From Acidobacteriota bacterium (GTDB lineage Bacteria > Acidobacteriota > Terriglobia > Bryobacterales > Bryobacteraceae), in assembly GCA_003223115.1 (NCBI GenBank), contig QHXW01000034.1, positions 1-38,213 on the forward strand: a stretch of DNA of 38,213 nucleotides, in the 5' to 3' direction. Shown here in pieces: positions 1 to 38,213 of the stretch. The notes beneath the pieces were generated by a model. It worked only from the letters and a program-made list of their open reading frames with translations. It did not search any database and was not told the DNA's origin. The position numbers and the translations under genes were made by a program. The stretch's first letter is position 1; every line of letters starts with the position of its first letter.

Positions 1-1186
1 GTTGAGAGATCTTGTTGAGCTTGTCGGTGCCAGCCTTGTCCTCTTCGATGGTCGAGATGAACTCCAGGTATCGCCGGTTGGCAGCCAGCAACAGTTGGCG
101 CCATGGGTCCAGGCTGTAGATGGTCTTCTTCATCTCTGCCCAGGCCAGGCGGCTGGTGCCGTCCTGGTGTTCTACCTCGCGGTAGTGCTTGAAAAAGGTT
201 CACCACCGTGGTCTCCATCCGCAGGATCAGCCGGAACTGGTCATACATCTGGATCGACACCGGCCCCATGGTGTGTTGGATGCGCGTCACCGGTTGCCCA
301 TCTCATCCTGGTAGTTACCGTGGAGCTTCCGCCCTAGGAAAGTGGCGCTGTTATCCGGTTTCACCGTGTGAATGGCGGCTCGGATGAGCCGGTCATAGAT
401 GGCCTGCAAGGCGACCTGCTTGGCAAACACGATATCGGTGGCCAACTCGACTGGGTCCAGGCTCCAGTGATAGCTCAGGCCGAACTGCCGGACCACCGGG
501 CAATATCGGTCAGCGAACTGGTCCAGCTTGCGGTGCACCATTTTCACCGAGAAGGGGTCCGCTAACTTCTGGGCCTGCTCCAAGTCGGCAATCCAGCCGA
601 AGGCGTTGTCCAGCACACGATACTCGATCTGGCGCTGGCTTAACTGTCGGGCTAGATAACTGTGTCCATTGCAGTAGACCTGCAACCGGAAGGGACACCA
701 CGTGGGCACGCGTACGGAGCACAGCCCCAGATCCGGATCGATGAAATAGACGTCGTAGTGCAGGCATTTGCCGTCCGCTGGCTTCAGGTATGTCTGGTGC
801 GTCTTTTTGTCGTGCCACGGTTTATAGCTGCCACAGGGCTCCATGGCCGACAGAATGCACACCAGCCCGGGCCCATCTCCTCGCTGGTCCAGCAGCTCTT
901 GCACCCGCTTCTCCTGACGGAACCCGTTCTTTTTGCTGCGAATAAACTCGATCTCGATTCCCTTTTCCGCCGCCATATGCTCCAGGCTCTCCCGAATGGT
1001 ATCGCGTAACGGTTCTGCCCACCGGGGATAGTCAAAGATGCGGATCTGGTGCTCATAAAAGTAATCCGTCATGCCCTGGGCGTAGCACCACTTCGGAACC
1101 GTTCCTTGGATGATGATTCGGTCGTAGCAGGAGAGAACGCGAGCCATCTGGCTCTGGTACCGCTCGGTCAGAAGTTCAACGCCCAT
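1..1186 (-). pseudogene. Decayed copy of a conserved, probably multi-copy family of unknown function
   Basis: Reading right to left, an intact stretch of 299 residues begins at ATG 1186 and stops just after the residues NYQDEMGNR. The same protein resumes in a second frame (TRIQHTMGPVS, about 285-200) and in a third (FFKHYREVEH to the window edge), so at least two frameshifts or small deletions lie near 287 and 200. From memory, intact relatives run through GNR into a TRI..HTMGP..MYDKF and FFKH.REVEHRDG segment; they are large, often repeated in acidobacterial genomes and have no assigned function. There is no DDE or HUH motif that I can recognise, so I do not call it a transposase, though repetition would fit a mobile or selfish element. 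The 3' end lies outside the window. Certain: broken reading frame. Uncertain: what the family does. Confidence 0.6.
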
Positions 1187-1324
1187 TCGGGCATCATGAC
1201 GGATATCCTCTTTGGTTCCGGCTTTGCCGGGTTAGGAAGCCATGCCACGATTCTTGCGGCAAGGTCTCGGTCTTCGTGTTTGGTCAACCACCGATGCCCT
1301 TCCTACGCTACGATTGGTACTCTC

Positions 1325-2386
1325 ATGCAATCGTTTCACATTGCCGTACTGGCCGGCGATGGTGTCGGTCAGGAGGTGGTTCCGCAAGCCAAGCGCGTGC
1401 TCGAGAAGGTCGCGCGGCAGCAAAAGATCCAATTTGATTTCCACGATTTTGCGTGGGGATCGGATTACTACTTCCGTCACGGCCGCATGGCGCCGGCGGA
1501 TGCCTTGGACGAGCTGCGTCCCTTCGATGCCATCCTGCTAGGAGCTGTTGGGCACCCGGAGATTCCGGACCACGTTACCTTGAACGGCCTGCTCCTGCCC
1601 ATTCGCCGGGCGTTCGATCAGTATGCGAATGTGCGGCCGGCAGTGCTCCATCGCGGAGTCGAATCTCCGCTCGCACTGCGCAAAGGCGAGCAGATCAATT
1701 TCGTTGTGGTCCGCGAAAATACCGAGGGGGAGTACGCGCAGGTCGGCGGCTTCGTCTACCACAATCAGCCGGAAGAAGTCGCCATCCAGACAGCCGTTTT
1801 CACCAGGCGTGGGATCGAGCGCATCGTGCGCTTTGCCTTCGAGCTGGCAAAGCGGCGCAACGGCAAAAAGCGCGTCACCTCGGTGACAAAGTCCAACGCC
1901 CAGGGATTTGGCATGGTGCTTTGGGATCGGACTTTCGCGAGAGTGGCCGCGGAGTTTTCCGATATCTCCACCGAATCGCTGCTAGTGGACGCCGCCGCTA
2001 TGAATTTCATTCGCCGGCCGGAAAGCTTCGACGTGGTCGTCGCCTCCAATCTTTTCGGTGATATCCTGAGCGACATCTCGGCCATTATCGTGGGCAGCAT
2101 GGGCCTGGCCGCCAGCGCGAATTTGGATCCTTCGCGTCGCCATCCTTCGATGTTCGAGCCGGTGCATGGATCGGCGCCGGACATCGCGGGCAAAGGCATT
2201 GTGAATCCCATCGCAACCATTTTGAGCGCTGCCATGATGCTGGATCATCTGCAGCTAACCGATGCGGCTCAACACGTGGACCAAGCGGTGGCGAAAGTTT
2301 TGACTGAAGGCTGCGCGCGCACGCCGGATCTGGGCGGCCGCAACAGCACCGAGGAGGTTACCGATGCAATTCTGGAAAATCTATAA
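1325..2386 (+). CDS. Tartrate dehydrogenase / D-malate dehydrogenase family protein (beta-decarboxylating)
   Basis: This 353-residue protein belongs to the isocitrate/isopropylmalate dehydrogenase superfamily, NAD- and divalent-metal-dependent enzymes that oxidise and decarboxylate 2-hydroxy acids in the cytoplasm. Visible hallmarks are the N-terminal AVLAGDGVGQEVVP nucleotide-fold start, VVRENTEGEYAQVGG in the middle, VTSVTKSNAQGFGM (catalytic Lys region), the metal-binding aspartates in the VVASNLFGDILSDI segment, and FEPVHGSAPDIAGKGIVNP near the C-terminus. TKSNA rather than the DKANV-type motif points to the tartrate/D-malate group rather than LeuB. I place the start at ATG 1325 (MQSFHIAVL), which matches the family N-terminus; an open frame continues upstream to 1049 but there crosses the unrelated pseudogene. 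The exact substrate cannot be told from sequence. It stands alone, facing away from the pseudogene. Confidence 0.85.
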   Translation: MQSFHIAVLAGDGVGQEVVPQAKRVLEKVARQQKIQFDFHDFAWGSDYYFRHGRMAPADALDELRPFDAILLGAVGHPEIPDHVTLNGLLLPIRRAFDQYANVRPAVLHRGVESPLALRKGEQINFVVVRENTEGEYAQVGGFVYHNQPEEVAIQTAVFTRRGIERIVRFAFELAKRRNGKKRVTSVTKSNAQGFGMVLWDRTFARVAAEFSDISTESLLVDAAAMNFIRRPESFDVVVASNLFGDILSDISAIIVGSMGLAASANLDPSRRHPSMFEPVHGSAPDIAGKGIVNPIATILSAAMMLDHLQLTDAAQHVDQAVAKVLTEGCARTPDLGGRNSTEEVTDAILENL

Positions 2387-2464
2387 ACGTAGAATAGGTA
2401 TTGTTGTCTTGCCTGTGCACGTCCCGTTGCCATTCTCGCTTGTATAATCGTCGCTCTCCAACGC

Positions 2465-2557
2465 GTGCCTGACGGCTCGCACTGGGTGGTGCACGAAAAG
2501 CCGGCGCTGGTGATCCAATACATCCGCGATTTTCTGAAATCACCGGTCGGTTCGTAG
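2465..2557 (+). pseudogene. Relic C-terminus of an alpha/beta hydrolase
   Basis: In the gap after the dehydrogenase, one frame encodes about 30 residues beginning VPDGSHWVVHEKPALV, then IQYIRDFLKSPVGS and a stop. This looks like the end of an alpha/beta hydrolase: the catalytic His sits in a D-x-SHW-V-HEKP motif followed by the last helix. There is no room for the rest of the enzyme, so it is a relic. It overlaps the 3' end of the convergent gene at 2540-3394 by 18 bases. The family match is from motif memory only. Confidence 0.45.
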
Positions 2558-3394
2558 CTCGAGGAAGGCCTGTTCGATTTCGCTTCGCGCAGCTAAAGAC
2601 GGAACCGCCAGTGGCAGCCGCGGTGGGCCGCCGTAATACGCGTTCAGCTCCATGGCGTGCTTCAAACCTGGCACGCCGTAGCATTCATCAATGACCTCCG
2701 CGGCGCGAGTGATGCGCTGCTGCCAGTCCGCTCCGGCCTCCTCTTCACGTGTGCGGTGCGCTTCCCAAATCACAATGGCGGCGTATGGGGCTGCCGCGGC
2801 GAATCCCAAAATCGCTCCGCACGCGCCGGATTGTAAGGCCGGCCACAAAGTCCGTGCGGAGGCCGCCAGTACTTGAAATTCGGGACGCGATCCACGGAGC
2901 AGAAAGCCTGCGTCCGCTGTGTTCACGGATGCGGCGATGATGTTGGGATGTTGCGAGAGCGGCGCCACCAGATCCGGGGAAATTCCCGCCGCGATCAACG
3001 GAATCCGAGCCCGGTCAGCCACCGTCTTGAAGTACAGCAATTGAGCACCAGGCCGCTGGAAGTCCGGGTAGTAACGCGGCGCTTCGACCAGCGCGGCTTC
3101 GAAACCAAGCCCAGCGGCGCGATTGGCGAGCGAGACGGTTTCCTGCACTCCCTCCACAATCGCACCCGCGATCAGCAGTTTTTCGGACGCCGCACATTGC
3201 GCAGTCATCTCCCAGAGCGCGCTTTTTTCCTCCGATGAAAGCAGAACGCCTTCGCCGGCAGGCCCGCAGATGACGTAGCCTGCCACTGTGGTGCGGTTCC
3301 ATTTCTCGAGGTTGTGCTGTACCTTGACTTTGTACACCGCCCCGCTGTGATCGAAGGGCGTTGTGGTGTCGATAAAGATTCCCTGAAGTTTCAT
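2540..3394 (-). CDS. DapA/NanA-family (beta/alpha)8 protein lacking the Schiff-base lysine
   Basis: The 284-residue length and layout match dihydrodipicolinate synthase / N-acetylneuraminate lyase proteins: an N-terminal FIDTTTPFD strand, the GPAGEG loop at 44-49 (usual GTTGE), EAPRYYPDF around 105-112, and PNIIAAS around 150-156. In active family members the last motif reads like N-I-x-G-x-K, with Lys forming the Schiff base. Here residue 156 is Ser. The partner Tyr of the usual LYNVP motif aligns with Ala136 (IPLIAAGI). Class I aldolase chemistry is therefore unlikely, and the substrate or role (another reaction, or a non-enzymatic role) is unknown. Start ATG 3394 has no strong ribosome-binding site. 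It diverges from prmA, with start codons about 13 bases apart, so any promoters must lie inside the opposite gene. Confidence 0.75.
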   Translation of the reverse strand: MKLQGIFIDTTTPFDHSGAVYKVKVQHNLEKWNRTTVAGYVICGPAGEGVLLSSEEKSALWEMTAQCAASEKLLIAGAIVEGVQETVSLANRAAGLGFEAALVEAPRYYPDFQRPGAQLLYFKTVADRARIPLIAAGISPDLVAPLSQHPNIIAASVNTADAGFLLRGSRPEFQVLAASARTLWPALQSGACGAILGFAAAAPYAAIVIWEAHRTREEEAGADWQQRITRAAEVIDECYGVPGLKHAMELNAYYGGPPRLPLAVPSLAARSEIEQAFLELRTDR

Positions 3395-3407
3395 GCGCGA
3401 ACCAACT

Positions 3408-4196
3408 ATGTTCTCTCTCTACGTGGAATGCAGGCAAGAGGAGAAAGACCTGCTGGTGGCTGACCTCTGGGAACGCGGCTCGGTGGGCATCACCGAGCTC
3501 GAGGCGTCGGGCGGCCGCTGCGGGCTGCGCGCTTTCTTTGACGATGCTGATGCCGGCAAGCTGGCACGCGATTTCGAGCGCTACGGCGCCACTGCCCGCG
3601 CCGAAGAAGATTGCGATTGGATCGAGCTCGCCCGTGCGCGGCTTCCGCCGATGCTGGTGGGCAATCGTTTTTTCCTGGTTCCCGAATGGCGCGACGATCC
3701 GACGCCGCCCGGCAGGCTGCGCATCGAAGTGAATCCAGGCCTCGCGTTTGGTACCGGCGCTCACGAGTCCACGCAACTTTGCCTGGAACGGCTGGAACAA
3801 GAGCTTCGCCCAGGCATGAAGGTCTTGGATGTAGGCATCGGGGCGGGAATTCTGGCCCAAGCGGCGGAACTTCTGGGTGCGCGCCGGGTGTTCGGTTGCG
3901 ATATCGATCCAGTAGCTGTCGAGATCGCGCGCCGCAAGATGTCGTTTGTTGGCTCGGTGGACGCGGTGCGGACCGCCTCAGTCGATCTGATCACCGCCAA
4001 TATCAGCGCCGAGGCGATCGTCCAACTGGCGCTGGATTTGTTGCGTGTAATCCGGCCGGGCGGAATAGTGATTGCGGGCGGAATCGAGCTCCCGGAAGTG
4101 GGAGATGTCGAGCGAGCGCTGCGTGATGCCGGCGCGGCCATTCGAAGCTCGCACGTCAAAGGCCATTGGATGGCTTTGGTGGCCGCTAGATCCTAG
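3408..4196 (+). CDS. prmA: Ribosomal protein L11 methyltransferase
   Basis: PrmA transfers methyl groups from S-adenosylmethionine to amino groups of ribosomal protein L11 in the cytoplasm. The 262-residue protein has the expected two parts: an N-terminal L11-recognition domain (about 1-95, starting MFSLYVECRQEEKD), then a Rossmann methyltransferase domain. Motif I is VLDVGIGAGILAQAA, followed by the acidic SAM-ribose strand FGCDIDPVAVEIAR and the PrmA-type LITANISAEAIVQLA motif IV. GLAFGTGAHESTQ, a PrmA signature just before motif I, is present. I choose ATG 3408 because it begins the typical MFSL-like N-terminus; an in-frame ATG at 3393 would add five residues. It is convergent with the amidase gene, with a gap of about 19 bases. 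Confidence 0.9.
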   Translation: MFSLYVECRQEEKDLLVADLWERGSVGITELEASGGRCGLRAFFDDADAGKLARDFERYGATARAEEDCDWIELARARLPPMLVGNRFFLVPEWRDDPTPPGRLRIEVNPGLAFGTGAHESTQLCLERLEQELRPGMKVLDVGIGAGILAQAAELLGARRVFGCDIDPVAVEIARRKMSFVGSVDAVRTASVDLITANISAEAIVQLALDLLRVIRPGGIVIAGGIELPEVGDVERALRDAGAAIRSSHVKGHWMALVAARS

Positions 4197-4215
4197 CGGG
4201 TCGTCAGCGGCCGTT

Positions 4216-5622
4216 CTATTCGGAATATCCCGGAGGTTCCGGAAACCGTCCACGCGCCTCTTCGAGCTTCACAGCCACTTCGAGTACCAGTTCCTCTTCC
4301 CAGGGCCGGCCGATGATCTGAACACCCAGGGGAATGTTCTCGCTGGTCATGCCAAATGGAATCACCGCCGCTGGGAATCCCAGCAGGTTGAACGGTGTGG
4401 CGGGCATCATGGCTTCGAACAGTCCGATGGATTTCCCGTTGCCGGGCCAACGCCGCTCGCGGTGATGAAAAGCCGGCACGCCACAGGGCGGTCCGATAAT
4501 GATTGGAACGCTTTCCATCTGGCGCAGCAGGGCGGCGCGCATGGCGTCGCGGTCGGCCAAATTGTCGAGCACATTGGTTGCGGTGGGCGCCGCTTCCTGG
4601 AGGGCTTGGGTAACGAATTCTGTTCCAGTCCAATGTGCGTCCTGCCCGCGATTTTCGATGATTTTCTTGATATGCGGCGCCGGGAGTTGCCCGAAGAAGA
4701 ACCACCAGAGGTTGGGCGCTCGTTCGAGTCCTTTGGGTGTGAAAGGCTCCACTTTGAACCCGATCTGCTCCAGGGTCCTTGCCGCCATCTGCACCATGTC
4801 CCGAATCTCCGGGCGCACCGGCACTTTGTAGAACTGCTCCATCACGCCGATGCGAATGCCGTCGGCCTTGGGCACCTGAATCGGTACCGGAGCCGAGAAT
4901 GGATCCTGCGTGTCGTAACCGGCCAGCACCGCAAACAGCAGCCGGACGTCATTGGCGCCGCGGGCCATCGGTCCACCGACTCCCAGCAGTCCTCCCGGAT
5001 GACTGATGACGGGAAAGTGTCCGGCGGCCGAAACGCGGCCTGGCGTGGGCTTCAGGCCCGCGATTCCACAGAAGTGCGCCGGAATGCGAATCGACCCGCC
5101 GCCGTCGCTTCCGATTCCTCCGGCTGAGCAGTACGATGCGATGGCTGCGGATTCGCCGCCGCTCGATCCGCCCGCGGTGCGCGTCAGATCCCAGGGATTG
5201 TTCGTGCGGCCCGTGATGTAGTTGTCGGTTTCGTAGTTGTACAGGAACTCGGGACAGTTGGTTTTGCCCAGGATGATGGCCCCGGCCGCGCGCAATCGGG
5301 CCACCGCCGTGGCGTCCTCCTTTGCGCGGTGTTCCAGCCGGAATTTACTTCCACAGAGCGTCGGAAGCCCTTCGATGTCGAAGCTGTCCTTAATCGTGAC
5401 CGGAACGCCGTGCAACAGACCCAGCGCCTCGCCGCGCGTCACCGTAGTCTCGGCCTGCGTAGCCGCCTTACGGGCTTCGTCTGCCAGCACACGTACGAAT
5501 GCGTTGATCTTGGGATTGTGCTTCTCGATGTGCCGCAGGTGCGCGTCGACCAGATCCACCGGCGAAATTTGCCGTTCGCGGACCATGGTGGCCATCAGAC
5601 AGAGCGACGAACGATTAGGCAT
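4216..5622 (-). CDS. Amidase signature family hydrolase
   Basis: This 468-residue protein is a Ser-cisSer-Lys amidase. The triad is visible: Lys78 in VPVTIKDSF, the cis-Ser in the GGSSGGESAA loop (153/154), and the nucleophile Ser177 in GSDGGGSIRIPAHFCG. Family members hydrolyse carboxamides; substrates range from aryl amides and fatty amides to Glu-tRNA(Gln) when part of GatCAB. No gatB or gatC is nearby and the C-terminal half is not GatA-like, so a free-standing amidase is more likely. Start is ATG 5622; an in-frame ATG at 5595 would drop nine residues. The upstream broken small gene runs into this start by a few bases. Confidence 0.85.
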   Translation of the reverse strand: MPNRSSLCLMATMVRERQISPVDLVDAHLRHIEKHNPKINAFVRVLADEARKAATQAETTVTRGEALGLLHGVPVTIKDSFDIEGLPTLCGSKFRLEHRAKEDATAVARLRAAGAIILGKTNCPEFLYNYETDNYITGRTNNPWDLTRTAGGSSGGESAAIASYCSAGGIGSDGGGSIRIPAHFCGIAGLKPTPGRVSAAGHFPVISHPGGLLGVGGPMARGANDVRLLFAVLAGYDTQDPFSAPVPIQVPKADGIRIGVMEQFYKVPVRPEIRDMVQMAARTLEQIGFKVEPFTPKGLERAPNLWWFFFGQLPAPHIKKIIENRGQDAHWTGTEFVTQALQEAAPTATNVLDNLADRDAMRAALLRQMESVPIIIGPPCGVPAFHHRERRWPGNGKSIGLFEAMMPATPFNLLGFPAAVIPFGMTSENIPLGVQIIGRPWEEELVLEVAVKLEEARGRFPEPPGYSE

Positions 5623-5916
5623 GCACCCAAACTAACATGGGCCTGTGTGCGGGGAACCGCTCAGGAAAAACTACTTCTGGTCTTCCAGACCGGCCGATGC
5701 TGTGGTCATGATCGGCCAGAAGCCGGAGAAGATCGCCGTGGTTCTTCTCCATGATCCCGCGTATATCGCGGATTTCTGCGTGAAACTCGGAACGGAGCGC
5801 CTGAATTTCCGAGCGACCCCGAGGATTTCGCTCTCTTCAATTCCGCACGCACGCAGCAAATCGCGCACATCATTTAATTTGATCGGGCGTTGTCGTACAA
5901 GATACCAAGTAGCCAT
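5615..5916 (-). pseudogene. Small frameshifted protein with a C-terminal coiled-coil-like helix
   Basis: From ATG 5916 the frame reads MATWYLVRQRPIKLNDVRD, then LLRACGIEESEIL. Near 5817 coding character moves to another frame, reading EIQALRSEFHAEIRDIRGIM and then KNHGDLLRLLADHDHS, a charged heptad-like helix, and reaching a stop at 5615, inside the start region of the amidase gene. Only a single-base change is needed to join the halves into a protein of about 100 residues. I do not recognise the family. Either the gene is broken or there is an indel error here. No function is proposed. Confidence 0.35.
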
Positions 5917-6003
5917 AGCGTGAACGTGGGCAAGTTCGCGATCGTGAGGGTCAACACCTGATTGGCGTCAATCGACATCTGGTTCTATGGTCATTGTTCG
6001 CGC

Positions 6004-6094
6004 GTCCGCATTGCAACCATGGTTAAGTGGGACCGGCGTCAGAGACCCGCGTCGTAGCCGGGCTTTCGCCGCTCTGCTGTCCGCATTGCAACCA
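6004..6094. repeat. Pair of 16 bp direct repeats in the leader of the aminotransferase gene
   Basis: The sequence gtccgcattgcaacca occurs at 6004-6019 and again at 6079-6094, exactly 75 bases apart. Between them lies gtgggaccggcgtc and ccgggctttcgcc, which share words with the intergenic repeats at 14625 and 23802. It is probably a member of a dispersed REP-like family rather than an operator. The rest of 5917-6124 shows no gene. Confidence 0.5.
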
Positions 6095-6124
6095 GAACCC
6101 TCTACAGTCGTAGAATACCCAAAC

Positions 6125-7288
6125 ATGTTCTCCTCCCGGTTCCGTTGGGACCTGCGGCCCAACCGCATTGCTCAAGCACTCGAAGCCAGACGGCGCGCGG
6201 GCTCCGAAATCCTGGACCTCACAGAATCAAATCCCACGCGAGGGGGCTTCGATTACCCGGTGGATCAGATTCTGCGTGCGTTTGCCGATCCCCAAGCGCT
6301 CCACTACGAACCATCTCCGGCAGGCTTGCTGTCGGCACGTGAAGCGGTTGCCGCGTATTACTCCGCCCGCGATTGTCATGTGCATACCGATCGCATCCTG
6401 CTGACCACCAGCACCAGCGAATCCTACGCCTGGCTGTTTAAGCTGCTGGCCGATGCCGAAGATCAGGTGTTGGTCCCGCGGCCTTCGTATCCGCTGTTTG
6501 AGTTTCTGGCGGAAATGGAGATGGTTCAAGTGGAGCATTACCCACTCGTGTACCACGACGGTTGGTCCATGGATCTGGATGCCATCGCGCTTGCCATTAC
6601 CGATCGCACACGCGCCCTCGTCCTGGTGAATCCGAACAATCCCACCGGATCCTTCGTGAAGCGCGGCGAACTCGAACGGCTGGTCCAACTGGCAGCCGCC
6701 CGCAACATCGCACTGATTTCGGACGAGGTCTTTACCGATTACACTTTGGGTCCCGACCCGAACCGCGTCAGCTCGCTTGCTGGAGTGGATCGCGCACTCA
6801 CATTTTGCTTGAGCGGCGTTTCAAAAGTTGCCGGTCTTCCGCAGATGAAGTTGGGATGGATCATAATTGGCGGCCCGTCTAGACTTTGCGCCCAAGCTAC
6901 GGAGCGGCTCGAACTGATCGCCGATACGTATCTTTCGGTGGGCACGCCGGTGCAGCACGCGCTCCCCCAGTTATTATCCGCGGGCAAGGCCGTACAGCGT
7001 CAGATCGCTGCCCGTGTGCAGCACAACCTGGCAGCGCTCAGGTCGACGATTCACGAAAAGTCATCGGCTCAGGTGCTCAACGCTGAAGGCGGTTGGTACG
7101 GGGTCTTGCGCGTCCCGCTGGTCCGCACGGAAGAGGAATGGTGTCTGGAACTGCTGGAGGGCGATGGCGTGCTGATACAGCCCGGTTTTTTCTATGATTT
7201 CGATTCCGAAGCGTTCCTGGTACTCAGTTTACTGACGCCGCCCGAAACTTTCCGTGCGGGCGTGCAGCGGATCATGGCGCGGCTATAG
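6125..7288 (+). CDS. PLP-dependent aminotransferase, class I/II fold
   Basis: This 387-residue fold-type I aminotransferase exchanges amino groups between an amino acid and a 2-oxo acid using pyridoxal phosphate. Visible are LTESNPTRGGFDYP at the substrate loop, the NPNNPTG motif with the PLP-pairing Asn, ISDEVFTDY with Asp and Tyr contacting PLP, and SGVSKVAGLPQMKLGW carrying the Schiff-base Lys. At the C-terminus, where aspartate-type enzymes have the carboxylate-binding Arg (pattern R-x-S), this protein reads FLVLSLLTPP, so that Arg appears to be Val. This may be a subfamily feature. The start is ATG 6125 (MFSSRFRWDLRPN); the open frame extends to 5987 but through repeat sequence. Substrate unknown. 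The 3' end overlaps the convergent gene by 6 bases. Confidence 0.85.
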   Translation: MFSSRFRWDLRPNRIAQALEARRRAGSEILDLTESNPTRGGFDYPVDQILRAFADPQALHYEPSPAGLLSAREAVAAYYSARDCHVHTDRILLTTSTSESYAWLFKLLADAEDQVLVPRPSYPLFEFLAEMEMVQVEHYPLVYHDGWSMDLDAIALAITDRTRALVLVNPNNPTGSFVKRGELERLVQLAAARNIALISDEVFTDYTLGPDPNRVSSLAGVDRALTFCLSGVSKVAGLPQMKLGWIIIGGPSRLCAQATERLELIADTYLSVGTPVQHALPQLLSAGKAVQRQIAARVQHNLAALRSTIHEKSSAQVLNAEGGWYGVLRVPLVRTEEEWCLELLEGDGVLIQPGFFYDFDSEAFLVLSLLTPPETFRAGVQRIMARL

Positions 7289-8619
7289 ACCTGCCGATTG
7301 AGTCTTCTTCGGTTCTTTGAACACGTCACGCGGATTTTTGTCCGCGGCCACCGCGATATCGAACCAGCCGATCATCATTTCTTCCCAGGTTTGATCGCCC
7401 CAGCGGACTTCGGCTTTCGGATCGGGATTGTAGCGGTTGTTCGGTGAATTATCGAAATGCGCGGTGCATTCGATGCGCGTCCCCGCCGGCAACACTACCG
7501 GCTTCTCGTAATAGTAGAAAAGCTGCCAGTTGAAATCGTAGCGCGGTACGCGAAGCACGGTTTGAGTTTCGCCGGTCGGATAGGCCAGCCGGTATTCGAA
7601 ATCCTTCCCGCGATAGTGCATGTGCGGCATGACATCGATCAGATCTACCGCCTGATGCAGCGTAATGCTGGAATCGACGCGGTACGCCGGATCGCCCGGA
7701 GGAATCACAAACTTGGAGTTCGTGGCATTGGCCGTGAAAACTCGTTGCTTCGGAGCTTGCTGTGCAAAAATCAGCCCGATGCGGCTGCGGTCGACACCGG
7801 GTTTGCCGTTGGCTGTGTAATGCAGCTGGAAAACGAAGTCTGAACCGGCCCTCACCAGCTTGGCCTGTCCCGGAGGCAGAGTCATCGGTAACAGGCCCGG
7901 AGCGAAGCCAATCAGCAATTCCGGCCCGTCCGCAATGCTATCATCGTCCTCTTTTTTGGATTCTTCCTTCTTTGATTTGTCCTTTTTCGATTCCCGTCTC
8001 TTGGGCACGAACGGGACACCGGGTTGCGCTTCCTTCAGCCATTTGGATCCGGGAGGCCGAACGAAAGCAATGATGTGATGCACCAGCGCGCGATTGCCGG
8101 GACGGGCTTCGGCGGCTTGCACCCAGGTATCTTCCTTGAACCCTGAAGGAATCACGACGTACTGATATTCCACAGTTCCCGCCGCGGGGACATCGAAATC
8201 ATGCGGCATTTCGACGACGGTATCGGGCTTTCCGATGCTCCAGCCATCCGCCCACTCGACTGGCGGCGGCGCATCTTTTGCGTCTCCTTCTCGCGCTCCG
8301 GCGTCCGCCCAGGAAACCAACGTGTCGATTTCATCTTGCGCGAGCGAGCGGTCATTGGCGAACTTGCCATAGTGCGCGTCGGCAAACCATGGCGGCATCT
8401 TCTTCGTCAACACGGCTTCGCGAATGGCCTTGGCCCAGGGCCGCACGTCTTTGTACATAAGGAAAGAGATGGGGGCCACTTCACCGGCCGGTGGCAATTC
8501 TGGCAGCGCTTCTGCATCACTGGCAGGACGTCTTTGTAAAACGTGGGTTGCGAAGAAACAGTGGCAGCGCTGGCGAGCGAAAGGGCGCAGATCCCGACGC
8601 ACAGGAATCGCGAGAGCAT
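7283..8619 (-). pseudogene. Secreted cytochrome c / copper-monooxygenase-like protein, frameshifted
   Basis: The start ATG 8619 follows a good ribosome-binding site (ccGGAGGttcattg) and opens a signal peptide, [19 protein letters not shown] heme c site CQNCHR follows at about 8491-8505. One base appears to be missing at 8484-8492: one frame continues HRPVKWPPS and stops sense, while the next frame picks up [19 protein letters not shown] and runs 400 residues to 7283. The long part has ALVHHIIAF and MPHMHYRG histidine motifs and ECTAHFDNS, resembling ascorbate-dependent type II copper monooxygenase (PHM/DBM-type) C-domains, as in large acidobacterial secreted families. It would act outside the cytoplasmic membrane. 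A Lys/Glu-rich insert lies around 7945-8000. The gene may be intact in the organism if the shift is an assembly error. Confidence 0.65.
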
Positions 8620-8737
8620 CAATGAACCTCCGGTATTGTCAAGTATACGGTTTTCTCCCCTTGCCGGGCCAGCGAAATGCGTTTTCCGCTTGTTTTTTGG
8701 ATTTCCGGGCATGAGCGCCCGCTGGCGCTCCTCACCG

Positions 8738-9424
8738 CTAATCGAAAGATCTCGGCTCATTTAGGTAGCGTGCGAACCAATCGCGAGCCAACTGGGCCAC
8801 CTCTTCGAGCGCCCCAGGCTCCTCGAACAGATGGGTAGCGCCGGGAACGATTACCAGCCGCTTTTCCGCGCTCAGGTGCCCATAAGCGTCCCGGTTCATT
8901 TCGATGACAGGTGAGTCGCGCTCGCCCACGAGCAGCAGGGTTGGCGTCTTCACCCGATGTAGTGCTGCATTGGCCAGATCGGGCCTGCCACCTCGCGACA
9001 CGATCGCGCTGACTTTGTGCGGCCGGTCGGCAGCAGCTACCAGTGCGGCCGCGGCTCCCGTGCTGGCACCGAAATACCCAAGCCGCATGTGCCCAGTTAG
9101 GGGACTGGCCGCCAGCCAATCCGAAGCGCCCCGCACGCGTCCGGCCAGCAGGCCAATATCAAAGCGCACCCGCGCAGTCTCGATGTCTTCGCGTTCCTCT
9201 TCAGCCGTCAGCAAATCAATCAGCAGCGTGGCCAGTCCCGCTTCCCGCAGCACCTGTGCCACATGCCTGTTTCGGGGACTGTGCCGGCTGCTGCCGCTGC
9301 CGTGTACAAAAAGTACGATGCCTGTCGCGCTCTCGGGTATTGTCAGGTTGCCTTCGAGTTCCACGGAATCGGCGATCACATGTACGATCCGCTCGGTGGT
9401 TTTGGGAGAAGTCATTCCAGGCAT
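8738..9424 (-). CDS. Alpha/beta hydrolase, dienelactone-hydrolase-like
   Basis: The 228-residue protein has a complete alpha/beta-hydrolase layout: the oxyanion strand IVLFVHGSGSSRHSPRN, nucleophile elbow GYFGASTGAAAA with the catalytic Ser, acid residue in LLVGERDSPV and catalytic His in GATHLFEEPGA. It is cytoplasmic, with no signal peptide. The substrate is unknown. It lies 37 bases downstream of a phosphoribosyltransferase on the same strand. These two families are often neighbours or fused in bacteria, which suggests a joint but undefined role. The start is ATG 9424, with an in-frame ATG three codons later. Confidence 0.8.
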   Translation of the reverse strand: MPGMTSPKTTERIVHVIADSVELEGNLTIPESATGIVLFVHGSGSSRHSPRNRHVAQVLREAGLATLLIDLLTAEEEREDIETARVRFDIGLLAGRVRGASDWLAASPLTGHMRLGYFGASTGAAAALVAAADRPHKVSAIVSRGGRPDLANAALHRVKTPTLLLVGERDSPVIEMNRDAYGHLSAEKRLVIVPGATHLFEEPGALEEVAQLARDWFARYLNEPRSFD

Positions 9425-9461
9425 GGCTCGTAAGTTGTGTTAAACGCCGCTCGGGAACAGG

Positions 9462-10133
9462 TTACCTCTGATGAGCGGGGGAGAGTTCCTTGGAAGCGCG
9501 CTCCAGCAGTTCGCGGATTTCTTCGTCATTGGTTTGGGAGAAATCCTCGTACCAAAAGCCCACGGAGTAAAACGGCTCGGGCATGGCCAGACAGATGAGT
9601 TCCTCCACCTGGCTCCGGAGTTCCGCGTTAGTCGGCTCCGCGGCGATCGGTACCGCGACTATGATGCGTTTTGGCTGCTGCAACCGTAATGCCGCTACCG
9701 CTGCACGCACGGTCGAGCCAGTGGCCAGACCATCGTCCGCCAGGATCACGGTGCGCCCGTGCACGTCCGTAGCCGGACGCCCTTTCCGATACAGTTGTTC
9801 GCGCCGTGCCAGTTCGCGCACTTCCTTCGCCGCCACCGAGTCGATCACGTGCAGTGTAATTCTCAGCGCCCGCACGACTTCATCATTGATAACGCGCACT
9901 CCTCCGCTCGCAATCGCTCCCATGGCTAGCTCTTCCTGTCCGGGGACGCCAAGCTTGCGCACCAGGAAAACATCCAGGGGGACATGCAATGCCCGCGCAA
10001 TTTCGTAAGCGACAGGAACACCGCCGCGAGGAAGCGCGAGAACTAATACGTCAGGCCGGTCGGCATAGGAGCGCAGGCGTTTCGCGAGGAGTTGACCGGC
10101 TTGCTTCCGGTCGCGGAATTGCAGGTCCAGCAT
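9462..10133 (-). CDS. Phosphoribosyltransferase-domain protein
   Basis: A 223-residue type I PRTase-fold protein. The N-terminus FRDRKQAGQLLAKRL and LALPRGGVPVAYEIA are typical. The PRPP-binding motif is VILADDGLATGSTVRAAVAA, with the two acidic residues and the loop intact. Unlike purine PRTases, this group is usually annotated only as a predicted phosphoribosyltransferase and its acceptor is not known. The start is ambiguous. ATG 10133 (MLDLQFRD) fits the family but has no ribosome-binding site. TTG 10163, ten codons upstream, follows GGAGGA at a 7-base spacing and may be the real start. The gene heads a two-gene unit with the downstream alpha/beta hydrolase and diverges from moeA. Confidence 0.8.
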   Translation of the reverse strand: MLDLQFRDRKQAGQLLAKRLRSYADRPDVLVLALPRGGVPVAYEIARALHVPLDVFLVRKLGVPGQEELAMGAIASGGVRVINDEVVRALRITLHVIDSVAAKEVRELARREQLYRKGRPATDVHGRTVILADDGLATGSTVRAAVAALRLQQPKRIIVAVPIAAEPTNAELRSQVEELICLAMPEPFYSVGFWYEDFSQTNDEEIRELLERASKELSPAHQR

Positions 10134-10307
10134 GGCCTGGCCGTCAGGCGTTTCGTGGATCAACCCGACGTCCTCCGCTTTTATTGTGGTCCCGTTGAAA
10201 AGAACATGCAAGGAGCGCCGGGCATCCGTCCTGGGGGATCGGCGCCTGCACTGCACAATGTCCGGCTGCACACCGGAGCGCATGCTGTCAGCATGTAGAA
10301 TATCGTT

Positions 10308-11516
10308 GTGCCCACGTTGAGCTTTGATGAGGCGCGCGCGTGCGTCATCGACCGCGTGATGGCCGCTCGCACTCTGCAGGCGTCCGAAGAGGTCGAGCTC
10401 GAAGCCGCGGCGGGACGCGTGTTGGCGAAGGAAGTGCTTGCTGACCGGGATTTCCCGGCTGTCGCCCGCTCGGTCCGCGACGGTTTTGCGGTGCATGCGG
10501 CGGACGTGCCCGGTGCTCTGAAAGTAATTGGCGAGGTTCGCGCCGGTGAGCGCTTTGCGGGTGAAGTCGGCCGCGGCGAAGCTGTCGAGATCATGACCGG
10601 AGCTCCTGTGCCGCAAGGTGCTGATGCCGTCATTATGGTGGAACATGTCACTCGCGCCGCGGACAACGCAGGCGCCATCAGGACCGATCGCAGCGCCGAC
10701 GTAGGTCAATTCATTAATCCTCAAGGGTGCGAAGCGCAAGCGGGAGAGGCTGTGCTCACTCCTGGCACGCGCCTGGGTTTTGCGGAGATCGCCATGCTGG
10801 CGTCAGTTGGGACAGCCCGCCCGGCCGTGTATTCCAGGCCTCGAGTCGCTCTTCTCGCCACCGGTGACGAAATCGTGCCGGTCACCGGAACCCCGGCAGA
10901 ATTTCAAATCCGTAATTCCAACGTCTACTCACTCGTCGCGCAAGTGCAGCGAGCCGGCGCCATTCCGGCAATCCTTCCGGTGGCCCGAGATGAGTATGAA
11001 GATACCCGCACCCTGGTGGAACGCGGCCTCTCGATGAATCTTCTCCTCATCTCTGGAGGCGTCTCTGCCGGCAAATACGACTTGGTGGAACGCGTGCTCG
11101 CCGATTTTGGCGCTGAATTCTTTTTCGATCGCGTGCTCATCCAGCCCGGCCAGCCGCTAGTGTTCGGGCGCGTGCGGGATAAGTTCTTCTTCGGCCTGCC
11201 GGGTAATCCGGCATCCACCATGGTGACGTTTGAACTTTTCGCGCGTGCCGCGGTCGAGTTGTTGGCCGGCCAGGCGCGCTCTGATCTCGCGTTTACGCTC
11301 GCGCATCTCACTCAGGATTTCCGGCATAAGACCGGGCTCACCCGATTGCTCCCCGCCAACCTGTGCTCTGCCGAAAAGGGTCCGTTGCTCACTCCCGTCC
11401 GCTGGCACGGCTCCGGTGACGTGCCGGCGTTGACGCGCGCGAATGCATTTCTCGTGGCGGATGCGAATCGCCATGAGTGGAAAGCAGGCGAGCTGATGCG
11501 CGTCCTTCCCAAATGA
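10308..11516 (+). CDS. moeA: Molybdopterin molybdenumtransferase
   Basis: MoeA inserts molybdate into adenylated molybdopterin, the last general step of molybdenum-cofactor synthesis, in the cytoplasm. The 402 residues show the normal domain order: an N-terminal segment (SFDEARACVIDRV), the early SVRDGFAVHAAD motif, GEAVEIMTGAPVPQGADAV, the MogA-like central domain with ALLATGDEIV, LLISGGVSAGKYD and FFGLPGNPAST, and a C-terminal beta domain. Start is GTG 10308, since no ATG lies nearby in frame and MPTLSFDEA fits the family start. It is the first gene of a compact cofactor operon: moaC follows after 10 bases. Confidence 0.92.
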   Translation: MPTLSFDEARACVIDRVMAARTLQASEEVELEAAAGRVLAKEVLADRDFPAVARSVRDGFAVHAADVPGALKVIGEVRAGERFAGEVGRGEAVEIMTGAPVPQGADAVIMVEHVTRAADNAGAIRTDRSADVGQFINPQGCEAQAGEAVLTPGTRLGFAEIAMLASVGTARPAVYSRPRVALLATGDEIVPVTGTPAEFQIRNSNVYSLVAQVQRAGAIPAILPVARDEYEDTRTLVERGLSMNLLLISGGVSAGKYDLVERVLADFGAEFFFDRVLIQPGQPLVFGRVRDKFFFGLPGNPASTMVTFELFARAAVELLAGQARSDLAFTLAHLTQDFRHKTGLTRLLPANLCSAEKGPLLTPVRWHGSGDVPALTRANAFLVADANRHEWKAGELMRVLPK

Positions 11517-11526
11517 TGCCCGTCAA

Positions 11527-12006
11527 ATGAAAAAACTTTCGCACTACGATCCCGCCGGCACGCCGCGCATGGTGGATGTATCCGCCAAAGCTACAACCAC
11601 ACGCACTGCGCGAGCCCATGCCTTCGTGCGCATTGCGCCCCGCGTTCTGGCTAAACTATCGCAGAATCCGAAAGGCGATCCGTTGGGAATCGCGCGCATT
11701 GCCGGCATCGCGGCCGCAAAAAAAACATCGGACCTTATCCCGCTGTGTCATCCGCTGATGCTCACGTACGTGGATGTGAACCTCCGCGTGGAAAAACGAG
11801 GGATTCACATCGAATCCAGCGCCACGACAACTGCGCAAACCGGCGTCGAGATGGAGGCCCTGACAGCGGCTGCGGTGGCGGCTCTGACCGTGTACGACAT
11901 GACCAAGGCGCTCGATAAGTCCATTTCTATTGAGGACCTCTATCTTGTCGAGAAGACTGGCGGGAAGAGCGGTGATTTCCGGCGTACCTCTTTGAGGGGA
12001 ACGTAA
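11527..12006 (+). CDS. moaC: Cyclic pyranopterin monophosphate synthase
   Basis: MoaC, with MoaA, turns GTP into cyclic pyranopterin monophosphate, the first step of molybdenum-cofactor synthesis. The 159-residue protein matches the usual length. Signature segments are MVDVSAKATTTRTA near the N-terminus, KKTSDLIPLCHPL with the conserved His, TGVEMEALTAAAVAALTVYD, and the C-terminal VEKTGGKSGDF with the active-site Lys. The stop overlaps the start of the next gene by one base (TAATG), indicating translational coupling. moaA is not in the window. Confidence 0.93.
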   Translation: MKKLSHYDPAGTPRMVDVSAKATTTRTARAHAFVRIAPRVLAKLSQNPKGDPLGIARIAGIAAAKKTSDLIPLCHPLMLTYVDVNLRVEKRGIHIESSATTTAQTGVEMEALTAAAVAALTVYDMTKALDKSISIEDLYLVEKTGGKSGDFRRTSLRGT

Positions 12007-12524
12007 TGGCGGCAGATAAACCCGTAGCCGTGATCACCGTCAGCGATTCGGTTTATACAGGCCGGCGCGTGGATGCCTCCGGCCCGTCGCTGCGCGCGCG
12101 CCTCGAGCAACTGGGCTTTCGGGTGAGCCTGGTGGAAACAGTGCCGGACGAGCTGCAGATGATCCGCGATCGTCTGATCTCCGTGGCGGATTCCGGTCAG
12201 GTGTGCGCGATTTTCACCACCGGCGGCACCGGCGTTGCTTTGCGGGATGTCACTCCCGAAGCCACGCGAACAGTGATTGAGCGCGAGATCCCCGGCATCG
12301 GTGAGCTGATGCGCACCAGGGGTCGCGACTCAACTCCTCTGGCGGCGCTCTCCCGAGCGGTGGCGGGTAACCGCGGCAAGGTGCTGATCGTCAATCTTCC
12401 TGGTTCGCCCAAGGGCGCGGTCGAGTCCCTGGATGCTATCGTGGAATTGGTGCCGCACGTGCTCGGTCTTCTGAGCGGCCGCACCGAGCACGCCACGGGG
12501 AAGGAACGCGGTGCCAAGCCCTAA
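12006..12524 (+). CDS. Molybdopterin adenylyltransferase (MogA/MoaB family)
   Basis: Proteins of this family adenylate molybdopterin before MoeA loads molybdenum. The 172-residue protein has ITVSDSVYTGRRVDASGP at the N-terminus, the FTTGGTGVALRDVTPEAT motif with the TGGTG nucleotide loop, and LIVNLPGSPKGAVESLDAI near the C-terminus, all typical. Whether the enzyme is MogA-like or MoaB-like cannot be settled, because both share these motifs. Its place directly after moaC and moeA supports cofactor synthesis. The start is ATG 12006, overlapping the moaC stop. Confidence 0.88.
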   Translation: MAADKPVAVITVSDSVYTGRRVDASGPSLRARLEQLGFRVSLVETVPDELQMIRDRLISVADSGQVCAIFTTGGTGVALRDVTPEATRTVIEREIPGIGELMRTRGRDSTPLAALSRAVAGNRGKVLIVNLPGSPKGAVESLDAIVELVPHVLGLLSGRTEHATGKERGAKP

Positions 12525-12537
12525 CGTCACAATTCAC

Positions 12538-13620
12538 ATGTTGCGTACCGGACTTGCTGCAATTCTCTGGTCCATGGTTACCGCCCTGGTGGCCTTCTGC
12601 CAGAACCAACCGCTGCCGCAACCGGGCGAAGAACCGATTCGCACAACCGTCAACGTCGTTTTGGCGCCTGTCACGGTGCTGGACAAGCACGGAAATCTGG
12701 TCAACGGTCTTCAGCCCCAGGATTTCCGTCTGCTCGACAACAACAAAGAACAGAACATCAAGGTGGACGTGGCTTTCCAGCCCATCTCCATGGTGATTGC
12801 TATCCAGGCGAATTCACAAGTGGAAGGAGTGTTGCCCAAAATCAACCGGATCGGCTCACTCATCGAACCGCTGGTGATCGGTGATCAAGGTGAAGCCGCA
12901 GTGCTGGCGTTCGATCATCGTTTCCGCGTAATGCAGGATTTCACCTCGGATACCAATAAGATCGAGCTCGGTGTGAAAAAGATCACAGCCGGCAGCTCCA
13001 GTAGCCGGTTGATCGACGCTGTGATCTACGCCGTACGTATGTTGCACTCCCGGCCCCCGAATCGCCGGCGCATTCTGATGCTGATCTCGGAAACGCGCGA
13101 CAAGGGCAGTGAAGGCCGCGTCCGCGATGCACTTACTGACATCCAGATGAACGATGTGAGCGTCTACTCGGTGGATGTCTCACGCGCTTTCGCGGGCCTG
13201 ACGTCGCGTCCTCAAGCGCCGCGCCCCGATCCATTACCACCCGCCGCGCATCCGCTGCCTCCCAACGTGCCGGCCACTCCCAACACTGTGATGCAGACCA
13301 CCGGAGGCCAGGGCGGCTCGGCGAGTTTCATCCCCTTGCTTGTCGAAATCTTTAAAGACACGAAATCGATTTTCGTCGACAATCCTGTCGAGGTGTTTAC
13401 TCGCGGAACCGGCGGAACAGAGTTTACCTTCGCCAAACAAAAAGCTCTCGAAGAGGCGATTTCGAGAATTGGCGAAGAGATCCACAGCCAATACCTGATC
13501 AGCTATCAGCCAAACAACAAGGAAGAAGGCGGATTCCACGAGATTTCTGTGGATGTCGGACGCAAGGAAGTCAAGGTCCGCACCCGGCCCGGTTATTGGC
13601 TGGCTTCCATACAGAAGTAA
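12538..13620 (+). CDS. Secreted VWFA-related domain protein (acidobacterial type)
   Basis: The protein begins MLRTGLAAILWSMVTALVAF, a signal peptide, then PIRTTVNVVLAPVTVLDKHG with LNGLQ-type phrasing (LVNGLQPQDFRLLDN), the hallmark start of the VWFA-related family abundant in Acidobacteriota. The C-terminal QYLISYQPNN and VKVRTRPGYW are also typical. A normal von Willebrand A domain has the metal site D-x-S-x-S; here that strand reads VIAIQANSQVEG, so the first Asp is lost and metal-dependent binding is doubtful. A Pro-rich insert occurs around 235-260. An upstream GTG at 12511 overlaps the previous gene, but ATG 12538 starts the signal peptide. It is the last gene of the cofactor operon, with no obvious link to it. 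Function unknown. Confidence 0.8.
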   Translation: MLRTGLAAILWSMVTALVAFCQNQPLPQPGEEPIRTTVNVVLAPVTVLDKHGNLVNGLQPQDFRLLDNNKEQNIKVDVAFQPISMVIAIQANSQVEGVLPKINRIGSLIEPLVIGDQGEAAVLAFDHRFRVMQDFTSDTNKIELGVKKITAGSSSSRLIDAVIYAVRMLHSRPPNRRRILMLISETRDKGSEGRVRDALTDIQMNDVSVYSVDVSRAFAGLTSRPQAPRPDPLPPAAHPLPPNVPATPNTVMQTTGGQGGSASFIPLLVEIFKDTKSIFVDNPVEVFTRGTGGTEFTFAKQKALEEAISRIGEEIHSQYLISYQPNNKEEGGFHEISVDVGRKEVKVRTRPGYWLASIQK

Positions 13621-13623
13621 AAT

Positions 13624-13654
13624 CCCGCCGTCTAATCGGCCGCGCGGGCTTTTT
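13624..13654 (+). terminator. Candidate rho-independent terminator after the VWFA gene
   Basis: Four bases after the stop codon, cccgc (13624-13628) pairs with gcggg (13644-13648), enclosing a second possible short stem, and is followed by cttttt. The stem is short, so this is a moderate candidate for the end of the moeA-moaC-moaB-VWFA transcript. Confidence 0.4.
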
Positions 13655-13703
13655 CCAACGCAAAATAGCGCCGTCCTCCGTCGCGGCTGGCTACACTGGA
13701 AAT

Positions 13704-14603
13704 ATGCGCATCGGCCGGAAGATCGCGCTCGGCGGCATGATCGTGAGCGCCCTGCTCGCGATAGTGAAGATCGTCACAGGTCTGATGGCCCCTTCCACAT
13801 CGCTGGTGGCCGACGGATTGGAATCCGCCGGTGACGTTCTGGCTTCCGGCCTGGTATACCTGGGCCTGACCCTGGCCGCTAAGCCCGCTGATTGGAATCA
13901 CCCCTACGGCCATGGCCGCGCTGAAACGCTCACCGGCTTCATGGTCGGTTTGCTGCTCGCCGGTGCCGGTGTGGGCATCTCGATTCATGCGCTCCTCAAC
14001 GTCGGAGGAATTCATAGATCGCCGGCCACGTATGCCATCTGGCCCCTGATAGCCTCCATTTGCATCAAGAGCGCGCTGTTCGGCTTGAAATATCGCTTCG
14101 GGAAGAAAATCGGGAGCGCAGCTCTGGCTGCCGACGCCTGGAATGACGCGGTAGACATCATCTCCGGATCGGCCGCACTCGTCGCCGTCGGGCTTACTAT
14201 CCATGATCCCAGCCGCTTCCTGGCGGCCGACCATTACGGCGGTTTCGCCGTCGGAGTCATCGTGATTTTTACGGGTCTGCGCGTCACTCGGGACACCGCG
14301 CTGCAATTGATGGATACCATGCCCGATGCCAAGCTCATGCGAGTCATCCGCGATACGGCACAACAGGTCTCGGGCGTGGAAGGTGTGGAGAAGTGTTTCG
14401 CGCGCAAGACCGGTCTTCAATATCACGTCGATCTGCACTTGGAAGTGGATCCCAATACTACGGTGCGCAATTCACACGAAATCGCCGAACGGGTGCGGGA
14501 GCGCATCCGCCGCGAGCTGAGCTGGGTGGCCGACGTTCTGGTGCACGTCGAGCCCTCACCGCGCAATCCATCGAGAACCAGTGTTACTCACCACGTAGAA
14601 TAG
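13704..14603 (+). CDS. Cation diffusion facilitator (CDF) metal exporter
   Basis: CDF proteins exchange divalent metal ions for protons across the inner membrane. The 299 residues show about six hydrophobic segments in the first 200 positions, the HPYGHGRAET motif (66-74) after TM2, and a C-terminal ferredoxin-like cytoplasmic domain (GVEGVEKCFARKTG and HVDLHLEVDP). The transport-site motifs are unusual. The first, VADGLESAGD, gives Glu40 and Asp44 where most members have H/D-x3-D. The second, AADAWNDAVD, gives Asn147 and Asp151 instead of H/D-x3-D. This argues against a classic Zn exporter; Asn-containing sites have been reported in Mn exporters, but the metal here is not determined. ATG 13704 starts the MRIGRKIAL helix; the frame upstream is not coding-like. 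Confidence 0.85.
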   Translation: MRIGRKIALGGMIVSALLAIVKIVTGLMAPSTSLVADGLESAGDVLASGLVYLGLTLAAKPADWNHPYGHGRAETLTGFMVGLLLAGAGVGISIHALLNVGGIHRSPATYAIWPLIASICIKSALFGLKYRFGKKIGSAALAADAWNDAVDIISGSAALVAVGLTIHDPSRFLAADHYGGFAVGVIVIFTGLRVTRDTALQLMDTMPDAKLMRVIRDTAQQVSGVEGVEKCFARKTGLQYHVDLHLEVDPNTTVRNSHEIAERVRERIRRELSWVADVLVHVEPSPRNPSRTSVTHHVE

Positions 14604-14624
14604 CGAATTCATGCCCGTGATCTT

Positions 14625-14740
14625 GTAGGACAGGCGCCGCGCCCACGTTGTATTCGGGCTTTCGCCTGTCGTGGGACGGGCTCTTTTGTCTCTTTTGTCT
14701 CTCCTGCCTCTTGACTTCTGCCTCCTGTCTCCTCCCAGCG
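14625..14740. repeat. REP-like and CT-rich intergenic repeat
   Basis: Between two convergent genes lie taggacaggcgc, cgggctttcgcctgtc and gggacgggctc, words shared with repeats at 6004-6094 and 23802-23823. They are followed by a polypyrimidine run of tctctt, ctcctgcctc and cctcctgtctcctcc units (14690-14736). The reverse complement of ctcctgtctcct recurs at 34495-34513 as aggagacagg. It resembles dispersed intergenic repeats; no gene is seen here. Confidence 0.45.
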
Positions 14741-14741
14741 C

Positions 14742-15308
14742 TCAGCGCACTAATGGAATGTATGCCCGCAGGCGCGACTTGTATGCCCTGAAGGCCTCGC
14801 CGAAACGGCTCACGAGCAAACCGTCTTCCGTCCGAACACGAATTTCCGTCCGGCCAGAATCAGCGCCTGCGCCACAAGGAATACGGGCCACCTGGTGAGC
14901 AGCGCACTCGGGGCCAGAAAGAGGCCCGGCATCGAGGTGTAGATCGGGTGGCGCACCCAGCGATACGGTCCCGTTTGCACCAACTCATGGTCTTCGTTCA
15001 GACCGGCTTGAATGCGCCACTGCTTTCCCAGATGGCGTAAGGCGAAAAACGCGAGCAGCACGGATGCCGGGGCCAGAAGCATGGAGACTCCAATCAGCGG
15101 CACTGCCCAGAGGCCGGTGGGGAGGAATCGAGAGACTCCACACCAGAACAAAGCTAATGCCCTGCAGCAAAATGCCCCACCTTGACGTGGAGGCGATCAC
15201 CACCGGCTTTTGTCCCGTGCGCTGCCTGTGGCGCCGCACAAAAACCAGCACCCAGAGGACCCAGCAAACGACAAGTTCGCCGAACGCGATGAAGAACAGT
15301 GTCTGCAA
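14742..15308 (-). pseudogene. Isoprenylcysteine carboxylmethyltransferase-like membrane protein, twice frameshifted
   Basis: Three frames read in order give one ICMT/NnrU-type protein of about 188 residues. The first (from ATG 15308) is MQTLFFIAFGELVVCWVLWV to about 15110. The second carries WAVPLIGVSMLLAPASV, HLGKQWRIQAG and the family signature TGPYRWVRHPIYTSM, to about 14840. The third is EIRVRTEDGLLVSRFGEAFR, then AYKSRLRAYIPLVR and a stop at 14742. ICMT-fold proteins are small integral membrane methyltransferases; the HPIY motif marks the SAM/active site. It is 25 bases downstream of the polysaccharide permease, so it is the last member of that operon. Either it is decaying or two indels are errors. 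Confidence 0.65.
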
Positions 15309-15333
15309 AGTTCCTGATCTGCTCTACCTATAG

Positions 15334-16572
15334 CTAGATCATATCCGGAAATGATTTCCGCAATTTGTGGAACCAGGCGTGGCCGAGCACGAACACCACG
15401 ATCGCAACCAGCCAAAGTTTCCAGAGTGAGCCGAACGCCGGCGCATGCCCCTCGAGCAAAATCGCACGATATCCGCGCACCAGCACCAGCATCGGATTTT
15501 TCGGCAGTACCGCCATGGCCGACGCCGGCAGCGAAGCCTCGGGATAACAGATGGGCGTCAGAAAGAACCACAAGGTGAGCAGGAATCCGTTCACTTGCGC
15601 CAGGTCTCGAACAAATACCCCGAGCGCCGCCAGAAACCAGCAGATTCCCGCGGTGAACAAAATCTGTGGGATCAGCAGGACGGGCAGCCACGCGAGTGAA
15701 GCCGGCACGCTTCCATGAGCCGCCAGAACGCCGGCCACGAATAGAATCACTCCGAATAACTCGCTCACCAGGCCTGAAGCCGTCAAATTAAGCGGCAGTG
15801 TTTCAACCGGAAACACCAGCTTCTTGACGAAATTGCGATGCTCCAGCATCACCGTCGGCGCGCGCCCTGCCGCCTCGCTCACGGCCAGCCACGGCAGCAT
15901 ACCCGCCAGGAAGTACAAAGCGAACCCCGAGCGGCTGGGATCGTTGGGAAAACGCGTGCGCAGCACCACGCCGAAAACAAAATAGTACGTCAGCATCAGG
16001 ATCAGCGGGTTGAGCACTGCCCAGAACGCGCCGCCAAAGGAACCGCGATAGCGGCCCAGCACGTCGCGCCGCACCATGGTCTGGATCAAGCTGCGATTTC
16101 GCAGAATGGATTGCACCGGCAACGTAAACGCCCGGCGTAACCACCGAAGCCGGCGTTCGCGGCGCAGCGCGGCTCCAGTTGTTACCCGAAACTTTTCCAC
16201 GCGCGCCCGTTCTTTCTCCACCACGCCGTCGATCAACAGAAACTGCGCATCGCGTTCATAAAACCAGCAAACGTTCTCCTGCATGGGTGAAACATGCACG
16301 CGGTAGCGGCCCGGTTCCGGCGGAAGGTCGAAGTGTAGCTCGAAGCGCCGGCCCTCGCCCGGAGCAATCTCGCCGTCCGGAATGACACGCGGTCCGTCCA
16401 CCATCAGCGTCTCGCTCTCGGGATCGAAGATGTGATACCCGATGGCGAAACCCTCCGCTGGCCGCCAGCTCTCGGTCGAAACGTTACGGATTTCGACGCT
16501 CGCCTGGATTGTGCGGTCTCCGTCTGCCTGGACTGCGGGATTGGTGCAGCGTGCGATCACGAATAGAGCCAC
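15334..16572 (-). CDS. ABC-2 type polysaccharide export permease with N-terminal beta-sandwich-like domain
   Basis: Residues from about 150 form a Wzm/TagG-type permease: VRRDVLGRYRGSFGGAFWAV with LNPLILMLTYYFVFG, then about six membrane helices and a LTPICYPEASLP loop. Such permeases move lipid-linked polysaccharide through the inner membrane with an ATPase (Wzt). Residues 1-130 instead resemble the carbohydrate-binding beta-sandwich normally found at the C-terminus of Wzt (ASVEIRNVSTESW, FELHFDLPPEPGRYRVHVSP). This domain therefore seems attached to the permease rather than the ATPase. No ATPase gene is present in the window. The start is GTG 16572 or GTG 16560; the second gives a GTGA overlap with the upstream stop, as elsewhere in the operon. 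Confidence 0.8.
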   Translation of the reverse strand: MALFVIARCTNPAVQADGDRTIQASVEIRNVSTESWRPAEGFAIGYHIFDPESETLMVDGPRVIPDGEIAPGEGRRFELHFDLPPEPGRYRVHVSPMQENVCWFYERDAQFLLIDGVVEKERARVEKFRVTTGAALRRERRLRWLRRAFTLPVQSILRNRSLIQTMVRRDVLGRYRGSFGGAFWAVLNPLILMLTYYFVFGVVLRTRFPNDPSRSGFALYFLAGMLPWLAVSEAAGRAPTVMLEHRNFVKKLVFPVETLPLNLTASGLVSELFGVILFVAGVLAAHGSVPASLAWLPVLLIPQILFTAGICWFLAALGVFVRDLAQVNGFLLTLWFFLTPICYPEASLPASAMAVLPKNPMLVLVRGYRAILLEGHAPAFGSLWKLWLVAIVVFVLGHAWFHKLRKSFPDMI

Positions 16573-18515
16573 CCCGGATAGCGTTCGCGAACGCCTCCGG
16601 TTTTCCTGCCCACGGCGTAAATGCCGTCTCCCCGGAGCGTCGTATCTAGACTGTAGCGCTCCAATAGATGCCGGACCCAGGCGTGCTCCGGCGCCGGTTC
16701 GTCACGAAACGGGCCGGTTTCGAGCAGCTCGATGGAGAAGCCGGAATTTTCCAGCAGCTTGTGGACTTCGCCCGGCGTGTACTCCCGGTTGTGGCGGGCA
16801 TCAGTTTCGCCTTCATCCGACGGCCGTATGTACGCATGAAAGAAGCCTGGATGAAAACCCTGCAGGATCGCTGAAACCGCGCGCAGTGCCGCAATGTTCG
16901 GCGTGGTCAATACCAGATGCCCGCCTGGTTTGAGGATGCGGTGGACCTCCGACATCATGTGCATCGGGTCCGAGAACAGGTGCTCGATCAGTTCGCAGCA
17001 CAGCACAGTCGCGAAATATCCGTCGTCGTAAGGGAACCGGTCCTTTTCGGCGTCAAAATGATCGATCTCGCAATAGAATGTCTCTCCATCTTGCGAAACC
17101 GCAGTGCGCCGGTCGATGCGTCCCGCCGGGCCGTAGTAGCTGCCGCGCACCGTTCCATACCCCAGCCGCGTGCGCAGCGCGGGAGTGATCTGCAGATATG
17201 CTCCCATTTCGAGGATGCGGTCTTCAGGCCCGCCTGGCGGCGTGATTTCGAGCGTGCGCCCGAGACGGCTCTTGTGGGTCTCGACGTACTGTTTTGCCGA
17301 GGCGTTCGCCGCCCAACCGGCAACGTACTCAGGCTCCACTGTCGCGGCTTGCTCAGCTTCCGGTCCGTCTGTTTGCTCGAGGGGCTCTTCCCATTCACGG
17401 CCTTCGGCCAGCGCGTGCAGGAACGATGCGTAACGGCAGGCTGCCGTATCCCACTCGGCTTCGCGTTCCGCATAGGCCCGGGCGCGCGCCCCAAATTCGC
17501 GCGCAACTTCCGGACGCGAAACCAGCAGGTTCAAGTATTCGAAAATAAGATCCTCTTCCGCCGCTCCCACCGGCACCTTCAGACAAATGCTGTCGGGCAA
17601 TTCGTGAAAAGCGCCGACATCGGAAACCAGCACCGCCCGCCCCAATCCCAAAGCTCGCAGCAGACTACCTGACGTTTCACCCACTGTAGGGTAGCGCAGG
17701 TTGAGGACAATGTCGCACGCGGCGACGAAGCCGCTGAAATCCTCGATCGGCGTGAAGCCCACAACGCGCACGTGCGCCCCAAGGTCCATGGTTCGAATCA
17801 GCGAATCTACCGGAAAATCCGGATGCCTTTCACCCACCAGAATCATCTTGGCCCGGGGCTCCACGCGCAGCAGACGCCGGAATGCCCGCAGAGATTCGGC
17901 AATGCGTTTATACGACTTCAGGAATCCAAAGATCCCGACCAGCGGTGTCGTCTCATCCAATCCCAGCCTTTCGCGATACGCCTGCCGGTCGATGTCGGGA
18001 ATCCACGCGCCATGGGGAATGCGGGCGATCGGCCCCTCGAACCCGGCTGAACGCATTTCTTCCTGCATGAAGCGGCTATGGACGATCAGCGCTTCGGATG
18101 ATTCGAGCAGCCGGCGTGTCATGGGTAAACCTTCATAGTCCGGTCCCACTTCGAGAGCCTTGACGCGCTGCGCGTACTCGAGCGCCTGGCGCCCGCCATT
18201 GAATTCCGCTTCCTGCAGATATGCGTTCCAGTCGCCGCGCCTGATGGTCAAGTCCGCAATCAGGTGATGCAGGTTGGACTCGTGCATCACCACCACGCCC
18301 GGATGCTGGAGTGCGGTCTCGTAAGTAAATGCGTGATGCGGGTTATTCCCCACCTGGTAGAGCGCCAGGTCGAATTCCTCGCGATGAAACGCGCGCGAGG
18401 CGTCGGAAAACACCTCTATCTCGACAAGCCGCTTCAGGTGCTCCAGCAAGGCCTGCGAGTAGTCGGCAATGCCGCTTGGAGAGGGCGGCATGGGAGAGAA
18501 AAACGCGACGCGCAT
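16557..18515 (-). CDS. GT4 glycosyltransferase fused to a SAM-dependent methyltransferase
   Basis: The 652-residue protein has two parts. Residues 1-380 are a GT-B fold glycosyltransferase: MRVAFFSPMPPSPSGIADYS at the start, GIFGFLKSYKR in the donor domain, and the GT4-type acidic loop region (YPTVGETSGSLLRALGLG). Residues 430-640 are a class I methyltransferase: RILEMGAYLQITPAL as a weak motif I, DRFPYDDGYFATVLCCELIE and HRILKPGGHLVLTTPN. It probably adds a sugar and methylates the glycan or a nearby position during assembly of the surface polysaccharide. Terminal methylation often caps O-antigen chains recognised by ABC exporters with a sugar-binding domain, which would fit the permease next door; this link is inference. 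It lies 11 bases after the DUF3108 gene and runs into the permease gene. Confidence 0.8.
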   Translation of the reverse strand: MRVAFFSPMPPSPSGIADYSQALLEHLKRLVEIEVFSDASRAFHREEFDLALYQVGNNPHHAFTYETALQHPGVVVMHESNLHHLIADLTIRRGDWNAYLQEAEFNGGRQALEYAQRVKALEVGPDYEGLPMTRRLLESSEALIVHSRFMQEEMRSAGFEGPIARIPHGAWIPDIDRQAYRERLGLDETTPLVGIFGFLKSYKRIAESLRAFRRLLRVEPRAKMILVGERHPDFPVDSLIRTMDLGAHVRVVGFTPIEDFSGFVAACDIVLNLRYPTVGETSGSLLRALGLGRAVLVSDVGAFHELPDSICLKVPVGAAEEDLIFEYLNLLVSRPEVAREFGARARAYAEREAEWDTAACRYASFLHALAEGREWEEPLEQTDGPEAEQAATVEPEYVAGWAANASAKQYVETHKSRLGRTLEITPPGGPEDRILEMGAYLQITPALRTRLGYGTVRGSYYGPAGRIDRRTAVSQDGETFYCEIDHFDAEKDRFPYDDGYFATVLCCELIEHLFSDPMHMMSEVHRILKPGGHLVLTTPNIAALRAVSAILQGFHPGFFHAYIRPSDEGETDARHNREYTPGEVHKLLENSGFSIELLETGPFRDEPAPEHAWVRHLLERYSLDTTLRGDGIYAVGRKTGGVRERYPGWLYS

Positions 18516-18526
18516 TCTCGGTCAGC

Positions 18527-19267
18527 TTAGCGCGCCAGCTCCATCGAGAACATTCCAAGGCTCAATGGCACCCGGATCACCAGGGGGGTGCGTGCCGGGT
18601 CGCGCGCGAACAGCATTTCAAAGCTTAGCTCCGAAGCCGGTCCCTTGAGTGTAGCCACCAGCCGGTCGGCTTCGGCCTTCTTGTCGTTGACGCGTACCGT
18701 TTGCGCGCCTGTGTACTCAAGCCGCACCTGGTAGGACGCGCCGAACAACACCGTCTGGAATGGCGGCACGCGGCCCTGCCCCAACTCACGCCGTGCGTAG
18801 TAGAGGAAGGTAAGGGCGTCTTTGGCGCAATCGGATACCGTAATGTCGGATTTACCGCCGCCCGTAGTCTCCCGCCTGGCAACGCCTGCGTGCTGATCGA
18901 AGGTTGTCAGCTCGCGTATCTTGCGCGATCCGTGTTGATATTGCTTCTCGAGCGTCAGCGCGCATAACTCGAGCGTAGCCGTCGAGCGGTAATGGTCCGA
19001 AACCGCGAATCCTGGAATTCCGGCATCCAGTGTCATATCGAAATTCCACTGTTCGGGGCCTTCGCCGGATTTCGTCCGCATGGCGCTGATGTGCGCCTCA
19101 CCTAGGCTCAATCCGCTCGGCCAGTTCACTGTGTAGTTCAGTGTCTCATTCGTGAATGGAAACCCGGTGGGGTCGGTCGCGGGCGCGGCGTATGCACAAA
19201 ACAGCAGCCCCAGCCCCAGCACGGCGCCGTATGAAGAGACCGCCCGCGCGTGGAACACGCGACTCAT
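18527..19267 (-). CDS. DUF3108-type exported protein
   Basis: The 246-residue protein starts with a signal peptide (FHARAVSSYGAVLGLGLLF then CAYAAPA). The mature part begins FTNETLNYTVNWPSGLSLGE, the typical opening of DUF3108 proteins, and continues as beta-strands including DHYRSTATLELCALTLEKQY and GASYQVRLEYTG. It is expected in the periplasm or outer envelope. The function of the domain is not known; it is common beside envelope genes. ATG 19267 overlaps the stop of the upstream glycosyltransferase as ATGA, so translation is coupled and it belongs to the polysaccharide operon. Confidence 0.75.
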   Translation of the reverse strand: MSRVFHARAVSSYGAVLGLGLLFCAYAAPATDPTGFPFTNETLNYTVNWPSGLSLGEAHISAMRTKSGEGPEQWNFDMTLDAGIPGFAVSDHYRSTATLELCALTLEKQYQHGSRKIRELTTFDQHAGVARRETTGGGKSDITVSDCAKDALTFLYYARRELGQGRVPPFQTVLFGASYQVRLEYTGAQTVRVNDKKAEADRLVATLKGPASELSFEMLFARDPARTPLVIRVPLSLGMFSMELAR

Positions 19268-20415
19268 TGTTGAATAATGGATTCGGGAATTAGCCTGCGC
19301 GCCGGCTGGCATTGTTCCACGACTTCGCAGTAAACTTCGAGCGTCTTCTGCGCCGTCTTTTGCCAACTGAAATGCATGGAGCGTTGCAGCCCCAGCCGCG
19401 CCATGCGCGCCCGCAGCTCCGGCAATAGAATCAGATCCACCATGGTGCGGGCAATTTCATCGAAGGTGTAAGGGTTGAACAGCAGCGCCGCTCCGTCCGC
19501 CACCTCCGGGATAGCCGAGGTGTTGGAGCAGGCCACCGCGGCGCCGCAGGCCATGGCCTCGACCACCGGCAACCCAAATCCTTCGTAAAACGAGGGAAAG
19601 CAGAACAGATCACACGCATTGTAGAGCTGCAACAGGTCGTCGTCGGAGACAAACCCCAGAAAGCGGATGCGATCGGCCACGCCGGAACGCCGTGCCGCCT
19701 CCAGCACGCGCCCTGAAAACCACGTTTGTTTGCCCGCCAGTACTAGTTGATGGGGCAGTTTCGGGTTTTTACCGATCAATTCGGCAAATGCCTGGATCAA
19801 CCCGATATGGTTCTTGCGCGGTTGCAGGTCTCCCACGGAAAAAATAAATGGCGTCGCGATCTCGAATCGCCGGCGTACTTCGGCCACCGCTGTTTCACGA
19901 CGCACCGGGTGAAAGCCACCTCCCGCCGCGTTCGGGATGACTGCAATGCGGTCCGGATCGAGATCGTAGGCGCGGGCGATGGAGTCGCGGGAAAAATCGC
20001 TGCCCGTCAGAATACGCGCTGCTCGCCGGATGGTCCGCCGAACGGTCCACCGGAGCTGCATCGAGCGGTAGACCGGAAAATAATCCGGGTGCTCCAGAAA
20101 GCTGACATCATGCACGCTGACCACAACCGGCACCGGACAATCGAGCGGCGCCGTGTACTGCACATGCACCAGTTGCGGCCGGTCGCGGCGCAGCTTGTAC
20201 GAAAGATCGCATCCCAGGCGGACGAAGGGGTTGCCTGCAATCCGGTGCACCGTAAAATGTGACGGTACCCAGGCTTCGGCATCAGCCGTGGAAAGATAGG
20301 CAATGAATTCCAGTTCTGAATCCAGACTGGCGAAGCCGTTCAACAGATTCCGAACGTAAACTTCGTTGCCGGTGAGGTGGCGTCCTATCGCGTGAGCGTC
20401 GACTGCGAATCGCAT
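19264..20415 (-). CDS. GT4 family glycosyltransferase
   Basis: A 383-residue GT-B glycosyltransferase. The N-terminal acceptor domain starts MRFAVDAHAIGRHLTGNEVY. The donor domain shows IFSVGDLQPRKNHIGLIQAF (the base/phosphate-binding RKN turn), IRFLGFVSDDDLLQLYNACD and the E-x7-E signature in FPSFYEGFGLPVVEAMACG. It is a retaining nucleotide-sugar transferase in the cytoplasm or at the inner membrane. The donor and acceptor cannot be inferred. A gap of 51 bases separates it from the preceding glycosyltransferase gene, the second longest in the operon; it overlaps the following DUF3108 gene. Confidence 0.88.
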   Translation of the reverse strand: MRFAVDAHAIGRHLTGNEVYVRNLLNGFASLDSELEFIAYLSTADAEAWVPSHFTVHRIAGNPFVRLGCDLSYKLRRDRPQLVHVQYTAPLDCPVPVVVSVHDVSFLEHPDYFPVYRSMQLRWTVRRTIRRAARILTGSDFSRDSIARAYDLDPDRIAVIPNAAGGGFHPVRRETAVAEVRRRFEIATPFIFSVGDLQPRKNHIGLIQAFAELIGKNPKLPHQLVLAGKQTWFSGRVLEAARRSGVADRIRFLGFVSDDDLLQLYNACDLFCFPSFYEGFGLPVVEAMACGAAVACSNTSAIPEVADGAALLFNPYTFDEIARTMVDLILLPELRARMARLGLQRSMHFSWQKTAQKTLEVYCEVVEQCQPARRLIPESIIQQ

Positions 20416-20466
20416 TCCGACTTTACCAGTATAATGATCCTGAATCGTCTGTCATCAGCCAGTTTC

Positions 20467-21642
20467 TCATAAATCCAATCTTTTCCAGGTGCTCTCCCAT
20501 GTAAACTCCGCCTCAAACAATGCCCGCCCTGCCTGGCCTAGCTGCCGGCGGAGATCAGGGGAAGCTAACAACCGCGACACTGCATCCGCAAAATTGCGAG
20601 CATCGTCCGCCAACCGAATGTTTTCACCATCTCTCGCGGGCAGTCCTTCGGCGCCGATGCTGGTTGATACCACCGCGCGGCCCGCCGCCCAGGCTTCGAT
20701 GATCTTGAACCGCGTTCCGCTTCCCGCCAGCAGCGGCACCACGATCACTTTCGCCGCAGCAAGTTCTTTCACGGCATTCTCCACGTACCCGGAAACTTCA
20801 ATCCGGCTATCGCCCACGGTGTACTTCTTCACAGCGTGCGGGTTCTTCCCGATCAGCCGCCAGTTCAGATCTGGAAACTTTTCTCGCAACTGCGGCCAGA
20901 TTTCGTCGCGAAAGTACCGCACCGCCGAAACATTGGGGTGATATTCCAGGTTACCCGAGAATGCCACCACGTTTCGCTCGATTGATTCCGGTTGAGGCGC
21001 CAGCGGAATTGAATTCGGGTGAACCATCACCCGGGATCTCGGGGAGACCTCTCGCGCCAGCGCTGCGTCGGCCTCGGAAGCTGTCATCAGGCAGTCATAG
21101 CGCGGATACCAGCATGATTCCAGCTCGCGAGCGGCCTTCTCGAAAACGCTGTGGGCCATTGCCTCCGGACCGTTGCCGGTTCGCGCGCAACGCGCATGAA
21201 GCACGGATTCGATATTGTGCAGATCGAGCACGGTCTTAGCGCTGACGGGAACGATCTGTTCCCAGTAAGGTGCGCACCAGAAATGCTCCGTAATGGCAAT
21301 TTCATAATTGTGTCCGGCCACGAGATTTGCGACCTCGTCTCCAAAACCGTTAAACCGGTCGAATAACGGCGGTATGCCGCGCGCCAGCCGCCTGGCGTTC
21401 CGAAAAGCTCGCGCAACCGGGCTTTTCCGGTGCGGAGGCAGATCGATGACCTGGACGCTTCTCGCCACCCCGTTCGGGAAGGCGGCCGCTGGATTCGGGC
21501 TTCCCGGCTCACGAAAGACGATCACATCCACGCAGTAACGTTGCGCCAGATACTCGAGAATCGAGGCTGCACGCAGTGCTCCTCCCCCGTGCGTGGGATA
21601 GGGCGCTTCCGGGACCAGGAACAGCGCCTTCCGTTCTCTCAT
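20467..21642 (-). CDS. GT4 family glycosyltransferase
   Basis: This 391-residue GT-B protein starts RKALFLVPEAPYPTHGGGAL, with the Gly-rich first loop of the acceptor domain. The C-terminal half has NVVAFSGNLEYHPNVSAVRY, LIGKNPHAVKKY and VIVVPLLAGSGTRFKIIEAW, the version of the donor site seen in the branch where the E-x7-E motif reads GSGTRFKIIEA. WAAGRAVVSTSIGAEGL follows. It starts one base after the stop of the upstream glycosyltransferase. Donor sugar unknown; presumably it adds one residue of the repeat unit. Confidence 0.87.
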   Translation of the reverse strand: MRERKALFLVPEAPYPTHGGGALRAASILEYLAQRYCVDVIVFREPGSPNPAAAFPNGVARSVQVIDLPPHRKSPVARAFRNARRLARGIPPLFDRFNGFGDEVANLVAGHNYEIAITEHFWCAPYWEQIVPVSAKTVLDLHNIESVLHARCARTGNGPEAMAHSVFEKAARELESCWYPRYDCLMTASEADAALAREVSPRSRVMVHPNSIPLAPQPESIERNVVAFSGNLEYHPNVSAVRYFRDEIWPQLREKFPDLNWRLIGKNPHAVKKYTVGDSRIEVSGYVENAVKELAAAKVIVVPLLAGSGTRFKIIEAWAAGRAVVSTSIGAEGLPARDGENIRLADDARNFADAVSRLLASPDLRRQLGQAGRALFEAEFTWESTWKRLDL

Positions 21643-21643
21643 G

Positions 21644-22705
21644 TCAGAACGAGAACCGCCGCAAGGCTTCCTGGTAGACCTCGCGCGTCAGACGTGCCGT
21701 GCGGGCCCACGAGAATTCTCTCGCCCGCCGCAAGCCTCTTTGCGCCAATTCTCGAAGCCAGCCCGGGTTTTCAATTGCGGCTTGCATCGCCTGAACCCAC
21801 TCGCTCGCGCTTCGAAGTTGCACAGCCGCATCTCCGCCCACTTCAGCGAGCGCGGCGTCCCCGGAGATGAAAGCGCAGGCGCCACATTGCATGGCCTCCA
21901 ACACCGGCAGGCCAAAACCTTCGTAATGGCTCGGATATAGGAACACGAGTGCGTTCGAGTAGAGCCCCGGCAACTCGGAATCGCCGACCTCGCCCAACAC
22001 TCTCACCCCGGGCTCCGGCGGCAGTGGCGGAAAGTCCGCCCGGCGCCGCCCCGCCAATACTAGTTCCACACTATGACGCCGGCGCACTGCCCGAAACACC
22101 TCAATGAGTTCCAGCAGGTTTTTGCGCGGCTCGAGTGTGCCGACATAGAGAAAGTAGGGCGCCGAGCAATTCTTCTCAACCGGACGAAACATCTCGGACG
22201 CCGCGTACGGCACCACGGCGATGCGTGATGCCGGGATGCGAAAGTGCTCCATCGCCTGCTTTCGTGCAGCTTCGGTCGGGGTCATCACCATGGTGGCGAT
22301 CCCCAGCTCAATCAGCATCGGTGTCCGCCGGCGTACGCGGCCGGCATCCGCGTGCCAAGGAGCATTCATCCAGGGCGAAAGATCGTGCAGCGTGAGCACG
22401 CTGGCCCTTAAAGGGACATAAGGCACCTCAAAATTCGTGCCGTGGAACAGTTGGCAGCCGCTCCGGACCAACTCGCGATTCAGCCCCCAAAACCACCACC
22501 TGCGCTCCAGAGGACTGCGCGCGCCACCGCCGCGGATCAGATGGTTTCTCGCGGGCTCGGGCATAGGAAACGGCTGATCGCTCATCAAGGTAAACACGTC
22601 GTCTTGAAAATTTTTCACGAGTGCCCCGGTGAGTTCGGCCGTATATCGAGCCAGACCGCCGCTCGACAGGGTCAGCGGGGTGGCGTCGATGGCCACACGC
22701 ATCAT
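21644..22705 (-). CDS. GT4 family glycosyltransferase (mannosyltransferase-like)
   Basis: The 353-residue protein begins MMRVAIDATPLTLSSGGLAR, typical for GT4 enzymes annotated as mannosyltransferases, and has CQLFHGTNFEVPY, VLTLHDLSPW, FLYVGTLEPRKNLLELIEVF and the donor signature PSHYEGFGLPVLEAMQCG. The specificity is not proven. I choose ATG 22705 because it overlaps the rmlB stop as ATGA; the open frame runs further into rmlB. It is translated right after rmlB, so it may use the deoxysugar nucleotide made by the rml genes. Confidence 0.87.
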   Translation of the reverse strand: MMRVAIDATPLTLSSGGLARYTAELTGALVKNFQDDVFTLMSDQPFPMPEPARNHLIRGGGARSPLERRWWFWGLNRELVRSGCQLFHGTNFEVPYVPLRASVLTLHDLSPWMNAPWHADAGRVRRRTPMLIELGIATMVMTPTEAARKQAMEHFRIPASRIAVVPYAASEMFRPVEKNCSAPYFLYVGTLEPRKNLLELIEVFRAVRRRHSVELVLAGRRRADFPPLPPEPGVRVLGEVGDSELPGLYSNALVFLYPSHYEGFGLPVLEAMQCGACAFISGDAALAEVGGDAAVQLRSASEWVQAMQAAIENPGWLRELAQRGLRRAREFSWARTARLTREVYQEALRRFSF

Positions 22706-23763
22706 TGCGCCTTGGTTCGCTCGCGCGCGCTCGAGGCCTTGCGAAGCTCGGCCTCTCGATTGTCGTAATTTCGCGCGTAATAATTCAGGTACTCGCCGGA
22801 TTTCACGCGCTCGATCCAACCTGCATGCTGCCGGTACCAATCGATGGTCTCGGCCAGGCCCTGCTCGAAACTCATCTCGGCTTCCCAGCCTGTTTCGCGT
22901 ATCAACTTGGCGCTTGTGAGTGCGTAACGGCGGTCATGCCCCGGCCGGTCTTCGACGTGCTCGATCAGCGTATCCGGCGCGCCGGTCGCATGCAGAATCT
23001 TCTGTACCACTTCGATATTGGGCACAGACCGGCTGCCGCCGATGTTGTAGATCTCTCCCTCGCGGCCTTGTTCGAGCATCACCATCAGCGCCCGGCAGTG
23101 GTCGTCCACGTACAACCAATCGCGCACCTGCATGCCGTCGCCATAGACGGGCAAAGGCCGTCTTTCAAGCGCGTTCGAAATCATCAGCGGAATGAGCTTC
23201 TCGGGAAACTGGAAGGGCCCATAGTTGTTCGACGCGCGCGTGATGATTACCGGCAGGCCATACGTGGTGAAGTAGGACCGCGCCAGCAGGTCTGAACCTG
23301 CTTTCGAAGCCGAGTAAGGGCTGCTCGGGTTCAACGGAAAATCTTCGTCCGCCTCGATGGGCGCCCGCAGGCTGCCGTAGACTTCATCGGTAGAGACGTG
23401 AATGAAGCGCGGGATTCGATGCGCTCTGGCGGCCTCGAGCAGCGTGAAGGTGCCTCGCAAATTCGTTTCAAACGCCGGGCTCGGCGAGAAAATGCTGCGG
23501 TCCACATGAGATTCAGCGGCGAAATGTACTATCGCATCAGGCTTTTCATCGTCCAGGATCCCATCGACAGCTCGGGCGTCGCCAATGTCCCCGTGAACAA
23601 ACCGGTGTCCCGGGTAATGCGCCACCGATTCCAGGTTTTCCAGATTGCCCGCGTAAGTCAGCTTATCCAGATTGACCACGCGCGCCGGCTCCGCTTTGGC
23701 CAGCGCCATGCGCACGAAGGCGGAACCAATGAATCCCGCGCCGCCCGTGACCAGAATTTTCAT
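22702..23763 (-). CDS. rmlB: dTDP-glucose 4,6-dehydratase
   Basis: RmlB converts dTDP-glucose to dTDP-4-keto-6-deoxyglucose, using bound NAD. The 353-residue extended SDR protein has the NAD loop TGGAGFIGSAFVRM, NLDKLTYAGNLENL (a family signature), the catalytic STDEVYG, the YSASKAGSD motif (Tyr-x3-Lys), and RASNNYGPFQFPEKLIPLMI. The C-terminal PGHDRRYALTSAKLIRETGW is also standard. It follows rmlC on the same strand after a 111-base gap that contains a palindromic repeat. The product is the precursor of rhamnose, but also of other 6-deoxy sugars. Confidence 0.94.
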   Translation of the reverse strand: MKILVTGGAGFIGSAFVRMALAKAEPARVVNLDKLTYAGNLENLESVAHYPGHRFVHGDIGDARAVDGILDDEKPDAIVHFAAESHVDRSIFSPSPAFETNLRGTFTLLEAARAHRIPRFIHVSTDEVYGSLRAPIEADEDFPLNPSSPYSASKAGSDLLARSYFTTYGLPVIITRASNNYGPFQFPEKLIPLMISNALERRPLPVYGDGMQVRDWLYVDDHCRALMVMLEQGREGEIYNIGGSRSVPNIEVVQKILHATGAPDTLIEHVEDRPGHDRRYALTSAKLIRETGWEAEMSFEQGLAETIDWYRQHAGWIERVKSGEYLNYYARNYDNREAELRKASSARERTKAQ

Positions 23764-23801
23764 AGCCCGGCCGCAGTGGAATAGGCATTCCTGCCTGTGT
23801 G

Positions 23802-23823
23802 GGACAGGCGCTTGCGCCTGTCC
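23802..23823. repeat. Perfect inverted repeat (REP-like) inside the rml operon
   Basis: ggacaggcgc (23802-23811) and gcgcctgtcc (23814-23823) are perfect 10-base arms with a 2-base loop, in the 111-base gap between rmlC and rmlB. No T-run follows on the minus strand, so it is not a standard terminator. Related words occur at 14625-14690 and 6020-6070. It may be a REP-type element that also protects or attenuates the operon transcript. Confidence 0.7.
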
Positions 23824-23874
23824 GCATTCCCGCCCGTGCTCTTATCAGAGACCGCGACCCCAGCCGGTCCCGCT

Positions 23875-24462
23875 TTACTTATGCTGGAGTTCCCAGTCGT
23901 AATGTATGAGCGGATCATTGTGGGGAATGCGGCCCTCGTCGTTCGGATCATAGAACCGGTCTGTCAGATACACCAGAAGTGATGGTTCCGCTCCCAGCAC
24001 CTTGTATCCGTGCGCCACGCCGGGTGGTACCAGAATCTGCCAGGGACGCAGCGCTCCTACGTACATTGTGTTTCGCAGACCATGTGTGGGCGAACTCGCG
24101 CGCAAGTCAAACAGCGCAACCTGCAGCATGCCCGCAACCGGCGTCCAGCAATCGGTTTGACGCAGATGGTAATGGAAGGCCTTGATCGTGCCCGGATAAT
24201 TGAACGCCGCGGACACTTGCGTGGATGCCGCCGGGAAGTGTGCCGCCAAGCCGCGGCCCAGGCGCTGCACTTCGAGAAAGTAGCCGCGATCGTCGGGCCA
24301 TAACGCCACAGGCTCGATGCGCACGCCGTGTATGAGGTTGTCTGAACCGGGCGCCGTGATGACCGCTCCGATACCTTTCTCACAGGCGGGCGCCACCAGA
24401 TCCAGACCGTCGGAGCTGATGATTCTGTGCGCTTCCGAAGTTGCCGCGGCTTTGACCGTCAT
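23875..24462 (-). CDS. rmlC: dTDP-4-dehydrorhamnose 3,5-epimerase family protein (HYH variant)
   Basis: RmlC-type cupins epimerise C3 and C5 of dTDP-4-keto-6-deoxyglucose. This 195-residue protein has an N-terminal extension and then the cupin core: RIEPVALWPDDRGYFLEV, FNYPGTIKAFHYHLRQTDCW, PVAGMLQVALFDLR, LVPPGVAHGYKVLG and YDPNDEGRIPHNDPLIHYDW. In classic RmlC the catalytic His stands in GLHYQ; here the motif is AFHYHLRQTDCW. This places the protein in a divergent group of sugar epimerases that also accompany rmlA and rmlB. Whether it makes the L-rhamnose intermediate or another epimer is open, especially as rmlD is missing. ATG 24462 lies 2 bases after the rmlA stop. Confidence 0.8.
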   Translation of the reverse strand: MTVKAAATSEAHRIISSDGLDLVAPACEKGIGAVITAPGSDNLIHGVRIEPVALWPDDRGYFLEVQRLGRGLAAHFPAASTQVSAAFNYPGTIKAFHYHLRQTDCWTPVAGMLQVALFDLRASSPTHGLRNTMYVGALRPWQILVPPGVAHGYKVLGAEPSLLVYLTDRFYDPNDEGRIPHNDPLIHYDWELQHK

Positions 24463-24464
24463 CT

Positions 24465-25226
24465 TCAGTCGCCGACCTGCCCGAGCACACGGGGGGGCTT
24501 CGTTTCTTTTTGCCGGCTTTGCGCCACCAGGTTTCCTGCGCGCAGCAGAGACTCGAAAGTGCCGGCATCCGTCCACCAGCCTTCGAGAAAAGAGAACGTC
24601 ATGGTCTCCTCGCGGATGTAGGAGTTATTCACATCCGTGATCTCGAGCTCACCACGGGCCGAAGGCACGAGCGTGCGGATTTTATCGAACACCGTGGCGT
24701 CAAACATGTAGATTCCGGTGACCGCGTAATTCGACTTCGGTTTTTTGGGCTTCTCTTCGATATTGATGATGCGGTTGCCCACGATTTCGGCCACGCCAAA
24801 TCGCTCGGCATCGGACACCTGCTTCAACAGAATCTTGGCCCCGCGCGGCTGCAGACGGAACTGATCCACCGCGTTGCGGATATTGCCCTCGATGATGTTA
24901 TCGCCCAGAATCACACAGGTCTTGTCGCCGTCCGCGAAGTGCTCCGCCAGGCTCAGAGCTTCCGCGATGCCGCCCTCGCCTTCCTGGTAGCTGTAACCGA
25001 AATGCTTCAGCCCGAAGTGTTTTCCGTTGGCCAACAGGCGTAGAAAATCGCCCGCGTTCTTGCCGCCCGTGACTACCTGAATGTCGCGGATTCCCGCGTC
25101 CACCAGCGTCTGGATGGGGTAGTAGATCATGGGCTGATCGTAGATCGGCAGCAGGTGCTTGTTCGTGATTTTGGTGAGCGGATACAGCCTGCTCCCGCTG
25201 CCACCGGCCAGTACGATTCCCTTCAT
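24465..25226 (-). CDS. rmlA: Glucose-1-phosphate thymidylyltransferase (short form)
   Basis: RmlA makes dTDP-glucose from glucose-1-phosphate and dTTP. The 253-residue protein has the nucleotidyltransferase signature GIVLAGGSGSRLYPLT, KHLLPIYDQPMIYYPIQTLV, CVILGDNIIEGNI with the metal Asp, and GWWTDAGTFESLL. It is about 40 residues shorter at the C-terminus than standard RmlA, like the short forms. I choose ATG 25226 because GAGG precedes it by five bases; ATG codons at 25235 and 25253 are in frame upstream. It is the first gene of the polysaccharide operon. Its start is only 28 bases from that of the divergent cupin gene, so the two promoters must overlap each other's coding ends. Confidence 0.92.
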   Translation of the reverse strand: MKGIVLAGGSGSRLYPLTKITNKHLLPIYDQPMIYYPIQTLVDAGIRDIQVVTGGKNAGDFLRLLANGKHFGLKHFGYSYQEGEGGIAEALSLAEHFADGDKTCVILGDNIIEGNIRNAVDQFRLQPRGAKILLKQVSDAERFGVAEIVGNRIINIEEKPKKPKSNYAVTGIYMFDATVFDKIRTLVPSARGELEITDVNNSYIREETMTFSFLEGWWTDAGTFESLLRAGNLVAQSRQKETKPPRVLGQVGD

Positions 25227-25254
25227 GATCCTCATGATAGAATACCGGGTCATT

Positions 25255-25617
25255 GTGAACCTTTACAACTGGACCGAAATTCCCGAAGAGCAGTTGAATC
25301 CCATGATTTCGCGCCAAATGATTCACACCGAAACCATGACCGTGGCGCGTCTCCGCCTGCGTAAGGGCGCTCTGGTTCCATTGCATAACCACATCAATGA
25401 GCAGATCAGCATGGTCGAGCGCGGCAAGCTCCGCTTCGTGATCGCCGGCGAGGAACGCATCGTTACCGGCGGCCAGATCGTCGCCATTCCGGCCAACGCG
25501 CCCCACCTGGTCGAGGCGCTCGAAGAGTCTCTGGCCACAGACTTGTTCTCGCCCATCCGCGAAGATTGGATTCGCGGTGACGATGCTTATTTGCGCGCTC
25601 CCGTTAACCTTCCGTAA
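25255..25617 (+). CDS. Small cupin-domain protein
   Basis: A 120-residue single-domain cupin. It has RKGALVPLHNHINEQISMVE (His-x-His and Glu metal ligands), then GKLRFVIAGEERIVTGGQIV and IPANAPHLVEALEE (the last His ligand). It likely binds a metal ion and may act as an isomerase, dioxygenase or sensor; nothing fixes the role. Start is GTG 25255 (VNLYNWTEIPEEQLNPMIS); an ATG at 25303 would cut 16 residues of plausible coding sequence. The gene is divergent from rmlA and followed after 12 bases by a small exported protein. Confidence 0.75.
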   Translation: MNLYNWTEIPEEQLNPMISRQMIHTETMTVARLRLRKGALVPLHNHINEQISMVERGKLRFVIAGEERIVTGGQIVAIPANAPHLVEALEESLATDLFSPIREDWIRGDDAYLRAPVNLP

Positions 25618-25629
25618 GGAGGAGATTGA

Positions 25630-25986
25630 ATGCTCCGACGCTTTTCTCGAACGGCTTTGTTGCTGACACTTTTCGCGGCTGCCGCGCCGGTGGCCGATAT
25701 CTCCGGCGCCTGGGATTTCAATGTCGAAACCTCCCAGGGCAGCGGAGACCCCTCATTCGTCTTCAAGCAGGATGGGGAAAAGCTTACCGGCACTTACACC
25801 GGCCTGTTGGGCAAGGCCGATCTGACCGGCACGGTGAAGGGCGATCAGGTGGATTTCACCTTCGAAGCGCCCAACGTGGACGGGAAAGTTCACTACAAGG
25901 GAACGCTTGAAGGTGCCACGCGCATGAAAGGTGAGTGCGAGTACGGTGACCTGGGGAAGGGGACTTTCACAGCCACAAAAAAATAG
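25630..25986 (+). CDS. Small exported beta-rich protein of unknown function
   Basis: The 118-residue protein starts with a signal peptide (MLRRFSRTALLLTLFAAAAP) after a strong ribosome-binding site (aaGGAGGagattg). The mature part alternates short strands and Gly turns: DISGAWDFNVETSQGSG, FVFKQDGEKLTGTYTG, LTGTVKGDQVDFTFEA, KVHYKGTLEGATRM. This pattern is like small lipocalin/avidin-type barrels seen in Acidobacteriota, where a sequence of the W-D-F...G-x-L-T-G-T-Y-x-G kind recurs. I assign no function. It may form a transcription unit with the cupin upstream. Confidence 0.65.
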   Translation: MLRRFSRTALLLTLFAAAAPVADISGAWDFNVETSQGSGDPSFVFKQDGEKLTGTYTGLLGKADLTGTVKGDQVDFTFEAPNVDGKVHYKGTLEGATRMKGECEYGDLGKGTFTATKK

Positions 25987-26027
25987 GGCAGGCCCAAAAG
26001 CCCCGCGCTCTTCTGCTCTTAAAGTCG

Positions 26028-26047
26028 TTCTATAAGGCCCTATAGAA
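26028..26047. terminator. Inverted repeat between convergent genes, possible bidirectional terminator
   Basis: ttctata (26028-26034) and tatagaa (26041-26047) are perfect 7-base arms around aggccc. The repeat includes the tonB stop codon and follows the small exported protein gene by about 40 bases. The arms are AT-rich and no long T-run follows, so a terminator role is only suggested by its place between convergent genes. Confidence 0.3.
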
Positions 26048-27008
26048 GCCGGAAATTGACTTCAATCGTGGCCTGAACGGCTACTGCCTGCCCATTCCGG
26101 TAACCCGGTTTGAAGCGCCACTTGTTCACCGCCTCGATGGCTTTCTCGTCCAGCCCTAGCCCCAGGCTGCGCACCACACGAATATCGCGGGCGTGGCCGT
26201 TTGAATCGACCACCAATTGAAGCACTACAGTGCCTGAATACTTGGCTTTACGAGCTTCTTCGGAGTACTCCGGATCGACCTTGAACAGCACCACAGGCGC
26301 TGATACGCCGCCACCCACGTGGAAAACACCGCCGCCGACGCCACCACCTTCGCCAGGTCCATAACCGCCGCCTTTGCCCGGTCCGACGCCGCCGCCTGAA
26401 CCTGACCCAATGCCGCCACCCGACCCGGTTCCGTTCGACAGTGGGCCGATCTTGGCCAACGGGTCACCCCACTGCGGGAGGTTCGCGTTCGGCAACGGAG
26501 TGTCCGGTGGGGCGATGATTGTAGGATCCATCACCAGCTTGGGATTGGGGTTAACGATCACCGCCATGGGCGGGGTGAACTGTTTTATCGACGGTTTCGG
26601 CAGCTTGCCTTTGCTGGCGGGGATGGGTGAACGATCGCCTCCTCCGCCACCGCCCCCCATGACTTCTTTCTTGGGAGCAGCTTGCGGAATATACGGCGCT
26701 AAGTCGGGCGCAATCCACTGGACCCTCTGCTTGACGGCTTTTTGCACGGCCTTACTCGACGCCACTGTGAAGAGCAACGCGACAACGGCGACGTGTATCG
26801 CCAACGACATCCAATTTAATTTCTTGTCCTTGCCGAACTGACCCCAAATTTCCTTGACCGCTACCGGTTTCGAGGTGACCTCGAGCGGCGGTAGTTTTGG
26901 AGGGTTAATGGCTTCCCGAATGCTGTTGAAGAGAGAACGAAACCACGGTTCTTCCACGCTTGGGGCCAGCAGCCGCGCCAGATGATCATCTTCAGAGATT
27001 GGGGGCAT
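26040..27008 (-). CDS. TonB-type energy-transducing protein
   Basis: TonB links the inner-membrane proton gradient to outer-membrane transport. The 322-residue protein has a cytoplasmic N-terminus (1-65) and one membrane helix around 66-85 (WMSLAIHVAVVALLFTVASS). A periplasmic Pro/Gly-rich spacer follows, with GGGGGGGDRSPIP and a long Gly run around 195-235. The TonB C-terminal domain is at about 240-322 (VLFKVDPEYSEEARKAKYSG, NKWRFKPGYRNGQAV). The long cytoplasmic N-terminus is typical of acidobacterial TonB proteins. No exbB, exbD or receptor gene is nearby. The start codon ATG 27006-27008 lies in the first of three tandem 18-19 bp repeats. Confidence 0.85.
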   Translation of the reverse strand: MPPISEDDHLARLLAPSVEEPWFRSLFNSIREAINPPKLPPLEVTSKPVAVKEIWGQFGKDKKLNWMSLAIHVAVVALLFTVASSKAVQKAVKQRVQWIAPDLAPYIPQAAPKKEVMGGGGGGGDRSPIPASKGKLPKPSIKQFTPPMAVIVNPNPKLVMDPTIIAPPDTPLPNANLPQWGDPLAKIGPLSNGTGSGGGIGSGSGGGVGPGKGGGYGPGEGGGVGGGVFHVGGGVSAPVVLFKVDPEYSEEARKAKYSGTVVLQLVVDSNGHARDIRVVRSLGLGLDEKAIEAVNKWRFKPGYRNGQAVAVQATIEVNFRLL

Positions 27009-27046
27009 GTTCAGAGATTGGGGGATGTTCAGAGATTGGGGGCATG
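26991..27046. repeat. Three tandem 18-19 bp repeats covering the tonB start codon
   Basis: ttcagagattgggggcatg stands at 26991-27009 and 27028-27046, and a copy one base shorter (missing the c) at 27010-27027. On the minus strand each unit reads ATG (or AT) then CCCCCAATCTCTGAA, so two full copies carry a potential start codon with MPPISE. The outer copy starts a frame that ends at a TGA after 17 codons; only the inner copy leads into TonB. Confidence 0.9.
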
Positions 27047-27419
27047 GCTTGCGAGTTGGATCCCTCAGTTGTCGTCGAAAAGGGGATTTTTTGTAACAGT
27101 TCAGGCATTAGTTACCCACGGGGGCTACGATTGCCGCTCTCTCCGTTCGACGCAGTTGAGAGTCCATGCGTTACAGGTTTTGGAAATCGGGCCCAGTGAA
27201 CTCTCATTTCGAGTGTACCATATCCTATCATGTATGCACTGTAGCTGTTGGAGATGATCATTGTGCTCCAAAATGTTAAATTTGCGCCGTCAACTCCCAT
27301 TTTTGGAATCTTTCGAGCGCGTCTTTCCCTAGCTAAGCTAGGGCCCAGGGGGTAGCCCAAAGGGGGGTGGCCCCGGGAGTGGCCCCTTCGGTGTGGTACA
27401 AAAAATCCCCGGAACCCTT
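27047..27419. other. Intergenic region with a 17-base palindrome
   Basis: No convincing gene lies in these 373 bases between the divergent tonB and HD genes. Composition drops to AT-rich around 27060-27300, as expected for promoters. ccctagct-a-agctaggg at 27326-27342 is a perfect inverted repeat with a single central base. It is followed by GC-rich ggggtggccccgggagtggcccc (27364-27386), which can fold. The palindrome could be an operator or a hairpin; there is no direct evidence for either. Confidence 0.5.
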
Positions 27420-28019
27420 ATGATCAGCCGCGAAAAAGCTCTGGAAATTCTACACGAATTCACAAAGTCTGAAAGCCTGCGCAAGCACGCGCTGGCTGTC
27501 GAAAGCTGTGTGGCGGCCTACGGACGAAAATTTGGGGAGGATGAACTCAAATGGTCTGTGACGGCGCTGCTGCACGACTTTGACTACGAGATCCATCCGG
27601 ACGCGCCCGATCATCCGATGCTGGGAGAGCCCATGCTGGCCGAACGCGGCGTACCCGAGGATGTCCGGCGCGCCATTTTATCGCACGCCAACTATAGTGG
27701 GGTGCCGAGGGTCTCGCCTCTTGAGAAAACTTTATTTGCGTGCGACGAGCTCGCCGGGTTCATCACCGCGGTATCGCTGGTGAAGCCTGGACGCAGCGTG
27801 CATGAAGTGGAAGCGAAGTCGGTTCGCAAGAAAATGAAGGACAAGGCCTTCGCACGTTCAGTGAGCCGCGACGACATCACTCACGGCGCACAGGAACTGG
27901 GCGTCGAGCTGGATGACCACATCGACTTTTGTATCCGCGCCATGCAGGCACGGGCAGCAGAACTCGGGCTGGCGGGAGAAGGCGCACAGAGCAGTCCTGA
28001 AAAATACAATTCAGATTAG
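27420..28019 (+). CDS. HD-domain hydrolase
   Basis: The 199-residue protein has an HD-fold: SLRKHALAVESCVAAYG (first His), SVTALLHDFDYEIHPD (HD pair), RRAILSHANYSGV and FACDELAGFITAV (final Asp). Family members are metal-dependent phosphohydrolases; this small predicted-hydrolase group has no assigned substrate. Start ATG 27420 (MISREKAL) fits; a GTG at 27393 would extend it by nine residues. The last residues, AQSSPEKYNSD, are encoded by cagtcctgaaaaataca, a sequence that recurs at 29537 and 31641. The native C-terminus may therefore have been replaced by a rearrangement joint. Confidence 0.8.
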   Translation: MISREKALEILHEFTKSESLRKHALAVESCVAAYGRKFGEDELKWSVTALLHDFDYEIHPDAPDHPMLGEPMLAERGVPEDVRRAILSHANYSGVPRVSPLEKTLFACDELAGFITAVSLVKPGRSVHEVEAKSVRKKMKDKAFARSVSRDDITHGAQELGVELDDHIDFCIRAMQARAAELGLAGEGAQSSPEKYNSD

Positions 28020-28044
28020 ATTAAGATTAATTAAGGTTAGCTAG

Positions 28045-28314
28045 CTATGCCGAGCACCGCATCGGGACGAACCGTATCTCGACTCGCTGATTCAGCGCGC
28101 CACCGATCCTTCGCGACATTGCCAGGGAATGGCCTTCGTAATCCGCGTCTTCAAGCCGGCAGATGACCGATGCAGTGGAACCGATGAGCTTGGCAAGCTG
28201 AGATTGAGTGAGGCTTGCCGCCGTGCGCAATGCGTGGATTTTGCGGGCGACCTCTTCATGCGCCCGTGCCTCTTCAAGCTTCTTCAGCCGACTCGGCCTG
28301 CCTGCGAAGAAGTA
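28045..28314 (-). pseudogene. XRE-type helix-turn-helix antitoxin, probably truncated at the N-terminus
   Basis: The frame encodes LRTAASLTQSQLAKLIGSTA, then SVICRLEDADYEGHSL and VEIRFVPMRCSA. This is the DNA-binding domain and C-terminal signature of antitoxins of the HigA/XRE kind that end in RVEIRFVP. Coding similarity seems to continue upstream (RLKKLEEARAHEEVARKIH) to a stop codon at 28315, with no ATG or GTG; TTG 28230 is the only convenient start and would remove the first helix. No intact partner toxin is visible. Likely a remnant at the edge of the accessory island. Confidence 0.5.
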
Positions 28315-28357
28315 TCAGTAGGCGCGCGCGGAGGGAAGAAGTAGTTCAAGACGTCAT

Positions 28358-28507
28358 ATGGCAGGCGGACCTCTGCTTCACGAAACCCGATATCGGGATG
28401 CATTTTGGAATGAGCGTGATGCTCTGGCCAAACTACACGCCGAACTACTCCGCCGCGGTTGGATTACAAAAGACGCTCGCTGGACAGTGGCCGAGATTTT
28501 AATTTAA
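28358..28507 (+). CDS. Possible small protein of 49 residues, unknown
   Basis: A short frame starting ATG 28358 reads MAGGPLLHETRYRDAFWNER, DALAKLHAELLRRGWITKDA and ends RWTVAEILI. It has protein-like composition (amphipathic helix DALAKLHAELLRR) and lies opposite and upstream of the antitoxin remnant. No family recognised and no strong ribosome-binding site. It may be a fragment. Bases 28508-28640 show nothing convincing. Confidence 0.25.
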   Translation: MAGGPLLHETRYRDAFWNERDALAKLHAELLRRGWITKDARWTVAEILI

Positions 28508-28640
28508 AGACGGCAGAGTACTGGCGTGTCTTGCGAAGACAAAAAGGTTACGTTGCGAATCCGATAGTAGGCTATGCTGTGTTCCCATTTGAAGACCCGA
28601 TCGTGGCATTGGTCGCCACAACCGATGCTCCGTATCTGAC

Positions 28641-29330
28641 GTAGGGAACGGCGCAAAAGATGCCAACGTAAAGCTCAGCAGCGCTTGGTCAGACATTTTC
28701 GGGGTATCCGGTCAGTTGATGTGGGAAGCGTGGCTGGAAGGCAAAGCGCAACCGGAACAGATCGCGCAGTTTGGCCAACGCCGGGCGCAACGCAAGATTC
28801 CGCAGATCGGGGCCGCCCTGGAAGGGCATCGCAGGAGTGACCACCACCGCCCGATGATTCGCTACAGCCTGGAACATCTGCGTTTCCTGGAAGAGCGCAT
28901 CTTGGAGCTGCAGTTCGTGGGCTGGAGTGTGTCCTGGCAATCACCGTAGCGCAGGCCAGACCCAGGGGAGCAAGACGACCCAGGGGAAACGCTGGTTACG
29001 CGGCGCGCTCACCGAGTGCGCCTGGGGAGTATCCGCCCAAAAGAACTGCTTTCTCAAGGAGAAATTCTGGCGTCTGGCGACCAAAAAACAACGTCAGCCA
29101 CCGGCCACCAGGGCCCTCGCACACACCTTGTGGGTGCTCGGCTATCAGGTGCTGAAAAGCGGTCAACCGGATCAGGAACGAGGTCAGCCAGTGATGGACG
29201 AAACCCAGAGAAACCGCCTCATTTGTCACCATGTCCGGCGGCTCGGCAAACTGGGCATCCGCGTCCGTTCCCTGCCTGTTCCCAAGGAGTCCAGGAAGCG
29301 GAAACCCAACAAGACCGCCCTAAAAGTAAT
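28641..29330 (+). mobile_element. IS110-family transposase remnant with internal deletion and frameshift
   Basis: The first frame contains AWSDIFGVSGQLMWEAWLEG, QFGQRRAQRKIPQIGAALEG and HHRPMIRYSLEHLRFLEERI, the middle region of IS110 (DEDD) transposases. At about 28908-28921 it joins, in another frame, to SWAGVCPGNHRSAG, the conserved start of the C-terminal Transposase_20 domain (W-A-G-x-x-P-G), followed by KTTQGKRWLRGALTECAWG, ALAHTLWVLGYQVLK and CHHVRRLGKLGIRVR. The helix-hairpin segment between the two parts is missing and the N-terminal DEDD catalytic half is absent. The element is inactive. No terminal repeats were identified. Confidence 0.7.
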
Positions 29331-29350
29331 TGATTGTCCGGCAGCCGACG

Positions 29351-29640
29351 AGAATTTTCGGAAGGCAATTCCCATTCTGAACAGTAGCCGGACCTCCGGC
29401 GCGCAGCTTGTGCCACGTTCTTCGATGCGTGCTCGTCTTCAGCGTGGTCAGGAACTCAACCACATCCATGAGTTGCTGCTTCGTCACGGAATTCATGAGG
29501 TCATCGGGCATCATGGAAATCCTGCTGCGGCGCCGCAGTCCTGAAAATACAACTCAGATCAGCACCACGTGAATTTCGCCCGGGCCGTGCACACCCCGAA
29601 CCAGATTTTGTTCGATGTCGTCGGTGCGTGTCCCGCTCGT
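29351..29640. repeat. Duplicated block, copy 1: lutC 3' end plus cytochrome-type C-terminus
   Basis: This stretch is a diverged copy of 31446-31760. On the minus strand it encodes TRTDDIEQNLVRGVHGPGEI with HVVLI and a stop, the last residues of a LutC protein. Separately it encodes MMPDDLMNSVTKQQLMDVVE followed by FLTTLKT, resembling the end of large secreted heme-binding dehydrogenases. Between them lies cagtcctgaaaataca. The copies differ by substitutions and small indels, so the duplication is not recent, or this fragment comes from a paralogous lutC locus. The rest, to about 29751, shows no gene. Confidence 0.75.
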
Positions 29641-29751
29641 CTGGATCGCGGCTCGGAAACTAGCGGGAGTTTCCCACGACGCGAAAGGAAAGGTGGGGTA
29701 TCCTTTCCAGGATGAGGAGGATAGCGCGGGTATTCCGTATATACCACGCGG

Positions 29752-30066
29752 TCAGCCGAGGACGGCTAGCGCGTGAAGAGCTTCCACCATGGGCTTGCGG
29801 TCCTGATCAAACTCTTCGATCTGCCAGCGCACGCGCGGTCGGCCCTTGTTACCCGTTCGATAACTTTGGCGATCCAGGCCGGCCTGGATGCGCAACCCGG
29901 CTTTAGTGGTGGTGTTCCCAATCAGGTGGCCCAACATTTGCGCGGCATCCGCCGCAGCTACCAATCGACGCTGCCGCTCATTCAGATACCAGCTCAGCAC
30001 AGCGTACTTCTTACTACTTCTTACGCAAGCCGGAATCCGAACCGAGGCCATGACGGTATCGTACAA
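29752..30066 (-). mobile_element. Degenerate transposase-like fragment (possibly ISAzo13 type)
   Basis: The frame contains VLSWYLNERQRRLVAAADAA and then QMLGHLIGNTTTKAGLRIQAGL. The LNERQRRL-x-AA phrase is the usual N-terminal motif of ISAzo13-type transposases, followed there by a helix-turn-helix with R-x-T-I-x-x-G-L; the second half here (KGRPRVRWQIEEFDQD) does not match well. No catalytic domain. A weak call from motif memory. Confidence 0.3.
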
Positions 30067-30392
30067 TTTCTCGCTTCATTCAAATGTTCAGCTTATTCGG
30101 TCAAGCCGCCTTATATTGACACTACGGTAGAACTACTCGCCTGATTTCCGTATATATGCATTGGCCGCGCCATCTCCTTTCCTGCCAATGCCTTGCGGAA
30201 GAATCGTGCTGTCGCCCTAGGAAACTCGCGCTAGTCTAGGGTTCGTCGGAACGGTCCGTCTGTTCACCGGGTTAATTCATGGAGTCCCAAACACCGAAGC
30301 CGTTGCGAACGTTTTTACTAGTCGTCAACGACCAGCCGCTCTTCTCCGGGATCAACCTGCGCACCACGCGGTTCTCGACGTTTTAAAAGTCC
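30067..30392. other. Non-coding or decayed stretch
   Basis: I see no supported gene in these 326 bases. A short frame starting ATG 30280 (MESQTPKPLRTFLLVVNDQP) has no family match and ends after 35 residues. Base composition is more AT-rich than the neighbouring genes, as elsewhere in the island. Confidence 0.4.
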
Positions 30393-30683
30393 CTAACGGT
30401 ACGTGTCTTCTCTGCGGAGACTGCAAAACTTGAGGTAGACGACCTGACCTTCAACATCGTATCGAAATCAAAAACGGCCAAGCCGTATGCGGTATTGGCC
30501 TTCGCCGGGCGGCACGTCCTCAAGCTTTCTGACGGGGTGAACTCTCGTGCGGTTGAAAGGGTCAGCCTGGAGGATCGCAAGCACATGTTCAAACGCACCA
30601 ACAAGCTCGCCTCCCTGGCGAGCAAGTTTCCGAAAGTCACGATCGAAGTGGGCAGTGGTGTAAACGGTGAAGGGCGAAGTCAC
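30393..30683 (-). pseudogene. RelE-type toxin gene with an in-frame TGA
   Basis: RelE toxins are ribosome-dependent mRNA endonucleases. From ATG 30683 the frame reads TVYTTAHFDRDFRKLARQGG, then NRTRVHPVRKLEDVPPGEGQ and YRIRLGRF, then TGA at 30468-30470. Reading through, the same frame continues FRYDVEGQVVYLKFCSLRRE and DTYR before TAG at 30393-30395, which completes a normal RelE/ParE C-terminus of about 95 residues. So the break is a single nonsense codon (CGA to TGA would explain it), not a frameshift. The conserved C-terminal active-site region is cut off, so the toxin is probably inactive. It overlaps the antitoxin gene by four bases (ATGA). Confidence 0.75.
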
Positions 30684-30979
30684 ACCTCTTTGCGACGCCG
30701 AGCCCTGCGCTTTGCCGCGTTCTCCTTTCGGAACTCAGCAAGAAGCATTTCGGCCGGTCGCGTCTTTCCCTTGCGAACGTCCTCGTTGCTTTTCTCGATC
30801 GCGCGTTTGACCTTTGGGTTTTGGAGCTCCAAGTAGTCCTCAAGCTCGTCTGCTCTCAGGATACCCGCCACGGGAATCCCATCCTTCTCCAAGATGAAGT
30901 ATTCCTTGTTGCGCACCACGCGCCGAACCACCTGCCCGAGGTTAATTCGGGCTTTTGTAATGGGGAGGTAGTGGACCAT
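30680..30979 (-). CDS. Phd/YefM-type antitoxin
   Basis: The 99-residue protein has the Phd/YefM fold signature at the N-terminus: YLPITKARINLGQVVRRVVR, EYFILEKDGIPVAGIL and LEDYLELQNP. The C-terminal third is highly charged and likely disordered, as expected for the toxin-binding tail. It should bind its own promoter and neutralise the RelE-type toxin encoded next. Start ATG 30979. A promoter and a palindromic operator lie 35-85 bases upstream. Confidence 0.8.
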   Translation of the reverse strand: MVHYLPITKARINLGQVVRRVVRNKEYFILEKDGIPVAGILRADELEDYLELQNPKVKRAIEKSNEDVRKGKTRPAEMLLAEFRKENAAKRRARRRKEV

Positions 30980-31013
30980 TAGGAAAGGTGTTTTCAGCCA
31001 AGACTCCTTAACA

Positions 31014-31063
31014 TTGATTAACGCTAATCAACCACAGTATATCACCCAGCTCCGCCGCGTCAA
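31014..31063 (-). promoter_or_regulatory. Promoter and palindromic operator of the Phd-RelE module
   Basis: On the minus strand TTGACG (31058-31063) and TATACT (31036-31041) are separated by 16 bases, a good sigma-70 promoter. Start of transcription would fall near 31029. ttgatta (31014-31020) and taatcaa (31025-31031) form a perfect inverted repeat with a 4-base spacer over that point. This fits autorepression by the antitoxin, as known for Phd/YefM modules. AAGGAG follows at about 31003-31008. Confidence 0.65.
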
Positions 31064-31445
31064 ACCGGGCCGAAGGAGACGGCGCGCCCGCACCTAGCCA
31101 TTCCCATGTTTCTTAGCGTGGCGTCGGGGACGGACTAGGAGGGAGGGACGGGATTAGGGACGGAGACCGCTAATCCCGATTTTTGCGGACAACTGAACGC
31201 CGGGCGGCCGATCGTTAACATGCCCAGAATGCCCGCGGTTTCGCAAAAGGCGCAGATTGCCCTAATTGGCGCCCCCTCCCACCGCGATTTCAGGGAATCC
31301 GGGTTGTCATCACACCTCCGTAAAATAAGAACTCGCTATGTCCGCCGTGGGTTGACTCAGCGGCCTTCATCGCGCTGTCCTGCTCCGGTTATGTATAGAA
31401 ATGGTGTCGGATCGCTCGGGTCGCCATCCCAAAAGGAGAAAACTC
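31064..31445. other. Non-coding stretch in the accessory island
   Basis: No supported gene in these 382 bases. There is a purine-rich run (gactaggagggagggacggg, 31133-31152) followed by gattagggacggag. The open frames are short and do not look like proteins. Confidence 0.4.
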
Positions 31446-31760
31446 TAATTTTGCGAAACAAAGCCAATTTCCACTTCTGAACAGTGTCCGGATCTCCAGA
31501 GCGCAGCCTGGCCAGTAGCTACTTCGATGCGCGCTCGGTCTTCAGCGTGGTCAGGAACTCGACCACATCCACCAGTTGCTGCTCCGTCATGGAATTCATG
31601 AGGTCTTCGGGCATCATGGAAAGCCTGCTGCGGCGGCGCAGTCCTGAAAAATACAACTCAGATCAGCAGCACTCAGATCAACACCACGTGAATTTCGCCC
31701 GGGCCGTGCACGCCCCGAACCAGGATTTGTTCGATGTCGGCGGTGCGGCTGGGTCCGGTA
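31446..31760. repeat. Duplicated block, copy 2, including a cytochrome-type C-terminal relic
   Basis: Partner of 29351-29640. It spans the last 88 bases of lutC (31673-31760) and the region downstream. On the minus strand 31519-31640 encodes LYFSGLRRRSRLSMMPEDLM, then NSMTEQQLVDVVEFLTTLKT, ERASK and a stop. The M-P-E-x-L...L-V-D-V-V-E-F-L-x-x-L pattern is the usual end of large secreted heme-containing dehydrogenases; the rest of that gene is missing. The joint cagtcctgaaaaatacaa (31641-31658) also occurs at 27989 and 29537. An extra cagatcagcag repeat precedes the lutC stop. Confidence 0.75.
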
Positions 31761-32305
31761 ATCAGCACCATGGAACTGGTTTGATCCGCTGGCCGCGGCA
31801 GATTGCTCAGCAGCTCATCGAGCCCGGTCATCAGACGCGCGCGCTGGACGATGGCGATATGCGCGGGCGGCAACAGCGAGATCATGCGAGCCTCTTCGGG
31901 CGAAGACAGCATCACTAAAGATCCGGTATCGGCGAGCGCATAATCGGCTCCCGTGATGCCCCAGCCGGCGCTGGCGCAGAGGGCGCGGAGCTCGTGGCGA
32001 TCCGTAATGCTTGACCGCACGTTCGGCAGGGCCGTGATGCCACACTCGCGCAGGACAGGCGCATTTGACGCCACAGCGGTTTTTCGGCCGGTGACTGCTT
32101 CGACGTAGGCGCGGGCGTCCTGTTGCGAGGAAGCGCAATACATTTTGCCGGCCAGCGCTTCCAAACGCATACAGAAACTCGCGACACGCGTTTCGATGTC
32201 GACTTCGGGAATGGTCAAGCGAACGGAGGGCGGCGCTGGAATGGGTTGTCCCACGTTACGCCTCAGCGCAGTCCGCACTTTGTGGAGCACGTGGTCGCGC
32301 GACAT
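31673..32305 (-). CDS. lutC: Lactate utilization protein C
   Basis: LutC is one of three subunits of the LutABC complex that oxidises L-lactate to pyruvate. The 210-residue protein has the LUD domain: ADYALADTGSLVMLSSPEEA, LLPPAHIAIVQRARLMTGLD, and TGPSRTADIEQILVRGVHGP near the C-terminus, all typical of YkgG/LutC. ATG 32305 overlaps the lutB stop (TAATG), so the genes are coupled. It is the last gene of the operon, and its 3' end is present again in the duplicated block at 29566-29640. Confidence 0.9.
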   Translation of the reverse strand: MSRDHVLHKVRTALRRNVGQPIPAPPSVRLTIPEVDIETRVASFCMRLEALAGKMYCASSQQDARAYVEAVTGRKTAVASNAPVLRECGITALPNVRSSITDRHELRALCASAGWGITGADYALADTGSLVMLSSPEEARMISLLPPAHIAIVQRARLMTGLDELLSNLPRPADQTSSMVLITGPSRTADIEQILVRGVHGPGEIHVVLI

Positions 32306-33723
32306 TATCGTTCGCGCCACATCTGGCGGAAACTCTTGGCTTGCGGAGCAGGCAGATCGCGCTGGCTCAGCCAGGCGCGGAGCGGAGCGATGCCCATCAA
32401 ACCGGAAGCTTGTTTGATCCAGCCGCCGTTACTCGAGGGCGCAAGTGATGCCGCGGCCATTCCACCGACCTCGTAAATCCGCGGGTGCCGCATGACCCAG
32501 GCGAAGGCGCGAAACGCGAACCGCTCCAGCCACCCGCGGCCATCGCGCTCCTCCGCTTTTTTTACGTCGGAACGTAGCTCCAGCAGAATTTTCGGAATAT
32601 CAATTTTCACCGGGCAAACTTCGGCGCAGGCGCCACACAAACTCGAGGCGAAAGGCAGCGCGGGCTCATGATTCACGCCCAGGAACTGCGGGGTGAGGAT
32701 GGCGCCGATCGGTCCCGAATATACCCAGGGGAAACTGTGACCGCCGATTTTGCGGTACACGGGGCAGTGATTCAGGCACGCCCCACACCGGATGCAATAG
32801 AGCGATTCACGCTTTTCGCGGTCGGCCAGTACTTTGGTGCGGCCATTATCGAGAAGGATGACGTAAAACTCTTCCGGTCCGTCAATTTCACCATCACGAC
32901 GTGGACCCGACAGAAACGAGGTGTAAACGGTCAGGGGTTGGCCGGTGGCACTGCGCCCGAGCAGTTTCAAAAACACAGGCAGATCTTGCGCGCGCGGGAT
33001 GAGCTTCTCGATGCCGGCGATGGCAATGTGAATCTTGGGAGCCGATGTTGTGAGGCGCGCATTACCTTCGTTCTCGACCAGCACCACAGCGCCCGAATCC
33101 GCCACCAAAAAGTTGGCCCCGGAGACGCCGATATCTGCCGCCAGAAACCTCTCACGAAGCACCGAACGCGCAATCAAGGCCTGTTTTTCGATGACTATCT
33201 CGCGCGGCACACCCAGCCGCTCCGTGAACAAGTCGGCCACTTGCTCGCGGGTCTTGTGGAGTACAGGCGCCACGATGTGATAGGGCCGTTCATGCGCCAG
33301 TTGCAGAATATACTCGCCCAGATCGGTTTCAACCGATTCCAAATGATGGTGAGCCAGACGCTCGTTCAGATCCACTTCTTCGGTGACCATGGATTTGGAT
33401 TTAACAACCAAACTGGCGCCGCGTTCCTTGGCGAGATTCAAGATGAAATCAGCAACCTCTTCGGCGTCTTTCGCGTAAACCGCCCGGCCGCCGTGCGCTG
33501 CTAGATTTTGCTCGAACTGCTCCAGGTAATAATCCAGATGGTCGATGGTGTGCTTCTTGACGGCGTTGGCGTGCGTGCGGAGATCCTGATAATCGGGAAA
33601 AACATTGGGAGTGACGGCGTGCCGGCGGTGATCGATGAGGCGTCCTGTAGCGGTGTAAATCGCAAGCTGCAGCTTGGAATCACCGAGCGTCTGGAGGATT
33701 TTCTCGTCAAAGACAGCGGACAT
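32305..33723 (-). CDS. lutB: Lactate utilization iron-sulfur protein B
   Basis: LutB is the large iron-sulfur subunit of the L-lactate oxidising complex. The 472-residue protein combines an N-terminal LUD domain (about 60-290; LVVKSKSMVTEEVDLNERL, FLVADSGAVVLVENEGN) with a ferredoxin-like pair of cysteine clusters, CIRCGACLNHCPVYRKIGG and SLCGACAEVCPVKIDIPK, each suited to a [4Fe-4S] centre. The C-terminal helix region is also typical. Start ATG 33723 is three bases after the lutA stop. Electrons probably pass to LutA or a respiratory acceptor. Confidence 0.93.
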   Translation of the reverse strand: MSAVFDEKILQTLGDSKLQLAIYTATGRLIDHRRHAVTPNVFPDYQDLRTHANAVKKHTIDHLDYYLEQFEQNLAAHGGRAVYAKDAEEVADFILNLAKERGASLVVKSKSMVTEEVDLNERLAHHHLESVETDLGEYILQLAHERPYHIVAPVLHKTREQVADLFTERLGVPREIVIEKQALIARSVLRERFLAADIGVSGANFLVADSGAVVLVENEGNARLTTSAPKIHIAIAGIEKLIPRAQDLPVFLKLLGRSATGQPLTVYTSFLSGPRRDGEIDGPEEFYVILLDNGRTKVLADREKRESLYCIRCGACLNHCPVYRKIGGHSFPWVYSGPIGAILTPQFLGVNHEPALPFASSLCGACAEVCPVKIDIPKILLELRSDVKKAEERDGRGWLERFAFRAFAWVMRHPRIYEVGGMAAASLAPSSNGGWIKQASGLMGIAPLRAWLSQRDLPAPQAKSFRQMWRER

Positions 33724-33726
33724 GAT

Positions 33727-34452
33727 TTATCGGCTCGCTAGAACTTCGGCCAGATGCATGGTGCGGATGGGCAAGCCCAGCCGGGAGATCGCGCCCTGGA
33801 TTTGCATGAGGCAACTGGAATCAACGGAGACCACGGTGGACGCGCCGGTGCGCAGAATCGACTCGATCTTGGTTCTGGCCATGCCGCCTGAAACCTCGGC
33901 GAATTTGATGGAGAAGGTGCCGCCGAATCCGCAGCACTCTTCGGCGATGTCCATCTCGCGCAGCTCGAGACCGCGAACGTTCGAGAGCAGCAGCCTGGGG
34001 CCATCCTTCACCTGGAGTTCGCGCAATGCGTGGCAACTGTCGTGATACGTGACTACTTCTTTGAGCCGCGCGCCGACGTCCTCGACGCCGGCCACTTCGA
34101 TGAGGAACCGCGAGAACTCGTAGACTTTGGTGGCCAGGCGCCGAGCCGCTTCGAGATGCTCCGGCTCTTTTTCGAAAATATCTTCAAAATGATGCGAAAT
34201 CATCGAGGTGCACGATCCGGAGGGGACCACGATGTAATCGGAATCAGCGAACACGTCCAGAAAATGCCGCGCGACCTGCCGGGCCTCCTCGCGGAATCCG
34301 CTGTTGAATGCAGGCTGGCCGCAGCACGTCTGGCGCTCTGGAAAATCAACGTTGAATCCCAAGTGTTCGAGGACGTCGACCACGGCCATTCCTACTTTCG
34401 GAAACAACTGGTCGACGACGCAGGTGACGAACAGGGAAACCCGGCTGGCCAT
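33727..34452 (-). CDS. lutA: Lactate utilization protein A
   Basis: LutA is the cysteine-rich subunit, with two CCG domains like those of heterodisulfide reductase and glycolate oxidase GlpC/GlcF. The 241 residues start MASRVSLFVTCVVDQLFPKV and contain RQTCCGQPAFNSGF in the first repeat and TYHDSCHALREL plus ECCGFGGTFSIKF in the second. These Cys residues bind iron-sulfur clusters. ATG 34452 is the natural start; the frame upstream is not coding-like. The gene is first of lutABC and diverges from the exported-protein gene at 34654. The 201 bases between hold the promoters and the word aggagacagg seen in the CT-rich repeat near 14720. Confidence 0.92.
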   Translation of the reverse strand: MASRVSLFVTCVVDQLFPKVGMAVVDVLEHLGFNVDFPERQTCCGQPAFNSGFREEARQVARHFLDVFADSDYIVVPSGSCTSMISHHFEDIFEKEPEHLEAARRLATKVYEFSRFLIEVAGVEDVGARLKEVVTYHDSCHALRELQVKDGPRLLLSNVRGLELREMDIAEECCGFGGTFSIKFAEVSGGMARTKIESILRTGASTVVSVDSSCLMQIQGAISRLGLPIRTMHLAEVLASR

Positions 34453-34653
34453 TGGAAACACAGATTGTAGCACTGGGGCGGGCGACGGGAGACAGCAGAA
34501 CGTAGGAGACAGGAGCGCGCCGCGATGAAACTGCGGCGGTGAAAACATCCGCGAACTTGATGTGCCGCAATGATGATGCCGCATGCATACTGTACGCTCG
34601 TTCGGTTAAGCCAATTCCAAGCAGCGACTGAAGGCAGAAGGAGGTCTCTGTTG

Positions 34654-35037
34654 GTGAAAAGGCGTATTTCGACAACAAAAGAAAGGGTTTCCTATATGAG
34701 ATGGTACGTCTATACTGCTGCGGTTGCATTTCTCGGCAGCGCGATGCTTTGTTCTACGACGTTTGCCGCGTCGTCGGATCAGAGCGGATTCTCAGCAATC
34801 GAAGGCATCAATGCCCAAGCCTTGTCGGTGGAGGAGATGCAGTCGATTTCCGGCCAGTTGAATTCGTATGACATCGCGGCCGCTCTCACTGCCGAGGCCG
34901 CCAAGCTGACCAAGCACCCGCGATTGCAGGCCGCCGATCTGAGGTTGGCGGAATGGTTCAAAACGAACGCCGTCGCAATCAACGCTTTTTTCCAGAAGTT
35001 CGGAGTGCTTACGCCGTGCCAGACGTGCGGCAAGTAA
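34654..35037 (+). CDS. Exported small protein with leader-like motif and C-terminal CxxC; candidate substrate of the adjacent C39 peptidase
   Basis: Start GTG 34654 follows a perfect AAGGAGGT ribosome-binding site with an 8-base spacing; a later ATG at 34696 has a weaker one. The 127-residue protein has a basic N-region (KRRISTTKER), a hydrophobic core (YTAAVAFLGSAMLCSTTFA) and a likely signal-peptidase site before ASSDQ. Residues 56-67 read ALSVEEMQSISG, resembling the double-glycine leader motif (L-S-x-x-E-x-x-x-I-x-G) recognised by C39 peptidases. After it comes a helical, Ala-rich part (YDIAAALTAEAAKLTK, AADLRLAEWFKTNAVAINAF) ending TPCQTCGK with Cys122 and Cys125. Upstream of the exported C39 peptidase on the same strand. 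I know no family for it. The substrate role is inference. Confidence 0.65.
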   Translation: MKRRISTTKERVSYMRWYVYTAAVAFLGSAMLCSTTFAASSDQSGFSAIEGINAQALSVEEMQSISGQLNSYDIAAALTAEAAKLTKHPRLQAADLRLAEWFKTNAVAINAFFQKFGVLTPCQTCGK

Positions 35038-35188
35038 CTCTACAGGGCTAAGCGTCAGTTTAAGTCACAAGGGCCGCTAGCTGGCGGTTCTTGTGTGTGC
35101 GTCGCGACGCGGTCACAAGGGCACGAGCGAGAGGTTCTTGTGTGCGCGTCGTAACGCCAAATCGGTTGGGTGTGTTCTCCAGGAAGTC

Positions 35189-35968
35189 ATGGTGTTGCCT
35201 ATGCAAAAGGTTCTCCAGTTGGAAACTACTGAGGGTCGCCCCTGCCGAGGCCGCCTTGCAACGGTGGCTGATTTGTTCGCCCTGATCCCATTCATTGCCT
35301 GGACTGGCGGGTGTTGGTGCGCTGACTCACAGGTCCTAGTCAACGCAGGCGCGGCCCGTGAGGAGATCCATGTTATGTCCCTGCGAGCGCGGCGCGACGC
35401 GGGCGTCGTGAAGCAGGGTTACGATTACTCGTGTGGGGCGGCCTCGCTCGCGACGTTGCTGACCTATGGGCTCAATGATGCGGTCGGGGAGGACGCGCTA
35501 CTGCGCGCTTTGCTCGAGCCGCTGTCGCCCGATCAGTTGACCGCCCTGCAGCGAAAGGGTCTGTCGCTGTTCAATCTTCAGCAGCTGGCGCAGAGACGCG
35601 GCCACAAGGCGCAGGGATTCCGCATCCATCGGAGCCAGCTCGTCAACCTCTCATACCCCGTCATCGTATTCATCAAGCCCCACGGCTACCAGCACTTCGC
35701 CGTGTTTAAGGGTCTGCGCGGCGAGCGCGTATACATGGCCGACCCTTCGCTTGGAAATGTCCGCATGCCGCTGTATCGCTTCCTCGACATGTGGGCGGAT
35801 CAGTCGGGCCGCGGCGTGATCTTCGCAGTCGAGAGGGCGGACAGCGTCTGGCCGGACCGCTTTGCATTGCAGCTCGCAGGCGGTGCCGATCTCCCACTGG
35901 AAGTGCTGAGCGCGGCGAGAATGCGCGAGATTGGGAAGCCGTTTCCGCTGATGACCCCGAAAAGGTGA
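35189..35968 (+). CDS. Exported C39-family cysteine peptidase
   Basis: The 259-residue protein has an N-terminal hydrophobic segment (TVADLFALIPFIAWTGG) and then a stand-alone C39 domain: Gln76 and Cys82 in VVKQGYDYSCGAASLATLLT, His169 in KPHGYQHFAVF, and Asp185 in MADPSLGN, so all catalytic residues are present. C39 domains normally sit on ABC exporters and cut bacteriocin leaders in the cytoplasm. Here no ABC part is attached and the enzyme seems to be exported, as in FapD of the Pseudomonas amyloid system. ATG 35189 follows AGGAAG closely; ATG 35201 would also serve. It lies 151 bases after the small exported protein and overlaps the beta-barrel gene by four bases (GTGA). Confidence 0.8.
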   Translation: MVLPMQKVLQLETTEGRPCRGRLATVADLFALIPFIAWTGGCWCADSQVLVNAGAAREEIHVMSLRARRDAGVVKQGYDYSCGAASLATLLTYGLNDAVGEDALLRALLEPLSPDQLTALQRKGLSLFNLQQLAQRRGHKAQGFRIHRSQLVNLSYPVIVFIKPHGYQHFAVFKGLRGERVYMADPSLGNVRMPLYRFLDMWADQSGRGVIFAVERADSVWPDRFALQLAGGADLPLEVLSAARMREIGKPFPLMTPKR

Positions 35969-37227
35969 CCCGTTTGAACCGCTCTCCTCGCCCGTGGGCC
36001 CTGACCATAGCAACCTGTATGACGGCGAGTGCGCTGTGGTTTGCGGTATCCACGGCCGCGGCTCAATCCGTTTCAGGCCGCGAGGTGCTGGACGTTGACG
36101 AAGCAGCCGCCCTGTTGCGGGTAAAGCCTGAGGTCGTTCGGGCACTGGCCGAGTCGCAACGCATCCCTGCCCGCCGTGTGGGGGACGTGTGGCGCTTCTG
36201 GCACGCCGGGCTGCTGGAATGGTTGAAGGGAGATCCGGTCGCGGGAGCGGTGAGCCAACTGTCGGGGCGTTCGACCGGCTTGGACCGAATTGAAACGCTC
36301 GGGCGCGAATCGCGGGACTTGACCGCGAGGGGCGTGAGGCCGGAGCCGCCGCCCCCCACGCAAACGCCGCTGGCAGCGACGCCCCAGGCCCCTTCGACGC
36401 CGCCCACGGTCGGCGAGCGCCCGTCGACGCCGACCACCGAGGAAATAGCCTTGCGCGACCAGCGCGTTCTGCTCAGGCGGGGCGCCGCGACAATCGACTT
36501 CGGCCTGTCGTATGGGCGGAGCGAGCTGACGCTGTTCCCGGTCGTTCGGGCCGAGGAGAAGGACGTCGGCATAAGCGGAACGCTGCGCTATGGTCTGGTG
36601 GACGATTTGCAGCTCACAATGCGCGTACCCGCCATATGGCGTCGCACTACGACCTTTGCCGACGCCACGCTCTCCGGCACCAATTCGCCGCGCATCGCGA
36701 AGACGCCTGCAGGTGTAGCGGGCGATGGGTCCATTTCGCTGTTGGGCGTCGCGTGGCGCGAGGCGGTGGGGCGGCCTACCATTGTGTGGAGCCTTGACGG
36801 CGTGGTGCCCACCGGAGCTGGGGACCGAGGCGTGGGCGGCGGCTTCGTTCTATCCAAGAGCTACGATCCCGCCGTGCTGTTCGCCGGACTTACTTATTTG
36901 TATGGTCTCCGTGTCAATCCGTCGGACTCGCGTTGGTCGCTCGCGAAGCACAATTATGGCTTTCAAGTGGGTTACACTTACGCAGTCAACGAAACTCTTG
37001 CGCTCAGCACGGCGTTCTTGGGTACCTACCGGAACTCGCGTTCGCCGGATGGCGTCGCGATTCCGCCTCCGCGTGAATATTACGCCCTACAACTAGGCAC
37101 AACCTGGTTGCTGGCGCGCGGCCTGTTCATGGAACCCGCCGTAGCGATGCGCCTCGGCGGCGATAATCCGGGCCTCACGGTTTCTCTCAACTTTTCGCAT
37201 TCGTTCCGCTGGCGTAGCAAGCCCTGA
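35965..37227 (+). CDS. Exported helix-turn-helix-fold domain fused to an outer-membrane beta-barrel
   Basis: The GTG start at 35965 overlaps the peptidase stop (GTGA). The 420-residue protein has a signal peptide (RPWALTIATCMTASALWFAV ending STAAAQ). Residues 39-90 are an excisionase/MerR-like helix-turn-helix fold (VLDVDEAAALLRVKPEVVRA, RIPARRVGDVWRFWHAGLLE). A Pro/Thr-rich linker follows at 126-158, then a beta-barrel from about 173 (ATIDFGLSYGRSELTLFPVV, LRYGLVDDLQLTMRVPAIW) ending SLNFSHSFRW, with alternating aromatic strands like outer-membrane transporters. Export of a DNA-binding-type fold is odd; in the periplasm it probably binds protein or glycan. The architecture parallels FapF (N-domain, linker, barrel), but the N-domain is different. 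I infer that it exports or anchors the substrate at 34654. Confidence 0.75.
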   Translation: MTRLNRSPRPWALTIATCMTASALWFAVSTAAAQSVSGREVLDVDEAAALLRVKPEVVRALAESQRIPARRVGDVWRFWHAGLLEWLKGDPVAGAVSQLSGRSTGLDRIETLGRESRDLTARGVRPEPPPPTQTPLAATPQAPSTPPTVGERPSTPTTEEIALRDQRVLLRRGAATIDFGLSYGRSELTLFPVVRAEEKDVGISGTLRYGLVDDLQLTMRVPAIWRRTTTFADATLSGTNSPRIAKTPAGVAGDGSISLLGVAWREAVGRPTIVWSLDGVVPTGAGDRGVGGGFVLSKSYDPAVLFAGLTYLYGLRVNPSDSRWSLAKHNYGFQVGYTYAVNETLALSTAFLGTYRNSRSPDGVAIPPPREYYALQLGTTWLLARGLFMEPAVAMRLGGDNPGLTVSLNFSHSFRWRSKP

Positions 37228-37329
37228 GAGCATCGGAAAATCTCCGCGGAAAACCTGCCGCAGTCGGGTCGGTTCAGAAGCAGCCGCCACGAAGAGGTCG
37301 CCGGTTCGCCTTCTGGCCCGCACTCTCGC

Positions 37330-37848
37330 CATCATCCAAAAGTCGTTGATCCGCTGAGCCTCGTAGACCTTCTTCCATCCACCGCCTGGAACTAAAGCTC
37401 CAATCGTTGCGCCCAGTATCGCTCCGGCTGGTGTAAGGACGGCCTTTCCAAGATCGAGGGACAACCACTCGTCTTGGTTTGCCCTATCGGAAGCAGCCCC
37501 CGCGCCCAATCCTATGCCTCCCCCACGAGCGAACCGATGAGAGCATGCCGGCCGCGACGCCCTTCACGCTTTACCAGGACCTGTGTGACACTCTGCCATT
37601 CGAAGGTCTGGTCCCCTGTCGGCAGGTGAACGACCATGGCGTTGCCGGCCACGCTCTGGAACGTGCCACGTTGAGCACTGCCATAGCTGACAAGCACCTT
37701 GGCTTCGTCGCCTCGTGCAAGGTTGCCGAGGTTGTTCCAACTCGCTTTGCGCCGTCGAGGGCCCGGATGCCAGGAGTGAAGAAATAGTCGCCGGGCCGAG
37801 ACTTGCCATCAAGGGCACGACAAAGAGAATACGCGTTAGTTGAGTCAT
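37330..37848 (-). pseudogene. Exported glycine-zipper-type protein, frameshifted
   Basis: Starting at ATG 37848, TQLTRILFVVPLMASLGPAT is a signal peptide. Near 37750 the sense moves to a second frame (KASWNNLGNLARGDEAKVLV, TFQSVAGNAMVVHLPTGDQT, EGRRGRHALIGS). Near 37525 it moves to a third (GIGLGAGAASDRANQDEW, AVLTPAGAILGATIGALVPG, GWKKVYEAQ). This order matches a family common in Acidobacteriota: an N-terminal W-N-N-L...G-x-x-V-x-V segment with a small beta domain and a Gly-rich membrane-seeking segment ending near G-W-x-x-V-Y. Function unknown. The end is not defined because no stop follows at the expected place. It is convergent with the barrel gene. Confidence 0.55.
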
Positions 37849-37979
37849 GAAATGATCCTTTCGTTACGACCTTCAAAGAAATCTGCCGCGCAGGGCGAAA
37901 GAAGTCCTTCCAAAGTTCTGACAAAGTCCTCACAAAATTCTCTTGGACTTTAAAACCTGCCAGGCGGAGGAGTTATGCG

Positions 37980-38213
37980 ATGCGGGCACTCTGCATCGAA
38001 CCTGGCGACCGGCTGCCGTTCAGGTTGCCCATCACAGGTGTTGTACAACCACCGGGACGCTGGCTTCATTGCCATCGAACTTTCTCGGAAGGACAGCCCG
38101 AGCAAGCCCTCGTCGAGATCCGGCGTGCCCGAACGCTCGATGCACTTTCCCTCATCATCAACATCGGTGTGGGGTGGTATTATTACCATGCCCACCGGTA
38201 CGATGAGGCGATC
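37980..38213 (+). CDS. TPR-repeat protein, 5' part only (runs off the window)
   Basis: From ATG 37980, preceded by GGAGGAG at eight bases, an open frame continues to the window edge (78 residues). The last part, FSEGQPEQALVEIRRARTLD followed by ALSLIINIGVGWYYYHAHRY and DEAI, is a tetratricopeptide repeat pair of the kind found at the C-terminus of winged-helix/TPR or kinase-TPR proteins (L-x-x-A-L-x-E-I-x-x-A...L-D-x-L-S-L-I-I-N). The first 35 residues do not resemble TPR, so the gene may be a truncated or rearranged copy. Confidence 0.5.
   Translation, partial: MRALCIEPGDRLPFRLPITGVVQPPGRWLHCHRTFSEGQPEQALVEIRRARTLDALSLIINIGVGWYYYHAHRYDEAI

Follow-up and report, generated by a model that had tools for sequence, protein, structure and literature searches.

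Three adjoining plus-strand genes of an Acidobacteriota contig (QHXW01000034.1; the window is the whole of the stretch analysed, 38,213 nucleotides) encode a predicted exported substrate, a stand-alone C39 peptidase and an outer-membrane barrel of the FapF type. With moderate confidence, they are read here as a locus of the Fap/Nap kind for peptide secretion in two steps, with the product of gene 1 as its substrate, and the locus would probably trim a short cationic peptide outside the inner membrane and release it through an outer-membrane pore. What is new, as far as homology assigns the domains, is a helix-turn-helix (HTH) standing in the barrel protein where FapF homologues carry a coiled coil.

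The order of the genes (substrate, peptidase, barrel, all in open frames on the plus strand) is that of fapC-fapD-fapF, as the preliminary description had it, and its reading of an exported substrate candidate, a C39 enzyme and an outer-membrane barrel as a single secretion and processing locus is retained. Its further proposal, that this kind of locus is undescribed, finds no support: a C39 peptidase with a FapF barrel is already on record for Fap (excerpted text of PMC5557850), and the same combination with double-glycine peptides for the nap island (excerpted text of PMC11798529).

The peptidase-barrel pair

Gene 2 (35189..35968, plus strand, open frame; ATG 35189 preceded by AGGAAG) encodes a C39 peptidase of the FapD/FilB type according to both Pfam and NCBIfam. 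It matches Pfam Peptidase_C39 (PF03412) at 5.4e-17 and 62.3 bits, against a cut-off of 22, and its catalytic residues are complete: Q76, C82, H169 and D185, which we take to be the oxyanion Gln and the catalytic Cys, His and Asp, are all present. No ABC transporter part is attached, so that the stand-alone enzyme with a full catalytic set that had been noticed at the outset is indeed seen. The claimed N-terminal export segment was also found, as the hydrophobic stretch VADLFALIPFIA (mean KD 2.2); it is preceded by a long and atypical N-region, and nothing else in the observation is as weak. The export segments of all three genes were assessed from hydropathy and by eye. Pseudomonas FapD has a Sec signal, is periplasmic and requires its active-site Cys for secretion (excerpt of PMC5557850), and it is by analogy with this protein that a FapD-like path, by way of Sec and the periplasm, is proposed here.

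The best NCBIfam match of gene 2 is FilB (2.9e-28), followed by FapD (5.2e-28). Fil is a putative pilus system of Acinetobacter (pilus_FilB, pilus_FilC). Its likeness to the present locus lies in this best match; the difference is that gene 2, at 99 bits, stays under the FilB cut-off of 475, and that gene 3 matches FilC at 0.01 only. The C39 peptidase of a gonococcal record matches gene 2 as well (40% over residues 55-214).

Gene 3 (35965..37227, plus strand, open frame) starts at GTG 35965 and overlaps the stop of gene 2 as GTGA, just as first reported. It is made up of a signal peptide (residues ~1-34), an HTH_17 segment (~39-90), a Pro-rich linker (~93-160) and the barrel (~163-420). Residues 281-414 match solved FapF in a phmmer comparison (5o67, 7.7e-7; 5o65, 8e-7) and are also the best stretch of the match to the NCBIfam FapF model (FblAmlydTptrFapF; 8.5e-10). 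(The match to solved FapF covers the last third of the barrel.) Against a model of 15 other barrels, built partly from Acidobacteriota C39 loci and excluding gene 3, the protein scores 95 bits in total, with a best domain of 90 bits at residues 111-414. Gene 3 is a FapF-type barrel in the wide sense, with homology over the whole barrel. A structure predicted from a two-sequence alignment (pLDDT 30) was not usable.

An exported C39, a FapF-type barrel and the gene order are what the locus has in common with Fap, and the C39 and the barrel are related to FapD and FapF. It is nonetheless very improbable that this is a functional-amyloid system proper, with a fibre subunit specified by gene 1, since the scores fall far under the equivalog cut-offs of NCBIfam (97.8 of 330 bits for C39_FapD, 38 of 700 for FapF), the HTH replaces the coiled coil of the barrel protein and gene 1 contains no amyloid repeats. 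Inspection by eye of the translated ORFs of 31000-38213 (38213 being the contig end) disclosed no FapA, FapB or FapE and no amyloid-repeat subunit.

C39 and barrel genes are regular neighbours in other genomes, which was the outcome of the neighbourhood comparison that the preliminary description had put forward as a check. The FapD model matches 46 of 396 Acidobacteriota genomes at E <=1e-8 (none over the cut-off of 330), and 15 of these, at <=4e-23, were set apart as strong and their neighbourhoods inspected (that of G099 as a 3.5-kb locus, L010, only). Fourteen of the 15 have a FapF-like barrel at a distance of up to ~4 kb from the C39 gene, the exception (L063) being near a contig start, and a same-strand gene with the type of motif found in gene 1 (see below) is present in every one. 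These are few independent cases, because 12 of the 15 loci belong to one family and because the same loci (genes 1 and 3 excepted) supplied part of the sequences behind the motif matrix and the barrel model. In five of the other 31 genomes regions were inspected; four regions have a weakly matching C39 gene in other settings and two are without a match to gene 2. Among plasmid records, 74 have a C39 match, and of the five that were inspected, the C39 gene has a barrel and motif genes close by in those of Polymorphobacter, Croceicoccus, Cupriavidus and Acinetobacter; in the Indioceanicola plasmid (L088) it has neither.

The candidate substrate and its motif

Gene 1 (34651..35037, plus strand, open frame) starts at TTG 34651 or GTG 34654, 5' of which lies a Shine-Dalgarno-like AGAAGGAGG; ATG 34696 is also possible. 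The predicted protein consists of a signal peptide with the hydrophobic export segment AAVAFLGSAMLC (judged by hydropathy and by eye), a double-glycine-type site, ALSVEEMQSISG followed by Q, and a cationic product of 60 residues (6.6 kDa, pI 9.2, charge +2.8) that ends in CQTCGK. The proposed cleavage glycine had been correctly given as G67, in numbering from GTG 34654. A structure predicted for gene 1 alone (pLDDT 47) was set aside. Scans of the surroundings yielded no promoter-like sites, and 2 terminator-like sites against 1.4 in shuffles.

Genes 1 and 2 are 151 bases apart, a point against the preferred reading, and within this spacing lie two imperfect 39-nt direct repeats (35072..35157; 47 bases from start to start) with a palindrome inside the pair (35090-35119). 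When its own genome was searched, this intergenic stretch matched only itself at E 0.001.

The argument for gene 1 as the substrate turns on a motif. Exported proteins linked to C39 genes carry, after the signal peptide, a stretch such as AISDSELGSVTAQEG, ALADNQMDKVTAAGE, ALSEEVLARQRGGIR or ELSRQEMKDTQGAFV, and the equivalent in gene 1, in register with these, is ALSVEEMQSISGQLN. Twenty-five such stretches, with an effective number of 16, were chosen by eye in exported genes near a peptidase, excluding gene 1, and made into a weight matrix. The motif score of gene 1 is 14.4, which is reached by 23 of 20,000 shuffles; the best score among the 38 other ORFs of the window is 8.2. Thus the double-glycine-like motif noticed in the original reading exceeds chance. 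Among 311 further ORFs, 12 reach 14.4: 11 close relatives of the training genes and L078, which is small, exported and located near another C39. Of the 299 that remain, none exceeds 13.5, so that the margin of gene 1 is thin, and sensitivity is limited too: at a threshold of 14 for calling a motif gene, six C39 loci outside the matrix give one (in L107) and none in L104, L105, L106, L108 and L088. (A similar site, below the threshold, is visible by eye in L104-L106.)

Gene 1 matches nothing in Pfam, NCBIfam or viral contigs, and a search of 250 genomes of its class, its own included, gave no convincing homologue. The sole other match in these genomes (G150, E 0.0097) is put down to chance, the opposite strand being occupied there by an open gene of 667 residues. 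The substrate role of gene 1 has for this reason to be inferred, and as a third member of the locus, in the sense of the preliminary description, gene 1 fares only in part: it stands as a candidate for cleavage after Sec export, but the lack of a convincing homologue, and its absence from the neighbourhood of the most closely related C39-barrel pair, count against its being a fixed member.

An alternative to be taken into account, though unlikely, is that C39 and barrel truly belong together and that gene 1, an exported protein lying upstream by accident, is unrelated to them, the real substrate being encoded elsewhere in the genome or past the contig end. The missing homologue agrees with this, as does the closest relative of the pair (described below), which lacks gene 1 and whose DNA resembles that of the window only from a point within the C39 gene onwards; the contig, moreover, ends at 38213, 1 kb downstream, and in three Smithella/Syntrophaceae genomes the barrel lies away from the C39 gene and the substrates. 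Against it are the motif behind the signal peptide of gene 1, rare by chance, and the occurrence of a motif gene near the peptidase in all 15 strong Acidobacteriota loci. Since the motif genes of different loci are otherwise unlike in sequence, it is also unsurprising that gene 1 should be without homologues. Gene 1 is likely to be the substrate of the C39-barrel pair. (Elsewhere, the place of gene 1 is occupied by other genes with its type of motif.)

The closest analogue of the locus is the nap island of Neisseria gonorrhoeae, for which the excerpted account (PMC11798529) gives a C39 peptidase, NapP, an export channel homologous to FapF, NapF, and peptides NapA-C that are small (<10 kDa) and cationic and have a double-glycine site; the island was acquired horizontally. 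A C39 gene with an adjoining FapF-type barrel is common to both, and the predicted gene 1 product, cationic and under 10 kDa, would fall within the range of such peptides. The present locus differs in belonging to another phylum, in having a single peptide that has no known relatives and reads SGQ, not GG, at the predicted site, and in the HTH on its barrel. Naps are described in the same excerpt as promoting autolysis and having no detectable antimicrobial activity, so that even the closest analogue leaves function unfixed. By this analogy, a Nap-like or signalling role of the peptide appears more likely than an amyloid one.

The target of FapD was called unclear in 2017 (excerpt of PMC5557850). 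A motif common to amyloid-like, microcin-like and orphan candidates offers a testable answer to the question of what FapD-type peptidases recognise.

The HTH of the barrel protein

The N-terminal domain of gene 3 had been described as an HTH in place of a coiled coil, and HTH_17 is found there above the Pfam gathering score of 27, both in the window (residues 41-88, 36.8, 4.7e-9) and in its closest relative (QHYZ01000090.1, 38.8). Since a signal peptide precedes it, this HTH should be located outside the cytoplasm. In passing the Pfam gathering score the segment is like HTH_17/excisionase-type DNA-binding proteins; the difference is its position behind a signal peptide, whereas the HTH_17 relatives retrieved with the barrel protein as query lack a barrel and, judged by eye, a signal peptide. 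They are mostly short, and one (L024) runs on into a receiver-like stretch. Read as ORFs, the HTH-only matches have an open frame in 14 of 15 loci (not in L125) and in three of four in a second set.

An N-terminal periplasmic coiled coil is stated for all FapF homologues, and secretion is considered to require the periplasmic domain of FapF (both in the excerpted text of PMC6173795). A literature search on FapF, Acidobacteriota and helix-turn-helix returned no FapF report among the matches listed.

Within the following searches, no HTH was found together with a barrel outside the window and QHYZ01000090.1. In the phylum (396 genomes), 11 genomes matched and the window's own genome alone had both parts; in its own family (200 genomes), 12 matched, again with both parts in its own genome only. 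The 89 genomes of the family of G122 gave 3 matches, with HTH and barrel in G122 only, and the 297 genomes of the phylum of G599 gave 10, none with both. Distant HTH-barrels may be missed, because at most 4, 9, 20 and 6 candidates per genome, respectively, were scored. One HTH-only match came from 72,556 plasmid records and no HTH-barrel match from viral contigs; the collection of genome contigs was scanned with the C39 sequence, not the barrel, as query.

Origin, selection and proposed mechanism

A block of DNA at 35295..37291 is 85% identical to part of QHYZ01000090.1, from another family, and the flanks on both sides are unrelated. (The shared block, of ~2 kb, begins inside the C39 gene.) The relative (L018/L075) has the barrel, in an open frame, no gene 1 and no motif genes; its C39 gene lacks residues 1-33, does not conserve the export segment of gene 2 and is interrupted in frame by a TAG at window residue 135. 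These features of the relative count against the preferred reading. The barrel genes of the two differ by a dS of 0.31 and the C39 genes by one of 0.45, which is low for different families. Two other members of the genus share a block with the window up to 34472 and then have different genes. Horizontal acquisition of the C39-barrel pair is the likeliest explanation of this pattern of sequence. Mis-binning of the contig is rejected in view of the block common to the two genus members and by a neighbouring gene, presumably lutB-like, that has matches in 7 of 13 genomes of the window's own family (five at 66-73% identity) and in none of 3 of the relative's family.

The acquired DNA might also be a decaying fragment without function, as the broken and 5'-truncated C39 gene of the relative and the absence of the region from the two other genus members would suggest. 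This is improbable, since all three frames are open in the window, the catalytic residues of gene 2 are complete, and dN/dS against the relative is 0.18 for C39, 0.19 for the HTH (57 codons) and 0.30 for the barrel, in comparison with 0.63 for the signal peptide and 0.66 for the linker (the values come from one sequence pair, with the only HTH-bearing relative, and differences between parts are point estimates). Of the four parts of the barrel protein the HTH has the lowest dN/dS in this one pair. As dN is close for HTH (0.08) and barrel (0.09), what can safely be said is that the HTH appears to be constrained to much the same degree as the barrel, and the idea of stronger selection on the HTH is weakened.

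The preferred reading, of a two-step peptide secretion locus, can be put as follows. The gene 1 product would cross the inner membrane by Sec, as its signal peptide suggests, and a periplasmic C39 peptidase would cut it after SISG, before Q, freeing the 60-residue, 6.6-kDa cationic peptide. The peptide would then leave through the FapF-type barrel, opened, if FapF is a guide, by displacement of a helix before the barrel. The periplasmic HTH may occupy the place of the FapF coiled coil and would probably do its work, holding barrels together or receiving substrate so that the pore opens, through contacts with proteins and not through DNA binding. The C39-barrel pair may travel between bacteria, to be used with whichever motif-bearing gene adjoins. 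An HTH-bearing barrel of the FapF family amounts to a natural swap experiment for pore gating and substrate recruitment.

A more adventurous suggestion, and a long shot, is that the periplasmic HTH still binds DNA, whose passage into or out of the envelope gates the release of the peptide or is coupled to it, and that, in general, the N-terminal position of FapF-type barrels is a slot for interchangeable domains (a coiled coil, an HTH, perhaps an LSM/SH3-like domain, or nothing) that sets recruitment. Judged by eye, C39-adjacent barrels of L105, L107 and the Acinetobacter plasmid are without an N-domain, those of L064 and L104 have a possible LSM/SH3-like domain (Pfam LSM gives 0.22 for L064, below cut-off), and those of 11 loci of the family that provides 12 of the genomes, of Polymorphobacter, of Croceicoccus and of L106 have a coiled coil.

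Fap-like gene sets in other genomes and on a plasmid

Operons that are Fap-like in make-up are found in one Acidobacteriota family (stretches L065-L074 and L081), where they comprise a large Asn/Ser-rich protein and a small protein that both carry the post-signal motif (a double-glycine-type stretch behind the signal peptide), a C39 peptidase and a coiled-coil FapF-like barrel. The distribution of Fap was reported to be limited to three proteobacterial classes (PMC3792158).

In three Smithella/Syntrophaceae MAGs (L019, L020 and L021), the C39 gene is preceded by three to six exported genes bearing the same post-signal motif; each of these genomes also encodes a FapF-like barrel, at another place than the C39 gene. 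A plasmid of Acinetobacter sp. SAAs474 (L087) carries a C39 gene, three small exported proteins in which the site LSRQEMKDTQGA is identical, and a FapF-like barrel devoid of an N-domain; the set looks like a bacteriocin-type version.

A second C39-like protein in the same genome

The genome from which the window derives encodes a second exported C39-like protein (L002, 1453-2418, minus strand). Next to it is encoded a small protein, likewise exported, which contains the stretch LSDEEVASLA and has a hydrophobic segment at its C-terminus; the two may be of the PA2778/PA2779 type.

Flanking regions of the window

Window segment 27977-31671, between an HD-domain-like gene and the lut-like genes, is missing in two genus relatives; 29497-29628 repeats part of 31600-31747 (84%). 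Downstream of the barrel, two frames lie side by side on the minus strand (37093-37697) and look, by eye, like a single small, frame-shifted gene.
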